NCBI GenBank assembly: GCA_900620265.3
Contig: UYNY03000014.1
Coordinates: forward strand, 1 to 63,937
DNA length: 63,937 bases
Reading direction: 5' to 3'
From: Nitrosopumilaceae archaeon
Lineage (GTDB): Archaea > Thermoproteota > Nitrososphaeria > Nitrososphaerales > Nitrosopumilaceae
In this document: in pieces, positions 1 through 63,937 of the stretch
How the letters are laid out: every line of letters begins with the position of its first letter
Numbering within the stretch: the first letter of the stretch is position 1
Translations under genes and position numbers: made by a program
Notes under the pieces: model-generated
What the model saw: only the letters and a program-made list of their open reading frames with translations
Told to the model about the DNA's origin: nothing
Database searches by the model: none

Positions 1-49
1 TCCCCGACGAGGCCCCCGTCACGAGGACGTCCCTGCCCTTGAGGTCCAA
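1..49 (-). CDS. Short-chain dehydrogenase/reductase, 5' end only
   Basis: Only 16 codons lie inside the window. From a TTG at 49 they read MDLKGRDVLVTGASSG, the first beta strand and the beginning of the TGxxxGxG NAD(P)-binding motif of SDR enzymes. A TATA-like GCTTTATCG is centred near 76, 27 nt upstream, which supports a leaderless TTG start. The rest of the gene, and so its substrate, is outside the window. A second SDR lies at 42584. Confidence 0.6.
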   Translation of the reverse strand, partial: MDLKGRDVLVTGASSG

Positions 50-88
50 CGCGGGGCCCGCGCGCGGCAGGCGATAAAGCGGTTTCCA

Positions 89-280
89 TCACCCGGAGCG
101 GTTGATGTCGATGTGGCACCTGTCGCGGAGGTAGTTGCGGTACTTTTCATGCATGTCGTGGCAGTCCCGGCAGATGCTGATGGAGGGGGGCCTGCCGTCG
201 GAGGGGGGCGCCTCGACCACATGGTGCACGGTGAGATCCACGCCCTTTTCCCTGCATATCGGGCACTCGCCCTTTGTCAT
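89..280 (-). CDS. 63-aa HNH-like zinc protein (copy 1, motif intact)
   Basis: This tiny protein has CPIC at residues 6-9, an HH pair at 19-20 and CRDCH at 37-41, the layout of a minimal HNH (beta-beta-alpha metal) fold. HNH domains usually cut DNA. The protein has no other domain, so it may act with a partner. TTTAAT repeats centred near 305-316 lie about 25-35 nt upstream of the ATG. It is followed in tandem arrangement by a diverged copy of the same length at 332-523. Family placement rests on motif spacing only. Confidence 0.7.
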   Translation of the reverse strand: MTKGECPICREKGVDLTVHHVVEAPPSDGRPPSISICRDCHDMHEKYRNYLRDRCHIDINRSG

Positions 281-331
281 GCCGGGTGGTGGCGGGGGCG
301 CCTTTAATGTCTTTAATCCGGCGCAGGGGGC

Positions 332-523
332 CTATTGCCGGGTGCGGTCGATGTCTATGCCGCATGTGTCACGCAGATAGTTGGAGTACCTGTCGTGCTT
401 TATCCGGCACTCGTCGCATATTGCGATCTCTGGTATCCCGTCCGGGTGGTGGGCCTCCACCACGCGGTGGTTGACTAGCACGACCCCGTTCCTGCCGCAT
501 ATGGGACACTGGCCTACCAGCAT
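332..523 (-). CDS. 63-aa HNH-like zinc protein (copy 2, motif altered)
   Basis: This is a paralogue of the 89-280 gene and has the same length. Both share CPIC, the VVEA segment, a YxNYLRD stretch and a C-terminal IDI. Compared with copy 1 the HH pair is HR (residues 19-20) and the CxxCH is CxxCR, so two putative catalytic or metal-binding histidines are gone while the four cysteines remain. It may be structural or regulatory rather than catalytic. The ATG at 523 is chosen over an upstream start because it gives the same N-terminus as copy 1 and because a TTAAGT element lies about 24 nt upstream. Confidence 0.68.
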   Translation of the reverse strand: MLVGQCPICGRNGVVLVNHRVVEAHHPDGIPEIAICDECRIKHDRYSNYLRDTCGIDIDRTRQ

Positions 524-630
524 GGGCCGGGGATCCGGGGGCTCTGTTAAGTGTCTTGCGGGGCGTGTCGGCGGCCGGGGCGTGCGAGACTCCACAAGCA
601 TTATTATACATCTTGGACGCAATATGTCTG

Positions 631-2274
631 ATGACCGCGTTAACGGCGGATCCGGGAGACCGGGGCGGGCTGGCCGGCATGATAAGCCGAGCGGCCGACG
701 GGCCGGAGGGTGGCGCGTCCGTCAATGGGATCAACGAGATTTCAAGGGCCATGGCAAAGATGGCAAGGCTCATGTCGGAGTTCAGGCCGGCCGGAAACAA
801 TGAGTTTGAAAAGCTGCAGAGCTGCGACGACCGGATAAGTGATATCGAGGGGGCATGCGGCATGGCCCTGTCCCTTGCGGACAGGCTGGAGGACGGCGGA
901 TCACACCATGACAAGAAGAGGATCAACGATGGCGTATACAAGCTCCGGATCGCGTCCCGGGCGCCCCTGTTCCAGAAGGGGGTTCTCCTCAACTCCCTGG
1001 GGAAGCACGAGGAGGCGGCGGAATGTCTGGGAAGGGCGCTCTATCTAAAGGAGACGCCGGACGTGCTGAACCAAATGGGCATGGCGTTGATCCGGCTCGG
1101 CATGTACGATGAGGCGGGGGCCCATCTGGAGAGGGCGATGGAGATGATGTCTCGCTGCGGGGAGACCGCGTACAACCTGGCGCTGTTGGAGGACGAGGCC
1201 GGCATGTACCATGACGCGCTGGAGAGGCTCGACTGGCTCTTGGAGGCCGGGCGTAACGGTGAGGATGTCCCCGGGATTCCGGATCCGGACGACCTGCTCC
1301 TGCTAAAGGGGACGGTCCATGCTCACGCCGGCGACCACAAGAACGCCATAGAGTGCTTTGAAAGGATGTCCGGCAAAGGCGGGCCACGCGCGGCATACCA
1401 TAGGGCCGGCTCGCTGTACCAGATGGGGCGGTATGAGGAGGCGGCAGAGTGGTACGGAAGGGCCGCCGGGTTCGATGATGCAGAAGAGATGCAGGTTAGG
1501 ATGGCCGGGATGCACGACGCCGTACCGGAGAGGATCTGGCTGCCGCTGCTTGCGGCCGGCGCGCCGGGGGGCGTGCGCGGGATGCCCCGCCTGCAGTACA
1601 TCGTATACATGGCCCAGCTGGGAGCGGGGATCCGGGAATATGACTTTGCATCGTCAGAATTCGGGCCCTACTCGGAAGACCTGGCGCGGGACGTGGCAGA
1701 CAATACCGAGATCTTCAGGGTGGCACGGGGCAGGCGGGAGATCCCGAACGAGCCGCGCACGTACTCGCTTTTACCGGAGGGGAGGAGGCGTCTTGAGGCC
1801 GGCGAATGGAACGGGAAGGTGGCGGATCTGATCTCCGGGTTGTGCGGGATGCCCACCGTCGAGCTTGTGGACGACGCATATGCAGGGTTTGCGGGGGCCG
1901 AGGAGGCCATGCGCCTGAGGGAGAGGCTCGGGGGGATAATTTCAGAGGAGGAGAGTCGGGGGGAGGGCCGGACCCGCTACCACATCTCCGTCGAGTCGGA
2001 GGTCCGGCATGCCGTGCATGTGCTCTCCGGGATGGGAAAGGAGACGGATGGGACCCGGAAGAGCGCCGCCGTCAACATATGTGGTATCATTACACGCAGG
2101 TGCGAGGAGATCAGGCGACCCGCCGCGTCGGTGGACCATTATGCCAGGGGGGAGGCGCTTGCGGACCTGGCCGAGTACGGATCCCTGCTCCTAGAGTACT
2201 CCAAGGCCCGGGGCATCGCGTCGTATCCACGCATATTGGACCCGATTGAGAACGCGGTGGGCGGGCATGCGTGA
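631..2274 (+). CDS. TPR protein with C-terminal YwgA/Panacea-like domain
   Basis: About 547 aa. After a helical N-terminus there are several TPR-like helix pairs (about residues 110-300, with repeated ALxxxGxxxEA patterns). Near residues 315-345 comes LQYIVYMAQ followed by YDF and FGPYSEDL, the signature of YwgA-like domains related to the Panacea (DUF4065) antitoxin domain. The C-terminal 150 residues are helical and unassigned. The ATG at 631 is chosen because TTATTATACA is centred about 27 nt upstream; an in-frame ATG at 556 lies before that box. The stop overlaps the start of the PIN-like gene by 8 nt, so the two are almost certainly co-translated. The antitoxin or regulator role is inferred. 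Confidence 0.8.
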   Translation: MTALTADPGDRGGLAGMISRAADGPEGGASVNGINEISRAMAKMARLMSEFRPAGNNEFEKLQSCDDRISDIEGACGMALSLADRLEDGGSHHDKKRINDGVYKLRIASRAPLFQKGVLLNSLGKHEEAAECLGRALYLKETPDVLNQMGMALIRLGMYDEAGAHLERAMEMMSRCGETAYNLALLEDEAGMYHDALERLDWLLEAGRNGEDVPGIPDPDDLLLLKGTVHAHAGDHKNAIECFERMSGKGGPRAAYHRAGSLYQMGRYEEAAEWYGRAAGFDDAEEMQVRMAGMHDAVPERIWLPLLAAGAPGGVRGMPRLQYIVYMAQLGAGIREYDFASSEFGPYSEDLARDVADNTEIFRVARGRREIPNEPRTYSLLPEGRRRLEAGEWNGKVADLISGLCGMPTVELVDDAYAGFAGAEEAMRLRERLGGIISEEESRGEGRTRYHISVESEVRHAVHVLSGMGKETDGTRKSAAVNICGIITRRCEEIRRPAASVDHYARGEALADLAEYGSLLLEYSKARGIASYPRILDPIENAVGGHA

Positions 2275-3079
2275 TATCCCCGACGTAGATATCATAATAG
2301 GCGACACCAACGGATGCGTCTATGTCACGATAAACTTTAGGCTGGAGGGGGATCCGCCCTCAAACGAGATCCGCATAGTGGGCAGCGAAAAGTACACGGA
2401 TGTCACGTCAAGGTATGTTAATGAGAACCTTGCCAAGCTGAGGATCCCGTTCCATGTCAGGGAGGAGTTTGGAAACCTGCTGGGTCAGAGGAACAACAAC
2501 AACCCCCTAACGGCCGCATGCAACAGGGCGGAGGCGCGGCAGTACGAGGGGGAACTGGCGCCGATCGTCATGGAAAGGTTTTCCGGGATGGCGAGTGTTG
2601 AGAACCTGCTTGAGAACGAGGAGTGTATGGGGGGCGCCATATGCATGTCCGACGGGGAGCCCCAGCTGGACGCAGAATACATGCTGCACCAGATACGCAT
2701 GAGGAACGAGATCTGGAAGATGTACCACGAGATATTCAGCGATGATGCGACACGGGATCTCTACTTCAGGTGGAACAAGCGCAAGATACCAAAACCATGG
2801 GTTCAGCCATCCTTTACCCCGCCCGGCTTTGTCCGGGACCCAAAATGGAGCAACCAATACCCCCCGAGCAACAAGGACCTGCTCATACTTGCCTCTACCG
2901 CAATCTTTGCCCAGAGATCCGGCCTGCGCGTGGGGATACTGACGTTTGATAGGGACATGGAGCTGCTTTTCGACGCCATCGCGAGGGGTATTTTCCGCGG
3001 CAGGGAGGACAGCCTTCCGATCTGCAAGGTAAAGCTGATCTCGCTTAAGCATAATGGTTCCGAGGCATCACGATCTTGA
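2267..3079 (+). CDS. PIN-like domain protein, partner of the TPR/YwgA gene
   Basis: 270 aa. The four acidic positions of PIN nucleases can be picked out: D in IIIGDTN near the N-terminus, E in VREEF, D in NKDLLILA, and D in ILTFDRD near the C-terminus. PIN domains normally cleave RNA and are common toxins. This protein is about twice the size of a VapC, with an insert of roughly 120 residues between the second and third acidic sites. The ATG at 2267 lies inside the end of the upstream gene, so translation is coupled. An upstream in-frame ATG at 2246 would lengthen the overlap. Assignment is by motif only. Confidence 0.72.
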   Translation: MRDIPDVDIIIGDTNGCVYVTINFRLEGDPPSNEIRIVGSEKYTDVTSRYVNENLAKLRIPFHVREEFGNLLGQRNNNNPLTAACNRAEARQYEGELAPIVMERFSGMASVENLLENEECMGGAICMSDGEPQLDAEYMLHQIRMRNEIWKMYHEIFSDDATRDLYFRWNKRKIPKPWVQPSFTPPGFVRDPKWSNQYPPSNKDLLILASTAIFAQRSGLRVGILTFDRDMELLFDAIARGIFRGREDSLPICKVKLISLKHNGSEASRS

Positions 3080-3086
3080 ATTTTTT
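3080..3086 (+). terminator. T-tract terminator after the PIN-like gene
   Basis: A run ATTTTTT starts directly after the TGA of the PIN-like gene, with no strong hairpin before it. Archaeal RNA polymerase ends transcription at such T tracts. The next gene on this side is convergent. Confidence 0.5.
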
Positions 3087-3157
3087 GGTTGTGTGGGCTC
3101 CGCTGAAATGAATCGAAGTTTGATGTGGTGGGCCGGTTCCCCATACTACCCAGTAAA

Positions 3158-4066
3158 TCATAACTTCTTGCAGCAGATCCCAGCTGGATCGTTGAGCGCC
3201 GCCACAACATCCTCGGCGGTCGGGTTCTCGCCCGGGTTGACGCAGGGAACCCCCTCCGCCACGCAACCATCGCACAAGTCACCATCACGTGACACAAGCA
3301 CCATCTTCTCTTCTTTGGCGCGCATGAATATCGAATAGTCGTTGCGGGCTCTGATACCTCTGGCCTCAAGTTCCTTGACATCCTCCGCTTCGTATCCAAG
3401 CTTCCTGAGCTTCTCCGCAAGCCCGCCATACATGGCGTCAACTAGCAGCCGCGGCGAGGATCCGGGGGTCGGCTTTCCGTCTTCCGTAAAGTCGGCCTCC
3501 CTGAAGACGGACTGGAGAGTGGTCTTTTGATGGATCCGCGCGTGATCCTCCCGATCCCCCCTGAAGATGATGCACATGACCCGGGCGCACTTGTGACCCT
3601 CCTCTTTGACGGCGTCTATGGCTCGAACGGCGGACATGCCGCTGGTAATCACGTCGTCTATGATCACCACGGGGCTCAGTACTTTGCCCTCGATCATCTT
3701 CCTAGTCCCGTGCTCCTTTGCCGCCTTGCGCACGTAGAACGACGTAAATGTCGGGTTGGCCGGGTCCCTCTCGTGCTCGATCCGGCTCAGCTGTGACACT
3801 GCGGCGGCAAGCGGGATGGAGCCTGACTCGAGCCCCCCGACGGACTTTGCACCTGGTACCTTTTTGATCCGGTTGTACAGCACACCAGCTGCCACATGCA
3901 GGCCCTCCGGATCCCCGGAGAGGAGCCGCAGGTCGAAATAGTGCTTTGAGATCTTGCCCGATGCGAGCTTGAACCCCTCCTCCGAGTGCTTGAAGGCGCC
4001 AGTCGAGCGCACCAGCTCCGCAAGCCGCCTCCTGCCCGCCTCGGCTCCCAGATCCCCGGATCCCAT
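3158..4066 (-). CDS. pyrE: Orotate phosphoribosyltransferase fused to a C-terminal PIN-like domain
   Basis: 302 aa. Residues 14-195 are an OPRT domain that would make OMP from orotate and PRPP: FKLASGKIS and YFDLR near the N-terminus, YVRKAAKEHGT at 111-121, and the PRPP loop VVIIDDVITSG at 133-143. Residues 206-285 are an unrelated PIN-like (DUF5615/Mut7-C type) domain: RLLVDAMYGGLAEKLRKLGY, then D243, then VLVSRDGDL with D261 and D263. Stand-alone OPRTs end near residue 200, so the tail is a true addition. The ATG at 4066 is chosen because a TTTATTTC TATA box is centred about 28 nt upstream; a longer start at 4156 lies above that box. Confidence 0.85.
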   Translation of the reverse strand: MGSGDLGAEAGRRRLAELVRSTGAFKHSEEGFKLASGKISKHYFDLRLLSGDPEGLHVAAGVLYNRIKKVPGAKSVGGLESGSIPLAAAVSQLSRIEHERDPANPTFTSFYVRKAAKEHGTRKMIEGKVLSPVVIIDDVITSGMSAVRAIDAVKEEGHKCARVMCIIFRGDREDHARIHQKTTLQSVFREADFTEDGKPTPGSSPRLLVDAMYGGLAEKLRKLGYEAEDVKELEARGIRARNDYSIFMRAKEEKMVLVSRDGDLCDGCVAEGVPCVNPGENPTAEDVVAALNDPAGICCKKL

Positions 4067-4164
4067 GCCGGGCCGTGCCGGCCACTCTGAAATAAACCAA
4101 TTGGGGCCGGATTTTGCATGCGGCCGGGCCCCCTCACAGACACGTACTTTGCCCATCTACAATC

Positions 4165-5199
4165 CTATGTCTTTGTGGAGCTCTTCTCTACGGCGCCGCC
4201 CTTTATCCTGCTGAGCGCCAGCTTTACCAGCAGCAGCCAGGTGACCAGTATCGGAAAGTAGTAGGTGGCTATCCGCCACCCTATCACGGCGTCCCACTCG
4301 AGGTCCCCGCCGCGCTCGCCGAGGTCGAACGGGTTCAGGTCGTTCAGGTACGCGATGATCCCGATCTCGGCAAGCCCCGACCCGCCGACCGTGATGGGGA
4401 GGTTCCCCACAGCGTTTGCCGCCATCACCGCCATCACCGAGTCAAGCAGCCCGACGGCGTACCCGACGCCGGCCGCCACGGCCGCAAACGAGATCCCGTA
4501 GAACCCCCACGATGCCAGCGACAGCAGGAACGAGACCGTAAAGACCCTTCTTGCCTTCCTGGTCCCCATGTGCTCCCTGCTCATGGTGCATATATCTGAC
4601 ATCCACTCGTCGGTCTTGCCCACGTACTTTGCGGCCCTCTCCCCGCCCACCCGGACGGCTGCGGCGGCCAGCGGCCGCGGCACCTGGAAGTTGCGCCGCG
4701 ATGACAGGAAGAAGAGCGCCACCCAGAGGGACGTCACCGATATGCTCGTGCCAAGCACGACGGCGGCCACCACGTACGCGCCGGCCGCCAGCGCTATGAC
4801 GCCTGCCACCGCGGACAGTATCCCGGCTGCCAGCACCTCGGTGACGATGTCCATGATGGCAATCCAGCTCGCCCTCGAGGCGTCCACCCCCTTTTTGTGC
4901 AGGTAGTATATCACGACGAACTCGGCCCCGACGAACATGGGGGTGGTGAACTTTACGAACTCGCTGCCGACCCTGACCCCGGCCAGCCTCGCCACCGAGT
5001 CGAACCCCGCCAGGTACGACCTCGTGATATAGGCGAACTTTGCCCCCTGCAGCCCCAGCTTTGCCATCATGGCGCCCGCCGCCGCCGCGAACGGGAGGGC
5101 CCCGATGGCCAGCACGTCCTCGATCCCGATGTCAAACTGCGCCGCGATCACCAGTATCGGGACCAGCGTCGCCGGTATCACGGCCAGCCTCCACCTCAT
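4165..5199 (-). CDS. Flippase-like integral membrane protein (UPF0104/AglD-like)
   Basis: 344 aa with about eight hydrophobic segments. The conserved core near the C-terminus reads LPITVGGSGLAEIGI, typical of the UPF0104/lysylphosphatidylglycerol-synthase transmembrane family. Archaeal members are linked to glycolipid or dolichyl-lipid handling in the cell membrane. There is no MprF-type catalytic domain, so lipid transport is more likely than synthesis. It lies upstream of, and divergent from, the GPN GTPase. The substrate cannot be told from the sequence. Confidence 0.8.
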   Translation of the reverse strand: MRWRLAVIPATLVPILVIAAQFDIGIEDVLAIGALPFAAAAGAMMAKLGLQGAKFAYITRSYLAGFDSVARLAGVRVGSEFVKFTTPMFVGAEFVVIYYLHKKGVDASRASWIAIMDIVTEVLAAGILSAVAGVIALAAGAYVVAAVVLGTSISVTSLWVALFFLSSRRNFQVPRPLAAAAVRVGGERAAKYVGKTDEWMSDICTMSREHMGTRKARRVFTVSFLLSLASWGFYGISFAAVAAGVGYAVGLLDSVMAVMAANAVGNLPITVGGSGLAEIGIIAYLNDLNPFDLGERGGDLEWDAVIGWRIATYYFPILVTWLLLVKLALSRIKGGAVEKSSTKT

Positions 5200-5274
5200 G
5201 CGCGCCCGTCCCCATGATCAAATAAAAGCGCACGGGGGGCTAGTTAGAAATATGGGCCCCGGGGGCGGCCCGGG

Positions 5275-6033
5275 GTGAAGACGGTCTTCATATACGGTAC
5301 GGCGGGGTCGGGCAAGTCCCTCCTCGCCTCCAAGCTGCGCGACTACTGGTCGGGCATGGGCACGTTCGCCGCCGTCCTCAACCTGGACCCCGGCGCCGGC
5401 GACCTCCCCTACGAGTGCGACGTGGACGTGAGGGATACCGTGGACATCCCGTCGGTCATGTCAAAGTACGGCCTCGGGCCCAACGGGGCCCTGGTGATGG
5501 CCGGCGACCTGGTCGCCGCCGGGTGCGGCGCCCTCCGGGAGGAGGTCGACTCGGTGAACCCCGACTATCTCATAGTGGACACGCCGGGCCAGGTGGAGCT
5601 GTTCGCGTACAGGTCCAGCGGCAGGTTCATCGCCGACAACCTGACGTCCGAGGAGAGGTCGGCCCTCTTCCTCTTTGACGGGGCGCTCGTTACAGAGCCG
5701 GCCAACTTTGCCTCGATAGCGCTGCTTGCCGCGTCGGTCCGCCTCCGGATGGGGATCGCCGCGATCCCCGCCCTCACAAAGACGGACATCGTCGGCGAGA
5801 GGACGGCGCAGATACTCGGCTGGTCGGAGAACCCCGGGGCGCTAGAGGCTGCCATCTCTGGCTCTGCCGACGGCGAGACGTACGCGCTGGCCACCTCGAT
5901 ACTGAGGGGGCTCGAGGGCGCCGACCTCGTGCACGGGCTGGTCCCCGTGTCGGGGGTCACCGGCGAGGGACTCGAGCCGCTTGCCGGCGCGCTCGGTAGG
6001 ATACTCAACCTGGGCGAGGAGGTCGAGGACTAG
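5275..6033 (+). CDS. GPN-loop GTPase
   Basis: 252 aa. Walker A GTAGSGKS is at residues 8-15, the diagnostic Gly-Pro-Asn is in YGLGPNGAL, the G3 motif is DTPGQVEL, and the guanine-specificity motif is in LTKTD. GPN GTPases are homodimers in archaea, and eukaryotic relatives help assemble RNA polymerase; the archaeal role is not settled. The start is GTG at 5275. The stop overlaps the GTG of homoserine kinase by one nucleotide, so the two are probably co-translated. Confidence 0.92.
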   Translation: MKTVFIYGTAGSGKSLLASKLRDYWSGMGTFAAVLNLDPGAGDLPYECDVDVRDTVDIPSVMSKYGLGPNGALVMAGDLVAAGCGALREEVDSVNPDYLIVDTPGQVELFAYRSSGRFIADNLTSEERSALFLFDGALVTEPANFASIALLAASVRLRMGIAAIPALTKTDIVGERTAQILGWSENPGALEAAISGSADGETYALATSILRGLEGADLVHGLVPVSGVTGEGLEPLAGALGRILNLGEEVED

Positions 6034-6938
6034 TGCATGTCACGGCCAGGGCGTGGTCGTCATCTGCCAACCTGGGCCCCGGGTTTGACGCGTTCGGGCT
6101 CGCGGTAAGGGCGTTCCACGACGAGGTGACCCTGAGGAGGATCCCGCGCGGCACCAGGATGATCACGGACGGCAGCGTCCCCTCCGACCCGGCAAGGAAC
6201 ACGGCCGGGCTCGTAGTGGCCAGGATGGCGCGCATGTTCAAGAAGAAGGGGGGCCTTGAGATCACCGTCAAAAAGGGCGTCCCGCCCGGGATGGGCCTTG
6301 GGAGCAGCGGCGCGTCGGCAGCGGCCGCCGCCGTCGCGTTTGACCGCCTGCACGGCCTGGGGCTGGGGCCCGACGAGCTGGTAAGGTGCGCGGGCGCCGG
6401 CGAGACGGCTAGCGCGGGCACCGCCCACTATGACAACGTGGCCGCCTCCGTGCTCGGCGGGTTCGTCATAGCGGGGGAGGGCGTCGTGCGGATCAGGCCT
6501 CCTGCAGGACTGCGCCTGTGCATCGCCATCCCCGACGTGAGGGTGCCGCGCTCAAAGACGCGCGCCTCGCGGGCCCTGGTCCCAAAGAGGGTCCCGCTGG
6601 CCGACCACGTCTCCAACATGGCAGCGGCCGCCTCGATGGCCGCCGGCTTTGCCACGCGCGACCCGGCCCTCATAGGGAGGTCGGCCACGGACGTCATAGC
6701 AGAGCCGGCGCGGGCGCGCACCGTGCCGGGGCTCGCCGCGGTCCGGAGGGGGGCCGTGAGGGCGGGCGCCCACGGCGCCGCGATAAGCGGGGCGGGGCCG
6801 TCGGTGATAGCGTTCGCCGACGTCTCGGCGGACCTTGGCAGGATAACTGCCGCCATGTCAAGGGGGTTCAAATCCGCCGGCATCGGCTGCAGGACGGTCG
6901 CGTGCGCCCCGGCGCCAGCCGCCAGGATACTGCCATGA
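6033..6938 (+). CDS. thrB: Homoserine kinase
   Basis: 301 aa GHMP kinase that would phosphorylate homoserine for threonine synthesis. The N-terminal SSANLGPGFDAFGLAV and the ATP-binding loop PPGMGLGSSGASAAA are characteristic of ThrB. Length is normal. The start is GTG at 6033, overlapping the GTPase stop, and the gene ends in an ATGA overlap with queC. Aspartate kinase for the same pathway is at 60878. Confidence 0.93.
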   Translation: MHVTARAWSSSANLGPGFDAFGLAVRAFHDEVTLRRIPRGTRMITDGSVPSDPARNTAGLVVARMARMFKKKGGLEITVKKGVPPGMGLGSSGASAAAAAVAFDRLHGLGLGPDELVRCAGAGETASAGTAHYDNVAASVLGGFVIAGEGVVRIRPPAGLRLCIAIPDVRVPRSKTRASRALVPKRVPLADHVSNMAAAASMAAGFATRDPALIGRSATDVIAEPARARTVPGLAAVRRGAVRAGAHGAAISGAGPSVIAFADVSADLGRITAAMSRGFKSAGIGCRTVACAPAPAARILP

Positions 6939-7603
6939 GGGCCGTCGTGGTGCTCAGCGGCGGGCTTGACTCTGCGTGCGCCGCGGCCATGCTGCGCGGG
7001 AAGGAGCTGTACGGGATCACGTTCTCGTACGGGCAGAAGGGGTCGCGCGAGGTGCCGGCCGCGCGGCGCATGGCAAAAAAGCTGGGGATGGCAGGCCACA
7101 AGGTGGCCGACATCGGCTTTATGAAGTCCCTCTACGGGTCGTCCAACGCCCTGACCGGCGGCGGCGTCGGCGTGCCCGGCACGTTTGACTATTCGATCGT
7201 GGTGCCGGCAAGGAACGCAGTCTTCCTGTCCATAGCCGCCGCGTGGGCGTTCTCGATAGGTGCCGGGCTGGTGGCCTACGGGGCGCACTCTGGCGACAGG
7301 CCGTACCCGGACTGCCGGCCATCCTTTGCAAGAAGGTTTGGCGCGGCGCTCAACGCGGCAGAGTCGGACGGCGTCAGGGACGGCCTGCGGCGCAGGATAG
7401 AGGTCTGGTCCCCCTACATGGACGGGATCACAAAGGAGGAGCTGCTCAGGAGGGGGGCGCGGCGCCTGGGGGACGCCGTCTTTGGCACGTGGAGCTGCTA
7501 CAGGGGCGGCCGGCTCCACTGCGGGAGGTGCGAGTCGTGCGCCAACAGGAGGGGGGCGTTCGAGGCGGCCGGGATCAGGGACAGGACGCGCTATGCCGCC
7601 TAG
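6935..7603 (+). CDS. queC: 7-cyano-7-deazaguanine (preQ0) synthase
   Basis: 222 aa. The PP-loop SGGLDS is at residues 8-13. A C-terminal zinc site is formed by the cysteines in TWSCYRGGRLHCGRCESC. QueC turns 7-carboxy-7-deazaguanine into preQ0 using ATP and ammonia; in archaea preQ0 is then placed in tRNA and changed to archaeosine. The ATG at 6935 overlaps the thrB stop (ATGA). folE and queE of the same pathway lie just downstream on the other strand. The TAG stop is in a CTAG shared with the convergent gene. Confidence 0.94.
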   Translation: MRAVVVLSGGLDSACAAAMLRGKELYGITFSYGQKGSREVPAARRMAKKLGMAGHKVADIGFMKSLYGSSNALTGGGVGVPGTFDYSIVVPARNAVFLSIAAAWAFSIGAGLVAYGAHSGDRPYPDCRPSFARRFGAALNAAESDGVRDGLRRRIEVWSPYMDGITKEELLRRGARRLGDAVFGTWSCYRGGRLHCGRCESCANRRGAFEAAGIRDRTRYAA

Positions 7604-7842
7604 CGGAGTATCTTCTTTCCCAGTATCATGCCGCGTATCCCGATATACCACGCCAGGAAGATGCAGCCGACGGTCCCCATGAAGACATAGTTCTGCACGT
7701 CGGGCGCCAGGCCCTCGAACGAGTCGGCCACCTCCCTTGATGCCAGCATCGAGACGGCCAGCACGATGAAGAACTCGGCGGCGTACCATATCCAGTTCGG
7801 GAACGACTCCCTCGGTATGTGGACGTTCGAGTGCACACCCAT
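7600..7842 (-). CDS. Small membrane protein, two TM segments
   Basis: 80 aa with hydrophobic stretches near residues 18-34 and 53-70. No known family is recognised. The ATG at 7842 is taken because the upstream part of the open frame is antisense to folE. It sits in the same direction as folE and queE and could be the last gene of that transcript. Its stop shares a CTAG with queC. Confidence 0.65.
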   Translation of the reverse strand: MGVHSNVHIPRESFPNWIWYAAEFFIVLAVSMLASREVADSFEGLAPDVQNYVFMGTVGCIFLAWYIGIRGMILGKKILR

Positions 7843-7868
7843 GGCCGGCACCCCCCGGGGCCGATTAT

Positions 7869-8420
7869 TTATTGGTACGGCCCGCGCCGCCTGATGAGGG
7901 CCAGCGCCTCCTTCCTCTCGCCGGCCGCCTCGTAGGTCCCCCTGAACGCCGACGAGGAGACGGTCGCCCCGTTCCGCACCCCCCGCATCCTCATGCAGAG
8001 GTGCTCGGCGTCGGCCACCACGGCGACCCCGCGCACGCCCATCGAGAAGAGCTCGTCGGCGACCTCCTTGGTCAGCCTCTCCTGTATCTGGAGCCGCCTC
8101 GAGTACTTTTCGACCAGCCTGGCCAGCTTTGATATCCCAAAGACGCGCCCGTCCGGCGAGTACGCGATGTGGACGCTCCCGAAGAAGGGCAGCATGTGGT
8201 GCTCGCACATCGAGTAGAACCGGATGTCCCGCGCCACCACCGTGTCAGAGTCCTCCGAGAACTGGACCGAGAGCCCCGGGTCCGCCGTGTACCCGGAGAA
8301 GATCTCGCCGTACATGTCGGCGATGCGGCGCGGGGTGTCGCGGAGCCCCTCCCTCTCGGGGTCCTCCCCGATCTCGATTATCAGCTCGCGCACCAGCCTT
8401 CCCACGCGCTCCCTGTCCAT
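7869..8420 (-). CDS. folE: GTP cyclohydrolase I (FolE type)
   Basis: 183 aa. It opens GTP to 7,8-dihydroneopterin triphosphate, the first step towards 7-deazaguanines. The zinc ligands are the Cys and His in SMCEHHMLPF and the Cys in EHLCMRMRGV; the QIQERLT segment is also typical. The presence of these residues marks it as FolE-I rather than the FolE2/MptA types used by many archaea. It lies between a small membrane gene and queE on the same strand. Confidence 0.94.
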   Translation of the reverse strand: MDRERVGRLVRELIIEIGEDPEREGLRDTPRRIADMYGEIFSGYTADPGLSVQFSEDSDTVVARDIRFYSMCEHHMLPFFGSVHIAYSPDGRVFGISKLARLVEKYSRRLQIQERLTKEVADELFSMGVRGVAVVADAEHLCMRMRGVRNGATVSSSAFRGTYEAAGERKEALALIRRRGPYQ

Positions 8421-8450
8421 GCGCCCCGGGCGTGCCGCCTTTATTTGAAC

Positions 8451-9161
8451 CTAGGGGGCCCCGAGCATCTTGTGCATCTGCGGGATGACCCGCACGCCGG
8501 GGTACCTCGAGTGGACGGCGCCGTGCAGCCTCATCAGCAGGTCCATCGGGGGCGCCCCCTCCCCGTGGACGGGCTGGATCACGAACCCGGCAAGGTCCCG
8601 GCCCGCCGCCGTTAGCACCAGGTCGGCGATCCCCGCCACGTCGTCCTCGGAGGTGCCGGCCCCGACGACCACCTTTACGTAGGTGGTCCTGCCGGAGGCG
8701 ACGGCGGCGCGGAGGCAGCCGGCCGCCTCGGCCGTCATCGCGTCGTGGCGCCCCGGTGGGGCGAACCCCGAGTCGCGCGTCTTGAACTCGATCTTTGCAA
8801 TGTCGATGTGCGGCAGGACGTGCCGGAACCGGGCCTGGTCAAAGCAGGACGACTCGAGGTACGTGCGCGTGCCGCCCTCCTGCACGCCGCGCGCGAGCAG
8901 CGCGACGGCCTCGTGCTGGACCAGCGGGTCCCCGCCGGTAAAGTTCACCTTGTAGGTGCCCTCCTCAATGCTAGAGGAGATGAGCCCTGCGGCCTCGTCC
9001 ATCCCGTACTCCGTCCCCGAGCCGGCCGGCAGCGAGCCGGGCGTGTCACAGTACGTGCAGCCGAACGGGCAGCCTGCCATCCTGACGAAGAGCGTCTTTG
9101 TGCCGCAGAGGATCCCCTCCCCCTCGACGGACGTGAACACCTCCGTTATCCTGGCCTTCAT
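8451..9161 (-). CDS. queE: 7-carboxy-7-deazaguanine synthase (radical SAM)
   Basis: 236 aa. The N-terminal TSVEGEG and the cluster motif CPFGCTYC (Cx3Cx2C) mark a radical SAM enzyme; FTGGDPL follows as in QueE. It converts 6-carboxy-tetrahydropterin to the 7-deazaguanine ring. With folE and queC it covers three of four preQ0 steps; no queD is seen in the window. The same-strand spacing to folE is 30 nt. Confidence 0.93.
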   Translation of the reverse strand: MKARITEVFTSVEGEGILCGTKTLFVRMAGCPFGCTYCDTPGSLPAGSGTEYGMDEAAGLISSSIEEGTYKVNFTGGDPLVQHEAVALLARGVQEGGTRTYLESSCFDQARFRHVLPHIDIAKIEFKTRDSGFAPPGRHDAMTAEAAGCLRAAVASGRTTYVKVVVGAGTSEDDVAGIADLVLTAAGRDLAGFVIQPVHGEGAPPMDLLMRLHGAVHSRYPGVRVIPQMHKMLGAP

Positions 9162-9194
9162 GGGGCGCGCGCCGCGCGACGCCGCTTATAAAGA

Positions 9195-9389
9195 TCAGCG
9201 GAGCACGGGCTCCCTCGTGTAAAAGAGCCCCGATATGAAGAAGATGACCCCCAGTATGCCGATCGTGCTGCCTATCAGCTCCACCTGCGGGCGCAGGCTG
9301 TCGCCGACCGGCGCCAAGAGCCACGCCATCAGGGCCCCCACCACGATCATCGGGATCCCGACGCCGGCGGTGATCGCCCTTGATGCCAT
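9195..9389 (-). CDS. Small membrane protein, two TM segments
   Basis: 64 aa with hydrophobic stretches at about residues 8-26 and 39-55 separated by a short polar loop. Family unknown. A TATATACAT-like element centred near 9415 lies about 26 nt before the ATG, which fits a leaderless start. Similar short two-TM proteins occur at 7600, 12392, 14726 and 39853. Confidence 0.6.
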   Translation of the reverse strand: MASRAITAGVGIPMIVVGALMAWLLAPVGDSLRPQVELIGSTIGILGVIFFISGLFYTREPVLR

Positions 9390-9422
9390 GGGGGCGCCGG
9401 CCCGGAAAAATGTATATGAAGT

Positions 9423-10814
9423 TTATGGGCCGAGCCCGGCCTTTATCGCCCGCATCTTGGCGGCCGCCTCGGCCAGCTTCTCCCTGGCCCCCTCGGCGTC
9501 GCCCGCCCCGGCGAGCCTCTTGGCCTCGGCAAGGTCGGCCCTTGCCGACTCGAGCATGCGGCGCAGCTCGGAGGCAGGGTCCTCGGCGGCAGGCTCGGCG
9601 GCGGGTGCGGCGTCCGGCCCGGCATCCGGCTCGGCGGCAGGCTCCATGTCAGGCTCTGCGCCGGCCGCCCCGGAATCCTCGACCGTCCATGACTCCGTCT
9701 GCTCGGCCTCGCCCGCCATCTCGTCGGCCTCGGCCGTCCCCGCCTGCTCCCCCTCCACCGCTTCGCCGGCCGCCTCGACGGACTCCGCCGGCGCCTTGTC
9801 CGCCTCGTCCCCGGGCGCGGGGGCGCCGCGCGGGATCCTCTCGTCGAGCCGCTCCACGTACCTTTCGGCGAACCGGAGCGAGCGCTCAAGGTCCAGCTCT
9901 GATATCTCGCCGCTCATCCGCGCGCGCATCGAGGCGATCTCGGACTTTGCCTCGTCGAGCGCCGCGAGCGCCTCCCGGTCCCGCCCCTCGGATATGAGGC
10001 CCTCGGCCCTCTCGAATATTGCATCGAGCGCGCCGAGATCGGCCGCCACCCCCTGCCTCGAGGCGGCCGCCCAGAGGCGCTCGGCGTGCGTCCTCATCCT
10101 CTCCAGCAGCGCGGCCGGGTCCCCAAGATCCGGCAGTCCGTCCGGTGCTCCCCCCGGCAGGCCGCCGGCCAGCCGCTTGAAGGCGCCCATCGCCGCCTCG
10201 AACGCCGCCTTTGCGGACTCGGCATCGCCGGCGTCGATCGCCGCGCGCAGCTCCTCGACCTGGCGCGAGCCCTCCTCAAAGATGTCCCTCTCTCCCGGGG
10301 TGGCCCCCTCCATGCCGGGCGCCAGCCTGTCCCGGAGGCGCTCTGCAAGCTGGAGCAGCGCCCCCGCGTCGCGGCCCCCGTGGCCCTCCCGCCACGCGCC
10401 GCGGAGCTCGGCGAGCGCCTCCTCGTGGCGGCCGTCGGCGGCGAGCGCCTCGGCCCGCTCGACGGCCCCGTCGCCGCCCGGAAGCCCCCTCGCCTTTTCG
10501 ATCATCGCCTCGACCAGCGCGGCCCGCGCGTCATACTCCTCCCCGGAGGGGCCGGCAAAGGCGCCCATCGCCGCCTCGAACGCCGCCTTTGCGGACTCGG
10601 CATCGCCGGCATCGATCGCCGCGCGCAGCTCCTCGACCTGGCGCGAGCCCTCCTCAAAGATGTCCCTCTCCCCCGGGGTGGCGTCTGCCATCAGCGGCGC
10701 GAGCCGGTCGCGGGCCTCCTCGGCCTCTGAGAGAAAGAACCCCGGATCCGCGGCCGCGTGCCCGAGCGCCCCGAGCGCCAGCGCGATGGCGCAGGCCGCC
10801 GCCGCCGCCCTCAT
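9423..10814 (-). CDS. Exported alanine/glutamate-rich coiled-coil protein with internal duplication
   Basis: 463 aa. It begins with a signal peptide (residues 1-22, ending GHAAA). The rest is rich in Ala, Glu and Arg and should be largely helical. A block of about 41 residues, from ATPGERDIFEEG to EAAMGAF, occurs twice, encoded by a 124-bp near-perfect DNA repeat. The C-terminal third is a low-complexity Ala/Glu/Pro region. The ATG at 10814 forms an ATGA overlap with the upstream membrane wHTH gene, so the two are co-translated. Function unknown; an extracellular or envelope role is inferred. Confidence 0.75.
   Translation of the reverse strand: MRAAAAACAIALALGALGHAAADPGFFLSEAEEARDRLAPLMADATPGERDIFEEGSRQVEELRAAIDAGDAESAKAAFEAAMGAFAGPSGEEYDARAALVEAMIEKARGLPGGDGAVERAEALAADGRHEEALAELRGAWREGHGGRDAGALLQLAERLRDRLAPGMEGATPGERDIFEEGSRQVEELRAAIDAGDAESAKAAFEAAMGAFKRLAGGLPGGAPDGLPDLGDPAALLERMRTHAERLWAAASRQGVAADLGALDAIFERAEGLISEGRDREALAALDEAKSEIASMRARMSGEISELDLERSLRFAERYVERLDERIPRGAPAPGDEADKAPAESVEAAGEAVEGEQAGTAEADEMAGEAEQTESWTVEDSGAAGAEPDMEPAAEPDAGPDAAPAAEPAAEDPASELRRMLESARADLAEAKRLAGAGDAEGAREKLAEAAAKMRAIKAGLGP
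10181..10304. repeat. 124-bp direct repeat, copy A
   Basis: This copy differs at about two positions from 10559-10682, 378 bp (126 codons) away, so the repeat keeps the reading frame. It lies within the coiled-coil protein gene. The very high DNA identity points to a recent duplication or gene conversion. Confidence 0.9.
10559..10682. repeat. 124-bp direct repeat, copy B
   Basis: Partner of 10181-10304 and in frame with it. It encodes the N-terminal copy of the 41-residue block of the exported coiled-coil protein. Confidence 0.9.
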
Positions 10815-11740
10815 GCCGGGCCCTCCCTGATCCGGACCAGGTTCTGCTTGTCCTGCTTTGAGACCTCGATGACCCCCTGCCTCTCCAGCCGCCGCACCGC
10901 GCGCCACATGGTGGTCCTAGGCAGCAGGAACTTCTTCCTCAGCTCGCTCTCGAGCGCCTGCCCGCCGTTCTCCCGTATGTAGCCCAGTATCCGCGCGTCG
11001 TCCTCGCGGATCCCCCGGTCCTCCGGCGCCGCCGCCTGCGCGGCCGCCTGTCCCGCCGCAGGTACTTCAACCTCCGCCCGCGGGGCGGCACGCCTGGCCC
11101 GGATCCAGAGGGCCGCTGCCGCCGCGACTGCCGCTGCCGCGCCCGCCGCCAGGTACCCCGTCCCGGGCGCGGCCTGCTCTGGCGGCGCGGCGGGCGCCGC
11201 GCCGAGGATATAGTTGACCTCCGAGGCGCCAGCGCCGAGCCGCAGCAGCGTCCGCTCGTCCCGCAGGTCTATCCCGACCGGCACGTCGGACATGCCCACT
11301 ATGATCGAGCCGGGCGGCATCAGGAGCGAGTAGGGGACATCCGAGTCGAGCAGGAACGTCCAGACGCGCCCCTCCTTTGACACCAGGCCGTGCGTGTCGT
11401 ACTCGACCGTGGCAGACGAGTAGCCGAACGACGAGACGGCCGCCTCGTCCCCGTCCCTCTCCACCGACAGCAGGAACCCGTCGTCCCCGAACGCGGCCAG
11501 GTTGTCGGCCGACCCGCCCAGGACGGGGGCCCGCGCCTCGGGCTCGAGCGGGTCCGTCCCTATGGTGTCCGAGACGCGGGCCGACCCGTCCGAGTACAGC
11601 ACGATGTCAAGGGACCTCTGCCCGGAGGCCGGCTGCACCAGCAGCACGGCGGCGATGAGCCCGGCGGCGGCCAGGTGGATTGCGCCCATCAGGGCCTCCC
11701 CGCCGGCCGTCCTTACAAAAAGCATTCCATCGGGGCCCAT
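10811..11740 (-). CDS. Exported/membrane-anchored protein with C-terminal winged-helix domain
   Basis: 309 aa. A hydrophobic N-terminal segment ends PASGQ. A beta-rich extracytoplasmic domain of about 150 residues follows, then one TM segment made mostly of alanine, and a cytoplasmic tail whose last 70 residues (IREDDARILGYI to NLVRI) look like a winged-helix DNA-binding domain. The layout suggests a one-component sensor that moves a signal from outside to DNA. The ATG at 11740 overlaps the TGA of the wHTH gene (TGATG), which supports it; 11689 is an alternative start that gives a shorter signal sequence. Confidence 0.72.
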   Translation of the reverse strand: MGPDGMLFVRTAGGEALMGAIHLAAAGLIAAVLLVQPASGQRSLDIVLYSDGSARVSDTIGTDPLEPEARAPVLGGSADNLAAFGDDGFLLSVERDGDEAAVSSFGYSSATVEYDTHGLVSKEGRVWTFLLDSDVPYSLLMPPGSIIVGMSDVPVGIDLRDERTLLRLGAGASEVNYILGAAPAAPPEQAAPGTGYLAAGAAAAVAAAAALWIRARRAAPRAEVEVPAAGQAAAQAAAPEDRGIREDDARILGYIRENGGQALESELRKKFLLPRTTMWRAVRRLERQGVIEVSKQDKQNLVRIREGPA

Positions 11741-12027
11741 CAGTGCCTCAGCTCCATCGAGGCCACCATCTCCCGGAACTCGTTGAACTCGCGCCTAAAG
11801 TGGAGCCCGGCCTCCGTCACCAGGTACGCCCGCCTGTTCTTCTCCCGCCGGACCGCCACCAGGCCGGCCTCCTCGAGCCTGCCGCACTTTTCGACCACCG
11901 CGCAGTGCGAGATGTTGGCCCGGCGCGATATCTGCGAGACGTACGCGCCGCCCGTGCCGCGGTCGGCCGCCGCGTCGAGTATGTCCCCGAGTATCCCCAT
12001 GCCGGACCTGTAGCCGTGCCTTGCCAC
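11740..12027 (-). CDS. Winged-helix transcriptional regulator
   Basis: 95 aa. The core reads as a winged helix: ISRRANISHCAVVEKCGRLEEAGLV is the recognition part and VRREKNRRAYLVTEAG the wing. It is the first gene of a three-gene unit with the membrane wHTH protein and the exported coiled-coil protein, so self-regulation of that unit is plausible. An internal ATG at 12000 is a possible shorter start. Confidence 0.75.
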   Translation of the reverse strand: MARHGYRSGMGILGDILDAAADRGTGGAYVSQISRRANISHCAVVEKCGRLEEAGLVAVRREKNRRAYLVTEAGLHFRREFNEFREMVASMELRH

Positions 12028-12173
12028 GGGTACCCTAGGAACCCGGCGTTAAAGAGGAACCCCTTGGAACGGGCGCGGGACGGGGAGCCACGCCTGCCGG
12101 GGATCCTCCCCGGAACGGGCGCGGAACGGCCCGGCGCCAGCCCTTTAAAAGGGGGGAACGCCCCGCCCCGCCC

Positions 12174-12398
12174 GTGAATACCGAGACGTGCGCCTACTGC
12201 GGGGACGAGACGGACATGCCCTTCCAGTGCAACTATTGCAAGGACCAGTTCTGCCCCGACCACCGGCTGCCGGAGGAGCACAGGTGCGTCAAGCTCAGCC
12301 TGATCAGGGCCAGGAGGTTCGGGCAGCGGGGGGTCGTCCGGGACGGGGGCCGCGGCAGGCGCGGGCTCCTCGGGCGGATATTCGGAAGGCGTCAGTAG
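12174..12398 (+). CDS. AN1-type zinc finger protein
   Basis: 74 aa. The cysteines and histidines follow the AN1 pattern: CAYCGDE, CNYC, FCPDHR and HRC within the first 38 residues. The rest is a basic Arg/Gly tail, as in small archaeal AN1 proteins that may bind nucleic acid. The start is GTG at 12174, with TTTAAAAGG centred about 28 nt upstream. The end overlaps the convergent membrane gene by 7 nt. Confidence 0.85.
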   Translation: MNTETCAYCGDETDMPFQCNYCKDQFCPDHRLPEEHRCVKLSLIRARRFGQRGVVRDGGRGRRGLLGRIFGRRQ

Positions 12399-12676
12399 GG
12401 GGTCTTTTCCGGCGCTATGCGCGCGCGCCGCCCCTGGTACAGCAGGGCCACCCCGAGCGCCGCCATGACGAGCGCCGTGAGCGGAAAGTTCTGCGGCGCC
12501 TGCAGGATGAACATGTAGTGGATGGCGAACCCGAACGAGACGGCCGCCTGCGTCCAGAGCTTGGCCCACTTTGGGGCCCGGAGCGGCCTGCTTGCTATCT
12601 CGACCAGGAAGATGGCGGCGACCGGGTACATCGTGTACAGCAGAAAGTCGATCACGTCGACCCCGGTGTGCGACAT
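12392..12676 (-). CDS. Small membrane protein, three TM segments
   Basis: 94 aa with hydrophobic stretches near residues 10-28, 45-60 and 66-80 and a basic C-terminus. No family is recognised. It ends inside the AN1 gene and follows the gins51 gene by one nucleotide on the same strand, so the two are probably one transcript. Confidence 0.6.
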   Translation of the reverse strand: MSHTGVDVIDFLLYTMYPVAAIFLVEIASRPLRAPKWAKLWTQAAVSFGFAIHYMFILQAPQNFPLTALVMAALGVALLYQGRRARIAPEKTPY

Positions 12677-12677
12677 G

Positions 12678-13214
12678 CTAGTCCTCCAGCCGTACCTCGG
12701 CGGCGGCGCCCTTTGAGATCAGCGCCCTTGCATTGTCGTACGGGACCGCGGCCACGTCCTCCTTCTCGAACGGGCCGTACCCGGCCATGTCGGCGCCCGT
12801 CATCTCGCCGACATCCTCGAGGAACCGCACCGTGACGAGCCGGCCCTTGCGGCGGCGCGAGAGCGCCTCGAGGTGCCGCGTCCTGCCGCTGCCGACGGCC
12901 GCGAGCACCGCCTGGATCCTCCCCTCCTCCTCGTCGTGCGCGTCCAGTATGAACCGCTCCTCGTCAAGCAGCCTCGAGTCGGGGCCGGCCCCGGCGCGCG
13001 CCTTTGCGAGCCGGGTGCTGAGCATCAGCGAGGCAAGCTCGCCGGCCATCCCGAGCTGCGCGTCCCTCACCTTGGCGGCGGTCCCGTCGTACTCCTGCTG
13101 GCGGAGGCCCCCCAAAAAGGACGCGAGCGCCCGGTAAAAGTCCGGCTCGAGCTCCGTCAGGTCCCCGCTCTCGGCCTCCCTCTGGACCCGGTGGTGCAGG
13201 GATGCCACGTCCAT
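12678..13214 (-). CDS. GINS complex subunit Gins51
   Basis: 178 aa. The helical A-domain is N-terminal. The C-terminal 50 residues form a typical B-domain: VRFLEDVGEMTG, GYGPFEKEDVAAVP and ARALISKGAA. GINS joins MCM and, in archaea, a Cdc45-like nuclease at the replication fork. The ATG at 13214 is preferred over 13232 because a TTAAAT box centred near 13240 is 27 nt upstream. The same box serves the divergent glutamine synthetase. Only one GINS gene is present in the window. Confidence 0.82.
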   Translation of the reverse strand: MDVASLHHRVQREAESGDLTELEPDFYRALASFLGGLRQQEYDGTAAKVRDAQLGMAGELASLMLSTRLAKARAGAGPDSRLLDEERFILDAHDEEEGRIQAVLAAVGSGRTRHLEALSRRRKGRLVTVRFLEDVGEMTGADMAGYGPFEKEDVAAVPYDNARALISKGAAAEVRLED

Positions 13215-13234
13215 CTCCCCCTCCATGCCCAATC

Positions 13235-13243
13235 CTTAAATGA
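13235..13243. promoter_or_regulatory. Shared bidirectional TATA box (gins51 / glnA1)
   Basis: The sequence CTTAAATGA lies midway between the ATG of gins51 (13214) and the GTG of the glutamine synthetase (13269). It is about 27 nt from each start, so one box can drive two leaderless transcripts in opposite directions. Confidence 0.6.
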
Positions 13244-13268
13244 TGGGGGTATTTGTGTTTGGGGTGCG

Positions 13269-14729
13269 GTGCCGTACAAGGTCAGCCACGGGAAGGCCAT
13301 CCCGATATCATACTCGCCCGACGAGGTATTCTCGCAGATAAGCCACGAGAAGATAAGGTTCATCGACCTCCAGTTCACCGGCCTCACGGGGCACTTCCAC
13401 CACACCACCATCTCGACTGACACCTTCACCCCCGAGCAGATGCGGGACGGCCTCCCAAAGCTTGACGGGTCCTCGATAGTGGGGTTCACCAGCATCGACG
13501 ACTCGGACCTGATACTAAAGCCGGACCCCAACACGTTTGCCATAGTCCCCTGGATGACCGAGAACCTGACGGCGCGGCTCCTCTGCGACGTCTACTGGGG
13601 GGAGGGCCGGGGCCGCCTCTCCCGAGACCCGCGCGGGATAGCCCAAAAGGCCGAGGAGTACGTAAAGTCGCAGGGGTTCGATTACAGCACGTGGGGCCCC
13701 GAGGTCGAGTTCTTTGTATTTGACAGGGTCAACTGGGACGTCCTGACCCCGTACAAGGGGCAGTCGTACTCGATCGAGTCAAAGGAGGCGCCGTGGAGCC
13801 AGGAGGGCAACGGGTACCCGATGGGCCTGCAGGAGGGGTACTATCCGAGCACCCCGTCGGACACGCTCACCCCGTACAGGAACGAGTGCGTCAACGTGCT
13901 CAACAACAGCTTTGGCATACTCTGCGACAACCACCACCACGAGGTCGCCACCGCCGGCCAGTGCGAGATCGACATCAGGTACGACCAGCTCACCAACGCG
14001 GCCGACGCGGCCCAGTCGTACAAGTACGTGGTGAGGAACATTGCGAAAAAGTACGGCAAGGTGGCCACCATGATGCCAAAGCCGATAGCGATGGACTCGG
14101 GGTCCGGCATGCACGTGAACGTGAGCCTCTGGAAGGACGGCAACAACGCCTTTTACGACCCCGACGAGGAGCACGAGCTGAGCCAGACCGCCAGGTACTT
14201 TTGCGGCGGCATCGTCTCGCACGCAAGGGCCCTCTCTGCCATCTGCAACCCGACCACCAACTCGTACCACCGGCTCGTCCCCGGGTACGAGGCGCCCGCC
14301 TACATCGCGTGGAGCTCCGGCAACCGCTCTGCCATAGTGAGGGTCCCAAAGCACCTCCGGGGCAGGGAGTACGCCCACCTCAAGCGGCTCGAGTTCCGGG
14401 CGCCAGACCCCTCGTCGAACCCCTATCTGGTCTTTGCGGCCGTGACTGCCGCCGGCATGGACGGGATCAGGAAGAAGACGGACCCCGGCGACCAGGTCCG
14501 CGACGACATCTTCAAGATGTCAAAGGCCGACAGGAAGAAGCGGGGGATCGGGGTGCTCCCAAAGAGCCTCGGCGAGGCGCTCGACGAGCTCGAGTCGGAC
14601 CGCAAGTTCCTCTCCCCCATATACACGGCCGACGTCATAGACAAGATAATAGAGCTCGAGAGGCGGGACCAGCGCGAGATAGCCATCAGGCCGCACCCGC
14701 ACGAGTTCTACCTCTACTTTGACGTCTAG
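13269..14729 (+). CDS. glnA: Glutamine synthetase (copy 1)
   Basis: 486 aa. It makes glutamine from glutamate, ammonia and ATP. Signature segments are WGPEVEFFVFD, the HHHEVATAGQCEID metal-binding region, SGSGMHVNVSLWKDG and NPTTNSYHRLVPGYEAP. The GTG at 13269 is chosen because it is 27 nt from the TATA box and the protein then aligns with copy 2 at 52401. The C-terminus reads HPHEFYLYFDV. Its stop shares CTAG with the convergent membrane gene. Confidence 0.95.
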   Translation: MPYKVSHGKAIPISYSPDEVFSQISHEKIRFIDLQFTGLTGHFHHTTISTDTFTPEQMRDGLPKLDGSSIVGFTSIDDSDLILKPDPNTFAIVPWMTENLTARLLCDVYWGEGRGRLSRDPRGIAQKAEEYVKSQGFDYSTWGPEVEFFVFDRVNWDVLTPYKGQSYSIESKEAPWSQEGNGYPMGLQEGYYPSTPSDTLTPYRNECVNVLNNSFGILCDNHHHEVATAGQCEIDIRYDQLTNAADAAQSYKYVVRNIAKKYGKVATMMPKPIAMDSGSGMHVNVSLWKDGNNAFYDPDEEHELSQTARYFCGGIVSHARALSAICNPTTNSYHRLVPGYEAPAYIAWSSGNRSAIVRVPKHLRGREYAHLKRLEFRAPDPSSNPYLVFAAVTAAGMDGIRKKTDPGDQVRDDIFKMSKADRKKRGIGVLPKSLGEALDELESDRKFLSPIYTADVIDKIIELERRDQREIAIRPHPHEFYLYFDV

Positions 14730-15013
14730 ATGACCCTGCCGGTCAGTATGAAGACGGCCAGGAGGGCGAGCGCCAGTATCCCGAGGCCCGCGCCCAGCAG
14801 GATCCCGCGCCGCTTGGCCGAGACGGCCGCCCTGTACACGAGGATCCCGCCGCCGAGGCCCATGAGCAGGACGAGTATCCCGGTTATCGCCTGGTCGAAG
14901 AAGCGGTCGTTGTTCAGTATCGGGTAGAATATCGCCGAGAGGAGCGCAAAGAACACCACGATGTACGAGTACTTGAAGCCGGATGCCGCGAGCCACGCGA
15001 TGTTGATGTGCAT
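14726..15013 (-). CDS. Small membrane protein, three TM segments
   Basis: 95 aa with three hydrophobic segments (about residues 15-33, 42-60 and 72-92). No family is recognised. It follows the thermosome gene by 6 nt on the same strand and may be read through from it. Confidence 0.6.
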   Translation of the reverse strand: MHINIAWLAASGFKYSYIVVFFALLSAIFYPILNNDRFFDQAITGILVLLMGLGGGILVYRAAVSAKRRGILLGAGLGILALALLAVFILTGRVI

Positions 15014-15019
15014 GCCGGC

Positions 15020-16720
15020 CTACATGCCGGGCATGCCGCCCATCCCGGGCATGCCACCCATTCCCCCCATGCCGGGCATGCCGCCCATCCCGCCGTCCTC
15101 GCCGCCGGGCGGCCCGCCGCCGCCGGCCGACTTTTGGGTGGCGATCACGTCGTCGATGCGCAGTATCATGCAGGCCGCCTCGGTCGCCGACGAGGCGACC
15201 TGGAGCTTTACTGCCAGCGGCTCGATGACATCACCCGTCTTCATGTTGGATATCTTTCCCTTCATCACGTCGATGCCGGTCCACTTTTCGCCCTTTATCT
15301 GCCGGGATCGCAGCTGCGTGATGGTGTCAATGGGGTCCATCCCGGCGTTCTCGGCAAGCGTGAGCGGGATCGTCTCGAGCGCGTCGGCGAACTTTTCGGC
15401 GGCAAGCTGCTCCCTGCCCTCGAGCGACTTTGCCCACGTCCTCAGCTTGGAGGCCGCGTACGTCTCTGGCGCCCCGCCGCCTGCGACCACCTGGGGCTTT
15501 TCGATCACGTCCTTTACCACCATCAGCGCGTCGTGGACCGAGCGCTCGGCCTCGTCGACGACCCTCTGCGAGCCGCCGCGAAGCAGCACCGTGACCGACT
15601 TTGGGTGCCTGCACCCCTCGACAAAGACCCACTTGTCCTCCTCGATCTTCCTCTCCTCGACCACCTCGGCGCTCCCGAGGTCCTTCTCGAAGAGGTCGTC
15701 AAGGTTCGTCACGATGCGCGCGCCAGTCGCCCTTGCCAGCTTTGCAAGGTCGCTCTCCTTTATCCGCCTGACCGCGACCACGCCGGCCTTTGCAAGGTAG
15801 TGCTGCGCCATGTCGTCGACCCCCTTTTGGCAGAGGACGACGTTGGCGCCCGACCCTATCACCTTGTCCACCATCGTCTTTAGCATCCGGTTCTCCTCGT
15901 CGAGGAACGACTTTAGCTGCTGCGGGTTCGAGATGTTGATCTTGGCGTCGGTCTCGGTCTTGCTTATCTCGAGGGCCGTGTTGATGAGCGCTATCCGGGC
16001 GCCCTCGATGCGCCTCGGCATGCCGCCGTGCACGATCTCCTTGTCAAGGACGATCCCCTTGATCACCATCGAGTCCTTTATCGAGCCGCCGGCCTTTTTC
16101 TCCACCTTTATGTCGTCAATGTCCACCATGCGCGAGTCGCCGTCGGCCTCCGAGACGGACGTGACTGCCTTTACCACCATCTCGGCCAGCTGGGCGGAGT
16201 CCTTCCTGACCAGCTTTGTCTGCATCGAGGTCCTGGCCACCTTTGTGAGGACCGACTTGTCGCCGGCCTCCACCTTTTCGGCTATATCCTCGAGGAACTT
16301 GCGCGCCTTGCGGCCGGCCTTCCTGTACCCGTCCACTACGATCGTGGGGTGCACGTTCTGGTCTATGAGGGACTCGGCCTGCTCCAGCAGGGCGCCTGCC
16401 AGCACCACGGCCGAGGTGGTGCCGTCGCCGACCTCGTTGTCGGTCGTCTTTGATATCTCGACGAGCATCTTTGCGGCCGGGTGCTGCACGTCGATCTCCT
16501 TGAGGATGGTCGCCCCGTCGTTGGTGATCGTCACGTCGCCGAGCGAGTCGACCAGCATCTTGTCCATCCCCCTCGGGCCCAGGCTCGTATGTATTATCTC
16601 GGCGATTATCTTGGCGGCAGCGACGTTGTTCTTCTGGGCCTCGCGCCCCTTGGTCTCGGTGCCGCCCTCCTTGAGGAGCACGACGGGCATCGTCCCCTTC
16701 GAGGTCGCCTGCATTGCCAT
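15020..16720 (-). CDS. thsA: Thermosome (group II chaperonin) subunit
   Basis: 566 aa. ATP-driven protein folding chamber subunit. It has the N-terminal SLGPRGMDKMLVD, the ATP-site GDGTTSAVVLAGALL, and VVAGGGAPE further on. The last 30 residues are GGM-rich repeats (MGGMPGMGGMGG), as in many archaeal chaperonins. The start is ATG at 16720; a second Met two codons later is possible. A TATA-like TTTTTATACC lies upstream near 16745. Confidence 0.96.
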   Translation of the reverse strand: MAMQATSKGTMPVVLLKEGGTETKGREAQKNNVAAAKIIAEIIHTSLGPRGMDKMLVDSLGDVTITNDGATILKEIDVQHPAAKMLVEISKTTDNEVGDGTTSAVVLAGALLEQAESLIDQNVHPTIVVDGYRKAGRKARKFLEDIAEKVEAGDKSVLTKVARTSMQTKLVRKDSAQLAEMVVKAVTSVSEADGDSRMVDIDDIKVEKKAGGSIKDSMVIKGIVLDKEIVHGGMPRRIEGARIALINTALEISKTETDAKINISNPQQLKSFLDEENRMLKTMVDKVIGSGANVVLCQKGVDDMAQHYLAKAGVVAVRRIKESDLAKLARATGARIVTNLDDLFEKDLGSAEVVEERKIEEDKWVFVEGCRHPKSVTVLLRGGSQRVVDEAERSVHDALMVVKDVIEKPQVVAGGGAPETYAASKLRTWAKSLEGREQLAAEKFADALETIPLTLAENAGMDPIDTITQLRSRQIKGEKWTGIDVMKGKISNMKTGDVIEPLAVKLQVASSATEAACMILRIDDVIATQKSAGGGGPPGGEDGGMGGMPGMGGMGGMPGMGGMPGM

Positions 16721-16804
16721 GGCGCCGCACCTGAAAAATCCCTTTTTATACCTTGCAGATCACGGCCCGGCGTGGTTTTTAAGCGGGGGCCGCGGCCCGG
16801 CCCC

Positions 16805-18118
16805 GTGCGGCCCAGGGAGTCATACAGGAGGGTCTTTGCCAGCCTCAAGAGGCACCACAAGTGGTTCTCCGAGTCGATCCCGCTGATAGCCAGCGAGAAC
16901 ATCCCGAGCCCGGCGGTCCGCGAGGCCGTCGCCTCGGACTTTGGGAACAGGTACGCCGAGGGGTGGCCCGGCGAGCGGGTCTACGCGGGGTGCACGTACA
17001 TCGACGAGGTGGAGGAGGAGTGCATGGCGCTCGCAAGGAGGCTCTTCAAGGCGGGGTTCGCCGACGTGCGCCCCATATCCGGGGTGGTGGCCAACCTGGC
17101 CGTATACTCGGCGTTCTCGGACCCCGGGGACGTCATGGTGGCCCCCTCGATCCCGGCCGGCGGCCACATATCGCACGGCAAGAAGGAGCACTCCGGGACG
17201 GCGGGGCTGGTGCACGGGCTCGACGTCGAGTTCTACCCGTTTGACGCCGAGGAGATGTCGATCGACGTGGACAAGACAAGGAAGAAGGTCGACGCCCTGG
17301 CAAAGGAGGGGCGCGCGCCCAGGATCGCGATGCTCGGCGGATCGCTCTTCCTCTTCCCGCACCCCGTAAGGGAGCTGGCGCCCTTCCTAAAGGGGCACGG
17401 CGCGCACGTCAACTATGACGCGGCGCACGTGGCGGGGCTGGTGGCGGGCGGGCTCTTCCAGAGGCCGCTGGCGGAGGGCGCCGACACGATGACGCTGAGC
17501 ACGCACAAGACGCTCTTCGGGCCGCAGGGGGGGCTGGTCCTCGGATCAAAGGAGCACGCAGAGCCGCTCAAAAAGGCCACGTTCCCGGGGCTCACCAGCA
17601 GCCACCACGTCAACAACATGGCGGCAAAGGCGGTCGCGTTCGCAGAGGCGCTCGAGTTCGGGAAAAAGTACGCCGCCAAGGTCGTCTCAAACGCAAGGAC
17701 GCTCGCGGGGGCGCTCGCGTCCGAGGGGTTCAGGGTGCTCGGGGAGCGGCGCGGGTACACGGAGTCGCACCAGGTCGCAGTCGACGTCACCCGGATCTCC
17801 GACGGGGGCAGCATCGAGGCGCAGCTCGAAAAGGCCAACATCATCGTGAACAGGCAGCTGATCCCCGGCGACATACGCGCCGGCAGGAACTATCTGCGCC
17901 CCGGCGGCATACGGCTTGGCGTCTCGGAGGTGACGAGGCTCGGCATGGGCGCAGGCGAGATGAGGGAGATAGCATCGCTCATCTGGGGGGTGGCCGCCGG
18001 CGGCATGGATCCGGCGCGCGCCGCCAGGAGGGCCAGGGAGATGAGGAAGGGGTTCCAGAGGGCCCGCTTCTGCTTTGAGGGGTCGCGTGGCGCCTACGAG
18101 TACGTCAGGATGCGCTAA
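16805..18118 (+). CDS. glyA: Serine hydroxymethyltransferase
   Basis: 437 aa PLP enzyme joining serine and glycine to the one-carbon pool. Landmarks are IPLIASENIPSPAVREA near the N-terminus, GNRYAEGWPGERVYAGC, the PLP-lysine region TLSTHKTLFGPQGG, and RPGGIRLGVSEVTRLGM. The start is GTG at 16805, with GTTTTTAAGC upstream near 16775. The stop overlaps the DP2 stop by 3 nt (convergent). Confidence 0.94.
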   Translation: MRPRESYRRVFASLKRHHKWFSESIPLIASENIPSPAVREAVASDFGNRYAEGWPGERVYAGCTYIDEVEEECMALARRLFKAGFADVRPISGVVANLAVYSAFSDPGDVMVAPSIPAGGHISHGKKEHSGTAGLVHGLDVEFYPFDAEEMSIDVDKTRKKVDALAKEGRAPRIAMLGGSLFLFPHPVRELAPFLKGHGAHVNYDAAHVAGLVAGGLFQRPLAEGADTMTLSTHKTLFGPQGGLVLGSKEHAEPLKKATFPGLTSSHHVNNMAAKAVAFAEALEFGKKYAAKVVSNARTLAGALASEGFRVLGERRGYTESHQVAVDVTRISDGGSIEAQLEKANIIVNRQLIPGDIRAGRNYLRPGGIRLGVSEVTRLGMGAGEMREIASLIWGVAAGGMDPARAARRAREMRKGFQRARFCFEGSRGAYEYVRMR

Positions 18119-21100
18119 TAGTCGGTCAGGAGGGCCTGGCTGCCGGAGCTCTTGCCAAATACGAGGTCTATCTCGTCCGCAAGGGCGCCTATGCGGCCCC
18201 GCTGGTACCTGCCCACGTCGAACCTGTCCACGAGCGTCTCTGCCAGGTGGAGGTACTTTTCGACCGACGGGCGCGTGATGGTCGGCTTTAGGGGGATCTT
18301 GCACTTTGGGCAGTCCCCCGACAGGGTTATGCGCCTGTGCGTGGTGTTGCACCTGGTGCAGCGGAACTTTTGCCTCGCGAACGAGCGGAGGTTGCCCATG
18401 ATGTCGGGGACCAGGTGCGTCGAGATCACGTTCGAGACGATCTCCGAGGCGTCGACGGCCCGGATCATCTCGGCGTTCCGTATCTGCATGTCGCACTTGT
18501 CGAGCATCGAGTCGAGCGTCGCATAGGCGCTGCGCGCCCGGGCAGGCACGATCGAGGACGTCCCGTGGGTGCAGTGGTACCCCTCGAACGCCCCCTCGGT
18601 GTCGAGGCGGGACCGCGAGAGCTCGACGGACCCGACGTCGGACGCCTTTGGCGAGTCCATCGTGGACCTGAAGAACTCGAGCGGGAGGGACTCGGCCACC
18701 TCGAGGTTGTGCGCCTGCGGCTGCGACTCGTGCGGCAGCACCAGCGGCTGCACTATCAGGGGGGCGTCCATCAGCCCCCCTATGCGGTCAGAGAGGAAGC
18801 CCCTTGAAAAGTTGAGCAGCGAGTCGGCAAGCAGCATCAGCGAGTCGGCGTCGCCGTCGGCGTCGCGCCTCTTTGCCGAGTGCCAGTTGGGGGTCCCAAA
18901 GCAGACCTGCGTCTTTGCGTACCCGATTATCCGCCCCACGATCCCGACGGACGTGTGGGGGGCCAGCCCGACCACGAGGTGCCCCACCAGGTCCTCGGGC
19001 CTGGTGGCGCCGTAGAACGGCTTCCTTCCGTACAGGTTTACCAGCAGATAGTCGACATACTTTGCCGCCTCGACAAGGTACATGCCGGTATCAAGCGGGA
19101 TCACGACATCCTGCATCATCAGCTCGGCCTCCTGCGAGGGGTCCTCGAGCGGCTCGCCACGCGCGTCGTGCGTGTACCCGAGCTCGCGCAGCCTGGCCAC
19201 GGGGGTGCCTATCCAGGCGGGGCGGAACTGGGTGAGCGGCGAGTTGGTCGCGTCGAACCGGACCGTCCCGTCCTTGAAGGTCGTCAGGCCGTACTTTTGC
19301 CTCGCCAGCCCCTTCTCGAGCGGTTCCGCGGCCCTGTCCTGCCCTATCAGCTCGCCGACCCCCTTGAAGGGGTCCCTGGCGCGGGCGCGCGCCCTTTCCT
19401 GGGCGCGCGCAAGCTCCTCCCGGAGCGGGAAGGGCCTCCTCGAGTGGGCCGTCGTCCTGCGCCCGCACTTTGCGCACTCGGGGCCGCCTGCCGGGCCGCA
19501 GTCGCGGCACGTCCTCCGGACGGACGTCGTGCCGCCGCACCGGGGGCATGAGACGGCAAGCGCGGTGGCGCCGCACGCGTCACAGTACCTGTCCTGGATC
19601 GTCGCCTCGAACCCGGCCGCCCTTGAGGCCTTTATGATATCCTTGGTGGATCCGCCCCTCTCCCCCACCGGGAAGATGGCGTGCGCTGGCGGCCGCATCG
19701 AGCGCGGGGCGGCCTTTTCGGGCCTCCCGACGCGGACGCCGACGGAGGTGGACCACTTTGGACGGATAGTGATCCCCGACGCGGAGACGGCCTCATGTAC
19801 GGGGCCGTCCGGCATGTCGCCGGCGAGCAGCGCCCGCAGCACGAGCGCCTCGTCCCCCTCGACGAGGGCCCCGGACCCGCGCGCCCTGTGCGGGACGCCG
19901 AGCTTTTCGAGCGCCTCCTTTGCCCGCCCCCCGTACTCGAGGGACCCGTCCGGCCCGTCCCCGGCGCCCAGCAGAGACTCGAGGTCCTCGCGCGTGATCA
20001 CGTCCCAAAAGTAGAGGTGGCGCGGGTGCAGCGGGACGCCGGTCCTCCGGGCGTGGGCGAGCGCCTCGGCGGCGCCCGGGTCCCGGGGCAGGAGGTCGCC
20101 GGGGCAGGAGGCGCGCGCCTCGGCCTCCCAGAACTCCTCGACGAACCCCGACGGGACCAGCCTGGCGTTGTTCTCCACAAAGTCCCCCACGGAGACCAGC
20201 ACGTCCCCAAGGTACAGGATCTCCTCGATCCTGCCGCGCAGCTCCCGCGCATGGGCGACGTCCCGGACGCGCACCACGTCGCCCCCCTTGAGGCGGACGG
20301 TCGGCGTCTCGATCGAGTCGACGAAGGCGACGGTCGCCCCCTTGCCGGGCATGTCCGTCTTTATCTGGGTGCCGACGGTGACCGTGTGGTCGAGGATCTC
20401 GGCGGCCGCCGGGTGGAGGCCGGCCGCGGCGAACCCGGTGTTGCAGGCGCGGCCGTACCGGAGGCGGAAGCCGCCGGGCCTCTTTGGTATCGAGAGGACG
20501 GACCGGCCCGCTATCACCTCGCTCATCCTCTTGGCGGCCGCGTCCTCGCGGTCGTCCCCCGTCTGGACGGCCCCGCGCAGGTCGGCCAGCCACCCCCACC
20601 CCTCCATCTTGTAGAGCTCGATCCTCTTGAGGAGCTTCTTTGACCTGCCTATCAGGCCGTCGTTGAGGACGCGGAGGGCGCCGCCCCTGACGCGGTCCGT
20701 CTTTATCCGGGCCATCCCCTTGTGGTTGACGACCTCAAAGGGGTCGGTGTCCACCCCGTCCAGCTCGACTGGGAGGTTCGATATGACGCGCTCGATGTCC
20801 TCGTCCAGTATGTGGAACTGGAACGCCGACTCCCTCTCGTAGATGCGCAGCTCCTCGACGAACCGGCCCGTCTCGTCGTCAAAGCAGTCGGCCTGGTACC
20901 TGTCGAGCCCGGCCGCCCTCCTGACGTGGTCCGCTATCAGCATGGTGACTGCCGACTCTGTGCCCCCCGCCGACCTCATCGGGCCCGCTATCGAGACGGA
21001 GAGGTATTTCGTCCCGTCCCGGTTCTCCTTTATGCAGACCTCGCTTATCCCCTGCAGGGGGGCTATGGTGACCCCCTCGGTGACGACTGCCAGCCCCACC

Positions 21101-21405
21101 CGGACTGCCAGGTCCAGCCGCTCCTCGAGCGGGGTGTCGGGCTCGGAGTGCTCGCCGAGGGCTATCTCCCTTGCCAGGGTGAGGGCGGAGAGCTCCTTGC
21201 CGTTGACGGCCAGCAGGTCCCGGAGGTGGTCGGTTATGTCGATGTCGTGCATCTTGGAGACGCGATCGGCCAGATCAAAGACGATCTTGGGCTCCACCTC
21301 GGCGGATCCGTCGGCCAGGGTGGCCTTGGCGGCCGAGGCCGCCTCGTGGGCCTTGAAGGTGTCCTCGGCCAGCCCCTCATAGTACGTGCGGTAGCGGGCG
21401 GGCAT
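18115..21405 (-). CDS. polC: DNA polymerase D large subunit DP2
   Basis: 1096 aa catalytic subunit of family D DNA polymerase. Near the C-terminus the active-site motif reads RRDADGDADSLML, with the two key Asp of the DGD core kept; Pyrococcus DP2 has RRNCDGDED at this place. Zinc sites are seen in CDACGATALAVSCPRC, in CAKCGR, and in the final CTRCNTT/CPKC pair. No intein is present. The ATG at 21405 is chosen since upstream sequence is antisense to the GGGP synthase intergenic region. The small subunit DP1 is at 25552. Confidence 0.96.
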   Translation of the reverse strand: MPARYRTYYEGLAEDTFKAHEAASAAKATLADGSAEVEPKIVFDLADRVSKMHDIDITDHLRDLLAVNGKELSALTLAREIALGEHSEPDTPLEERLDLAVRVGLAVVTEGVTIAPLQGISEVCIKENRDGTKYLSVSIAGPMRSAGGTESAVTMLIADHVRRAAGLDRYQADCFDDETGRFVEELRIYERESAFQFHILDEDIERVISNLPVELDGVDTDPFEVVNHKGMARIKTDRVRGGALRVLNDGLIGRSKKLLKRIELYKMEGWGWLADLRGAVQTGDDREDAAAKRMSEVIAGRSVLSIPKRPGGFRLRYGRACNTGFAAAGLHPAAAEILDHTVTVGTQIKTDMPGKGATVAFVDSIETPTVRLKGGDVVRVRDVAHARELRGRIEEILYLGDVLVSVGDFVENNARLVPSGFVEEFWEAEARASCPGDLLPRDPGAAEALAHARRTGVPLHPRHLYFWDVITREDLESLLGAGDGPDGSLEYGGRAKEALEKLGVPHRARGSGALVEGDEALVLRALLAGDMPDGPVHEAVSASGITIRPKWSTSVGVRVGRPEKAAPRSMRPPAHAIFPVGERGGSTKDIIKASRAAGFEATIQDRYCDACGATALAVSCPRCGGTTSVRRTCRDCGPAGGPECAKCGRRTTAHSRRPFPLREELARAQERARARARDPFKGVGELIGQDRAAEPLEKGLARQKYGLTTFKDGTVRFDATNSPLTQFRPAWIGTPVARLRELGYTHDARGEPLEDPSQEAELMMQDVVIPLDTGMYLVEAAKYVDYLLVNLYGRKPFYGATRPEDLVGHLVVGLAPHTSVGIVGRIIGYAKTQVCFGTPNWHSAKRRDADGDADSLMLLADSLLNFSRGFLSDRIGGLMDAPLIVQPLVLPHESQPQAHNLEVAESLPLEFFRSTMDSPKASDVGSVELSRSRLDTEGAFEGYHCTHGTSSIVPARARSAYATLDSMLDKCDMQIRNAEMIRAVDASEIVSNVISTHLVPDIMGNLRSFARQKFRCTRCNTTHRRITLSGDCPKCKIPLKPTITRPSVEKYLHLAETLVDRFDVGRYQRGRIGALADEIDLVFGKSSGSQALLTDY

Positions 21406-21430
21406 GGGGGTACCCTCCAGGTGGCACAGC

Positions 21431-22219
21431 TCAGGCACGCCGGCGCCGCCCGGGTGCCCGCTTATTGATCTTGGGGCGCGCGCCGCGCGCCGCGCGGACG
21501 ATGGGGCCCAGCCTGCCGGCCCCGCCAGCCTCGAGCAGGGTGCCCACGACGACCGCGTCGGCGCCGGCCTCTGCCGCCGCCCTGGCTGCCCGGGCGTCCC
21601 GGATCCCGCCCCCAACTATGAGAAAGCCGTCGGTGGCGGCCCGGACGGCCCTTATCATCCCGGGGGGGACGGCCTTTTTGGCCCCGGAGCCGGCCTCGAG
21701 GTAGACGAACCTCATCCCCATGAAGCGGGCGGCGAGCGCGTATGCTGCGGCGATCTGGGGCTTTTCGTGCGGGATGCCGCGCGCGGAGCCGACGAACCAC
21801 GCGGACGTCCCCTCGCCCACCACCAGGTACGCGGTGGGGAGCGGCTCGAGGCCGAGGCGCAGCACGTTGGGGGCCCCGAGCGCCTGCGCCTGGGAGATAA
21901 AGTAGGGGTTCTCCGAGTTCAAGAGCGAGCTAAAGAGGATCGCGTCGGCGCCGGGGACGACGCCGGTCACGTTGCCCGGAAAGAGGATCACGGGGATGCC
22001 GGCGGCCTTCTTTACGTCCCTTACGACGCGGGCCATCCCGAACTGGTCGGTTGCAGACGAGCCGCCGACCAGGATGGCAGAGGCGCCCGCGCGCTCTGCC
22101 GCAAGGGCAAGCTCGACGGGCTCGGAGGGCCGCGAGGGCTCGGAGTCGATCAGCGCAAAGAGCAGCGCGCCCCCGCGCCGCTCCCTCTTGAGAAGTTCCT
22201 CGACCCTGCCGGCGGCCAC
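21431..22219 (-). CDS. Geranylgeranylglyceryl phosphate synthase
   Basis: 262 aa TIM-barrel prenyltransferase that makes the first ether bond of archaeal lipids. Motifs are LIDSEPSR, ILVGGSSATDQF, ILFPGNVTGV, YLEAGSGA and VGGGIRDARAA. The basic C-terminal tail is short and low complexity. It lies 25 nt upstream of DP2 on the same strand and may share its transcript. Confidence 0.93.
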   Translation of the reverse strand: MAAGRVEELLKRERRGGALLFALIDSEPSRPSEPVELALAAERAGASAILVGGSSATDQFGMARVVRDVKKAAGIPVILFPGNVTGVVPGADAILFSSLLNSENPYFISQAQALGAPNVLRLGLEPLPTAYLVVGEGTSAWFVGSARGIPHEKPQIAAAYALAARFMGMRFVYLEAGSGAKKAVPPGMIRAVRAATDGFLIVGGGIRDARAARAAAEAGADAVVVGTLLEAGGAGRLGPIVRAARGARPKINKRAPGRRRRA

Positions 22220-22284
22220 GGCGGTGGCCCCGGGGGCACCGCTTTAAAGTTTAATTGGGCGCGGTAATACAGGGTTGTATAGCT

Positions 22285-22647
22285 ATGGAGGGGGAGGGAA
22301 AGCCAAGATTTAACGAGGTGATCAGTGATATCATAGAGAAATCACTGTTTACAGAGCGTCAGATTGAAATTATTTTAAACAAGAGGGGCATTCGAAAAGG
22401 CTCGTTCCGGATATCCCGGGGTGCGTATTACAGGCAGGTGGCCCAGTCCAGGGAGAAGACGGTCTCGTTCCTGTACTCGCTGGTGCTTTTGAGGGGGCTG
22501 GGCGTGCTGGAGGACGGTGATATTGACGTGATGGACAGGCTCTCCGAACAGATCCGTGTGATAAACGAGGGTGATATATTCCCCGAGCACGTGGATGATG
22601 TGATGCGCAGGCTGGACGAGTTCGTCCGCGACGCCTGCAGGATGTGA
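22285..22647 (+). CDS. Conserved small helical protein, probable regulator
   Basis: 120 aa. Almost all helical, with FTERQIEIILNKRGI and KGSFRISRGAYYRQVAQSREK, which resemble a helix-turn-helix of the kind found in archaeal regulators. No family name can be given. The ATG at 22285 is favoured over an upstream start at 22255 because TTTAAAGTTTAATT lies at 22243-22254. Base composition here is less G+C-rich than in neighbouring genes. Confidence 0.65.
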   Translation: MEGEGKPRFNEVISDIIEKSLFTERQIEIILNKRGIRKGSFRISRGAYYRQVAQSREKTVSFLYSLVLLRGLGVLEDGDIDVMDRLSEQIRVINEGDIFPEHVDDVMRRLDEFVRDACRM

Positions 22648-22773
22648 TTACGGCGTGCCGGGGACGTGATGGCGCCTCCCGCCGGGACGTGACTCTTTGT
22701 GTGAGATTGTTGCGTGAGGTGTGAAACAAAGTTGTTCGCTCTTGATATATCACACCGGGTGGAGGGGGTGGTG

Positions 22774-23304
22774 ATGGAGATAGTGATCCCCGACCTGGTG
22801 GTGTGGTCGGCCCTGGCGTTCGTCGGGGGCGCCGCCGGGATGTACCTCGTCTTCAGGCTGAGGCCGCAGGGCAGGGGCGGGGCAGGCGTGGATCCGGGGC
22901 AGATGGAGTACATTGAGAGGGAGATGGCACGCATGATGATACGGATCGACGCGATGGAGATCGAGGGCATGGCGCCAGAGGCGCCGCCGGGCGTGCCTGC
23001 ACCGGTGGCTCCGGCGGTGGAGCCGGCGCCGGAGGCGCCAAGGCGGGCGGCGCCAGAGCCTGTCATCGTACGCCAGAGCACGGTCGAGTCCGTGTTGCAG
23101 GCCGTCACAACCGGCACAAAGACGTCACGTGATATTGAAATCACACTGGGGAAGAGCAGGGAGCATACATCACGCCTGATGAACAACCTCTACAGGGACG
23201 GGCTGTTGGAGAGGAACAAGCAGTCAAAGCCGTACAGGTACTCGATCACGGAGAAGGGCCGGGCTAGGCTGAACGCCGGGGTCCTGGGCGCCGTCGCCGC
23301 ATAG
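22774..23304 (+). CDS. Membrane-anchored winged-helix protein
   Basis: 176 aa. One TM segment at residues 5-26 is followed by a Pro/Ala-rich linker (about 70-95) and a C-terminal winged helix: VLQAVTTGTKTSRDIEITLGKSREHTSRLMNNLYRDGLL, then YRYSITEKGRARL. It is a likely membrane-tethered DNA-binding protein. The ATG at 22774 lies 27 nt from GATATATC, so the transcript is probably leaderless. An earlier in-frame start at 22714 is upstream of the TATA box. Confidence 0.72.
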   Translation: MEIVIPDLVVWSALAFVGGAAGMYLVFRLRPQGRGGAGVDPGQMEYIEREMARMMIRIDAMEIEGMAPEAPPGVPAPVAPAVEPAPEAPRRAAPEPVIVRQSTVESVLQAVTTGTKTSRDIEITLGKSREHTSRLMNNLYRDGLLERNKQSKPYRYSITEKGRARLNAGVLGAVAA

Positions 23305-23399
23305 GGGTGGATCGTGGTACTACCACATCATGGGTAGGTTTTGTTATATTTTATTGATTATGGAAATTATTAAATTTGGAATATAATACCGGGGGAGGC

Positions 23400-23549
23400 A
23401 TGGTAGAGGTACTTGTAAAGATCACGTCGGCGGGCACCATCACCATCCCGAGGCAGTTCAGGCAGCACATGGACGTCCAAAAGGGGGGGTATGTCAGGGT
23501 GTCTCTGGACGGGGATCGCCTGGTCGTGAGAAAGGCCGTAATCCTATGA
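23400..23549 (+). CDS. AbrB/MazE-type (SpoVT-AbrB) swapped-hairpin protein
   Basis: 49 aa. The sequence MVEVLVKITSAGTITIPRQF followed by a VRVSLDGDRLVV strand is the AbrB/MazE beta pattern (KITSxGxITIP). Such proteins bind DNA as dimers and are often antitoxins or regulators. A TTAAATTTGGAATATAAT stretch just upstream supplies a TATA box. No toxin-like gene follows; the neighbour is convergent and overlaps its 3' end by 6 nt. Confidence 0.7.
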   Translation: MVEVLVKITSAGTITIPRQFRQHMDVQKGGYVRVSLDGDRLVVRKAVIL

Positions 23550-23927
23550 CCGGTTGACCGGTGCAGGAATTACGGTATACGTCCATTCCTTGCCTGTTTT
23601 TACCCTGTTTACCATCCCTTTTGACGAAAATCGTGCCAGATATGTCGATATCATTGCAGGTTGTATGGGGCCGAACTCGTCCTCGAACTTTTCCAGCACG
23701 TTTGAGGAGGTGAACCGGCCCATCGGGAAGAACCTGTCCACTATATGCCATATCTTTGAGGATATGGTGGCCGGCTCCCTCGCCCCGGCCTCCTCCTCGA
23801 TGTTCAGCAGGTCCATCATATCCAGCACCTGCTTTACCTTTTCAGAGGCAAGGTCCCCCTCCATCTTGAACGAGTAGGTGGTCCCGCTCGCGTCCTGGGC
23901 GTCTATCTTGATGCTCTTTCTGGCCAT
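23544..23927 (-). CDS. Conserved protein, probable winged helix C-terminus
   Basis: 127 aa. The N-terminal 60 residues start with MARKSIKIDAQDASGTTYSF and may be a small beta domain; the C-terminal part (FTSSNVLEKFEDEFGPIQPAMISTYLARFSSKGMV, then GKEWTYTVI) looks like a winged helix. Function unknown. It borders the origin region, with upstream DNA holding several TTAACA elements. It overlaps the AbrB-like gene by 6 nt. Confidence 0.65.
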   Translation of the reverse strand: MARKSIKIDAQDASGTTYSFKMEGDLASEKVKQVLDMMDLLNIEEEAGAREPATISSKIWHIVDRFFPMGRFTSSNVLEKFEDEFGPIQPAMISTYLARFSSKGMVNRVKTGKEWTYTVIPAPVNRS

Positions 23928-24081
23928 CTTGGGATCTGAGGGGTATGGGGGCCAATAGTTTAACAGATCCCGGGATGGGTGTTAACATCTAGGGTTGTTA
24001 ATATTGACCCAATGGGGCGTGCCTGCACCGATATCAGGTCCTAACAGGCGATCCGGAGGGGGCCACCCTCCGGAGGGGGTT

Positions 24082-24120
24082 TTCACGCCTAGAGTGGAAA
24101 TAAAGGGGTCAAAATGGCCT
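24082..24120 (+). repeat. 39-bp direct repeat 1 with ORB-like element
   Basis: Perfectly identical to 24144-24182. The core AGAGTGGAAATAAAGGGGTC at 24091-24110 resembles the archaeal origin recognition box (CCAGTGGAAAC then AAAGGGG), including the G-string to one side. Confidence 0.82.
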
Positions 24121-24143
24121 TTTTAACACTGTTAGGAGGCAGG

Positions 24144-24182
24144 TTCACGCCTAGAGTGGAAATAAAGGGGTCAAAATGGCCT
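24144..24182 (+). repeat. 39-bp direct repeat 2 with ORB-like element
   Basis: Second copy, 62 bp after the first and in the same direction. The core is at 24153-24172. Confidence 0.82.
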
Positions 24183-24220
24183 CCTCTGGACCCCAGATTC
24201 ACACCAAGTTAACAGACCCA

Positions 24221-24240
24221 GACACCTCTATTTCCACTCT
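24221..24240 (-). repeat. Inverted ORB-like element
   Basis: On the minus strand it reads AGAGTGGAAATAGAGGTGTC, matching the direct copies with three changes. It points towards the two direct repeats and sits beside the AT-rich block. Confidence 0.72.
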
Positions 24241-24349
24241 CTATTCTTAAATTTTTTTTTTCAGAGTGAAAATAATTGATTATAACGGCAAACTAAAGCT
24301 GCCAAGCCTTCTAAACACGACGCAGGATACGTCTGGTATTGGTCTGGGC

Positions 24350-24367
24350 GAGTGGAAACGGGGGTGT
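24350..24367 (+). repeat. Partial ORB-like element at the 5' end of orc1/cdc6
   Basis: GAGTGGAAACGGGGGTGT keeps the GTGGAAAC core and a G-string. It overlaps the proposed GTG start of orc1/cdc6, so binding of Orc1 here could repress its own gene. Confidence 0.55.
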
Positions 24368-25575
24368 GTGGGACGCCTGACCCGGTCGACGAGCTGCTTG
24401 ATGCTGCGGAGAGGGGTACCTCGATACTGGCAGACAGGAGCGTCCTGCACTTTAGCCACATGCCGGAGAGCATACCCCACCGGGAGAAGGAGCAGAAGAA
24501 GGTGACCCAGTCCCTGCTGCCGATCCTAAAACACTCAAAGCCCTCGAACCTGCTCGTCTACGGCAAGCCGGGCACCGGCAAGACCCTCGTCGTAAAGAAG
24601 GTGATCTCAAAGATCCGGCAGCGGGTCGAAAAGTCAGAGTACCCCGTAAAACTCGTCTACGTGAACGCAAAGAACGACTCGACCACCACCGGCCTGCTGG
24701 TGAGCGCCGGCAGGCAGATCGGGCTTGACGAGGGCGCCCTGCCGACCACCGGCCTCTCGACCGGCGAGGTCTTCAAGAGGATCCTGGCATCCATCATAAA
24801 GGGCGGCCACAACGTGGTGCTGGTCATAGACGAGATAGACTATCTTGCCCAGCTCATACTAAAGACGCACAAGGACACCCTCTACCAGCTCACGAGGGCC
24901 AACGACCAGCTGGACAGCGGCTCGCTCACCCTGGTGGGCATATCAAACGATCTCAAGTTCAAGGAGCTGCTCGACGCCCGGGTCCTGAGCAGCCTGAGCG
25001 AGGAGGAGGTGGTCTTCCTGAGTTATGACGTGGCCCAGCTGACCAGGATACTGGAGGAGCGGGTGGGCGCCGCGTTCGTCCCGGGGGCCGTCGAGGAGTC
25101 GGCGCTCTCGCTGTGCGCCGCCATGGCGGCCAAGATACACGGCGATGCCAGGCGGGCCATCGACCTCGTCCGCGTGGCCGGCGAGATAGCAGAGCGCGAG
25201 CAGGCACCCAGGGTCACCGACGCGCACGTCCGGGAGGCGGCCGTCAAGATAGAGGAGAACAAGGAGGAGGCCGTACTCCGCTCCTACCCGCTGCACGAGA
25301 AGATGGTGATACTGGCAGTGGCCGACTCTGGCGGCACATCCACTGGGGGCATATACGCCGCCTACAAGAAGCTCTGCAACGAGACGGCCCAGGACCCCCT
25401 CACCCAGAGGAGGGTCACGCAGATGCTCAACGAGGCCGAGGCGTCGGGGCTGGTCGACGGCCAGATAGTCCACCAGGGGATGCACGGCAGGACCAAAAAG
25501 TACAGGATTACCGTGCCCGGCCAGATGATCAAAAAGGCGTTCGGGGACGACTCAGTACTGAAGGATCTCGTCTGA
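24352..25575 (+). CDS. cdc6: Orc1/Cdc6 replication initiator
   Basis: 407 aa. AAA+ ATPase with Walker A YGKPGTGKTLV (about residues 67-77), Walker B VVLVIDEIDYL, the sensor region LVGISNDLKF, and a C-terminal winged helix ending in KKYRITVPGQM. It binds ORB elements and loads MCM. The GTG at 24352 is the earliest standard start in frame; a GTG four codons later is also possible. It lies directly beside the ORB repeats. The last 24 nt overlap the convergent DP1 gene. Confidence 0.95.
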   Translation: METGVCGTPDPVDELLDAAERGTSILADRSVLHFSHMPESIPHREKEQKKVTQSLLPILKHSKPSNLLVYGKPGTGKTLVVKKVISKIRQRVEKSEYPVKLVYVNAKNDSTTTGLLVSAGRQIGLDEGALPTTGLSTGEVFKRILASIIKGGHNVVLVIDEIDYLAQLILKTHKDTLYQLTRANDQLDSGSLTLVGISNDLKFKELLDARVLSSLSEEEVVFLSYDVAQLTRILEERVGAAFVPGAVEESALSLCAAMAAKIHGDARRAIDLVRVAGEIAEREQAPRVTDAHVREAAVKIEENKEEAVLRSYPLHEKMVILAVADSGGTSTGGIYAAYKKLCNETAQDPLTQRRVTQMLNEAEASGLVDGQIVHQGMHGRTKKYRITVPGQMIKKAFGDDSVLKDLV

Positions 25576-26973
25576 GTTGCCGCCAAAGTCCTTTAGCAGG
25601 AACTTGAACGTCTTTAGGTTCAGCAGGACGGCGATCCCGGGGTTGGGCACCATCCCGACGCTGGCCTGGAAGGGCGTCTGCCTCTGCCAGGACCCAGAGT
25701 TGACAAGGGACGCCCCCCGGTAGGCGCCCAGCTCCATCTTGTGGACGTGCCCCACGTGGAAGACGTCCGGCACGCCCTCGAGCACCAGCAGGTCCTCCGG
25801 GCCCGGCGCCACCGGGGTCTGGCCCCCGTACGTGGGGCAGACGTGCCGGGCGCGGAGCAGGAGCCTCATCGCGCCGACCGGCGAGTCATAGCTGAGCCCC
25901 GGGGTCGTCTTTACGATATCATCGATGCTCTGCCCGTGGAACATGGCGACCCTCACCCCGTTCAGCGAGACGGTGGCGGGGTTGCCCACCATCACGACGT
26001 TCTCCCTCTCCCACAGCCCCCCGGCGTACTTTCTTGGTATGGCCGGCTGGGGGAGGGCCCTCCTGCCGGGGTCGTGGTTGCCGGGCGCCACCACTATCCT
26101 GACGTGGGAGGGGATCCCGCCAAGCAGCTCGTCGGCCCTTGCAAGCTGCTCCTCCGCGGTCTGCTGCTCCAGCTCCCTGTCCTGGCCCGGATAGATGCCG
26201 ACCCCGTCGACGACGTCGCCGCACACGAGGACGAACCTGACGCGCCTGGCGACGGGATCGGGGCCCGACAGCCACGAGACGAACTCTGAGAACTCCTCCT
26301 CCATAAAGTACCTGCTCCCCACGTGCAGGTCCGAGAGGAAGACGGCATACTCCTCGGTGGACGACCTCCTCCCCTGCTCGTTCGGAACCTCGGGCAGGAC
26401 GATCTCCTGTATGACCCCGCCGCGCTGCCCCGGCGTGACCCTTGCCATCACCACCTGGTCGACGAGCAGCGAGCCGGCCGCCTCCATCGGCCCCCCCTCA
26501 AAGACGGCCCCCTCGATGGTCCCGGACGGGTCCTCGAGGCCTATCCGGGCGATCTTCTTGTCGGCCGACTTTGAGGACACCAGCCCGCAGACGTACCCCT
26601 CCTCCTTGAGGTTCCCTATCTGCCGGAGCTTGGCAGCCTCCGGGCGCGCCGAGATTATCCTGCGGAGCTTTTCATACCTGCTTGCGAACAGGTCCCTGAA
26701 CGAGCCGCCCCCCGCCAGGACCGCCGGGGTGGGGTCAAAGAGCACCCCGAGGTCGGCGCGAGGCGGCTCGCCGCCCCCCAGCCCGAGGCCCTCCTCCAGG
26801 TCCCCGACCAGTATCTGGAAGACGCCCCCGCGCGACTTTGAGCGGACCGCCTCCTTTACCGCCCTGGCGGCCGCGTCCACGTCGATCTCCTGCAGCATCC
26901 TGAACGCGTCCGGGTGTATCTGGAAGCCCCGGGAGAGCGCATAGTCAAGGGCCGCCGTCAGCCTCCTGTCCAC
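25552..26973 (-). CDS. polB: DNA polymerase D small subunit DP1 (3'-5' exonuclease)
   Basis: 473 aa. An OB-fold (about residues 140-210) precedes a calcineurin-like phosphodiesterase domain with all metal motifs: LSDLHVGS, CGDVVDG, PGNHDPG, FHGQSIDD and GHVHK. The exonuclease should therefore be active. The start is GTG at 26973, with TTAACTTAAACC centred about 27 nt upstream; no ATG fits. Together with DP2 (18115) it forms PolD. Confidence 0.94.
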   Translation of the reverse strand: MDRRLTAALDYALSRGFQIHPDAFRMLQEIDVDAAARAVKEAVRSKSRGGVFQILVGDLEEGLGLGGGEPPRADLGVLFDPTPAVLAGGGSFRDLFASRYEKLRRIISARPEAAKLRQIGNLKEEGYVCGLVSSKSADKKIARIGLEDPSGTIEGAVFEGGPMEAAGSLLVDQVVMARVTPGQRGGVIQEIVLPEVPNEQGRRSSTEEYAVFLSDLHVGSRYFMEEEFSEFVSWLSGPDPVARRVRFVLVCGDVVDGVGIYPGQDRELEQQTAEEQLARADELLGGIPSHVRIVVAPGNHDPGRRALPQPAIPRKYAGGLWERENVVMVGNPATVSLNGVRVAMFHGQSIDDIVKTTPGLSYDSPVGAMRLLLRARHVCPTYGGQTPVAPGPEDLLVLEGVPDVFHVGHVHKMELGAYRGASLVNSGSWQRQTPFQASVGMVPNPGIAVLLNLKTFKFLLKDFGGNSDEILQY

Positions 26974-27019
26974 GCGGCGCGGGCCCGCGCCGCTTAACTT
27001 AAACCAAGCCGCGGCGCGC

Positions 27020-27739
27020 CTAGCCGCGCTCCCACTGCCACCTATAGTTGGCGTACGAGTCGGGGCGGTGGCTCCCGAGCACCGCGACGCACATGTCGGA
27101 GAACTCCATCCCCTCGAGGTCCCGGACGGTGCCGTCAAAGCGCGACTCTGACTCTGTGGTGAGGCGCTCAAAGACGGACGCCCGCACCGAGGACGTCTCA
27201 AGGCCCCCCTCCCTCAGGTACCTGGCCGCGTCCGACGGCATGAACTGGAGGTCCGGCCTTGACGGCCACGGCCTCGGCACCAGAAAGACGCAGAGCCCGG
27301 CCGAGAGGGCGTCCCTCATCTCCTCCTTCTTCCCCTCTATGGGGCCCGTGACGTGCATGGTGATGACGCGGGACTTGTCAAGCGGGATCCGCGTCCGGGC
27401 GGCGGCCACCTGGACGGCGCTGATCCCCGGCACCAGCTCGACCTCGCCGAATATCTCCGTGAGCCTGTCGACAACCTCGGACTCTGAAAAGCTCACGTCC
27501 CCCGTGAACGGCACGGCCAGCGACCTCTCCCCCAGCGGCAGGACGGACCGGTACGCCTCCTCCTGGGTCGACATGTTCACCTCGCGCACGTCCTTGCCGG
27601 CAGTAAGGTGCGCGACGGTGGCAAGCGTGTACGAGTGGCCGATTATGACATCCGAGGCCGAGATTGCGCGCGCCGCCTCCTCCGTGACGCACCCCGGCGC
27701 GCCCGGCCCGACGCCGACCGCAAAGACCCTACCTGCCAC
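27020..27739 (-). CDS. cbiE: Cobalt-precorrin-7 C5-methyltransferase
   Basis: 239 aa tetrapyrrole methyltransferase. The N-terminal VFAVGVGPGAPG is the SAM-binding loop, and IIGHSYTL, LVPGISAVQVAAAR and VPRPWPSRPDLQFMPSDAARYL follow the CbiE pattern. It works in cobalamin synthesis. It overlaps the 3' end of the upstream PH-like gene by 11 nt. No other cobalamin gene is in the window. Confidence 0.84.
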   Translation of the reverse strand: MAGRVFAVGVGPGAPGCVTEEAARAISASDVIIGHSYTLATVAHLTAGKDVREVNMSTQEEAYRSVLPLGERSLAVPFTGDVSFSESEVVDRLTEIFGEVELVPGISAVQVAAARTRIPLDKSRVITMHVTGPIEGKKEEMRDALSAGLCVFLVPRPWPSRPDLQFMPSDAARYLREGGLETSSVRASVFERLTTESESRFDGTVRDLEGMEFSDMCVAVLGSHRPDSYANYRWQWERG

Positions 27740-28214
27740 TCCTCTCCCTCACGTATCTGACAAAGGGCCGCCAGTCCACCTTCATGTACTTTGTGGGCTC
27801 CTTGACGGGGTACTTGACCCAGTCCTGCGCGACAGAGTACCTGTACCTCTCGCGCCTGCCCCCGGCCTCGTACTCGAGGTGCAGGACGCTGCCCCACGCG
27901 GCGTCCTCGGAGCCGACGTCAAGTATGTCGTGCAGCGGCACGTCGACGTTCTTTGGGTTCCCAAGGTCCTCTGCCAGCTCCCTCTCGCCGTACCCGTCAT
28001 GCCGGATCATCGTGTCGCGGGACCGGAGGAACCCAAGCACCTGCCTCTGGGTCACGGCGTTCCACCAGTTTATCTTGGCAGACGTCTTGTGGACGAACGC
28101 CAGGCGCCTGTCCGTCAGCAGCAGCATCCCCTCGCGCCCCCCCAGCGAGAGGAGCTTTCTTGACTCGCGCCAGACGGAGACCACGTGCGCCTGGATCCGC
28201 TCCCCCTCGTGCAT
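27729..28214 (-). CDS. Conserved PH-like domain protein
   Basis: 161 aa. The N-terminal half has GMLLLTDRRLAFVHKT, common in PH-like/GRAM-type beta domains. The rest contains a charged segment and a LEYEAGGRRERYRYSV hairpin. Exact function unknown. The ATG at 28214 is chosen since a longer open frame runs antisense into the cyclophilin gene. Its stop overlaps the cbiE start, so it is co-translated with it. Confidence 0.68.
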   Translation of the reverse strand: MHEGERIQAHVVSVWRESRKLLSLGGREGMLLLTDRRLAFVHKTSAKINWWNAVTQRQVLGFLRSRDTMIRHDGYGERELAEDLGNPKNVDVPLHDILDVGSEDAAWGSVLHLEYEAGGRRERYRYSVAQDWVKYPVKEPTKYMKVDWRPFVRYVRERSGR

Positions 28215-28287
28215 GGGGGGCGCGGCCCGTCCTCGGGCTAAAAACCGATCCGGTTGGCTTTTTAAGCGGGCCCGCCGGGGCCCGCCC

Positions 28288-29889
28288 ATGCTCTGGCTGG
28301 TACCCGTGCTGCTGGCGGCGGGCCTGGTGGGCGCCGCCCACGCCGAGGAGCGCCTGGCAGTCATCCAGACCTCCCAGGGGGAGATCGCCATCGAGTTCTT
28401 TGCCGGCGACGCGCCCAACCACGTGGCAAACTTTGTCGGGCTGGCAGAGTCGGGCTTTTACGACGGGACGCTCTTCCACAGGATAATACCGGGGTTCATG
28501 ATACAGGGGGGCGACCCGAACACGAGGTCCGGCGACCCGTCCACGTGGGGGACGGGGGGCCCCGACCAGATGGTCGGCGCCGAGTTCAACTCGATAAAGC
28601 ACGCAAGGGGGATCGTCTCGATGGCAAGGTCGGCCGACCCCGACAGCGCCGGGTCGCAGTTCTTCATCGTGCACGCGGACTCGAACTTTCTTGACGGCCA
28701 GTACACGGCGTTCGGCAGGGTCGTGACGGCCGGCGGGCTTGAGACGCTCGACAGGATCGCGGCACTTGAGACCGCCGTGCAGGACCGGCCGGCCGAGCCG
28801 GGGATGGCCGGCCTTGAGCGGATCACGCTGGTGGAGCGCTCGTCGGTCATGGGCCTGCTGGACCTTGGCGAGCCGGACCGCGACCCGTCGGTGGTGCGCG
28901 TCGAGCCGGTCGGCGACAGGTACGAGAACCCGGAGCTCGGCGTCTCGTTCACGGCGCCGGATCTGTGGACGTTCGTGACGCCGCGCGGGGGGCCGGCGCC
29001 GCCCGTGGCGGGCCTGATAGGGCCGCTGGTGGGAACCATCGAGCCGAACATCAGCCTGCACGTGGAGGCACACCAGAGGACGTTCGAGGAGCTGGTGGCC
29101 TCCCGGGACGCGCTCGAGGAGCAGTACGTGGCAAACGGGTTTGAGATAATATCTAGGGAGCGCGGCATGCTCGGCGGGCTCCCGACGTACGAGCTCAGCG
29201 CGGAGGGGACCATCACGGGCGGCCCGCAGTCGATCGACCTGAGGACGACCGAGCTGGCCGTATACACGGAGGCGCGCGCCTACCTGTTCACGTACGTCAA
29301 CGACGTCGGGTCGTACGACGAGCAGCGCCCCTCGTTCGAGGAGCTGCTCGGCACGGTCGAGATCGACGGCGGCATGGCGGGGGCCGGCGGCGCGGAGCTT
29401 GGATCGGAGACCGGATCAGAGCCCGTTACCGAGGACGCCCCGGCGGACGCCCCGGCCGGCGGCGGCTGCCTCATAGCGACTGCCGCCTACGGGTCGGAGC
29501 TGGCGCCCCAGGTGCAAAAGCTGCGCGAGCTGAGGGACGGCGCCGTCATGCAGACGGGGTCCGGCGCCGCGTTCATGGGGTGGTTCAACGATATCTATTA
29601 CTCGTTCTCGCCGGCAGTCGCCGACCTGCAGCGCGAGCACCCGGCCCTCCGGGACGCGGTCCGGGCCGCGATAACGCCGATGATAGCGACGCTCTCGCTG
29701 CTCGAGGGGGCCGGGATCAGCTCTGACGCCGAGATGATCACGTACGGGACGGCCCTGCTGCTGCTCAACGCGGGCATCTACGCGGGGGCGCCGGCCGCCG
29801 CCGCGCTCGGCGCAAGGCGCCTTACCAGAGGCCGTCTATCTCGTCGAGCATCCGGTACTCCTTCTCGACCTGGCGCCTCGGCATCCTGA
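28288..29889 (+). CDS. Exported cyclophilin-type prolyl isomerase with CFI-box C-terminus
   Basis: 533 aa. A signal peptide (residues 1-19, ending AHA) leads to a cyclophilin domain (about 22-190) with FHRIIPGFMIQGGD, the active-site Arg in that block, and SQFFIVHAD. A middle domain of about 170 residues is unassigned. Near residue 392 comes GGGCLIATAAYGSELAPQVQKLRELRD, the CFI-box sequence seen at the C-terminal part of some exported proteins. A TM-like stretch is near the end. TTTTTAAGC lies about 27 nt before the ATG. The 3' end overlaps the convergent NDH-2 gene by 68 nt. Confidence 0.85.
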   Translation: MLWLVPVLLAAGLVGAAHAEERLAVIQTSQGEIAIEFFAGDAPNHVANFVGLAESGFYDGTLFHRIIPGFMIQGGDPNTRSGDPSTWGTGGPDQMVGAEFNSIKHARGIVSMARSADPDSAGSQFFIVHADSNFLDGQYTAFGRVVTAGGLETLDRIAALETAVQDRPAEPGMAGLERITLVERSSVMGLLDLGEPDRDPSVVRVEPVGDRYENPELGVSFTAPDLWTFVTPRGGPAPPVAGLIGPLVGTIEPNISLHVEAHQRTFEELVASRDALEEQYVANGFEIISRERGMLGGLPTYELSAEGTITGGPQSIDLRTTELAVYTEARAYLFTYVNDVGSYDEQRPSFEELLGTVEIDGGMAGAGGAELGSETGSEPVTEDAPADAPAGGGCLIATAAYGSELAPQVQKLRELRDGAVMQTGSGAAFMGWFNDIYYSFSPAVADLQREHPALRDAVRAAITPMIATLSLLEGAGISSDAEMITYGTALLLLNAGIYAGAPAAAALGARRLTRGRLSRRASGTPSRPGASAS

Positions 29890-31117
29890 GCCGCGCGATG
29901 TCCCTGCCGAAGAAGAGCCCGATCCCCCAGTCCAGCATCACCCGGATCCGCCGCTCAAGCGACGGCATCTTTGAGAGGTAGACGCTCCTCCAGATCACCC
30001 ACGCCCAGAACCCCGATATGTTGGCGCCAAGGACGGTGGCGATCCCGGCCCTCTTGCCGATCACCGCCATCTGCCCCCTGCTCCTGTACGAGAACTCCTC
30101 CTGCGCCCCGCCGCGGACGAGCGCCACGAGGTTGCGCGCCGCCGTCCCCGCCTGCGCGATCGCCACCTGCGCCGTCGGCGGGTGGGGGCGGCCCGTCGCG
30201 GGATCCGTGCACGCGGCGCAGTCCCCCACCGCAAAGACGCCGGGGAACCCCGGCACCCCGAGGTTCCCGTCCACCACGATGCGCCCCCGCTCGGTGGCAA
30301 AGAGCGACCTCTTGATGGTGTTGACCGGCGTGACACCGGCCGTCCAGACAAGCGTCCTTGAGCGCACGCCGCGCTCCTCGCCCGTGATCCTCACCTCGCT
30401 CCCGTCGAACCCGGCCACGGCGGCGCCGGTCCTTATCTTGATGCCGCGCCCCTCCATCTGCCTCCTCGCGAACTCGGCCAGGCCCGGCTCGAAGGCCGGC
30501 AGTATCGAGGCGGCCGCCTCGAGCACCACCACGCGGATGTCCTCCCTGCGCACGCTCGGATAGTGCGAGCTGGCATCGAGCAGAAAGTCGAGCATCTCGC
30601 CGGCCGTCTCGACGCCGGCAAAGCCGCCGCCCGCGACCACGAAGCAGAGCAGCTCGGCCCTCGCCCCGGGGTCGTTCTCGGCCTCCTCGAGCATGTCTAT
30701 GGCGCGGTTCCTGAGCGCGACGGCGTCGCTGAGGGTCTTCATCGTATAGGCGTTGGCCTCGACGTCGGCCATGCCGAAAAAGTCAGTCTCGCTGCCGAGC
30801 GCCACCACCAGGTAGTCGTACCTGACGGGCCCGGCCCTCCCCCACAGCGAGACCGTCTTCTTGCGCGGGTCGATGCCGCGGATCCGGGCCTCGCGGAACC
30901 GGGCGCCCCCGCACGCCGAGCGCACCGGGACCACGATGTGCCTCGTCTCGATCATCCCGGAGGCGACCTGGGGGAGCATCGGCGTAAAGAGCACAAAGTT
31001 GTCCTCGCTTACCAGCAGGACGTCGGCCGCGCCCCCGAGCTCGCCGGCAATGTCCCGGGCGCACCGGATCCCCGCAAAGCCGCTGCCGAGAACGACTATC
31101 CTGGCCGGGTCCCCCAT
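29822..31117 (-). CDS. Type II NADH dehydrogenase-like flavoprotein
   Basis: 431 aa. FAD-binding VVLGSGFAGIRCARDI at the N-terminus, a second dinucleotide fold with GGGFAGVETAGEML, and the FAD motif FAVGDCAACTD. No complete TM segment is seen, but the C-terminal region WAWVIWRSVYLSKMPS is amphipathic, as in monotopic NDH-2 enzymes that feed electrons to quinone. The ATG at 31117 starts just before the dinucleotide fold. It follows the ACT-like gene by 1 nt on the same strand. Confidence 0.9.
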   Translation of the reverse strand: MGDPARIVVLGSGFAGIRCARDIAGELGGAADVLLVSEDNFVLFTPMLPQVASGMIETRHIVVPVRSACGGARFREARIRGIDPRKKTVSLWGRAGPVRYDYLVVALGSETDFFGMADVEANAYTMKTLSDAVALRNRAIDMLEEAENDPGARAELLCFVVAGGGFAGVETAGEMLDFLLDASSHYPSVRREDIRVVVLEAAASILPAFEPGLAEFARRQMEGRGIKIRTGAAVAGFDGSEVRITGEERGVRSRTLVWTAGVTPVNTIKRSLFATERGRIVVDGNLGVPGFPGVFAVGDCAACTDPATGRPHPPTAQVAIAQAGTAARNLVALVRGGAQEEFSYRSRGQMAVIGKRAGIATVLGANISGFWAWVIWRSVYLSKMPSLERRIRVMLDWGIGLFFGRDIARLRMPRRQVEKEYRMLDEIDGLW

Positions 31118-31118
31118 C

Positions 31119-31805
31119 TCAGCCCCTTGCGATCCCGGAGCGCAGTATGTCATAGGCCCGTCCCGAGTCCTTGCCGTCCACTATGATGGTGATGCCGTCG
31201 CTGCCAAAGAACGCGTTTGCGATCTCGATCCCGTTGGCGTGCAGCACCTCGGCCACGTACGAGACGGCGTCGGACCTGCTGTGCGCCGGCGGCAGCGCGA
31301 TCCGTATCTTTGCGAGCCCGGTGCTGAACATCTCGTCCCTGCCGTGCGCGTCCCTGAATATGCGCCTGACGTCCTCCATGTCCTCGACCAGGAAGCGGAA
31401 CGAGTCGGACAGGCGGAAGAACTCGCAGTCGTCGGTCACCCGGGTGAACCCGTCGAGCACGGCCATCGGGTCGACGCCGCCGTCCTTGGCGGAGAGGCGG
31501 ACGTCCATTATGCCGTCGGTCACGAAGAGGCGCGCGTTCTTGAGGACCGGCTCGGCCCCGATCCCGTCCTTGCGCTCAAACGAGTCGGCGTACCTCTTGA
31601 TGGCCACCACGACGGTGTTCAGGTTGACCGGGTTCCCCTGGATGCGCTCCACCTCGGGGTGCAGCTTTACGGCAAGGGCCGTATAGTTTATCACGTCCAT
31701 CTTCATACAGTCGTATATCGAGCGGTTCCGGGTGACCAGCTCCCTGACTATCTCTGGCACTGATATTGCAGGGTTTCTCATGCGGCTCGTGCGGGTGTCA
31801 GCCAT
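31119..31805 (-). CDS. ACT-like domain protein, probable regulator
   Basis: 228 aa. The C-terminal third (IRIALPPAHS, VSYVAEVLHANGIEIANAFFGSDGITIIV) resembles an ACT small-molecule-binding domain, close to aspartokinase regulatory domains. The N-terminal 70 residues (VPEIVRELVTRNRSIYDCMKMDVINYTALA) look helix-turn-helix-like. It may sense an amino acid. TTTAAATAC is centred about 25-27 nt upstream of the ATG, so it is leaderless. It precedes NDH-2. Confidence 0.68.
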   Translation of the reverse strand: MADTRTSRMRNPAISVPEIVRELVTRNRSIYDCMKMDVINYTALAVKLHPEVERIQGNPVNLNTVVVAIKRYADSFERKDGIGAEPVLKNARLFVTDGIMDVRLSAKDGGVDPMAVLDGFTRVTDDCEFFRLSDSFRFLVEDMEDVRRIFRDAHGRDEMFSTGLAKIRIALPPAHSRSDAVSYVAEVLHANGIEIANAFFGSDGITIIVDGKDSGRAYDILRSGIARG

Positions 31806-31850
31806 ATTAGGCTTGTGTAATCAAGAGTATTTAAAGCTGGAAAATCTTTA

Positions 31851-31861
31851 TATAATGTCAT
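31851..31861 (+). promoter_or_regulatory. TATA box of hsp20
   Basis: The sequence AATCTTTATATAA is the strongest TATA-like element in this intergenic space, about 27 nt from the Hsp20 ATG. A separate TTTAAATAC serves the divergent ACT-like gene. Confidence 0.6.
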
Positions 31862-31885
31862 ACCCCTGACATCGGATAGGTGGAT

Positions 31886-32359
31886 ATGACAGTGTTCTTC
31901 GACACCGAGATCGACCGGCTCCTCCGGGGGACCTCCATTGCGGGGCTCCTCGGGGAGCTGGCGAGGAACAGCCCGCCGGGCCCGGCGTACTACTGCAAGG
32001 TGGTATCCGTGGGGCCCGACGGGACGCCTGTTGTGCACGAGTGCGGGACCCCGCAGGGGGCCCCCGCGCGCGGCGCAAGAGAGCCTGTCGTTGACGCGAT
32101 CGTAGACGAAAAGGCGGGCACCATCAAGCTCATCGCCGAGATGCCCGGGGTCGAGAAGACCGACGTCAGGATCAGCGTCGATGACGGGACCGTGGACCTG
32201 TCTGCAGAGCGCGACGAGAAGGAGTACCGCGCCCGGATCCCCCTCGAGCGCAAGGTAGACGAGGGGAGCGCCAGGGCGACGTACAAGAACGGGATCCTGC
32301 AGATAGTCTTCAGCCTGGCTGAGGAGGGGCCCGCGGGCACGAGGGTGGAGGTCGAGTAG
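31886..32359 (+). CDS. hsp20: Hsp20/alpha-crystallin small heat-shock protein
   Basis: 157 aa. The C-terminal 80 residues are an alpha-crystallin domain: LIAEMPGVEKTDVRISVDDGTVDLSAERDEKEY, then YKNGILQIVFSL. The N-terminal part is variable and Gly/Pro-rich. It would hold unfolding proteins. The ATG at 31886 is about 28 nt from the TATA box; a GTG at 31880 is an alternative start. Cdc48, another protein quality gene, follows on the same strand after a C/T-rich tract. Confidence 0.92.
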   Translation: MTVFFDTEIDRLLRGTSIAGLLGELARNSPPGPAYYCKVVSVGPDGTPVVHECGTPQGAPARGAREPVVDAIVDEKAGTIKLIAEMPGVEKTDVRISVDDGTVDLSAERDEKEYRARIPLERKVDEGSARATYKNGILQIVFSLAEEGPAGTRVEVE

Positions 32360-32392
32360 GCCTCCCCACCCCCCCTTTTTTATGGTGATTTG

Positions 32393-34483
32393 ATGGCAAC
32401 GCTAAAGGTCGCAGAGGTTCAGCAGCACCACGTCGGGCGCGGGCGCGCGATAGTGGACCCGCAGGTGATCGAGGAGAACGGCTGGAGCACGGGCCAGATA
32501 CTCGAGATATCGCACGGGAGGAGCACGCACGCAAAGCTCTGGCCCGGCGACCCCGGGGAGCGCGGCGCGGCGCTGGTGCGCCTTGACGGGACCACGAGGC
32601 AGAACGCCGGGGCCGGGCTCGGGGAGCGGGTCGAGGTGAGGGCCGCCGAGGCCGCGCCCGCCGCCCGGGTGGTGCTATCCCCCGAGACGGAGCTCTCAGG
32701 CGACGGGCTCCAGGAGTACATGGCGGCCAACTTTGCAAACCACGTCTTTACGGCCGGCGACACGGTCGTGCTCGGCACGGTGATGGGCGGGCGCGTCAGG
32801 TGCGCCGTCGCCTCCACGAGGCCGGCGCGCGCAGTCATCGCGGGCGACGGGACGTCCTTTGAGCTCGGCGACGTGTCAGAGGGCGCGGCCCGGAGCGCCA
32901 CGTACGACGAGCTCGGCGGGCTTGGCGCCGAGGTGAAGAAGATCCGCGAGATGGTCGAGCTCCCGATGCGGCACCCGGAGCTCTTTGAGAAGATAGGGGT
33001 CGAGGCGCCAAAGGGGGTGCTGCTGCACGGGCCGCCGGGGACCGGCAAGACGCTGCTTGCAAGGGCGGTGGCCGGCGAGACCAACGCCAGCTTTACGTCG
33101 CTGAGCGGGCCGGAGATAATGGGCAAGCACTACGGGGAGAGCGAGGAGCGGCTCCGGGGGATATTCGAGAAGGCCGAGAGGGACGCGCCCAGCATCATCT
33201 TCATAGACGAGATAGACTCGATAGCCCCGAAGAGGGACGAGGTGTCCGGCGAGGCCGAGAAGAGGATCGTCGCGCAGCTGCTCACCCTGATGGACGGGAT
33301 AAGGGGGCGGGGCCGCGTGGTGGTGATAGCGGCCACCAACAGGCCCGACTCGATAGACCCGGCGCTCCGGCGCCCGGGCCGGCTTGACAGGGAGATAGAG
33401 ATAGGGGTGCCCGACGAGGAGGGCCGGCGCGAGATACTAAAGATACACACGAGGGGGATGCCGGTAGACGAGGGGGCCGATCTTGCGCGCGTCGCGCGCG
33501 TGACGCACGGGTTCGTCGGCGCCGACCTGCAGTCGCTCGCAAAGGAGGCGGCGATGGGGGCGCTGCGCAGGATACTGCCGGACGTGGACCTTGACGCGGC
33601 GCGGATCCCGGCCGAGACGCTGCAGAGGATCCGGATCACGGGGGACGACTTTGACGGGGCGCTGCGCGAGGTGGGGCCGAGCGCCCTGCGGGAGGTGCTC
33701 GTCGAGGCGCCGCGCACCGCCTGGGAGGACGTGGGCGGGCTTGACGCGCTAAAGGAGGAGCTGCGCGAGGCGGCCGAGTGGCCTCTCAGGCACGCCGAGG
33801 CGTTCAGGTACGCGGGCGCGGCCGCGCCCACCGGGATACTTTTGCACGGGCCGCCGGGGACCGGCAAGACGCTTGCCGCAAAGGCGCTCGCGACGATGAC
33901 GGAGTCCAACTTTATCGGGATAAAGGGCCCCGAGCTGCTCTCAAAGTGGGTCGGCGAGTCCGAGAAGGGCGTGCGCGAGGTCTTCCGCAAGGCGCGCCAG
34001 GCCGCGCCCTGCATCATATTCCTCGACGAGGTGGACGCGCTGGCGCCGCGCAGGGGGTCGGACGCCGGGTCGCGCGCGACGGAGGGGGTCGTCTCGCAGC
34101 TGCTGACGGAGATGGACGGGCTCGAGGAGCTGCGCGGGGTGGTGGTGGTCGGCGCCACCAACAGGCCGGACATAATGGACGAGGCGCTGCTCAGGCCCGG
34201 CAGGTTCGACAGGATGATAGAGGTGCCGCCGCCGGACGCGGCCGGCAGGAGGCAGATACTGGGGATCCACACCAGGGACAAGCCGCTTGAGGAGGGGGCC
34301 GACCTTGACGGGATCGCCGGGCTCATGGAGGGGTTCAGCGGGGCCGAGATAGCGGCGGCCGCCGACAGGGCGGCGCTCGCGGCCATCAGGCGGAGCATCG
34401 AGTCCGGCTCCGGCCCGGGATCCATAGTGATAACCGGGGGGGACCTCGCGGACGCGGCCGGCAGGGTCAGGCCGTCCAAATAA
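32393..34483 (+). CDS. Cdc48/VAT-type AAA+ ATPase
   Basis: 696 aa. An N-domain of about 170 residues precedes two AAA modules. D1 has [27 protein letters not shown] and [16 protein letters not shown]2 has [27 protein letters not shown] and [15 protein letters not shown]. It unfolds proteins, feeding the proteasome in archaea. The ATG at 32393 follows a GGTGATT that could pair with 16S rRNA; a TTG directly before it is possible. The protein is a little shorter at the C-terminus than typical VAT. Confidence 0.95.
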
Positions 34484-34508
34484 ATACGGAGGATGGAGGG
34501 GGCCGTAC

Positions 34509-34721
34509 ATGAGGATATCCCTTGACTTTGAGCCGTGCGGCGAGTGCAGCGCCATCATGGCGGGGCTCTGCAGCCCCGAGATGATGCTGGCAGGCAGGGA
34601 GGAGCGGGCCGCCGAGTCGGCAAGGTTCCTCCGGCACCTGACGTACAACCACGCCGAGGTGGTGAGCGCCATAACCGACGCGCTGCCCGGCGACGACGGC
34701 CGGCGGGACTTTTACAGGTAG
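34509..34721 (+). CDS. Small conserved-looking protein, unknown
   Basis: 70 aa. It has cysteines in CGEC and LCSP and a helical remainder rich in Arg and Glu. No TM segment or signal. AAATAAATA centred near 34482, 27 nt upstream of the ATG, supports a real leaderless gene. No family is recognised. Confidence 0.5.
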   Translation: MRISLDFEPCGECSAIMAGLCSPEMMLAGREERAAESARFLRHLTYNHAEVVSAITDALPGDDGRRDFYR

Positions 34722-34934
34722 GGGCCCGGACGCCGCCCCCGCTACGGGCCCGCCCGTATCTTGCGCCCGGGGGTCCTCCCCGTCATACGGCCCGAGTCCC
34801 CGAACCGGCGCAGGGGCCCCGCCGTCGTTGTACCAGAAGGCCGAGGGCGGGAGGCCGGCCCCGGCCCCGGATCAGTGCCGCCCGTGCGGGGCCCGGATGG
34901 AATTCCATAAATACCCGGCCTCGCAAGGGCCCGA

Positions 34935-35840
34935 ATGGTCAGCACCTCCAAGGAGATGTGCCCCCGGTGCGCGCGGGGCAAGCTGGTCACCGACAACGAG
35001 TCCGGCGAGATGTTCTGCTCAAAGTGCGGGTTCGTGGTGACCGAGAAGATCCAAGAGTCCGGGCCCGAGTGGAGGTCGTTCTCGCAGGACGAGCACGGGG
35101 ACCGGGCCAGGACGGGGGCCCCCACGTCGATCACCATGCACGACATGGGCCTTGCCACGATAATCAACCCGGTGAACAAGGACGCCTCCGGCAGGCCGCT
35201 CACCTCGACGATGAAGAGCACCATCGAGAGGCTCAGGACGTGGGACTCGAGGAGCCAGGTGCACGAGCCGGTCGACCGCAACTTTAGGCAGGCGTTCGGC
35301 GAGCTGAACCGGCTCAAGGACAAGCTTGCGATATCGGACTCTGTGATAGAAAAGGCCGCCTACCTGTACCGCAAGGCGCTCGACAAGGGGCTGGTGCGCG
35401 GCAGGTCGATATCGGCCCTGATGGCGTCGGCCCTGTATGCCGCGTGCCGCGACACCGAGACGCCGAGGAACCTCAAGGATATCGAGCAGGCGGCGAACAT
35501 AAAGCGCAAGGACATCGCGAGGTGCTACAGGCTGCTGGTAAAGGAGCTGGACCTGCGCATGCCGGTGATAGACTCGATACAGTGCATAGCCAGGATAGCA
35601 AGCAGGATCGGCGTCGCGGAGAAGACAAAGAGGCACGCCGTAAGGGTGCTAAAGCAGGCGCAGGCAAAGGAGGCGTCGGCCGGCAAGGACCCGATGGGGC
35701 TTGCCGCCGCCGCGCTGTACCTTGCGTGCGTAAAGCACGGCGAGGACAAGACGCAGCGCGACATCGCCGACGCCGCCAACGTCACGGAGGTCACGATCCG
35801 GAACAGGTACAAGGGGCTCAAGGAGTCGCTGGAGATCTAG
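34935..35840 (+). CDS. tfb: Transcription initiation factor B (TFB)
   Basis: 301 aa. N-terminal zinc ribbon CPRC/CSKCG (residues 9-32), the B-finger region with PEWRSF, then two cyclin folds with the conserved YAACRDTETPRNLKDI and YLACVKHGEDKTQRDIADAANVTEVTIRNRYKGL. It recruits RNA polymerase to TBP-bound TATA boxes. CCATAAATACC lies about 27 nt before the ATG. The 213 nt before this gene (34722-34934) show no gene. Its end overlaps the convergent dprA-like gene by 23 nt. Confidence 0.96.
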   Translation: MVSTSKEMCPRCARGKLVTDNESGEMFCSKCGFVVTEKIQESGPEWRSFSQDEHGDRARTGAPTSITMHDMGLATIINPVNKDASGRPLTSTMKSTIERLRTWDSRSQVHEPVDRNFRQAFGELNRLKDKLAISDSVIEKAAYLYRKALDKGLVRGRSISALMASALYAACRDTETPRNLKDIEQAANIKRKDIARCYRLLVKELDLRMPVIDSIQCIARIASRIGVAEKTKRHAVRVLKQAQAKEASAGKDPMGLAAAALYLACVKHGEDKTQRDIADAANVTEVTIRNRYKGLKESLEI

Positions 35841-36522
35841 CGCGGGATCGCGCCCGCAGGCCGTCGAGCACGTCCCCGTGCGGGCCGAGCACCCTGGCGC
35901 CGCGCCCCAGCATCTCTGCCGGCCACCTGAGGCCCGGCTCGTCCATCACCGCCGCGCATATGAAGAGCGGGCGCCCCAGCCTGAGCGTCTCCCGCGCCTG
36001 GTACAGGGACCCGCTCCCATCAGAGGCCCTCACTATGACGGTCGCGTCCGAGACGAGGGCCATCAGATGGTTTCTTATCGCAAAGTTGCGCCGCTGCACG
36101 GCAGAGCCCTCCCTGTACTGGGAGATTACCATCTGTTCCTCCATCATCCGGCGCTGGAGGGGCGCGTTCTCCGGCGGGTACGACACGCCAAGCGGGGTGC
36201 CGAGCACGCCGAGCGTCCTGCCGCCGCGCTCGATGGCCGCGCGGTGCGCGGCCGTGTCTATCCCCCTTGCCAGGCCGCTGACCACGACCGCGTCGCCGCC
36301 TGCCAGCGCCCCGGCTATCCTGCCGGCCTCCTGCAGCCCGTCGCCCGGCGCGTTGCGCGAGCCTATCACCGACACCCTGGGGGACGGGAGCGGGATCCCG
36401 AGGGGGCCGGCGCAGTATATGATGCGAGGCGCGTTCCTTACTTCCGCCCCATCAAGTGGGCGCCCGAGCAGCTCCCCGGCCGTGGCGCGGCGGATCCGCG
36501 GCGTCCTGTCGTACTCTAGCAT
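35818..36522 (-). CDS. DprA/Smf-like Rossmann-fold protein
   Basis: 234 aa. The central fold shows VSVIGSRNAPGDGL, AVVVSGLARGIDTAAHRAAI and RTLGVLGTPLGVSYPPEN, the hallmarks of DprA. Bacterial DprA loads RecA on incoming single-stranded DNA; here only the Rossmann domain is present, with neither SAM nor C-terminal winged-helix domain. The role in an archaeon is unclear: nucleic-acid or nucleotide binding is likely. The gene may have been gained by transfer. Confidence 0.88.
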   Translation of the reverse strand: MLEYDRTPRIRRATAGELLGRPLDGAEVRNAPRIIYCAGPLGIPLPSPRVSVIGSRNAPGDGLQEAGRIAGALAGGDAVVVSGLARGIDTAAHRAAIERGGRTLGVLGTPLGVSYPPENAPLQRRMMEEQMVISQYREGSAVQRRNFAIRNHLMALVSDATVIVRASDGSGSLYQARETLRLGRPLFICAAVMDEPGLRWPAEMLGRGARVLGPHGDVLDGLRARSRARSPATP

Positions 36523-36562
36523 CGCGGGCGCGCCGCGGATCCCGCCCTTAACCCTTGCGCGC

Positions 36563-37885
36563 CTAGCCCCCGGCCGGCTTTACGAACCCGCCCTCGGACG
36601 GGTCCGGCGGCGGTATCTTCTTGGACCTGCCGAGCCCCAGCGTGGTGATTATCACCGACGACATTATGATAAAGAAGATTATCTCGGGGTAGGCCTCTGC
36701 GTTGGGGAGCCCGAGGGTGAGCGGGTACGTGGCCAGGACGGCCGCTGCCAGCCCCCTCGGGATCATCGAGTTGGTGACGGCCTTGTCGAGCCTTGAGAAC
36801 CTGCTCGTGAGGAGGACCCTCCCGAGGCCGCGCCTGCCCACGTAGACGGCGATCGTGATGGCGACCCCGAACAGCATGTACGCGCTCTCCCCAAAGCTGG
36901 CAAGCAGCCCCACGAATACGAAGAAGAACGACCTCACCAGGAAGGTGAGCTGGTTGTGGGTCGGGTCGTCGACCTCGATCCTGGGCGGCTTGAACCTGAG
37001 GAACCTTGCAAGGTACGTCTTGTTGCCGAGCATCAGCCCGAAGACGAGCGCCGTCAGGGCGCCCGACTCGCCCAGCGTGTTTGCCAGGAAGAACAGCACG
37101 AACAGCATGCCGAGCGTGAGCATGTAGGCGTGCTGCACGTTGCCCAGCTTTGTGGTGATGTACATCCACGGCAGGCCCACCCCGAGCCCGAGCGCCAGCC
37201 CGACGGCGACTGCCTTGCCGAGCGACTCCTCGAGCGTCCCGAGGTCAAAGCTGCCGGCCAGCACCGCGTCGATGAAGATGAACGCGATTATGGTGGCAAG
37301 TATGTCCGTGAGGGCCGACTCGAAGCTGAGCATCGACTTTGTCTCCTCCGATATCCGGATGTTCCTCACCAGCCCGAAGACGATGGCCGAGCTGCTCCCA
37401 CCCACTATCGAGCCGAGCAGGATGCTGTCAAGCCACCCCCACTGCAGCAGGTAGTGGGCCCCCGCCGCGATCATCGCCACGGAGACTATGAACCCGACCA
37501 CCGCCAGGGTCACGGAAAAGTGGGCCGTGCGCGCAACGTGCCTGATGTCAAGGTGCAGCCCGCCGTCGAACATGATGATGATGAGCGCGAGCGCCGCAAA
37601 GTAGGGGACCACCTGTATGACGGCCTCCGGCTGGATGATCCCGAGGAGGGGCCCGAGCACCACGCCGAGCCCCATCAGGAACGCGACGTCGGGGATGCCC
37701 GTCTTCTTGAAGAAGACCTCGCCGGCGACCCCGAGGAAGACGACCACGCCGGCGGCCAGCAGCACCACGGGCGCGGGCGCGATGAGGCCGTCGGCCGCCG
37801 CCCCCCCGACCGACCCCTGGAAGGCAGTTATCCACTCCAGCACGCGCGCCGGCAGGTCGGCCTGCCCCTGTATCCCCGGGTCCAA
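36563..37885 (-). CDS. Cation/proton antiporter (CPA family)
   Basis: 440 aa with about 12 TM segments. Typical segments are FLMGLGVVLGPLLG, MFDGGLHLD, GGSSSAIVFGLVR, SFESALTDILA with its acidic residue, and MIPRGLAAAVLATYPL. It should exchange Na+ or K+ for H+ at the membrane. The TTG at 37885 is preferred because GGTTTAACTC is centred 27 nt upstream; a GTG at 37843 is an alternative. The C-terminus is short and has no TrkA domain. Confidence 0.9.
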   Translation of the reverse strand: MDPGIQGQADLPARVLEWITAFQGSVGGAAADGLIAPAPVVLLAAGVVVFLGVAGEVFFKKTGIPDVAFLMGLGVVLGPLLGIIQPEAVIQVVPYFAALALIIIMFDGGLHLDIRHVARTAHFSVTLAVVGFIVSVAMIAAGAHYLLQWGWLDSILLGSIVGGSSSAIVFGLVRNIRISEETKSMLSFESALTDILATIIAFIFIDAVLAGSFDLGTLEESLGKAVAVGLALGLGVGLPWMYITTKLGNVQHAYMLTLGMLFVLFFLANTLGESGALTALVFGLMLGNKTYLARFLRFKPPRIEVDDPTHNQLTFLVRSFFFVFVGLLASFGESAYMLFGVAITIAVYVGRRGLGRVLLTSRFSRLDKAVTNSMIPRGLAAAVLATYPLTLGLPNAEAYPEIIFFIIMSSVIITTLGLGRSKKIPPPDPSEGGFVKPAGG

Positions 37886-37989
37886 CGCCGGCCCCGCGCC
37901 CTGCCTAGAGTTAAACCAAGCGAGTCTAGCTATCTTCGCCCGCGCGTCACGGGACACACATTAAGGGAGGGCCCCCGGGCGGGGGCGCC

Positions 37990-38523
37990 TTGAGCGCCAC
38001 GGGGGTCCTCCGGGAGGACCACGAGGAGATACGCCGGTTCGGGGAGGTCGTGGCAAGGTGCCACTCGGCGCTCCTTGCGGGGGCCGACGTGCCGCTGCCG
38101 GACCTGCGGAGGATCGCGGCGGTGATAGACGAGTTCCTCGACTCGGTACACTACTCGAGGGAGGAGGACTCGTACTTTCCGTGCGTGGCAAGCTACGGGC
38201 TCCGCAAGGAGGTGCACGACCTGCTGGTCGAGCACGAGTTCTCAAGGCGGATAGCGGCGAGGCTCCGCCGGTACCTGGACGGGTGGGAGGCCGGCGCCGA
38301 CGGGAGGGAGCCGGTCGCGAGGCACCTGCGCACCTACTGCATATACCTTGAGGACCACCTGAGGAAGGAGGACGACCTCTTTGAGAGGGCGGGGGCCGGC
38401 ATCCTCTCCCCCGAGGAGGAGTCAGAGATGTACAGGCAGTTCACGGAGGATGTCGCGGCGGCCCGGATCCGGGACATGAAGGCCGAGGTCGCCTACCTGG
38501 CGGGGCGCCCGTGGGCCGCCTAG
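37990..38523 (+). CDS. Hemerythrin-like (HHE) domain protein
   Basis: 177 aa four-helix protein. Iron ligands can be picked out: LREDHEEIRRF, HYSREEDSYF, VEHEFSRRI and LEDHLRKEDDLF. HHE proteins bind a di-iron centre for oxygen or nitric oxide sensing or storage. The start is TTG at 37990, with CATTAAGG about 27 nt upstream. It lies 38 nt ahead of cysC but that gene has its own TATA box. Confidence 0.88.
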   Translation: MSATGVLREDHEEIRRFGEVVARCHSALLAGADVPLPDLRRIAAVIDEFLDSVHYSREEDSYFPCVASYGLRKEVHDLLVEHEFSRRIAARLRRYLDGWEAGADGREPVARHLRTYCIYLEDHLRKEDDLFERAGAGILSPEEESEMYRQFTEDVAAARIRDMKAEVAYLAGRPWAA

Positions 38524-38561
38524 GCAAAAGCTCTTTATGGATACGCCGGCCGGCGGCGCCC

Positions 38562-39071
38562 GTGAAGCCGTTCGTGCTCTGGATGACCGGGCTGCCGTGC
38601 TCGGGCAAGACGACCATAGTGAGGGACCTGCAGAGGGACGTGCCGAACCTGGCCATGCTCGACGGGGACGAGCTGCGCGAGTGGTTCTCCCCAAAGGACT
38701 TTTCGAGGGAGGCGCGCAACGAGCACAACATCCGGGTCGCCCACCTGGCGAGGCTCCTCCTAAAGCACGGGGTGCCGAGCGCCGTCTCGCTCATATCGCC
38801 GTACGAGGAGAACAGGAGCCGGGCCAGGGAGATAGTCGGGGACGGGTTCGCCGAGTGCTATGTGAGGTGCTCGCTCGCAAAGTGCGAGGAGCGCGACGTA
38901 AAGGGCATGTATGCAAAGGCGCGAAGGGGCGAGATAAAGCAGTTTACGGGGATCGACGACCCGTACGAGGAGCCGCGCAACGCGGACCTGGTGGTGGATA
39001 CGGAGTCAGAGCCGCTCTCGGCCAGCGCGGAGAAGGTCAGGGAGTTCCTCCGGTCCCGGGGCCTCCTCTGA
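38562..39071 (+). CDS. cysC: Adenylylsulfate kinase
   Basis: 169 aa. The P-loop GLPCSGKTTI at residues 10-19, LDGDELREWF and RNEHNIRVAHLARLLLKHG are as in APS kinases, which make PAPS. YAKARRGEIKQFTGIDDPYEEP is the usual C-terminal region. The start is GTG at 38562, with CTTTATGG upstream. The 3' end overlaps the CysQ-like gene by 35 nt on the other strand. Confidence 0.93.
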   Translation: MKPFVLWMTGLPCSGKTTIVRDLQRDVPNLAMLDGDELREWFSPKDFSREARNEHNIRVAHLARLLLKHGVPSAVSLISPYEENRSRAREIVGDGFAECYVRCSLAKCEERDVKGMYAKARRGEIKQFTGIDDPYEEPRNADLVVDTESEPLSASAEKVREFLRSRGLL

Positions 39072-39852
39072 GCCTGAGGTACTCGGCGGCGATCCTGCCG
39101 TGGACCGCCCCGTTGGTGGCAAGTATCCCGTCCCTGTGTATGATGTCGTCCCCCGAGTACTCGAGGGGCGCCCCCGACATGTCGGTCATCATGCCGCCCG
39201 CCTCCGCCACGATGCAGCACGAGGCGGCGGTATCCCACCACCTCATCCCGGATCCGGCCGCCACGTAGGCGTCGGCCTCCCCGGTGGCGACCCTGGCCGC
39301 CTTGAGCGAGCTGCCGGCGGTCCCAAGCTCCATGCCGAGCGCGGCCGCCACCGCCCCGTCAAGCTCCGAGCGGTGGTGCCTCGAGCCGAGCGCCCTGCAG
39401 CGCGCGGGATCGCGCTCCGACGAGACGCAGATCTCCCTCCACCTGCCGCCGGTCCTGGCGCGCGCGCCCCCGCCCCGGCGCGCCGCGTAGATGGTGCCGC
39501 CGGCCGGCCACCCTATCACGCCGAGCTCGGGGCGCCCCCCCGAGACGAGCGCGATCATCACGGTGAACTCGCCGGTCCTCTCGACAAAGTCGGCCGTCCC
39601 GTCCAGCGGGTCCACCAGCCAGAACGTGCCGGCGCCCTCCCCGCCGCCCTCCTCGGACATGACCGGGTGCCCCGTGCCGGCAAGCCCCTCCCTGATTATC
39701 CTGTCCGCCTCGAGGTCGGCCTCGGTGACCGGCGAGCCGTCCTCCTTTGTCGAGGCCTCGAACCTGCCCGCATAGATCTCCATTATCCGGGCGCCGGCGC
39801 CGTCGGCGGCCGCCACCGCCGCGCCCATCGCGGCGTCCGTGGCATCATCCAC
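39037..39852 (-). CDS. cysQ: CysQ/inositol-monophosphatase family phosphatase
   Basis: 271 aa. Metal motifs are WLVDPLDGTADF and MRWWDTAASCCIVAEAGGM, with SEEGGG before. The family includes PAP (3'-phosphoadenosine-5'-phosphate) phosphatase and inositol phosphatase. Its convergent overlap with cysC argues for PAP recycling, but the substrate is not proven by sequence. Confidence 0.82.
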   Translation of the reverse strand: MDDATDAAMGAAVAAADGAGARIMEIYAGRFEASTKEDGSPVTEADLEADRIIREGLAGTGHPVMSEEGGGEGAGTFWLVDPLDGTADFVERTGEFTVMIALVSGGRPELGVIGWPAGGTIYAARRGGGARARTGGRWREICVSSERDPARCRALGSRHHRSELDGAVAAALGMELGTAGSSLKAARVATGEADAYVAAGSGMRWWDTAASCCIVAEAGGMMTDMSGAPLEYSGDDIIHRDGILATNGAVHGRIAAEYLRLRGGPGTGGTP

Positions 39853-40059
39853 CTAGGTGGTCAGCTCCGGCTTTAGGGTCCAGACGACCCCGAGCACCAC
39901 GAACGGGATGCTCATGATGCCGACGATCCCAAGTATCGTCGCAAACTGGGACTCTGAGACGGCCGGGTTGTTGATGAGGAACGGGAGCGGCAGGGTCACG
40001 ACGACCCAGATGACCCCGAGCAGGATCACCAGCTTGGCCTTTGACTTTCTGTCCCTCAA
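39853..40059 (-). CDS. Small membrane protein, two TM segments
   Basis: 68 aa with hydrophobic stretches at about residues 9-29 and 40-62 and a basic N-terminus. Its stop abuts the CysQ-like start on the same strand, so both may be co-transcribed. No family is recognised. Confidence 0.6.
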   Translation of the reverse strand: MRDRKSKAKLVILLGVIWVVVTLPLPFLINNPAVSESQFATILGIVGIMSIPFVVLGVVWTLKPELTT

Positions 40060-40162
40060 CGGGCCCCCCGTGGCCGGCCCAGCATATTAAGTCCATGCCG
40101 GATCAGGCCGCCTGTAAATATTACATCAAATACCACAAAATCATGTGATTTTTCATATGAAG

Positions 40163-40171
40163 TGTTAAATA
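40163..40171 (+). promoter_or_regulatory. TATA box of candidate ncRNA
   Basis: GTTAAATAG is centred about 25 nt before the first stem of the structured segment that begins near 40192. The surrounding 40100-40190 is unusually AT-rich for this genome. Confidence 0.45.
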
Positions 40172-40189
40172 GTTAGACGTCCTACAGAT

Positions 40190-40317
40190 ATCATGCCGAT
40201 GGAAGCAACTTCTATCGACTAACCGGGCGAAACCCCGCAGAACGGAAAAGGCGACCGGGCTGGGCCCGGCAGTGAGGGGAAATCTCTCAAAGTTCTGCAA
40301 CAATGGGGTTCCGCCTA
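40190..40317 (+). ncRNA. Structured candidate non-coding RNA, family unknown
   Basis: Four helices pair well. (1) 40197-40205 with 40209-40217, 9 bp closing a CAA loop. (2) 40226-40243 with 40292-40315: GGCG/CGCC, AACCCC/GGGGTT and GCAGAAC/GTTCTGC, about 17 bp in all. Inside stem 2: (3) CCGGGC 40255-40260 with GCCCGG 40264-40269, and (4) TGAGGG 40273-40278 with CTCTCA 40284-40289. No ORF of note crosses it. A TATA box lies at the right distance. It does not match 5S rRNA, SRP RNA, RNase P RNA or a tRNA by eye. Confidence 0.5.
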
Positions 40318-40740
40318 TTCCCTCGTGATAAAGACGGACACGGATCCGCCCGTCTGCCCGCCGGGGTCGATGACCACCGAGACCTCCTGCGCCTCGGGTA
40401 TCTCAAAGACGTCCGGCCCGTCGTACCTCCACGTATAGTACTCGGCCGTCTCTGCGCGCGTCCCGACGAGCTCGTACGTCCCCGAGAACTCGAACGCCCC
40501 GGATACTGACACCCCGAGCATCTCGGGGCTGCTGCCGCTCGGGACGAACGAGACGCGGTACGTGCCGGCGTCCGCCGTGAACGAGCCCTCGTGGACGCCG
40601 CCGGGGTACGACGCGGGGCCGGAGAGGAGCGCGTGGAACGCCGGCCCGTCGCGATCGGGGGCCGGCGCCTGGGAGGCGGCCAGCACGGCGGCCGCCGCGG
40701 CCGCCAGCACCGCGAGCGCGACGGCGGGGGCCCTCCTCAT
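40315..40740 (-). CDS. Exported protein of unknown function
   Basis: 141 aa. A signal peptide is clear (residues 1-25, mostly Ala/Val/Leu, ending AASQAPA). The mature part is beta-rich (GTYRVSFVPSG, SGTYELVGT), probably a small beta sandwich. The stop is just beyond the candidate ncRNA. It follows the HEPN-like gene with a 4-nt overlap, so the two are co-translated. Confidence 0.7.
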   Translation of the reverse strand: MRRAPAVALAVLAAAAAAVLAASQAPAPDRDGPAFHALLSGPASYPGGVHEGSFTADAGTYRVSFVPSGSSPEMLGVSVSGAFEFSGTYELVGTRAETAEYYTWRYDGPDVFEIPEAQEVSVVIDPGGQTGGSVSVFITRE

Positions 40741-41285
40741 GGCGCCCCGTCCCGGATCGCCTTGCAGGCGGCCGCGGCCCTCCTTATCTGGGCCGGAAGC
40801 AGCGGGTCCTCGATAAGATCCATTATCTCCTGCATGCCGAACCTCTTGCGCCTCAGGCGCCCCCCCTCATAGTCATACAGCGTTATCATCCTGCCGGCCA
40901 CGTCCTCGTCCGATACCTGCTTGTTGTAGGCGGCGTTGTGCGCAAAGTCGTTCCGGATGGACCTGATCTTGGAGAGCCTGGCGTCGATCCTCCTTATCGT
41001 GGCCCGGTCCATGCCGAACCTCGGGTCCCTTGAGAGGATCTTCATGAACCAGACCTTCTTGACGCCGAACGAGACCTTTTCGTCGTCAAGGACGGTGCTC
41101 GCCCAGAGGGGGACGTCCTTCTTGTCCCGCAGGAAAAAGTCGGTGATGATGATGGTGATCTCGGCGTCAAGCGATGCCACATAGCTGATAAAGTTGCCCC
41201 GGAGCCTGTTCACCAGGGCCACGTACTCGGGCCTCCCGAGCCGCCTCGACCCGGGCGGCATCCTGAACGCGAACGGCTGGTTCAC
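40737..41285 (-). CDS. HEPN-like protein
   Basis: 182 aa, all helical. RSIRNDFAHN carries the Rx4H motif (R111, H116) that forms the RNase active site in HEPN domains. Upstream helices (YVALVNRLRGNFISYVASLDAEITIIITDFF) fit the first part of a HEPN fold. No nucleotidyltransferase partner is next to it; the neighbour is the exported protein gene. It could be a free-standing RNase or a regulator. Assignment rests on the motif and helix pattern. Confidence 0.62.
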   Translation of the reverse strand: MNQPFAFRMPPGSRRLGRPEYVALVNRLRGNFISYVASLDAEITIIITDFFLRDKKDVPLWASTVLDDEKVSFGVKKVWFMKILSRDPRFGMDRATIRRIDARLSKIRSIRNDFAHNAAYNKQVSDEDVAGRMITLYDYEGGRLRRKRFGMQEIMDLIEDPLLPAQIRRAAAACKAIRDGAP

Positions 41286-41402
41286 GCCCGCGCCCCCGCG
41301 GCCCCCTCCATTAGGATCTTCCGGCGCGGGTCAGCTGCCGTTTGCCGCGGGTCAACAACCGCTTACACCGGCCACTAAGTAGGGGGATCCGGTAGGTGGG
41401 GC

Positions 41403-42050
41403 ATGGCAAAACTGGGCGACCAGTGGACGAGGCAGCCCCAGCCGGGCATCGCCGAGAGGTTCAACGATACCGTCCGGCCAAAGGGGCCGCTAAAGCCGCG
41501 CGTCCAGGACGGCATCAAAAAGATGCAGGCCCAGATACGGCGCCTTGACACCATGATAGGGGGCCTCCAGGAGCGCGACGCAAAGCTCTTCCAGAGGCTG
41601 GTCGAGGCGACGCAAAAGCACGACACCCAGGCAAGCAGGGTGCTGGGCAACGAGCTTGCCGAGGTGAGAAAGGTCACGAGGGTGCTGAGCAGCGCCCGGA
41701 TAGCGCTCGAGCAGATAGAGCTGCGGCTGACGACATGCAGCGACCTTGGCGACACGGTGGTCACCATCATGCCCACCATGGGGCTGATGAGGAGCCTAAA
41801 GTCGTCTCTTGGCAAGATGATGCCGGGCGCGGAGCAGGAGATAGCCCAGATGTCAGAGATGCTCGGCGGGTTCATGACGGAGAGCTTTTCGGGCGACGCG
41901 GCGTTCGGCGTCGACGAGGCTACCAGCGCAGAGTCAGAAAAGATACTCCAAGAGGCCGCGGCGGTCGCGGAGAGCTCGGCGGGCCAGATGTTCCCGTCGG
42001 TGCCGGCGGACACGCAAGAGTCCACCTCTGCCACGTCAAAGTTCCTCTAG
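41403..42050 (+). CDS. cdvB: CdvB, ESCRT-III-like cell-division protein
   Basis: 215 aa. Helical SNF7-type core (PRVQDGIKKMQAQIRRLDTMI, then RDAKLFQRLVEATQKHD and RVLSSARIALEQIELRL). The C-terminus is acidic and Ser/Thr-rich, where MIT-interacting motifs lie in related proteins. It would form division filaments. No cdvA or cdvC (Vps4) is seen in the window. The stop shares a CTAG with the convergent coiled-coil gene. Confidence 0.9.
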   Translation: MAKLGDQWTRQPQPGIAERFNDTVRPKGPLKPRVQDGIKKMQAQIRRLDTMIGGLQERDAKLFQRLVEATQKHDTQASRVLGNELAEVRKVTRVLSSARIALEQIELRLTTCSDLGDTVVTIMPTMGLMRSLKSSLGKMMPGAEQEIAQMSEMLGGFMTESFSGDAAFGVDEATSAESEKILQEAAAVAESSAGQMFPSVPADTQESTSATSKFL

Positions 42051-42502
42051 CCCTGGGACTCCCTTATCCGCTTTATCGTGTCCCCCTCGGAGTCTATTAT
42101 CCTGTCGACGCCTGAGAGCTTTGACCTCATCGACTCGATCAGCCTGCCGACCTCGTCGGCCTCCACCTCGACCTGCCTCCTCTTGCCGGCAAGCTCGCCT
42201 ATGCCCCTGTTCTCCTCCTCGATGTACTCGCCGACCTTTTGGAGCTTTTCGCGCAGGTTCCTGATGTCGACTGACTCCTTCTCGATGTCCTTCTCGAGGG
42301 CCGTCCTCTTGTCCCGCAGGTTCTTTATCATCACGCCGACATAGTCGATCGCCTCCTCGAGCTGGGCGCGCTTTCCCATCAGGCCGCCGATCCCGATCTG
42401 GCCGCCGTCCTCGGCCGGCTGCTCCGCGCCGGCCCCCGGCTGCATCCCGGGCCCCCCGGGGCCCGGCTCCTCGTCCTCCCCGCTCCTCAGCTTTTCGAAC
42501 AC
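42047..42502 (-). CDS. Coiled-coil protein convergent with cdvB
   Basis: 151 aa. A Gly/Pro/Glu-rich N-terminal 40 residues precede a long coiled coil (QLEEAIDYVGVMIKNLRDKRTALEKDIEKE and on to the end). Function unknown. The GTG at 42502 is preferred over 42517 because ACTTTTTATTCC is centred about 27 nt upstream. There is no PRC-barrel, so it is not a standard CdvA. Confidence 0.65.
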   Translation of the reverse strand: MFEKLRSGEDEEPGPGGPGMQPGAGAEQPAEDGGQIGIGGLMGKRAQLEEAIDYVGVMIKNLRDKRTALEKDIEKESVDIRNLREKLQKVGEYIEEENRGIGELAGKRRQVEVEADEVGRLIESMRSKLSGVDRIIDSEGDTIKRIRESQG

Positions 42503-42583
42503 CGCGGCGCCCCCCACACCTTGGAATAAAAAGTTACCACGGGGGCGACAAACGCTTTTAGCCGCCGCCCCCGGGGGCGGCCC

Positions 42584-43315
42584 GTGCTACGAGGCAAGGT
42601 GGCCCTGGTTACGGGCGCGAGCAGCGGGATAGGCAGGGCGACGGCGCTCGCCCTCTCGGAGGCCGGCGCCAAGGTGGCCGCCTGCGCCAGGCGCACCGAC
42701 CTGCTCGAGTCGCTGGCGGCGGAGGCGCCCGGAAGCGTCCTGCACGGGCGGGTGGACGTCACGGACCGTGACGGGTGCGGGGCGTTCGCGCGGCGCGTGC
42801 TTGACGAGTGGGGCTCGATAGACATCCTTGTCAACAACGCCGGCCTGATGCCGCTGAGCTTCTTCAAGAGCCTCAAGATGGACGAGTGGGACCGCATGAT
42901 AGACGTCAACCTAAAGGGGGTGCTCTACTGCACGGCGGCCGTCATACCGCACATGCTGGGGAAAAAGTCCGGCCACATAATCAACGTCTCCTCGGTGGCG
43001 GGCCGGATAGTATTCCCGTCCGGCAGCGTCTACTGCGCCACAAAGCACGCCGTCACGGCCCTCAGCGAGGGGCTCCGGCAGGAGTTCAGCGCCAGGGCCG
43101 GCATACGGGTCACCTGCATCGAGCCGGGCGTGGTGGACACGGAGCTCAACTCTACGATCACGGACGAGTCCCTCAAGGGGTTCGTCGAAAAGGCCAAGAA
43201 GATGGAGTCCCTGGCGGCCGGCGACATCGCCGGCGCGATAGTGTACGCGGCGGGGGCCCCGCCCCACGTCAACGTCAACGAGGTGCTCGTGAGGCCCGTC
43301 GCGCAGGAGCGCTAG
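42584..43315 (+). CDS. Short-chain dehydrogenase/reductase
   Basis: 243 aa. LVTGASSGIGRA binds the dinucleotide, NNAG is at about residue 86-89, and YCATKHAV carries the catalytic Tyr-Lys. Arg in ACARR suggests NADP(H). Substrate unknown. The start is GTG at 42584. Confidence 0.9.
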   Translation: MLRGKVALVTGASSGIGRATALALSEAGAKVAACARRTDLLESLAAEAPGSVLHGRVDVTDRDGCGAFARRVLDEWGSIDILVNNAGLMPLSFFKSLKMDEWDRMIDVNLKGVLYCTAAVIPHMLGKKSGHIINVSSVAGRIVFPSGSVYCATKHAVTALSEGLRQEFSARAGIRVTCIEPGVVDTELNSTITDESLKGFVEKAKKMESLAAGDIAGAIVYAAGAPPHVNVNEVLVRPVAQER

Positions 43316-43354
43316 CACGGTTTAATAGATCCCGGCCCGCGGCGGGGGGCAGGT

Positions 43355-43428
43355 GGGATCGTCGTCTAGCTTGGTATGATACTAGTCTGGGGGACTAGTG
43401 GTCGCAGGTTCAAATCCTGCCGGTCCCA
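43355..43428 (+). tRNA. tRNA-Pro (anticodon GGG)
   Basis: Acceptor GGGATCG pairs with CGGTCCC. The anticodon stem CTAGT/ACTAG closes a CTGGGGG loop, giving GGG at positions 34-36. The T arm is GCAGG TTCAAAT CCTGC. No CCA is encoded and no intron is seen. A TTTAATAG TATA-like element lies near 43320. The kinase-like gene on the other strand ends at the next base. Confidence 0.95.
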
Positions 43429-44190
43429 TCATACGCCCAGCGCCCCGAGGAGCCCCGCGAACCCGGCGGGGGACTGGTCGCGCCTGTACTCCCTGAGCGC
43501 CCCGATTATCTGGTCCCTCGGCGGCACGCGGCAGACCCTGGCAGCGTCCCGCGCTATACCCGACCCGACGTAGAGGGACTGCGCCGCCGACGTCACGTTC
43601 GAGGCGCGCCTGCGCCTGCTTGCCCCCTCAAAGTCGATGATGACGGGGCCCGCCCCAGACACGATCACGTGCTTTGTTATCCGGCTCAGCTCGCCGTGGT
43701 CGAGGCCGGCCTCGTCAAGGCGGCGGCACGCCTCGAGGGTCCCCCTTGCCATCCCCCTGAACGCGGCCGCCGAGCCGCGCCCGCGCAGCGAGGCGGCCCA
43801 CCTCCCGACCGGCTCGCCGCGGACAAGCTCCATCGCGATAAAGTTCCTGCTGTGGGATATGAGCCGCGGGCCGGCGCCCGCCGCGTTTGCCGCGCGCAGC
43901 ATCGACGCCTCGTGCGCCATGCCGCGCCTGGGCGAGTCGGTGCGCCGTATCTTTAGCGCCACCTCGCGCCCGCGCATCCGGGCCGCCACCACGACCCCCG
44001 CGTACCCCTTGCCGAGGACGCGGATGCCGCCCAGCTCGACGGGGCCCTCGAACGAGACTGACGCCACCCCGAGCCTGGCAAGCTCCGCCGCGCGGGACTC
44101 GAGCTGCCTCCTCCGAGCCCTAGGATACCCCAGGATTGCGCCGTGCGGCCCCCCGGCCAGCCTTGCTGCCGGGACGTGCGAGGGCGACAT
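43429..44190 (-). CDS. Predicted Ser/Thr kinase-like protein (COG2112 type)
   Basis: 253 aa. A kinase-like fold is indicated by the Gly-rich LGKGYAGVVVAA, the Lys in VALKIRR, the Glu-rich helix AHEASMLR, and a C-lobe with LDHGELSRITKHVIV and IIDFEGAS, where the catalytic HxD and the DFG are replaced by HGEL and DFEGA. Small archaeal kinases of this type exist near Bud32/RIO. The ATG at 44190 lies 71 nt inside the CCA-adding enzyme gene. Confidence 0.8.
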   Translation of the reverse strand: MSPSHVPAARLAGGPHGAILGYPRARRRQLESRAAELARLGVASVSFEGPVELGGIRVLGKGYAGVVVAARMRGREVALKIRRTDSPRRGMAHEASMLRAANAAGAGPRLISHSRNFIAMELVRGEPVGRWAASLRGRGSAAAFRGMARGTLEACRRLDEAGLDHGELSRITKHVIVSGAGPVIIDFEGASRRRRASNVTSAAQSLYVGSGIARDAARVCRVPPRDQIIGALREYRRDQSPAGFAGLLGALGV

Positions 44191-45475
44191 CGCTCGAGAC
44201 GAGCCCCGCGGCCGCCTCTTTAATTGATTTGCCGATGCGCCCGCCCGTCGATATGGTGAGGCCGCGCCCGAGGTCCCCGCGCAGGCCGGCCGGCGCCCGG
44301 CCCCCCTCGAGGATGCTCCTGGCAAGCGAGGCGGCGTCGGTGTGGGCCCTCCTGCGCAGCGAGGCGAGCCTGCCGTCGGGCCCCACCCAGAGCGCGGCCG
44401 CCTCCCCGCGGTTCTTCTCGATGAACGCGTCGGCGCCGGCCGAGAGCGCGTCGGGGCCGGAGTTGACGTGGTAGGCGGGGATGGTCGTGGACCCGAGCAG
44501 GAAGATCAGGTGCGCCCGCCCGTCGACGTGCGCCGCGTGCCGGTGCACCTCGAACCCGCCCTCCCTCAGCTGCCTTGCGAGCGAGGCGGCGGCCCTCTTT
44601 GCCTGCCCCCAGGCCGTGTCGGGCCTCTTCTCGCCGATCCCAAAGCTGACGGCCAGCACGTTCCCCCAGGGGGCGCCGCCGGGGGGCGCGCCCCGCGGCT
44701 CGAAATACGCCGCCGAGGGCCGCTCCACGAACCCCCTGCACAGCAGGACGAACCCGGCCATGTTCTGCGGCGATATGGCGGCAGCCAGGTTCCTGGCCGG
44801 ATCCACGGGGTCGGCTATCGAGACGGCGGTGTCAAACTTCTTCGAGGTCTTTCCTATCACGTCGCCCCTCGAGGCGGATGCCATGCCGCGCACGACCCCC
44901 TCAAAGCCGCCAAAGTGCAGCACGAGCACCTCCGAGACGTACCCGCTGAACCCCTGCCTTGCTATCTCGGCCCCGTACATGCCGGCCTCCCTCAGGAACA
45001 CCTTGAGGGCCCGGACGTCGCCCCTCATGCGGGGCGTCAGGGACGAGGTCATCAGCCTCGTATGGTGGGGCGACCTGTCGGCGGCGCTCTGCCACCTGCC
45101 GGGCTCCGTCTCATAGTACGGGACGATGTTGGCCCTCCTGCCGCGGAACGTCCCCTCGACGTACGGGTGCTCCGAGTACTTGGTGTACGCCGGGCACCCC
45201 TTGAGCGCGGCAAACCCGATGTCCAGCGCGCCGGCGTTGAACCTCTCGCGCGGGACCGACGGGTCGAACCCGACGAATATGTCAATGTCGGCGCCCTCGG
45301 CAAGCCAGGTCCCCTTTGCGAGGGACCCGCCGAGCATCCCCCTCCTGGCGCCCGGCACGCGCCGCGCCGCCTCGTCTGCCCTCTCCAGCAGGATGTCCGC
45401 GGCGGCGAGCGCCCCGGCCTCCTCGCGGCCGGAGGGGGAGTGCCTCCTGGCGGCCGCCGATATTATGCGCCTCAC
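44120..45475 (-). CDS. cca: CCA-adding tRNA nucleotidyltransferase (class I)
   Basis: 451 aa. GGSLAKGTWLAEGADIDIFVGF is the class I nucleotidyltransferase motif with the GS and DxD metal site. It adds CCA to tRNA 3' ends, in keeping with the CCA-less tRNA-Pro nearby. GTG at 45475 is chosen over 45520 because GATTAAAAGC is centred about 28 nt upstream. The C-terminal end overlaps the kinase-like gene by 71 nt. Confidence 0.94.
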   Translation of the reverse strand: MRRIISAAARRHSPSGREEAGALAAADILLERADEAARRVPGARRGMLGGSLAKGTWLAEGADIDIFVGFDPSVPRERFNAGALDIGFAALKGCPAYTKYSEHPYVEGTFRGRRANIVPYYETEPGRWQSAADRSPHHTRLMTSSLTPRMRGDVRALKVFLREAGMYGAEIARQGFSGYVSEVLVLHFGGFEGVVRGMASASRGDVIGKTSKKFDTAVSIADPVDPARNLAAAISPQNMAGFVLLCRGFVERPSAAYFEPRGAPPGGAPWGNVLAVSFGIGEKRPDTAWGQAKRAAASLARQLREGGFEVHRHAAHVDGRAHLIFLLGSTTIPAYHVNSGPDALSAGADAFIEKNRGEAAALWVGPDGRLASLRRRAHTDAASLARSILEGGRAPAGLRGDLGRGLTISTGGRIGKSIKEAAAGLVSSDVALARPGSKAGRGAARRNPGVS

Positions 45476-45551
45476 CGGGCGCCGCCGCCCCGGCCCGCTT
45501 TTAATCCTAGGCCCCGGCAACTAAATAGGAGCGTGCCGCGGGGATCCCCCG

Positions 45552-46097
45552 TTGGCAAGGCTCATAGTCTGCCTGGCGGGGATGCCGGGCGCAGGCAAGT
45601 CGACGATCGCAAGGGGGCTTGCGTCCCTCGGGTACGACTCGGTGAACATGGGGGACGCCGTGCGCGCGGAGGCGGCGAGGCGGGGGCTCGAGCCCACGAG
45701 GGAGAACCTCGGGGGGCTGATGCTGGAGCTGCGCCGCCGGGACGGGCCGGGCGCGGTGGCGCGGCTCGTGGGCCCCTCCATCGAGGACTCGGGCCCGGTG
45801 GTGATCGTCGACGGGATACGGTCCATCGAGGAGGTGCGCGCGATGGAGGAGTTCGGGACGGTGAGGCTGCTTGCGGTGCACGCCTCCTCGGAGGCGCGCT
45901 TTTCGTTCCTGCAGGAGCGCGGGCGCCCGGACGACCCGCGGACGCGGGGCCACTTTGAGGAGCGCGACGGGAGGGAGCTGGGCGTCGGGATCAGCGACCC
46001 CATCGCGCTGGCAGACGCGTCGATATCAAACTCGGGGATCACGCGCGGCGAGCTCATCGACGCGGCGCACGGGCTGGTCCGCGGGTGGGCCGCCTGA
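45552..46097 (+). CDS. UPF0200 nucleoside/nucleotide kinase-like protein
   Basis: 181 aa. The P-loop GMPGAGKSTIARGL is at residues 10-23, and VVIVDGIRSIEEV is the middle strand. COG0237-like fold; the substrate is not known. The start is TTG at 45552, with ACTAAATAGG about 27 nt upstream. The TGA overlaps the ATG of the UPF0201 gene, so the pair is co-translated. Confidence 0.88.
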   Translation: MARLIVCLAGMPGAGKSTIARGLASLGYDSVNMGDAVRAEAARRGLEPTRENLGGLMLELRRRDGPGAVARLVGPSIEDSGPVVIVDGIRSIEEVRAMEEFGTVRLLAVHASSEARFSFLQERGRPDDPRTRGHFEERDGRELGVGISDPIALADASISNSGITRGELIDAAHGLVRGWAA

Positions 46098-46468
46098 TGG
46101 TTCGCGCCGGGGCGCGCTGCCTGCTGAGCCCCTCCGAGTCGCCGCCGAGGGTGGCAGAGGCGGTCTCGAACGTCTTTGCGGCGGACCCCGAGGTGCGGGA
46201 GGGCGCCGTGGTGGCAGAGTCCGGCGAGATGGAGTCGCTCGGGATCATCCGGGACGCAATCCGCCGGGGCCGGCAGGCGGCGGCGTGCAGGCGCGTCCTA
46301 GAGGGCAACGCCGAGGGGGGCGGCACCGTCATGCACCTGAACAGGCAGGCGGCCCTGGCCGGCAGGGTGGCAGTCTGCAGGGAGCCGGACGAGTCGCCGC
46401 TCGGGCCGCTCACCATATCCGTAAGATCGGCCACCCTCGACGAGGTCATCGACTGGATCACCGGGTGA
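46097..46468 (+). CDS. UPF0201 family protein
   Basis: 123 aa. Pattern VRAGARCLLSPSESPPRVAEAVSNVF, then RDAIRRGRQAAACRRVLEGN and HLNRQAALAGRVAVC. Archaeal family with an RNA-binding-like fold, often beside UPF0200. The ATG at 46097 overlaps the upstream stop. Confidence 0.84.
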   Translation: MVRAGARCLLSPSESPPRVAEAVSNVFAADPEVREGAVVAESGEMESLGIIRDAIRRGRQAAACRRVLEGNAEGGGTVMHLNRQAALAGRVAVCREPDESPLGPLTISVRSATLDEVIDWITG

Positions 46469-46538
46469 GATCCCTTAGCTTGGTTGTGCATATTTTTCAA
46501 GCCCGGGGGGCAAATCGCCGGCCCGCGGGGGGATCTCC

Positions 46539-46766
46539 ATGATTGTAAAGATCTGCGTTGTGGTCGTCGCCATAGCAGCGGCCGGCATCATACTTGCCGA
46601 CTGGCTGAACCCGGCCGCCGGCTCTGACGGCGCCCCCGTTGATGCGGCCATGGGGATAGCCGACTCCGTATACGGGCCGTTCGTGAGGGCGGCCGAGGGC
46701 ACGTACGCCGTCTTTGCGGGCCTGGCAGGCTCTGCGCAGGAGATCGTCTCACAGGCGTTCAACTAG
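46539..46766 (+). CDS. Small membrane or exported protein
   Basis: 75 aa with one strong hydrophobic segment at residues 4-21 and a second weaker helix at the C-terminus. No family is recognised. Its 3' end overlaps the Sir2 gene by 18 nt (convergent). Confidence 0.5.
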   Translation: MIVKICVVVVAIAAAGIILADWLNPAAGSDGAPVDAAMGIADSVYGPFVRAAEGTYAVFAGLAGSAQEIVSQAFN

Positions 46767-47450
46767 GCGGGGCAGCTCCTCCGAGCAGGTCCCCCTGAGG
46801 GAGGCGTCCATCATGTAGGACATGGGGGTCTCCTCCGTGTTCACCTCGACCAGCGTGGCGCCGGCCCTCCTGGCGGCAAGCGGCAGCGTGTTGGCCGGCG
46901 AGACGGCAAGGGACGTGCCGGCTATCACCATCGCGTCGCACCAGGACGCCGCCTCGGCTGCCGCGCCCCACTCGGCGGCGCCGAGCGCCTCGCCGAACCA
47001 GACGACGTCGGGCCGGAGCAGCCCGCCGCACCCGCAGCGCGGCGGCATGCCCGGAAGATCGCCCTCCCAGTCCCCAGAGCACGAGGAGCACCTCGTCCTG
47101 GTGATGTTCCCGTGGAGCTCGATGACGCGCGAGCTGCCGGCGCGCCCGTGCAGGCCGTCTATGTTCTGCGTGACGACGCGCACCTCGGCTGCGCGCTCGG
47201 CTGCCGCGACTGCAAGGTGGCCCGCGTTGGGCTCGGCGGCGAGCGCCCCCCTCCGCCTCTCAAGGTACCACTCCCAGACCAGCCCCGGATCCCGCTCGAA
47301 CGCGGCCACGGTCGCAAGCTTGGAGGCGTCGTGGTTCCTCCAGAGCCCCTCCCTGCCGCGAAAGGTGGGGATCCCGCTCTCCCTTGATATGCCGGCCCCC
47401 GTCACGAACGTGATCCGCCGCGCCCCGGCGAGCGGGCCCGGACCGGTCAT
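46749..47450 (-). CDS. cobB: NAD-dependent protein deacylase (Sir2)
   Basis: 233 aa. Motifs are TGAGISRESGIPTFRG, TQNIDGLH, the zinc Cys pairs in CSSC and RCGCGG, PDVVWFGEAL, and GTSLAVSPANTLP. It removes acyl groups from lysines; archaeal examples act on Alba. It follows rnz with a 4-nt overlap and is likely in the same operon as rnz, prs and mscS. Confidence 0.93.
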   Translation of the reverse strand: MTGPGPLAGARRITFVTGAGISRESGIPTFRGREGLWRNHDASKLATVAAFERDPGLVWEWYLERRRGALAAEPNAGHLAVAAAERAAEVRVVTQNIDGLHGRAGSSRVIELHGNITRTRCSSCSGDWEGDLPGMPPRCGCGGLLRPDVVWFGEALGAAEWGAAAEAASWCDAMVIAGTSLAVSPANTLPLAARRAGATLVEVNTEETPMSYMMDASLRGTCSEELPRLVERL

Positions 47451-48343
47451 ACCTCGATCTCCATCTGGTCGCGCGCGGCGACCACGTCGGGGTGGACGGC
47501 GCCCGCCTCGGCCAGGTGCGCCTCCCCGTCCCTGTACCTTGACGAAAAGTGCGTCAGCACGAGGCGCCGCGCGCCAGCAGCGGCGGCCAGCGCGGCCGCC
47601 TGCCCGGCCGTCGAGTGGAACGACTCGAGCGCGTTCTCCCTCTCGGACTCGAGGAACGTGGCGTCAAATACCAGCACGTCGCACCCGGCAAAGAACCCCT
47701 CGAGGGACTTTGTGGGGGCCGTGTCGCCGGATATGCCGACCCTCCTGCCGGGGCGCGGGGGCCCGAGCACCTGGCCCGGGAGGATCCGGCGGCCGCCGAC
47801 CTCGACTGCCTCGCCGGCCTGCAGGCGCCCCCAGAGGGGGCCGCGCGGGACGCCCAGCCTGGCGGCGCCCTCCTCGTCAAAGCGGCCCGGCCTGTCGTCC
47901 TCGACGAGCAGGTACGAGAAGGCCGGCACCCGGTGGCTTGCGCGCCGCGCAAGCACGCGCGCGCCGCGCCCCCTCCACACCTCCCCCTCGGAGGCCGCGG
48001 TGATGGACAGGGGGAACGGGACGCGGAACCCCAGGATCTCAGAGTTGGCAGAGACGAACCTGGCAAGCGGGGCGGGCCCGAACACCTCGAGCGGCTCGGT
48101 CCTGCCGCGCATCGACATCGTCTGCAGCAGCCCGAGCAGCCCGGTGCAGTGGTCCCCGTGCATGTGGGTGATGAATATCCTCATCGGCCTGTTCCACCCG
48201 AGGCCGGCCCTCATGTAGGCGACCTGGGCGGCCTCGCCGGCATCGAACATGAAGACCTGCCCGTCCCTCTCGACGCAGGTGCACGGGAGGCCCCTCGCGG
48301 GGGTCGGCTGGGCGCCCGACGTGCCGAGAAAGACCAGCCTCAT
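47447..48343 (-). CDS. rnz: Ribonuclease Z (tRNA 3' processing)
   Basis: 298 aa metallo-beta-lactamase fold. The metal motif THMHGDHCTGLLGLL is at about residues 59-73, with GISGDTAPT, DVLVFDATF and LVLTHFSSRY later. It trims tRNA 3' trailers before CCA addition. It overlaps prs by 4 nt upstream. Confidence 0.94.
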   Translation of the reverse strand: MRLVFLGTSGAQPTPARGLPCTCVERDGQVFMFDAGEAAQVAYMRAGLGWNRPMRIFITHMHGDHCTGLLGLLQTMSMRGRTEPLEVFGPAPLARFVSANSEILGFRVPFPLSITAASEGEVWRGRGARVLARRASHRVPAFSYLLVEDDRPGRFDEEGAARLGVPRGPLWGRLQAGEAVEVGGRRILPGQVLGPPRPGRRVGISGDTAPTKSLEGFFAGCDVLVFDATFLESERENALESFHSTAGQAAALAAAAGARRLVLTHFSSRYRDGEAHLAEAGAVHPDVVAARDQMEIEV

Positions 48344-49206
48344 GGGGCGATCGCGCCCGCTATGGCCCCTGACACGTCCACCACCGACGCCGGCCCGGGG
48401 ACCGTGTTGGCGCCGATGATGCTAGAGACGCCGGCCCTCCTCATGGCGGTCCGAGCCCCGCCGACCAGCAGGGCGTGCGTGCAGGCGGCGTGGACGCGCC
48501 GGCACCCGGCCCCCCTCAGCAGCCGCGCGGCGGCCGCCACGCTGCCCCCGGTGCTTATCATGTCATCGACGATGACGGCGTCCCTGCCGGCCATGTCCCG
48601 CGCGTCGGCCGAGACGCTCACCCTGCCGGTGCGCCTGTCCCTCTTCTTGCCGAGCACCAGCAGGCCGCAGCCGGCCTCCCTGGCAAAGTGCGCCGCGCGC
48701 CTTGCGCCGCCGGCGTCCGGCGAGACGGCGACGGGGTCGCGCAGGCCCATCTTGATTACGTGGGCGGCCAGGGCCGGCACCGCCGAGACGTTCCTGCCGC
48801 CGCGCAGGCACCTGAGCGCCTCCCCGCTGTGTATGTCCACCACCACGACGCGCGAGGCGCCGGCGCACCGGAGGAGGCGGCCCACGTGGCGCATCGTGAC
48901 GAGCTCGCCGGCGAGGAACTGCCTGTCCTGCCGGGCGTACCCCATGTACGGGATCACGGCCGTCACGCGGCGCGCCTCGCCGGCGGCCCTTGAGACCAGG
49001 GTGAGCGCCTGGAGGAGGGCGGAGTCGGCGCCCGGGTGGGAGGTGCGCACCACGACGGCGTGGCCGGTGATCCTGCCCCGCAGGGTCAGCTTTGTCTCCC
49101 CGTCCGGGAACGTCCTCGTGGAATACGTGGCGTGCCTGGCGCCGAGGCGCCTTGCAAGGCGCCTTGCAAGCTGCGAGCCGTCGGATATGACGATCCGGCC
49201 GGTCAG
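48340..49206 (-). CDS. prs: Ribose-phosphate pyrophosphokinase, proposed CTG start
   Basis: 288 aa if it begins at CTG 49206. It makes PRPP from ribose 5-phosphate. FPDGE at residues 33-37, VVVVDIHSGEA and the PRPP loop DAVIVDDMISTGG are present. The frame has no ATG, GTG or TTG before 49053, yet the protein matches the family from IVISDGSQLARRL (49194) on. The CTG lies in a CTGA overlap with the mscS stop, just as ATGA overlaps do in this genome. A frameshift is less likely as both frames run clean. Confidence 0.86.
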   Translation of the reverse strand: MTGRIVISDGSQLARRLARRLGARHATYSTRTFPDGETKLTLRGRITGHAVVVRTSHPGADSALLQALTLVSRAAGEARRVTAVIPYMGYARQDRQFLAGELVTMRHVGRLLRCAGASRVVVVDIHSGEALRCLRGGRNVSAVPALAAHVIKMGLRDPVAVSPDAGGARRAAHFAREAGCGLLVLGKKRDRRTGRVSVSADARDMAGRDAVIVDDMISTGGSVAAAARLLRGAGCRRVHAACTHALLVGGARTAMRRAGVSSIIGANTVPGPASVVDVSGAIAGAIAP

Positions 49207-50930
49207 TCCTCGCCGCCCCCGCGCACGATGTCGCCGGTCCCGAACTCCTTTATCACCTCCCTGCGCGCCGCATCCAGCCTGCCTATCTCCTCGGCCTCGC
49301 GGGCCTCGTCGCCCTGGTAGACGGTCCTGATGGGCCAGGGTATCCTGATGTCGTACTTTTTGAACTCCTCGTACATTATCACCCTCATGTCCGTCTTTGT
49401 CTTGAACTGGGCGCCATAGTCGCGCACGTACAGCCAGACTGCAAAGTCAAGCGAGGAGGCGCTAAAGCTGTTGAACCGGACGACCGGCTGGGTCACGTCC
49501 ACGTGTATGTCAGAGTCGCACCCGCAGCCGGGCCTGTTCTCGTCAAGGTAGGGGCACCTTGCCTGCCTCACGAGGTGCCGCCCCCTGTCGTCGACTACCT
49601 CCCTCATGGCCCTCTTCCCCACCTTTACAAGCACCGCCGAGACCTGCCTCGGGTCGTTCAGGTACGAGACGCCGACCTCGACTATGGCCGGCACCATCGG
49701 CACCTCCTTTGAAAAGTTGATTATCTGGGCCGTGACCAGCTGCTTCGTGGGGATGATGGCGAACGACTCGTTGAGCGCGTCGCGCACGTACGTGACGCGG
49801 GGGGTTATCTTGTGGACGTACCCGTTGTACCCGCTGTCAAGCTTTATGCGCTCGCCCTCGGCGAATATCTTGTCCTTGCGTATCATGATGTAGGCAAAAT
49901 AGTTCTGCAGCGTCTCCTGGAGGGCCAGCCCGACGCCGATGGCGAGGCCGCCGGTCGCCGTCGCCAGCACGAAGAGGTCGACGCCCCACCAGCTCACCAC
50001 GCCGAGGGCCACCCCGGCGAATATCCCCAGCGGGATCAGCTGCGCTATCGACCTTGGTATGTTCTTGCGCTTTTTCGCGGCATAGCCGGGCGGCCTGGCG
50101 CCCGGTATCATGGGGTCAAAGCCGCCCATCCGCTTCTCCTCCCTCCACGTGTCGATCGGGTGTATCTCCTCGGGGTCGCGCCCGGGGTGCAGCTTTATGC
50201 CGGCATCGTTGCCGCCCGTGACGCACGCCTCGTAGTACTTGGAGTACTTTGCGCGCTCGGACTCCTTCCACTCCTCGAACGGGTCGTCGACTACCTCCTC
50301 GTGGCTGCCGACCGGCGTGCCGCGCGACGTGCGGAACCGCTCCAGCTCCCTCCTTCCCTCCTCGGTGGCAAGCTTTGCGTCGTACTCGGCGGCCGGTATC
50401 TCGTCGGGCCTCCTGGCGGGCGGCACCCACCTGAAGAGCTTGTGGAAGAGGTCGCCGTCGTCGTCGGGAAATCCGCGCATGTCCTTCCACGCCTCAAAGT
50501 CGTCCCTCTCGAGCCCCTTCTTCTCGTGCTTTGTGATGATGATGGGGATCAGCTGCGCCACCGAGTACCCGATCACAAGTATGTTTATGGTGTTGAGGAT
50601 CTTTGAGAACGACTCGGCGGGGCCCGCGTCGTCGCCAGCAAACACGTCAAACGACTGGATATAGCCGTTCATCGAGCTGACCAGCACGATGGCAAAGAAC
50701 GGCAGGATGCCGACCCGCGCGAACCTGGAGAGGTGCGGCCTGACATAGTTGAACCGCCTCCCGCGGACCATCGACGAGAAGCTCCGGTACGCGGCGGATA
50801 TGGCGGCCAGCCCGGCGACCAGCGCGGCAAGCGACGCCTGGAGCTCCGGCGAGGAGGAGACCAGCTCGGACACGTTGTGGAACTCCCCCGCCTGCCCCGC
50901 CACGGCCTCGATTATCTCGTGCTCGGACAC
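49203..50930 (-). CDS. MscS-family mechanosensitive channel with large cytoplasmic insert
   Basis: 575 aa. TM segments lie near residues 30-45, 65-85 and 115-140, then a charged stretch of about 130 residues (KDMRGFPDDD to MGGFDPMIPGA) not found in small MscS proteins, then two more TM segments and the MscS beta-domain (NYFAYIMIRKDKIFAEGERIKL). It would open under membrane tension. The GTG at 50930 is 27 nt from an ACTAATAAT box; 50954 is an alternative start. Confidence 0.88.
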   Translation of the reverse strand: MSEHEIIEAVAGQAGEFHNVSELVSSSPELQASLAALVAGLAAISAAYRSFSSMVRGRRFNYVRPHLSRFARVGILPFFAIVLVSSMNGYIQSFDVFAGDDAGPAESFSKILNTINILVIGYSVAQLIPIIITKHEKKGLERDDFEAWKDMRGFPDDDGDLFHKLFRWVPPARRPDEIPAAEYDAKLATEEGRRELERFRTSRGTPVGSHEEVVDDPFEEWKESERAKYSKYYEACVTGGNDAGIKLHPGRDPEEIHPIDTWREEKRMGGFDPMIPGARPPGYAAKKRKNIPRSIAQLIPLGIFAGVALGVVSWWGVDLFVLATATGGLAIGVGLALQETLQNYFAYIMIRKDKIFAEGERIKLDSGYNGYVHKITPRVTYVRDALNESFAIIPTKQLVTAQIINFSKEVPMVPAIVEVGVSYLNDPRQVSAVLVKVGKRAMREVVDDRGRHLVRQARCPYLDENRPGCGCDSDIHVDVTQPVVRFNSFSASSLDFAVWLYVRDYGAQFKTKTDMRVIMYEEFKKYDIRIPWPIRTVYQGDEAREAEEIGRLDAARREVIKEFGTGDIVRGGGED

Positions 50931-51016
50931 GGGCGCGCCCGCCCGGCGGCCCATTATTAGTTGATCGCGTGGCGGCTCCTGAAACGTTTAACAAGGCGGG
51001 CCCCCCGCCGCATGCC

Positions 51017-52339
51017 ATGCCCGGCGACGCCCCGTCCCTCAAGTCGTACACGCTCCAGAACCTTGGGGACGTCGAGCAGGTGGCCCGCCTCCCCGAGGAG
51101 GCCCGGAGGGAGATGCAGGTGGTCGGGAGCGTCCTGCCGTTCAAGGCCAACAACTACGTGGTAGAGGAGCTCATAGACTGGGAACGCGTCCCGGACGACC
51201 CCATATTCGCGCTCACGTTCCCGCAGAGGGGGATGCTAAAGCCGGAGCACTACCGCAAGATGGAGGAGGCGCTAGGCGGGGGCGGCGAGAGGGAGGTCGC
51301 GGACTCGATCAGGATGGAGCTGAACCCGCACCCGGCGGGGCAGATGGAGCTGAACGTGCCGTCGCTTGCGGACGGAACAAGGCTGTACGGGATGCAGCAC
51401 AAGTACAAGGAGACGTGCCTCTTCTTCCCAAGCCAGAGCCAGACGTGCCACGCGTACTGCAGCTTTTGCTTCAGGTGGCCGCAGTTCGTCGGGATGGACG
51501 AGATGAAGTTCGCGATGAAGGAGGGCGAGCAGCTCGCCGCGTACGTGGGCGAGCACCCCGAGATAACCGACGTGCTGTTCACCGGGGGGGACCCGATGAT
51601 AATGAGGGCGCGCGTCTTTGCAAAGTATGTGGACGCGCTGCTCGAGTCGCGCCCGGGCAGCCTGCGCACCATACGGATAGGTACAAAGGCGCTCGCGTAC
51701 TGGCCGTACAAGTTCCTCACGGACCCGGACGCCGGTGAGATGCTCGACGTCTTCAGGCAGGTCTCCGAGGCGGGGATCCACCTGGCGTTCATGGCGCACT
51801 TTAACCACCCGCGCGAGCTCGGGACGCAGGCGGTCCGGGACGCCATAGCGGCGGTGCGCGCGTCGGGCGCGCAGATACGGACCCAGTCCCCGGTCCTCTC
51901 GCACATAAACGACGACGCGGCGACGTGGGCGCGCATGTGGGCCGAGCAGGTCTCGCTCGGGTGCATACCGTACTATATGTTCGTGGTGCGCGACACGGGC
52001 GCCCAGCACTACTTTGGGGTCCCGCTGGTGCGCGCCTACAAGATATTCACGGAGGCGTACACGTCGCTGAGCGGGCTGGCAAGGACGGTCCGGGGCCCGA
52101 GCATGTCGGCCACGCCGGGCAAGGTCGCGGTCCTCGGGACGCCGGTGGTCGGCGGCAGGCGGGCCATCCTGCTAAAGTTCCTCCAGGGGAGGAACCCGGG
52201 GTGGGCCGGCGAGCCGTTCCTGGCAAAATACGACGAGCGGGCCATCTGGCTGGACGACCTAGAGCCGCTGGAGGGGGGCCGGTTCTTCTTCGAGGAGGAG
52301 CTCGAGGGGATCCGGGCTGCCAGGACGCGGAAAACCTGA
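51017..52339 (+). CDS. kamA: KamA-family radical SAM aminomutase
   Basis: 440 aa. CHAYCSFC is the radical SAM cluster motif, FTGGDPMIM follows, and RGPSMSATPGKVAVLG holds the PLP lysine region. Lysine or glutamate 2,3-aminomutase; beta-amino acids of this kind serve as osmolytes in archaea. The ATG at 51017 is preferred over a GTG at 50969 because ACGTTTAAC is centred about 27-30 nt upstream. Confidence 0.88.
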   Translation: MPGDAPSLKSYTLQNLGDVEQVARLPEEARREMQVVGSVLPFKANNYVVEELIDWERVPDDPIFALTFPQRGMLKPEHYRKMEEALGGGGEREVADSIRMELNPHPAGQMELNVPSLADGTRLYGMQHKYKETCLFFPSQSQTCHAYCSFCFRWPQFVGMDEMKFAMKEGEQLAAYVGEHPEITDVLFTGGDPMIMRARVFAKYVDALLESRPGSLRTIRIGTKALAYWPYKFLTDPDAGEMLDVFRQVSEAGIHLAFMAHFNHPRELGTQAVRDAIAAVRASGAQIRTQSPVLSHINDDAATWARMWAEQVSLGCIPYYMFVVRDTGAQHYFGVPLVRAYKIFTEAYTSLSGLARTVRGPSMSATPGKVAVLGTPVVGGRRAILLKFLQGRNPGWAGEPFLAKYDERAIWLDDLEPLEGGRFFFEEELEGIRAARTRKT

Positions 52340-52400
52340 CAAGGAGGACAAGATAAGCTTACCCGGGGTTATTTGTAATGCGCGGCGGGATGGCGGCCCG

Positions 52401-53846
52401 TTGGACGCCGCCCAGGTGCTGCAGGTGATCAAGGATGAGGGCATCTCGTTCATCGACTTTTGGTTCGTCGACATATTCGGCGAGCTGCACAACGTGGGGA
52501 TGCCAAGCTATGCCATAGATGCGGACAGCTTTGAGAGCGGGCTTGAAAAGCTCGACGCGAGCTCCATAGTCGGGTTCAAGTCCGTGAACAGCTCCGACAT
52601 GATACTGCTGCCGGACCCCGGGTCCTTCAAGATACTGCCGGGCGACTATGACCCGGGAAGCAGGAGGAACGCCCGGATCTTCTGCGACCTGTACGACGGG
52701 AGCACCGACCCGGGGTCCAGGTACAACAGGGACTCGCGCGGCATTGCGCACAAGGCGGCCGAGCGCATCGAGGCCGAGGGGTTCACGCACTCGAGGTGGG
52801 GCCCCGAGATCGAGTTCTTTGTGTTTGATACCATCAACGTGTACCCGTCGCCGTACGCGGCGACGCACTCGTACGGGGGGTCCGGGTACTCGATCGAGTC
52901 AAAGGAGTCGCCGTGGGCCAAGGGGAACGTGAGCACCGCCATAGACATCAAGGAGGGGTACTATCCGTCGCAGCCAAAGGACACGCTCGAGGGGTTCCGC
53001 AAGGACGTCTGCGACGACCTGTACAAGTCGTTCGGGATACTGATCGAGGCCGAGCACCACGAGGTGGCCACCTCGGGGCAGTGCGAGATAAACCTGGTCA
53101 ACGACACGATGATCCGGATGGCCGACAACGTGATCGCGGTCAAGAACCTGGTAAAGGTAAAGGCCAAGAGGCGCAACAAGGTCGCCACGTTCATGCCAAA
53201 GCCGATATTCGGGGACAACGCGTCGGCGATGCACACGCACCAGAGCCTGTGGAAGGGGGACAAGAACGCCATGTACGACGCCGACGACGGCGTGGCGCAG
53301 ATAAGCCAGATGTGCAGGTACTACATCGGGGGGATACTGGACCACGCCTCGGCGCTGTGCGCCATATCAAACCCGACGACCAACTCGTACAAGCGGCTGG
53401 TGCCGGGGTTCGAGGCGCCCGTCAACGTCTGCTGGGGGATGGGCAACAGGTCCGCCGCGATACGGGTGCCCATGTACAACCGCGGCCACGAGAAGAGCAA
53501 GAGGATCGAGTACCGGGTGCCGGACCCGACGGCGAACATCTACCTGCTCGAGGCGGCCCTGCTGCTGGCCGGGCTCGACGGGATACGGAGGAAGAAGGAC
53601 CCCGGCGACCCCGTCGAGGACAACGTCTACAGGCTGGATGCGGCGAAAAAGCGCGAGCTCGGGATAGGGTCGCTGCCCGTCTCGCTCAAGGGGGCCCTTG
53701 ACTCGCTGGGGAGCGACTCGGGGTTCCTCAAGGACGCCTTTACGGCGGACTTTCTTGACAAGTACTCGGAGCTAAAGTACAAGGAGTACACGGCGTTCGC
53801 GCAGACCCCCACCGCGTGGGAGGTGTCGATGTATGCCGACGCCTGA
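52401..53846 (+). CDS. glnA: Glutamine synthetase (copy 2)
   Basis: 481 aa. WGPEIEFFVFD, EAEHHEVATSGQCEIN, NPTTNSYKRLVPGFEAP and RIEYRVPDPTANIYL are as in copy 1 (13269); the two differ through most of the length and are not a recent duplication. The start is TTG at 52401; GGTTATTTG lies about 28-30 nt upstream. Two GS genes would suit an organism that depends on ammonia. Confidence 0.94.
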   Translation: MDAAQVLQVIKDEGISFIDFWFVDIFGELHNVGMPSYAIDADSFESGLEKLDASSIVGFKSVNSSDMILLPDPGSFKILPGDYDPGSRRNARIFCDLYDGSTDPGSRYNRDSRGIAHKAAERIEAEGFTHSRWGPEIEFFVFDTINVYPSPYAATHSYGGSGYSIESKESPWAKGNVSTAIDIKEGYYPSQPKDTLEGFRKDVCDDLYKSFGILIEAEHHEVATSGQCEINLVNDTMIRMADNVIAVKNLVKVKAKRRNKVATFMPKPIFGDNASAMHTHQSLWKGDKNAMYDADDGVAQISQMCRYYIGGILDHASALCAISNPTTNSYKRLVPGFEAPVNVCWGMGNRSAAIRVPMYNRGHEKSKRIEYRVPDPTANIYLLEAALLLAGLDGIRRKKDPGDPVEDNVYRLDAAKKRELGIGSLPVSLKGALDSLGSDSGFLKDAFTADFLDKYSELKYKEYTAFAQTPTAWEVSMYADA

Positions 53847-53926
53847 GCGCGGTCCCGCGCACGCCTAGATCCGCGGCCCGCCCGCGCCTGAAGGTATTTA
53901 ACGGCCGGGCACGCGCAGCGGGCGCG

Positions 53927-54556
53927 ATGAGGCCGTGGCATGTAGCCGTCCTGGCGGCGCTCGCCCTGGCGCCGGCGGCCGCCCACGCGCATACCGTCGA
54001 CGCCGTCGGCGGGTACCGCGTGGAGATAGGATGGCTCAACTCGCCGGTCGTGGCCGGCGAGGCAAACGGGATCGTGCTGCTGGTGAGCCCGCTGGACCGG
54101 GACGCCGACCTCATAGACCAGGGGTTCAACGAGGGGATCACCGGGCTGCGCAAGACGCTAAAGATGCAGCTGGTCCTCGGGGAGCAGAGCGTCACGCTGC
54201 CGCTCACCGTCGTACAGGAGGTGCCGGGCAAGTACTATGCGGCGGTGAACCCGTCAGAGTCCGGGTATTACCAGGCCAACGTGCTAGGCGACATCAGGGG
54301 GACGCCGGTGAACCTGTCGATGCACCCGCCAAAGGTGGGGGACGCCGGGGTGCTCGTATTCCCGCCGCCGGATCCGGCCGGCGACGGGCCGGACCTTGCG
54401 TCGGAGGTGGCGGGGCTGTCCTCGGAGATACAGGAGCTGCGCGGGATCGTCGAGGGGATGGGGACCGGGGCGCCGGACGCCTCGTACGCGGGGATCGCGG
54501 CGGGCGCGGCCGGGCTGGGCGTCGCCGCCATAGCGCTGGCCAGGTCGCGGCGCTAG
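53927..54556 (+). CDS. Exported, C-terminally anchored beta protein
   Basis: 209 aa. A signal peptide ends near AAAHAH. The mature part starts VDAVGGYRVEIGWLNSPVVAGEANGIVLLVSPLD, a beta-sandwich-like domain of the sort found near copper-handling proteins. A TM segment closes the protein (residues about 185-205). Outer-surface display is likely. GTATTTAAC lies 27 nt before the ATG. Confidence 0.72.
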   Translation: MRPWHVAVLAALALAPAAAHAHTVDAVGGYRVEIGWLNSPVVAGEANGIVLLVSPLDRDADLIDQGFNEGITGLRKTLKMQLVLGEQSVTLPLTVVQEVPGKYYAAVNPSESGYYQANVLGDIRGTPVNLSMHPPKVGDAGVLVFPPPDPAGDGPDLASEVAGLSSEIQELRGIVEGMGTGAPDASYAGIAAGAAGLGVAAIALARSRR

Positions 54557-54594
54557 GCTGAAACTAAAAGTAAGGGCGGCCCCGCCGGGCGCCC

Positions 54595-55665
54595 GTGGAG
54601 AGCAACTATGACATCCTGGGGATAGAGGAGGGGGCCGGCGAGCGCGAGATAAGGGGGGCGTTCAGGCGGCTTGCCCTGCAGCACCACTCGGACCGGGGCG
54701 GCGAGAGGGAGAAGTTCATCAGGATAAAGCAGGCGTACGAGGACCTCAAGGCGGGTAAAAAGTACCCCGACACGGAGGACGAGCGGCTCGGCAGGGCGCG
54801 CGTCTACGACGAGGGGAACGTGCGCAAGAGGAACGAGGTGCTCGGGCGCGAGATAGCCGGCGAGATGGCGCGGGCCGGCGAGTGGGCCGCCGCGCTGGCG
54901 CGAGCAGGCTCGCCGGGCTCGGCCACGTTCGGCTCAAAGGCGCTCGGCGAGATGGAGTTCGAGAGGGAGGAGGGCGGCCGGCTGCTGATGAGGGGCAACT
55001 ACATGGCGGGATCCCTCGAGTACGGGGGGACGATACTTGCCAGGGGGAGCGTGACCAGCCCGACGTGGGCGCCAGAGTTCGCGACGCGCATACGTGTCAC
55101 GGCCGGCGACTTTAGGATGGTGGACGCGACCGGGAACGGGTACCGCGTCGAGAACGGGGCGCGCATCACAGTCGACCGCGGCAACGCGGTGGTGGGGGAC
55201 GTATTTGGGCGCAAGCTCAGGGTCGACGACCCGGACGGGAGGGTCGGCGTCTTTGACATCGTAAAGCGGGTGACGCTGATCGAGGCGCCGCGCGGCGCAG
55301 TCGTGGCAGAGGACGCGGCGCACTCCGTGCGCCTCTCCGGCGACAAGGTGATAATGGTGAACGCCGAGGACGGGGTGGAGATAGAGGGGCGCGAGGTCGA
55401 CTTTTACGGGGACCAGCTCACCTACGACTGCTCCATCACGCTGAGGAGGGGGGGCCTGCTGCGGTTCCACGCGAGGTCGATCCTGGGGCTCAGCGGGGAC
55501 GCCGGGGTGGCGCTCGACGACGGCACCAGGGTGCGCCTCTTTGACCTAAAGACGAAGAAGATACGGGACCTTGAGGACCCGCCGGCCGGCCACGGGAGGG
55601 ACGACACGCTGGTGGGATCAAAGTTTGCTATCACGTACGGCATGATCAAGGAGGTTGCCGGATAA
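54595..55665 (+). CDS. J-domain protein with HSD in place of HPD
   Basis: 356 aa. Residues 1-60 form a J-domain (NYDILGIEEGAGEREIRGAFRRLALQHHSDRGG, then FIRIKQAYEDLKAG), but the invariant HPD that triggers DnaK ATPase is HSD (H31-S32-D33). The rest has no zinc fingers. It is a long beta-rich region (about 130-340) with repeated strand-turn units, perhaps a beta-solenoid. Function unknown. The start is GTG at 54595. Confidence 0.78.
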   Translation: MESNYDILGIEEGAGEREIRGAFRRLALQHHSDRGGEREKFIRIKQAYEDLKAGKKYPDTEDERLGRARVYDEGNVRKRNEVLGREIAGEMARAGEWAAALARAGSPGSATFGSKALGEMEFEREEGGRLLMRGNYMAGSLEYGGTILARGSVTSPTWAPEFATRIRVTAGDFRMVDATGNGYRVENGARITVDRGNAVVGDVFGRKLRVDDPDGRVGVFDIVKRVTLIEAPRGAVVAEDAAHSVRLSGDKVIMVNAEDGVEIEGREVDFYGDQLTYDCSITLRRGGLLRFHARSILGLSGDAGVALDDGTRVRLFDLKTKKIRDLEDPPAGHGRDDTLVGSKFAITYGMIKEVAG

Positions 55666-55670
55666 AAAAA
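55664..55670 (-). terminator. T-tract terminator of the ferredoxin gene
   Basis: Seven A on the plus strand give T7 on the minus strand, 17 nt after the ferredoxin stop. Confidence 0.45.
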
Positions 55671-55687
55671 GGATAAAGGATGGGCGG

Positions 55688-55990
55688 CTACTCGTTGATG
55701 AGCTCGTCCCAGCCCTTTACGAAGACGGAGTTCTTGTAGAGCGGCACTGGCTGACCCACGGTAAAGTCCATGGGCCTCATCCAAAAGATGGCCTTGGTCG
55801 GGCAGACGCCGATGCACGCGCCGTCCGAGATGCACCTCTCAGGATAGAAGACGAACGCCTTGCCCCTCTTCCAGCCCTCTACAGGCTTTACCCTTAGGAC
55901 GTCAGGACCCAGAGACGTGCAGATCTCCACGCACAGGGCGCAGCCGATGCACATCTGCTCGCTGATGTCAGGGATTATTCCTACTGGCAT
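55688..55990 (-). CDS. Ferredoxin with two cluster motifs, one with Asp ligand
   Basis: 100 aa. The first motif is CIGCALCVEIC. The second is CISDGACIGVCP, a CxxDxxCxxxCP where Asp stands for the second Cys, as in Pyrococcus furiosus ferredoxin. One cluster may be 3Fe-4S or Asp-ligated. It is a small electron carrier in the cytoplasm. The ATG at 55990 is 25 nt from a TTATATTAA box. Confidence 0.88.
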   Translation of the reverse strand: MPVGIIPDISEQMCIGCALCVEICTSLGPDVLRVKPVEGWKRGKAFVFYPERCISDGACIGVCPTKAIFWMRPMDFTVGQPVPLYKNSVFVKGWDELINE

Positions 55991-56040
55991 GGGAGGGCCC
56001 CGCCCGCGGATCTTAATATAACTTGCCGCCTGATCGGGCC

Positions 56041-56556
56041 CTATAACGGCGTTTGGCCGAGCGGCTCGACCTCCGAGCCCCTCAGCAGGAACGCGGCGGC
56101 CCACCCGGGCAGCCGCCGCCCCCCCGGGGCCAGCACCCACCTGCCGTCCCGCAGCTGCCGCCCCGTGGCCAGGACGACCAGCGCCGAGCCGGCCTCTTTG
56201 CAGGATCTGGCAAGCAGCATGACGCACGAGTTGACGGCCCTGACGTGGCCCTGCCCCTCGCCGATCCCGTACGCGCCGTTCAGGGTGTCAAGTACGACTA
56301 GGATCCTCTCGCGGGAGGCCCTGTCGGCAATCCTTGCTATCCCGTCCCTCCAGGCGGGTCCGGCGGGGTTGAGCACCTCGGCCGGCGGGGCGCCTACCAG
56401 CGACCGCGCATAGCCGGTGTGGAGCAGGTCCGTATCAAGCAGGACGGCCGGCCCGCCGCCCCCGAGCAGGTCCAGCAGCAGGCGCTCCTTCTCCATCGCG
56501 TCCCGGCAGAGCACCAGGACGGGCGCCCCCCACGGGACGCGTGGATTTTTATCCAA
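56041..56556 (-). CDS. RecA/RadA-like ATPase fold protein lacking Walker A
   Basis: 171 aa. A RecA-like fold is indicated by ILVVLDTLNGAYGIGEGQ (Walker-B-like strand) and ALVVLATGRQLRDGRWVLAPGG (beta hairpin). At the expected P-loop, APVLVLCRDAMEKERLLLDLL has no GxxxxGK[ST]. It may be an inactive RadA paralogue that modulates recombination. TTG at 56556 is the longest start; GTG at 56514 is possible. Confidence 0.62.
   Translation of the reverse strand: MDKNPRVPWGAPVLVLCRDAMEKERLLLDLLGGGGPAVLLDTDLLHTGYARSLVGAPPAEVLNPAGPAWRDGIARIADRASRERILVVLDTLNGAYGIGEGQGHVRAVNSCVMLLARSCKEAGSALVVLATGRQLRDGRWVLAPGGRRLPGWAAAFLLRGSEVEPLGQTPL
56542..56555. promoter_or_regulatory. Palindromic TATA element (RecA-like / aminotransferase)
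   Basis: TGGATTTTTATCCA is a 5-bp inverted repeat around TTTT. It lies between two divergent genes and looks like a TATA box on both strands. Confidence 0.5.
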
Positions 56557-56585
56557 CGGGGCGGCGCGCCGGGCCCGGCATAAAA

Positions 56586-57719
56586 ATGAAATCCGACAGG
56601 GACGTGGCGGCCGACTATGTGATGCCGCCGGGCATCTACCTGAACAGCGCGGCCGTGTCCCCGATGACGAGGGCGTCGGTGGAGGCGGTCGCGCGGTTCC
56701 ACGAGGAGTACTGCACGCTGGGGCCGGACACGGACGCGTCGGACGAGCTGGCGAGGGGCGCGGCCGCGGCCGCGCGGGAGGCCGTCTCGAGGGCCGTCTC
56801 GTGCTCCCCGGGCGAGATATCTCTGACCCAGTGCACCACCGACGGGATCAGCATGGTGGCGCGCGGGCTGGGGCTGCGCCCGGGCTCGAACGTCGTGGTC
56901 CGCGGCATGGGGCACGAGCACCACGCGAACCTGTACCCGTGGCTTGGCACGCCGGCCGGGGTGAGGAGCATGCCGGTGGACGGGGACGGCTTCTTTGAGA
57001 TGGGGGAGCTCCGGTCGCGCGTGGACGGGTCGACGGGGCTCGTGGCGCTCAGCCACGCGCTGTACAACACGGGCGCGATAATCCCCGTAGGCGAGGCGGC
57101 CGCGGAGCTGCGCGGGAGGGCGCCCCTCTTTGCGGACTGCGCCCAGTCGGCCGGCTGCGTCGGGGTAGACCTCCCGTCGATGGGGTGCGACTTTGCGGCG
57201 TTCAACGGGTCAAAGTGGCTCTGCGGGCCGCTCGGGACGGGCGCCCTCTACTGCAGGGCGGGAGCCACCGCGATGCTCGAGCCGCCCGCCGTCGGCGCAG
57301 AGTCCTCGTCGGAGGAGGGGGGCCGGCTCGTCCACGTGGACGGGCACGCCAGGTTCGAGGCGGCGTTCCGCAACTATGCGGGCGCGGCGGGGCTTGCAGA
57401 GTCGGCGCGGTACCTGCTTGATATCGGGATCGGGGAGGTGCGCCGGCGCAACGCGCGACTTGCCGGGGTGCTGCGGGACGGGATATCGCGCATACCGGGG
57501 GCCACGGTGTACGGGCCCGACGACCCGGGGCTGCGGACGAGCATCGTGCCGTTCAACGTGGGGCGCGACCCCGCGTACGTGGTGGCCAGGCTGCGCTCGC
57601 GCGGGATCATGGTGGCCGAGAGGGAGATGGACGACGTGGGGATGGTGCGCGCCTCGCCGCACGTCTTTAACACGGAGGAGGAGATGGAGGAGGTCGTCCG
57701 GGTCCTGCGGTCCCTATGA
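56586..57719 (+). CDS. Class V aminotransferase (cysteine-desulfurase-like)
   Basis: 377 aa PLP enzyme. YLNSAAVSPMTRAS begins the fold, HALYNTGAIIPV and LFADCAQSAG follow, and the PLP lysine is in FNGSKWLCGP. It may be a cysteine desulfurase or another lyase; the flexible-loop Cys of typical IscS/SufS is not evident. The ATG at 56586 is inside ATAAAAATG. Confidence 0.84.
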   Translation: MKSDRDVAADYVMPPGIYLNSAAVSPMTRASVEAVARFHEEYCTLGPDTDASDELARGAAAAAREAVSRAVSCSPGEISLTQCTTDGISMVARGLGLRPGSNVVVRGMGHEHHANLYPWLGTPAGVRSMPVDGDGFFEMGELRSRVDGSTGLVALSHALYNTGAIIPVGEAAAELRGRAPLFADCAQSAGCVGVDLPSMGCDFAAFNGSKWLCGPLGTGALYCRAGATAMLEPPAVGAESSSEEGGRLVHVDGHARFEAAFRNYAGAAGLAESARYLLDIGIGEVRRRNARLAGVLRDGISRIPGATVYGPDDPGLRTSIVPFNVGRDPAYVVARLRSRGIMVAEREMDDVGMVRASPHVFNTEEEMEEVVRVLRSL

Positions 57720-57968
57720 GCCCTGCCCCTCTACGACCATCATGGTGAGGGTCGACTGGACCTCCGGTATGCGGCGGAGCCGCTCGGTGATGACGGCGCG
57801 GATCTCCTCGTGGGTGGGCGCCGAGAGCTTTACGATGATGTCATAGATGCCGTAGACGCCGCGCACCTCGTACCTGACGTCCCCGGCCGAGAGCAGCCTC
57901 TTGACCTCCTCGATGACGGGCACGTCGGACCCGAGGTCCGAGTTGAGCAGGACGAACGCGGTGGGCAC
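57714..57968 (-). CDS. Stand-alone Lrp/AsnC ligand-binding domain
   Basis: 84 aa. TAFVLLNSDLGSDVPVIEEV, VYGIYDIIVKLSAPTHEEI and VQSTLTMMVVE are the RAM/AsnC ligand-binding fold; no HTH is present. It may sense amino acids and pair with a full-length Lrp. The start is GTG at 57968, with GATTAAATACC about 27 nt upstream. Confidence 0.85.
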   Translation of the reverse strand: MPTAFVLLNSDLGSDVPVIEEVKRLLSAGDVRYEVRGVYGIYDIIVKLSAPTHEEIRAVITERLRRIPEVQSTLTMMVVEGQGS

Positions 57969-58036
57969 GGGCCGGGGCGGCGGCCCGTTGGTATTTAATC
58001 CAAACGCTAAAAGCGGCCCCGGGCGGGGCGGGCCGC

Positions 58037-58534
58037 GTGAGCGCACCGGGCAACGCGTGGAGGAGGACGCACGGTCTAGTGACCGGCAGGCCGACCAACT
58101 TTTCATGGGTGGAGGAGGGCAGGCTGGCCGGGTGCGGGCTGCCGACGAGCGCCGCGGAGGTGCGGTGGCTCCACGGCCAGGGGATACGGGCCATCGTGAC
58201 GGTGCGGGAGGTGCCGCTGCCGGACGCGTGGCTTGACGGGATCGAGTACCTCTTTGTCAGGACGGACGACATGAGGGCGCCGGCGCCGGGGCAGATCGAG
58301 CAGGCGATGGAGTTCCTGGCAGGGCAGGAGCGCGCCGGCAGGCCGGCCGTCGTGCACTGCGCGGCGGGGATCGGCAGGACCGGCACCGTGCTTGCCAGCT
58401 ATATGGTGTCAAGGGGGATGCGGGCGCCCGACGCGATAAGGGCGCTGCGGCAGAGGAGGCCCGGATCCATCCAGTCGCCGGAGCAGGAGGAGGCCGTGCG
58501 GCTGTACGAGTCGCGCTCTGGACGGGCCGGCTAG
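58037..58534 (+). CDS. Dual-specificity/tyrosine phosphatase
   Basis: 165 aa. VVHCAAGIGRTGT carries the catalytic CxxxxxR loop, with the general-acid Asp probably in VRTDDMRAPA. It removes phosphate from Tyr or Ser/Thr. The start is GTG at 58037, with ACGCTAAAAGC upstream. The stop shares CTAG with the convergent small gene. Confidence 0.88.
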   Translation: MSAPGNAWRRTHGLVTGRPTNFSWVEEGRLAGCGLPTSAAEVRWLHGQGIRAIVTVREVPLPDAWLDGIEYLFVRTDDMRAPAPGQIEQAMEFLAGQERAGRPAVVHCAAGIGRTGTVLASYMVSRGMRAPDAIRALRQRRPGSIQSPEQEEAVRLYESRSGRAG

Positions 58535-58677
58535 ATAACCTCGCTTGAGAGCGAGCCGTCCCTTGCGGTTATGCGGACCTTCTTTCCGCCCGCAAAGTGG
58601 AGCGTGACCCCGCCGGAGCCGTCCGGATCCTCGACCTTTTCGAGCTCCTGCATCTTGATATCGTCGAACTTTGCCAC
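58531..58677 (-). CDS. 48-aa protein, diverged tandem copy 2
   Basis: GTG at 58677 to TAG at 58531. It starts VAKFDDIKMQELEKVEDPDG and has a GGVTLHF strand. It aligns with the 58684-58836 product. Too short for firm family assignment; probably a small beta protein. Confidence 0.55.
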   Translation of the reverse strand: MAKFDDIKMQELEKVEDPDGSGGVTLHFAGGKKVRITARDGSLSSEVI

Positions 58678-58683
58678 CGCGCA

Positions 58684-58836
58684 TCACTCCGGGATGGAGA
58701 CGGTCTCCACCGAGTCGCCGTCGGCCTTTACGAAGAGGAACCTGTTGTCCTTGAATATCACGGTGATGCCGCCCTCCTTGTCCGGCTCCTCCACCTCGAG
58801 GACCGGCTGCCCCAGCAGGCCGTCGTACTTTGCCAT
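58684..58836 (-). CDS. 50-aa protein, diverged tandem copy 1
   Basis: ATG at 58836 to TGA at 58684. It starts MAKYDGLLGQPVLEVEEPDK and has GGITVIF, shared with the next gene (AK-aromatic-D, VE-acid-PD, GG-hydrophobic-T). Seven nt separate its stop from the GTG of copy 2. Function unknown. Confidence 0.55.
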   Translation of the reverse strand: MAKYDGLLGQPVLEVEEPDKEGGITVIFKDNRFLFVKADGDSVETVSIPE

Positions 58837-58868
58837 CGGGCGGGCCGCCGGCGCGGCCCCTTATATCC

Positions 58869-59390
58869 CTAGATGGTGATCTCGATCTCCCCGTGCGGGG
58901 CCCTCGCGCTGCCGGGATCGGTATAGAGGTGCTTTTGCCAGGACGCCGACGCCTCGGCCGACAGCTTGTGGGTGCCGGGCCCCAGGTCCGAGGCGCGGAA
59001 GACGAACCTCTCCTCAAAGTCGAACAGCTCCCGCCTGACCTCCTCCTCGGTCCCCATCACGAACGGCTCGAAGTTCTTTGCCACCTGGACCCAGATGCGG
59101 CGCTCCTTCATCGGGTTGACCAGCTTTGGGTTCCGGGTCCAGAATATGGACGCCTTCCTGTACGTGTCGACCGGCCTGCCAAGCTCCCTCTTCCTGATGC
59201 CTCCGGAGGTGAGCCGGACCGTGTACTTTAGCTTGAACGAGACGTCGTTGGCGTCATAGGCGCGGGTCCACCCCTCCTCGTTGAACGCCTCCCGGAGGCC
59301 CCCCTCGAGGGAGAATCTGGCGGTGACCTCGACGTTGTCCCCGGCCAGGCCGGAGGAGAGCGAGACCTCGGTGAGCCGGCTCGGGTCCAT
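58869..59390 (-). CDS. Conserved beta-rich protein, unknown
   Basis: 173 aa with no signal or TM segment. Beta strands such as NVEVTARFSL, VSFKLKYTVRL and FVFRASDLGPGTHKLSAEASASW suggest a sandwich fold. ATG at 59390 is the best start; an extended open frame runs antisense into rpoL. A CATATTGTA box lies about 26 nt upstream. Confidence 0.62.
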   Translation of the reverse strand: MDPSRLTEVSLSSGLAGDNVEVTARFSLEGGLREAFNEEGWTRAYDANDVSFKLKYTVRLTSGGIRKRELGRPVDTYRKASIFWTRNPKLVNPMKERRIWVQVAKNFEPFVMGTEEEVRRELFDFEERFVFRASDLGPGTHKLSAEASASWQKHLYTDPGSARAPHGEIEITI

Positions 59391-59401
59391 CGGGCGGCAA
59401 T

Positions 59402-59410
59402 GGTTTATAT
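59402..59410 (+). promoter_or_regulatory. TATA box of rpoL-tfs
   Basis: GGTTTATATCT is centred about 30 nt before the rpoL ATG. Confidence 0.5.
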
Positions 59411-59436
59411 CTACAATATGTGCCTTTGCGGAAAAC

Positions 59437-59712
59437 ATGGAGGCGCAGGTGATCACGTCGGGCCCGGGGGAGCTCAGCCTGTCGGTCAAGGAGGCCGACA
59501 TCGGGATCCTGTACATCATCCAGCACGAGCTGCTCGGCGACGAGTCGGTCGACTTTGCGGGGGTCATCATAAAGCACCCGCTCACCAACGAGTGCTGGAT
59601 GCGCGTCAGCTCGGGCTCAAAGCCGGCAGACGCGCTCAAAAAGTCAACCGAGTCGGCCATCAGGATGGCAGACGAGTTCAGGTCGCTCTTTGGCGAAAAG
59701 ATGAAGGGATGA
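59437..59712 (+). CDS. rpoL: RNA polymerase subunit Rpo11 (L)
   Basis: 91 aa. The pattern LLGDESVDFAGVIIKHPLTNECWMRV matches Rpo11, which pairs with Rpo3 in RNA polymerase assembly. The ATG at 59437 is 27-30 nt from a TATA box. The stop overlaps tfs (ATGA), so the two are co-translated. Confidence 0.92.
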   Translation: MEAQVITSGPGELSLSVKEADIGILYIIQHELLGDESVDFAGVIIKHPLTNECWMRVSSGSKPADALKKSTESAIRMADEFRSLFGEKMKG

Positions 59713-60026
59713 AGTTCTGCCCCTCGTGCGAGTCCAGGATGAGGAAGGACGGCGCCGTGCTGCGGTGCCCAAAGTGCGGCCGCGAGGAGGCCGGCCAGGC
59801 GGGGGCGGCGGCCCCGGCGCGGGAGGCCCCGGCGGCTCCCGGCGGCATCAACGTCTTTGAGGAGAACGAGGGGGACGAGATGCTGCCCACGATAGACATC
59901 GAGTGCGAAAAGTGCGGCAACGGCCAGGCGGCCTGGTGGATGCTGCAGACGCGGAGCGCCGACGAGCCGACGACCCAGTTCTACCGGTGTACAAAGTGCG
60001 GGTATACGTGGCGCAACTATGCGTGA
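59709..60026 (+). CDS. tfs: Transcription factor S (TFS)
   Basis: 105 aa. N-terminal zinc ribbon CPSC/CPKCG and C-terminal TFIIS-type ribbon CEKCGN, then RSADEPTTQFYRCTKCGYTW with the catalytic Asp-Glu. It rescues stalled RNA polymerase by transcript cleavage. Confidence 0.94.
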   Translation: MKFCPSCESRMRKDGAVLRCPKCGREEAGQAGAAAPAREAPAAPGGINVFEENEGDEMLPTIDIECEKCGNGQAAWWMLQTRSADEPTTQFYRCTKCGYTWRNYA

Positions 60027-60063
60027 TAGACTTTAAATTAAACCGCCCGGGGCCCGTGGCCGG

Positions 60064-60807
60064 TTGACGTTCGAGGCAAAGACCGGCGGCTCTGACGACC
60101 TAAAGGCGGTCATATCGGCCATCTCGACCCTGGTGGAGGAGGCCACCTTCGAGGCGACCCCGGAGGGGATCACGTTCCGCGGGATGGACCCCTCGCACGT
60201 GGCCCTCATAGACATCGAGTGGCCCAACTCGGCCTTTGAAAAGTACGAGTGCGACGAGCAGGTCAACTTCGGGGTCCGGATAGACGAGTTCTCAAAGATA
60301 ATCAAGAGGGCCGAGAAGAAGGACGACATCAGGATCAGCATAGAGGACAGCATGCTGGTGGTGGCCGTCGGCAAGAACAAAAAGTACAGGGTGCGCCTCA
60401 TCGAGAGCTCGGCGACGGACACGCCGCTCCCCAAGATCCAGTACGAGGCAAAGCTGGTGCTGGCATCGCCAAAGTTCGACAAGGCGCTAGGCGACGTGGG
60501 GGTCGTCTCCGACTATCTTACGATCCGGGTCTCAAAGTCGGGCGCCGACTTTTCCGGCAAGGGGGACTCGGGGGAGGTGGAGATCGCCATAGACAAGGAC
60601 GACGAGGGGACAAAGGAGGTCACCGCAAAGGCCGAGTGCACGGGCACCTACAGCCTCGAGTACCTGAACCCGGTGATAAAGGCGGTGGGGAACACGGCCA
60701 GCGAGGTGGCGTGCGAGTTCTCCAACTCAAAGCCGCTGAGGATCGAGTTCAAGGTGGCCAACATCGGCAGGATCCACTTTTACCTGGCCCCGCGCGTGGA
60801 GAGCTAG
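60064..60807 (+). CDS. pcn: PCNA sliding clamp
   Basis: 247 aa. FRGMDPSHVALIDIEWP and FGVRIDEFSKIIKRA are typical, with the interdomain loop and C-terminal IHFYLAPRVES. It encircles DNA as a trimer and tethers PolD and other enzymes. The start is TTG at 60064; CTTTAAATTAAACC lies about 27 nt upstream. It follows tfs after 37 nt. Confidence 0.94.
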   Translation: MTFEAKTGGSDDLKAVISAISTLVEEATFEATPEGITFRGMDPSHVALIDIEWPNSAFEKYECDEQVNFGVRIDEFSKIIKRAEKKDDIRISIEDSMLVVAVGKNKKYRVRLIESSATDTPLPKIQYEAKLVLASPKFDKALGDVGVVSDYLTIRVSKSGADFSGKGDSGEVEIAIDKDDEGTKEVTAKAECTGTYSLEYLNPVIKAVGNTASEVACEFSNSKPLRIEFKVANIGRIHFYLAPRVES

Positions 60808-60877
60808 GGGGGCCGGGCGGGCCCCGCACGCGCCCCGAGTAAAAGGCATTTTAAGGATCGTCCCGGGCGGCCCCCCC

Positions 60878-62272
60878 ATGAGGCTGGTGGTAAAGTACGG
60901 CGGCTCGTCCATAGCGGGGGCCGGCCAGGTCGGCGCCGTGGCGCGGTACGTGGCGGGGCTGGCGGCCGGAAACGAGGTCGCGGTGGTCTGCTCGGCGCCC
61001 GGCGGCACGACGGACGAGCTGCTGCGCATCGCGGACCTTGCAGGGGGCGGCGACAGGGGCGCCGCGTCGGACGCCGCGTCCGGCATAGCGGCGTCGTGCG
61101 CGGGGCTTGCGGGCGCCGCCGCGGAGGGGGACGCGCGCGAGGAGCTGCTGGCAAGGATAAGATCGGACTCTGCGGAGCTTGCCGCGCTAGTCGACGGGAT
61201 GGCGCTGCTCGGCGAGGTGACTCCAAGATCAAGGGACCACCTGCTGTCGTTCGGCGAGCGCCTCTCGGCGGCCGTCCTGTCGGCCGCCATATCGGGCGCG
61301 GGCGCGCCTTCCGTGCCGCTGACGGGCAAGGAGGCCGGCATAATGACGGACTCGAACTTTGGCGCGTCAAGGCCGCTGATGGACACCACCAGGCGCAGGG
61401 TCTCAAAGGAGGTCGGCTCGCTGGTATCGGGCGGGACGGTCCCGGTGGTGGGCGGGTTCGCGGGCGCCGACCAGCACGGCCGCGTCACCACGTTCGGCAG
61501 GGGCGGCTCGGACTATACGGCCGCCATAGTGGGGTCGTGCATCGGCGCCGACGAGATCTGGCTGATGAGCGACGTGGCGGGGCTCATGACGGCCGACCCG
61601 AGGGTGGTGCCGGGCGCCTCGCTGATAGGGCGCGTCACGTACGCCGAGGCCGTCGAGATGGCGCTCTTTGGCGCAAAGCAGATACACCCGCGCACCTTCG
61701 AGCCGGTGCTCGAGGCGGGGATCCCGATGAGGATACGCAGCTCGACTGACACGGAAAACCCCGGCACGCTGGTCCACGGCGGGGAGCCGGAGGGGGCGGG
61801 GGACGCCGCAAAGTGCGTGAGCAGCATCAGGGGCTGCGGGCTGGTCGACATCCGGGGGGGCAGCATGGTGGGCACGCCGGGCACGGCGGGCCGGATATTC
61901 GAGAGGCTGGCGCGCGCCGGCGTCAACGTGATGATGATATCGCAGAACCCGTCCGAGTCGAGCATCACGATCGTGGTGAGGAACTCGGACCTTGACGGGG
62001 CGGTGCGCGCGCTCGAGGGGGGGCTGCACGAGCCGGGGATACGCAAGCTTGACGTCACGACCGAGGTGGCGATAATAGCCCTGATAGGGGCCGGGATGAG
62101 GGGGGCCGTCGGGGTCGCCTCGAGGGCGTTCGGGGCCGTCGAGAGGCGGGGCATCAACGTGATGATGATAACGCAGGGGTCCTCGGAGCTGAACCTGGCG
62201 TTTGTAGTGAGGAACGGGGACGCGGACGGGGCGGTGCAGGCGCTGCACGAGGCGTTCGGGCTCGGCGCGTGA
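60878..62272 (+). CDS. lysC: Aspartate kinase
   Basis: 464 aa. KYGGSSIAG at the N-terminus, GRGGSDYTAAIVG, then two C-terminal ACT domains with VNVMMISQNPSES and INVMMITQGSSEL. First enzyme of the Lys/Thr/Met branch; the ACT domains point to feedback control. homoserine kinase is at 6033. CATTTTAAGG lies upstream. Confidence 0.94.
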   Translation: MRLVVKYGGSSIAGAGQVGAVARYVAGLAAGNEVAVVCSAPGGTTDELLRIADLAGGGDRGAASDAASGIAASCAGLAGAAAEGDAREELLARIRSDSAELAALVDGMALLGEVTPRSRDHLLSFGERLSAAVLSAAISGAGAPSVPLTGKEAGIMTDSNFGASRPLMDTTRRRVSKEVGSLVSGGTVPVVGGFAGADQHGRVTTFGRGGSDYTAAIVGSCIGADEIWLMSDVAGLMTADPRVVPGASLIGRVTYAEAVEMALFGAKQIHPRTFEPVLEAGIPMRIRSSTDTENPGTLVHGGEPEGAGDAAKCVSSIRGCGLVDIRGGSMVGTPGTAGRIFERLARAGVNVMMISQNPSESSITIVVRNSDLDGAVRALEGGLHEPGIRKLDVTTEVAIIALIGAGMRGAVGVASRAFGAVERRGINVMMITQGSSELNLAFVVRNGDADGAVQALHEAFGLGA

Positions 62273-62394
62273 TCCGCGCGCAGAATAAGACACGCGCTGG
62301 CCGCGGCGGTAAGTTTTTCCCGCGCGCGCGGCGCATTATGGCGGGATCGGCGCGCGCGGGCGCGGGTTAAATAAGAGGAGGGACGGCGCGACGC

Positions 62395-62859
62395 ATGAAG
62401 GTGCTCATGGCGGCGGTCTTTGCTGCTGCGGTCCTCGGTACCGGGGCCGCGTATGCCGGGCAGGCGTACGCGGAACCGGACGGTGCCGAGCCGTACCAGC
62501 TGGCCGACGCCTTCCATGCGCTGGAAGTGATGGACCGGTTCGCGGCCCTTGACGACTCGTACTACCTGGTGGTGGACGAGGACAAGGCAGCGGCCGATCC
62601 CGAGGTGACCGATCTCGACCTTGAGATCGCGCTCGTCTACGCGGCGCACAACGACGCCCTCGTGGAGGCGATACTGGCCGGCGACAACCCGGACACGTTC
62701 GACGAGGGGCCCGTGAGGGAGGCAATATCCGACCTCACTAGCGGCAAGCTCAGGCTGGTCTTTACGGAAGGGCTTGAGGAGCTGCTGGAGGGCCCGTTCT
62801 CGGACGCGGCCGGACTGCTGGTCTTCGTCTACTACATGTCCCAGGACATGCAGGGGTAG
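62395..62859 (+). CDS. Exported protein of unknown function
   Basis: 154 aa. A signal peptide (residues 1-25) ends AYAGQAYA. The mature part is acidic and helical. No family is recognised. GTTAAATAAG lies about 27 nt upstream of the ATG. Confidence 0.68.
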   Translation: MKVLMAAVFAAAVLGTGAAYAGQAYAEPDGAEPYQLADAFHALEVMDRFAALDDSYYLVVDEDKAAADPEVTDLDLEIALVYAAHNDALVEAILAGDNPDTFDEGPVREAISDLTSGKLRLVFTEGLEELLEGPFSDAAGLLVFVYYMSQDMQG

Positions 62860-62874
62860 GAACCACTCACGGCC

Positions 62875-62904
62875 GGCGGCCCGACGGGCCGCCCGGCCCT
62901 TTTT
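62875..62904 (+). terminator. Hairpin plus T-run terminator
   Basis: GGCGGCCC (62875-62882) pairs perfectly with GGGCCGCC (62886-62893) across a GAC loop. CGGCCC and five T follow. It lies 16 nt after the exported-protein stop and looks like a bacterial intrinsic terminator. Confidence 0.6.
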
Positions 62905-62989
62905 CCCGCCGGTATGAATCCACGCCCCCCTGCCGGGCTGCGGGGGCCGATCCGGCCGGGGCCGCCGGGCCTCTGGCGGGCCGCGCGCC

Positions 62990-63114
62990 GCATGACCGTC
63001 CGCACGCGTTGTTCGTCGGATCAAGCCCGGGGTTGTCCACGAAGGCCGGCGGCATCTCCGGGCGGGTGGCCAGCTTTGCGCCGTACTTGTAACCGAGGCG
63101 CGTGTACGGCGATC
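62990..63114 (-). pseudogene. Transposase C-terminal remnant (IS66-like)
   Basis: On the minus strand this region reads through YKYGAKLATRPE, then FVDNPGLDPTNNACGRSC. The DPTNNACxR pattern matches the C-terminal end of IS66-like transposases (TNNAAERALR). No intact gene surrounds it and no start is seen. The match covers only about 40 residues. The rest of 62905-63177 holds nothing recognisable apart from a TATA box for the next gene. Confidence 0.45.
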
Positions 63115-63177
63115 CCGGCTACTTGCCGGCCGGGCCCGCCTTGCCGCTTATATTGAGCCCCGCGCGCCGCCCGCCTG

Positions 63178-63345
63178 ATGGCACTGCGCGGGGTACCCCC
63201 ACTCGACGTCAAGGCGCGCCGGCACCTGATCCGCATCCTAGAGTCGGAGCCGACGGAGGAAAAGCTGGAGATGCTCAAGAGGGCGGACAGGGTGTTTGCC
63301 GAGACAAAGTGGAGCGACCGTGACGGGTTCAAGATCCGTGGTTGA
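63178..63345 (+). CDS. 55-aa helical protein, unknown
   Basis: ATG at 63178 to TGA at 63345. The product is charged and helical (VKARRHLIRILESEPTEEK and on). GCTTATATTG lies about 27 nt upstream, which supports a leaderless gene. It stands between a transposase remnant and an IS630-type gene. Confidence 0.5.
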   Translation: MALRGVPPLDVKARRHLIRILESEPTEEKLEMLKRADRVFAETKWSDRDGFKIRG

Positions 63346-63374
63346 CGGACTGTACTAGCGATCATAATTAATTT

Positions 63375-63937
63375 TCAGGGTATCGTCCGCTGCAGGTACG
63401 CAAAGACGTCAAGATCGAACCTTTTCCGCCTGATATACGCGTAGAGGGCCCGCCTCAGATCCCCGACGGTCTCGTAGTATATCGTGGCGACGTCCTTCTT
63501 CATCTGGCGCCAGCACTCCTCGATCGCGTTGAGGTGGGGCGCCCCGACCGGGAGGCTCTTGAGCACGATGTCGTCGCGGTGCTCCCTTACGTACCTCCTG
63601 ACATCGAGGTTATTGTGCGCGCCATAGTTGTCCATGATCATGACGAACCTCCCGTACCTTGCGTGCAGTTTTTTCACCAGGCGCAGGAACGCCCTGCCGT
63701 TGTTCTTTTTCGCGCGGATCATGACGTGCGTCCCGTCGTCGGCGAGCCCGCCGAGCAGAATCGTCCTCGTGTGTCTGCCGCTGTACTGGCGCACGGGCCT
63801 GGATCCCGGCCCCTGCCACGATCTTGACGGCCGGGTCTGGTGGTGGAACACGCACTCGTCCTCCGCGACCAGCCTGTATCCGCGGTTCATCAGGCGTGAG
63901 ATGTGCGGCAGGTTGGCCCTCTTCCACGCCTCGCACT
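63375..63937 (-). mobile_element. IS630-family transposase, 3' part (runs off the window)
   Basis: At least 187 codons, open to the window edge. DDE motifs are AEDECVF, MIMDNYGAHNN and NAIEECWRQMKKD, as in the DDE_3 domain of IS630/Tc1-mariner elements. Part of the N-terminus, including the HTH, is outside the window. No stop or frameshift is seen within the visible part. AT-rich DNA just before it (63350-63374) may hold one end of the element. Confidence 0.88.

Follow-up and report, generated by a model that had tools for sequence, protein, structure and literature searches.

A probable ORB-type chromosomal origin of Nitrosopumilaceae with a conserved TTAACA array and a linked winged-helix gene

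Introduction

Archaeal origins of the ORB type, such as oriC1 of Sulfolobus, Pyrococcus and haloarchaea, combine the ORB sequence and its G-string with an adjacent initiator gene and an AT-rich element between inverted ORBs. In Sulfolobus, the unwinding element lies between ORB2 and ORB3, which direct MCM to it, and a second conserved motif beside the ORBs, ucm, has a separate binding protein, UBP, whose gene was placed by the authors only in Desulfurococcales and Sulfolobales (PMC12141716). Second origin motifs, and the proteins that go with them, are of current interest in the field of archaeal replication, and the same 2025 paper raises the question of analogous origin proteins in archaea that are more divergent. 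A thaumarchaeal ORB origin beside cdc6 is already known: one origin, mapped by marker frequency, is cited for N. maritimus in PMC4010727, and ORB repeats precede cdc in N. maritimus and N. cavascurensis (PMC5797428).

Here we describe a locus in a window of 63,937 nucleotides (contig C14, UYNY03000014.1), which is part of a 2.0-Mb draft genome of 113 contigs. Named relatives used for comparison belong to Nitrosopumilus, Nitrosarchaeum and other Nitrosopumilaceae; throughout, family denotes Nitrosopumilaceae, class Nitrososphaeria and phylum Thermoproteota. The locus shares with the N. maritimus origin its family, its position beside orc1/cdc6 and its ORB repeats. An array of TTAACA elements, linkage to a gene for a winged-helix protein (P0002) and overlap of an ORB with the orc1 start codon are absent from the descriptions in PMC4010727 and PMC5797428, and we found neither the array nor the P0002 linkage described in the literature searched, although the 2013 N. 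maritimus mapping paper may partly cover all of these features. Relative to ORB-type oriC1, whose four hallmarks it shares, the window adds the TTAACA array, a fixed ORB1/ORB2 spacing of 61-62 bp and the placement of ORB4 on the orc1 start; what goes beyond the ORB model is the TTAACA array and the P0002 linkage. The locus provides a named motif array, fixed in its geometry, together with a named candidate gene that accompanies the origin across the phylum; both can be tested directly in cultured ammonia-oxidising archaea.

Results

ORBs and an AT-rich element adjoin orc1/cdc6

The product of the orc1/cdc6 gene scores 355 bits against TIGR02928 (cut-off 181), is the sole match above cut-off in this draft genome, and aligns over its full length with the Orc1 structures 2qby_A and 2v1u_A. 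The initial annotation, made from the sequence alone, had the repeats abutting an orc1/cdc6 gene, an identity now backed by TIGR02928 and by the domains (Table 1). The genes for the polD subunits flank the origin and orc1 on both sides, and the 3' ends of orc1 and DP1 share 24 bases (25552-25575) on opposite strands. A small AbrB/MazE-like ORF (PF04014, 23400-23549, + strand) adjoins P0002 and possibly encodes an antitoxin or an AbrB-type regulator; immediately to the left of P0002 lie a further ORF of winged-helix type, weakly matching a Csa3-like protein (22714-23304, + strand), and an unassigned ORF (22255-22647, + strand). Distant second Orc1/Cdc6 copies with ~30% identity occur in G034, G008, G206 and other relatives, and may be borne by mobile elements.

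Table 1 Positions of the origin elements and context genes in the window
Feature	Position	Strand	Remarks
Probable replication origin region	23928..24363	.	Intergenic, between the divergent winged-helix gene and orc1/cdc6; block conserved in ~104 family loci
orc1/cdc6 initiator gene	24364..25575	+	Start GTG 24364, or 24352; TIGR02928; AAA+, lid and winged-helix domains
Winged-helix protein gene P0002	23544..23927	-	127 aa; divergent partner of orc1; Pfam Penicillinase_R barely above cut-off; predicted wHTH
DNA polymerase D small subunit DP1	25552..27048	-	PF04042; context gene
DNA polymerase D large subunit DP2	18115..21447	-	PF24846, PF24844, PF03833; context gene
39-bp repeat, copy 1, with ORB1	24082..24120	+	ORB1 core 24088-24110; perfect direct repeat
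39-bp repeat, copy 2, with ORB2	24144..24182	+	ORB2 core 24150-24172; perfect direct repeat, 62 bp from copy 1
ORB3, inverted	24221..24240	-	90% complementary
ORB4	24350..24372	+	Overlaps orc1 start codon; 24350-24367 has one mismatch to GAGTGGAAANNNNGGGGT
AT-rich block, putative DNA unwinding element	24241..24300	.	77% AT; T10 at 24252-24261
TTAACA element 1	23960..23965	+	~10 bp off family position
Element 2, palindromic TGTTAACA	23980..23987	.	
TTAACA element 3	23996..24001	-	
Degenerate TTAACA-like element CTAACA	24041..24046	+	Conserved -54 position
TTAACA-C-TGTTAG inverted pair	24123..24135	.	Between ORB1 and ORB2
Degenerate TTAACA-like element TTCACA	24198..24203	+	
TTAACA element	24209..24214	+	Between ORB2 and ORB3

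The two perfect 39-bp direct repeats, the inverted ORB-like element, the AT-rich block with its T10 flanked by the repeats, and the fourth site over the initiator start codon, all picked out in the initial annotation, are present as listed in Table 1. The cores that it had likened to the archaeal ORB agree with the published consensus (Ori-Finder 2 common motif, PMC4164010) at 18 of 20 positions. The region thereby has the constituents of an ORB-type origin: several consensus ORBs, an adjacent orc1/cdc6 and an AT-rich element between ORB3(-) and ORB4(+). Only 12 of the 63,877 60-mers in the window are more AT-rich than the one starting at 24241, and the block adjoining the AT-rich element, of the AATTAATTACAAACTAAA type, is conserved across the family. 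Genome-wide there are five ORB-like sites with at most one mismatch, four of them at the origin, inside 280 bp. With two mismatches the genome-wide total is 9, against 10 in the reversed control; the evidence for the ORBs is therefore their clustering, layout and conservation, not single sites.

The origin plan is conserved, nearly unique and coincides with a skew break

The ORB pair is found at the same place in related genomes, with the plan recurring in about 100 Nitrosopumilaceae loci: 104 family loci with both genes share the order ORB1(+), ORB2(+), ORB3(-), AT-rich block, and ORB4(+) ending at the orc1 start. ORB1 and ORB2 are spaced by 62 bp in 66 loci and by 61 bp in 30, which together make up all 96 family loci measured, and the ORB layout also recurs in other families of Nitrososphaeria. 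ORB-like repeats are not spread over many unrelated loci; the ORB pair was matched in 51 of 51 whole family genomes, nearly always at the origin and rarely elsewhere, and the reversed control gave 0.

The local skew of the window itself is noisy. A closed relative, G086 (1.4996 Mb; Orc1 65% identical to that of the window), was analysed over its complete sequence with a two-arm step model in 10-kb bins and fixed-site block permutation. For purine and G-C skew in G086 the model places the best breaks at 830 kb, at a distance of 2.1 kb from orc1; the break at the orc1 site has p=0.0025 for G-C and p<0.0005 for purine and A-T. The antipode of the orc1 site is at 78 kb, close to the disparity minima at 79-80 kb, and gene-strand bias alone breaks 72 kb off the orc1 site. 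The three highest ORB scores in this genome (38, 32 and 27 bits) are all at the orc1 site, the next best being 14.5. The skew inflection on which the initial annotation had staked its reading is thus seen, for purine and G-C, in this one closed relative.

ORB4 over the start codon would also be accounted for if there were no origin here and the ORB-like repeats were solely autoregulatory operators of orc1. We regard this as very improbable in view of the G086 skew break, the agreement of the repeats with the archaeal ORB consensus, the separation of the ORBs from orc1 in four families, and the single mapped origin of N. maritimus as cited in PMC4010727. Taken together, these results indicate that the locus is almost certainly the main, and probably the single, chromosomal origin of this ammonia-oxidising-type archaeon, where Orc1 would bind the ORBs and a second factor the TTAACA array.

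ORB4 covers the orc1 start

Among 79 relatives (74 with ATG, 5 with GTG), a single T separates the ORB4 string GGTGTGTG[AG]G from the orc1 start codon. The corresponding codon of the window reads ACG (24373), so translation must begin at GTG 24364 or 24352, both of which lie within ORB4. ORB4 is the weakest of the ORBs, and in G086 it scores 10.9 bits, under four chance sites. Because ORB4 sits on the start codon, Orc1 bound there would overlie the beginning of its own reading frame and should restrain its own expression.

A TTAACA array is interleaved with the ORBs

Several TTAACA elements had been noted in the initial annotation as lying beyond known ORB models, and these proved to be conserved at fixed positions among the ORBs in the family. 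TTAACA/TGTTAA occurs six times in 23928-24363, against 0.28 expected from dinucleotide shuffles (p=0.0005). Each of 101 family loci carries 6-13 copies (mean 10.7, against 0.97 expected), at fixed offsets from ORB1 of about -145, -115, -99, -54, +35, +102, +113 and +122; most of these positions are retained in the window, with degenerate copies at -54, +35 and +103. G086 has just two 400-bp TTAACA peaks, the origin and a tandem repeat, and the window's genome has convergent TTAACA/TGTTAA pairs within 30 bp at four places, the origin accounting for two. Most other families of Nitrososphaeria have 3-17 TTAACA copies per stretch examined, whereas the origin stretches of family f4 have none and those of f8 and f10 none or one. 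Outside the class, TTAACA enrichment (p<0.05) was absent in 12 of 14 sampled gaps and present in f21 and f28. Such an array would require a second binding factor besides Orc1.

The arrangement resembles Sulfolobus ucm/UBP in having a second conserved origin motif beside the ORBs and, presumptively here, a separate binding protein; TTAACA differs from ucm in sequence, copy number and location. The elements could accordingly be sites for a nucleoid-associated or replication protein that is UBP-like in function and unrelated to P0002, a reading that we hold to be plausible, if short of probable. The established non-ORB origin motif of Sulfolobus with its own protein (PMC12141716) speaks for it, as does the presence of the array mainly in one class although the P0002 family is phylum-wide. 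However, UBP has hundreds of binding sites in the genome, whereas clusters of TTAACA are here nearly confined to the origin, and ucm lies within the unwinding element, TTAACA outside it.

P0002 is linked to the origin across the phylum

The P0002 product scores 23.2 against Pfam Penicillinase_R (cut-off 22.6), 9 of 20 homologues match that family at E of 0.01, and its resemblance to the repressor families Penicillinase_R and CopY is weak. The recognition helix S-Y-L-R is invariant across 20 homologues. The structure model predicts a wHTH at residues 55-119, which makes the winged helix C-terminal, and a structure search of P0002 returned generic winged-helix matches only, none reaching E of 0.001. 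Repressors of the BlaI/MecI/CopY group have an N-terminal winged helix followed by a C-terminal dimerisation domain. P0002 shares with them the weak Pfam match and a similar winged-helix fold; in contrast, its model has an N-terminal beta-beta-alpha part and then the winged helix, and thus departs from their domain order. A winged-helix protein gene is also linked to an origin in the case of WhiP at Sulfolobus oriC3. By description the two cases are alike in this linkage and differ in that the ORBs remain here and that P0002 is a small, 127-aa protein with a single winged helix.

Of the 42 genera sampled in Nitrososphaeria, 39 yielded a P0002 homologue, as did 132 of 200 genomes from the phylum as a whole. 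Comparison of gene positions showed that, beyond the class, at least ten further families have P0002 as the divergent neighbour of orc1. When the two genes are separated, the ORBs lie beside P0002 in four families (f15, f34, f36, f41) and beside orc1 in f19, f24, f38 and genome G181; ORB matches with at most one mismatch, 28 of 28 in 24 genomes, fall within ~2 kb of P0002 or orc1, against one in the reversed control. Since the ORBs accompany either gene once the two are separated, P0002 is tied to the origin and does not just travel with orc1; it may help to locate origins in genomes with orc1 away from the ORBs. Where ORBs adjoin P0002 away from orc1, the origin would be active at P0002. Genomes of the f36 type (G278, G343) are of this kind, with orc1 at a distance of 41-91 kb. 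At one such putative P0002-side origin (G278), skew over 400 kb only gave a keto minimum 27 kb from the site and a G-C minimum between the site and orc1.

Being predicted to bind DNA, adjacent to the array and origin-linked, P0002 is a candidate for the TTAACA-binding protein, albeit a tentative one: most sampled loci outside the class that have P0002 at the origin are without TTAACA enrichment. In G181 (L261, L262) the TTAACA array is at the origin with orc1, and the P0002 gene is on another contig with no enrichment in its upstream region. We rejected a strict coupling of TTAACA to P0002, which neither G181 nor most loci beyond the class show. Differences in the recognition helix gave no clean pattern as a predictor of TTAACA, the helix being divergent in f7, yet the array kept, and typical in f4, yet the array lacking.

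Several TTAACA elements lie between the P0002 start codon and ORB1, and TTAACA-N-TGTTA inverted pairs are located between ORB1 and ORB2. With the weak resemblance of P0002 to Penicillinase_R and CopY, this is consistent with a real origin in which the TTAACA elements take no direct part in replication and serve as operators of the P0002 gene, and perhaps of orc1, with P0002 as the autorepressor that binds them. We consider this unlikely, because the G181 array remains with the origin and orc1 while P0002, its upstream region unenriched, is on the other contig, and because about ten copies among the ORBs exceed the needs of a simple operator. A broader proposal makes P0002 an origin factor of Thermoproteota that has so far escaped recognition (except in lineages without P0002), encoded at the origin since before the classes concerned diverged, independent of the location of Orc1, acting with Orc1 and reading TTAACA in Nitrososphaeria; we put this forward as a possibility on which we remain doubtful.

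A model of the origin

From the layout and the known systems we infer each binding and replication step at the origin. Orc1 from the adjacent gene would bind all four ORBs, and the inverted pair ORB3/ORB4 flanking the AT-rich block would set the place of MCM helicase loading and first DNA opening. The tandem ORB1/ORB2, with a spacing of 62 bp or about six helical turns, would contribute extra Orc1 binding, and a second factor, for which P0002 is one uncertain candidate, would bind the TTAACA array interleaved with ORB1 to ORB3. By analogy with Sulfolobus ORB2/ORB3, ORB3/ORB4 are likely the core and ORB1/ORB2 auxiliary sites.

The 11-bp Sulfolobus ucm, ATTATACAAAC, is absent from the window, whose putative unwinding element reads GATTATAACGGCAAACTAAAG. 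Family loci share TACAAACT in the AT-rich block, which resembles ucm; we set aside homology as likely coincidence, since the window lacks the string and other families do not keep it at that position. The AT-rich block of family loci (for example L023 and L090) holds a near-invariant ATAATTAATTACAAACTAAACTA, ucm-like, altered in the window and likewise not kept at that position by other families, which could be a promoter element.
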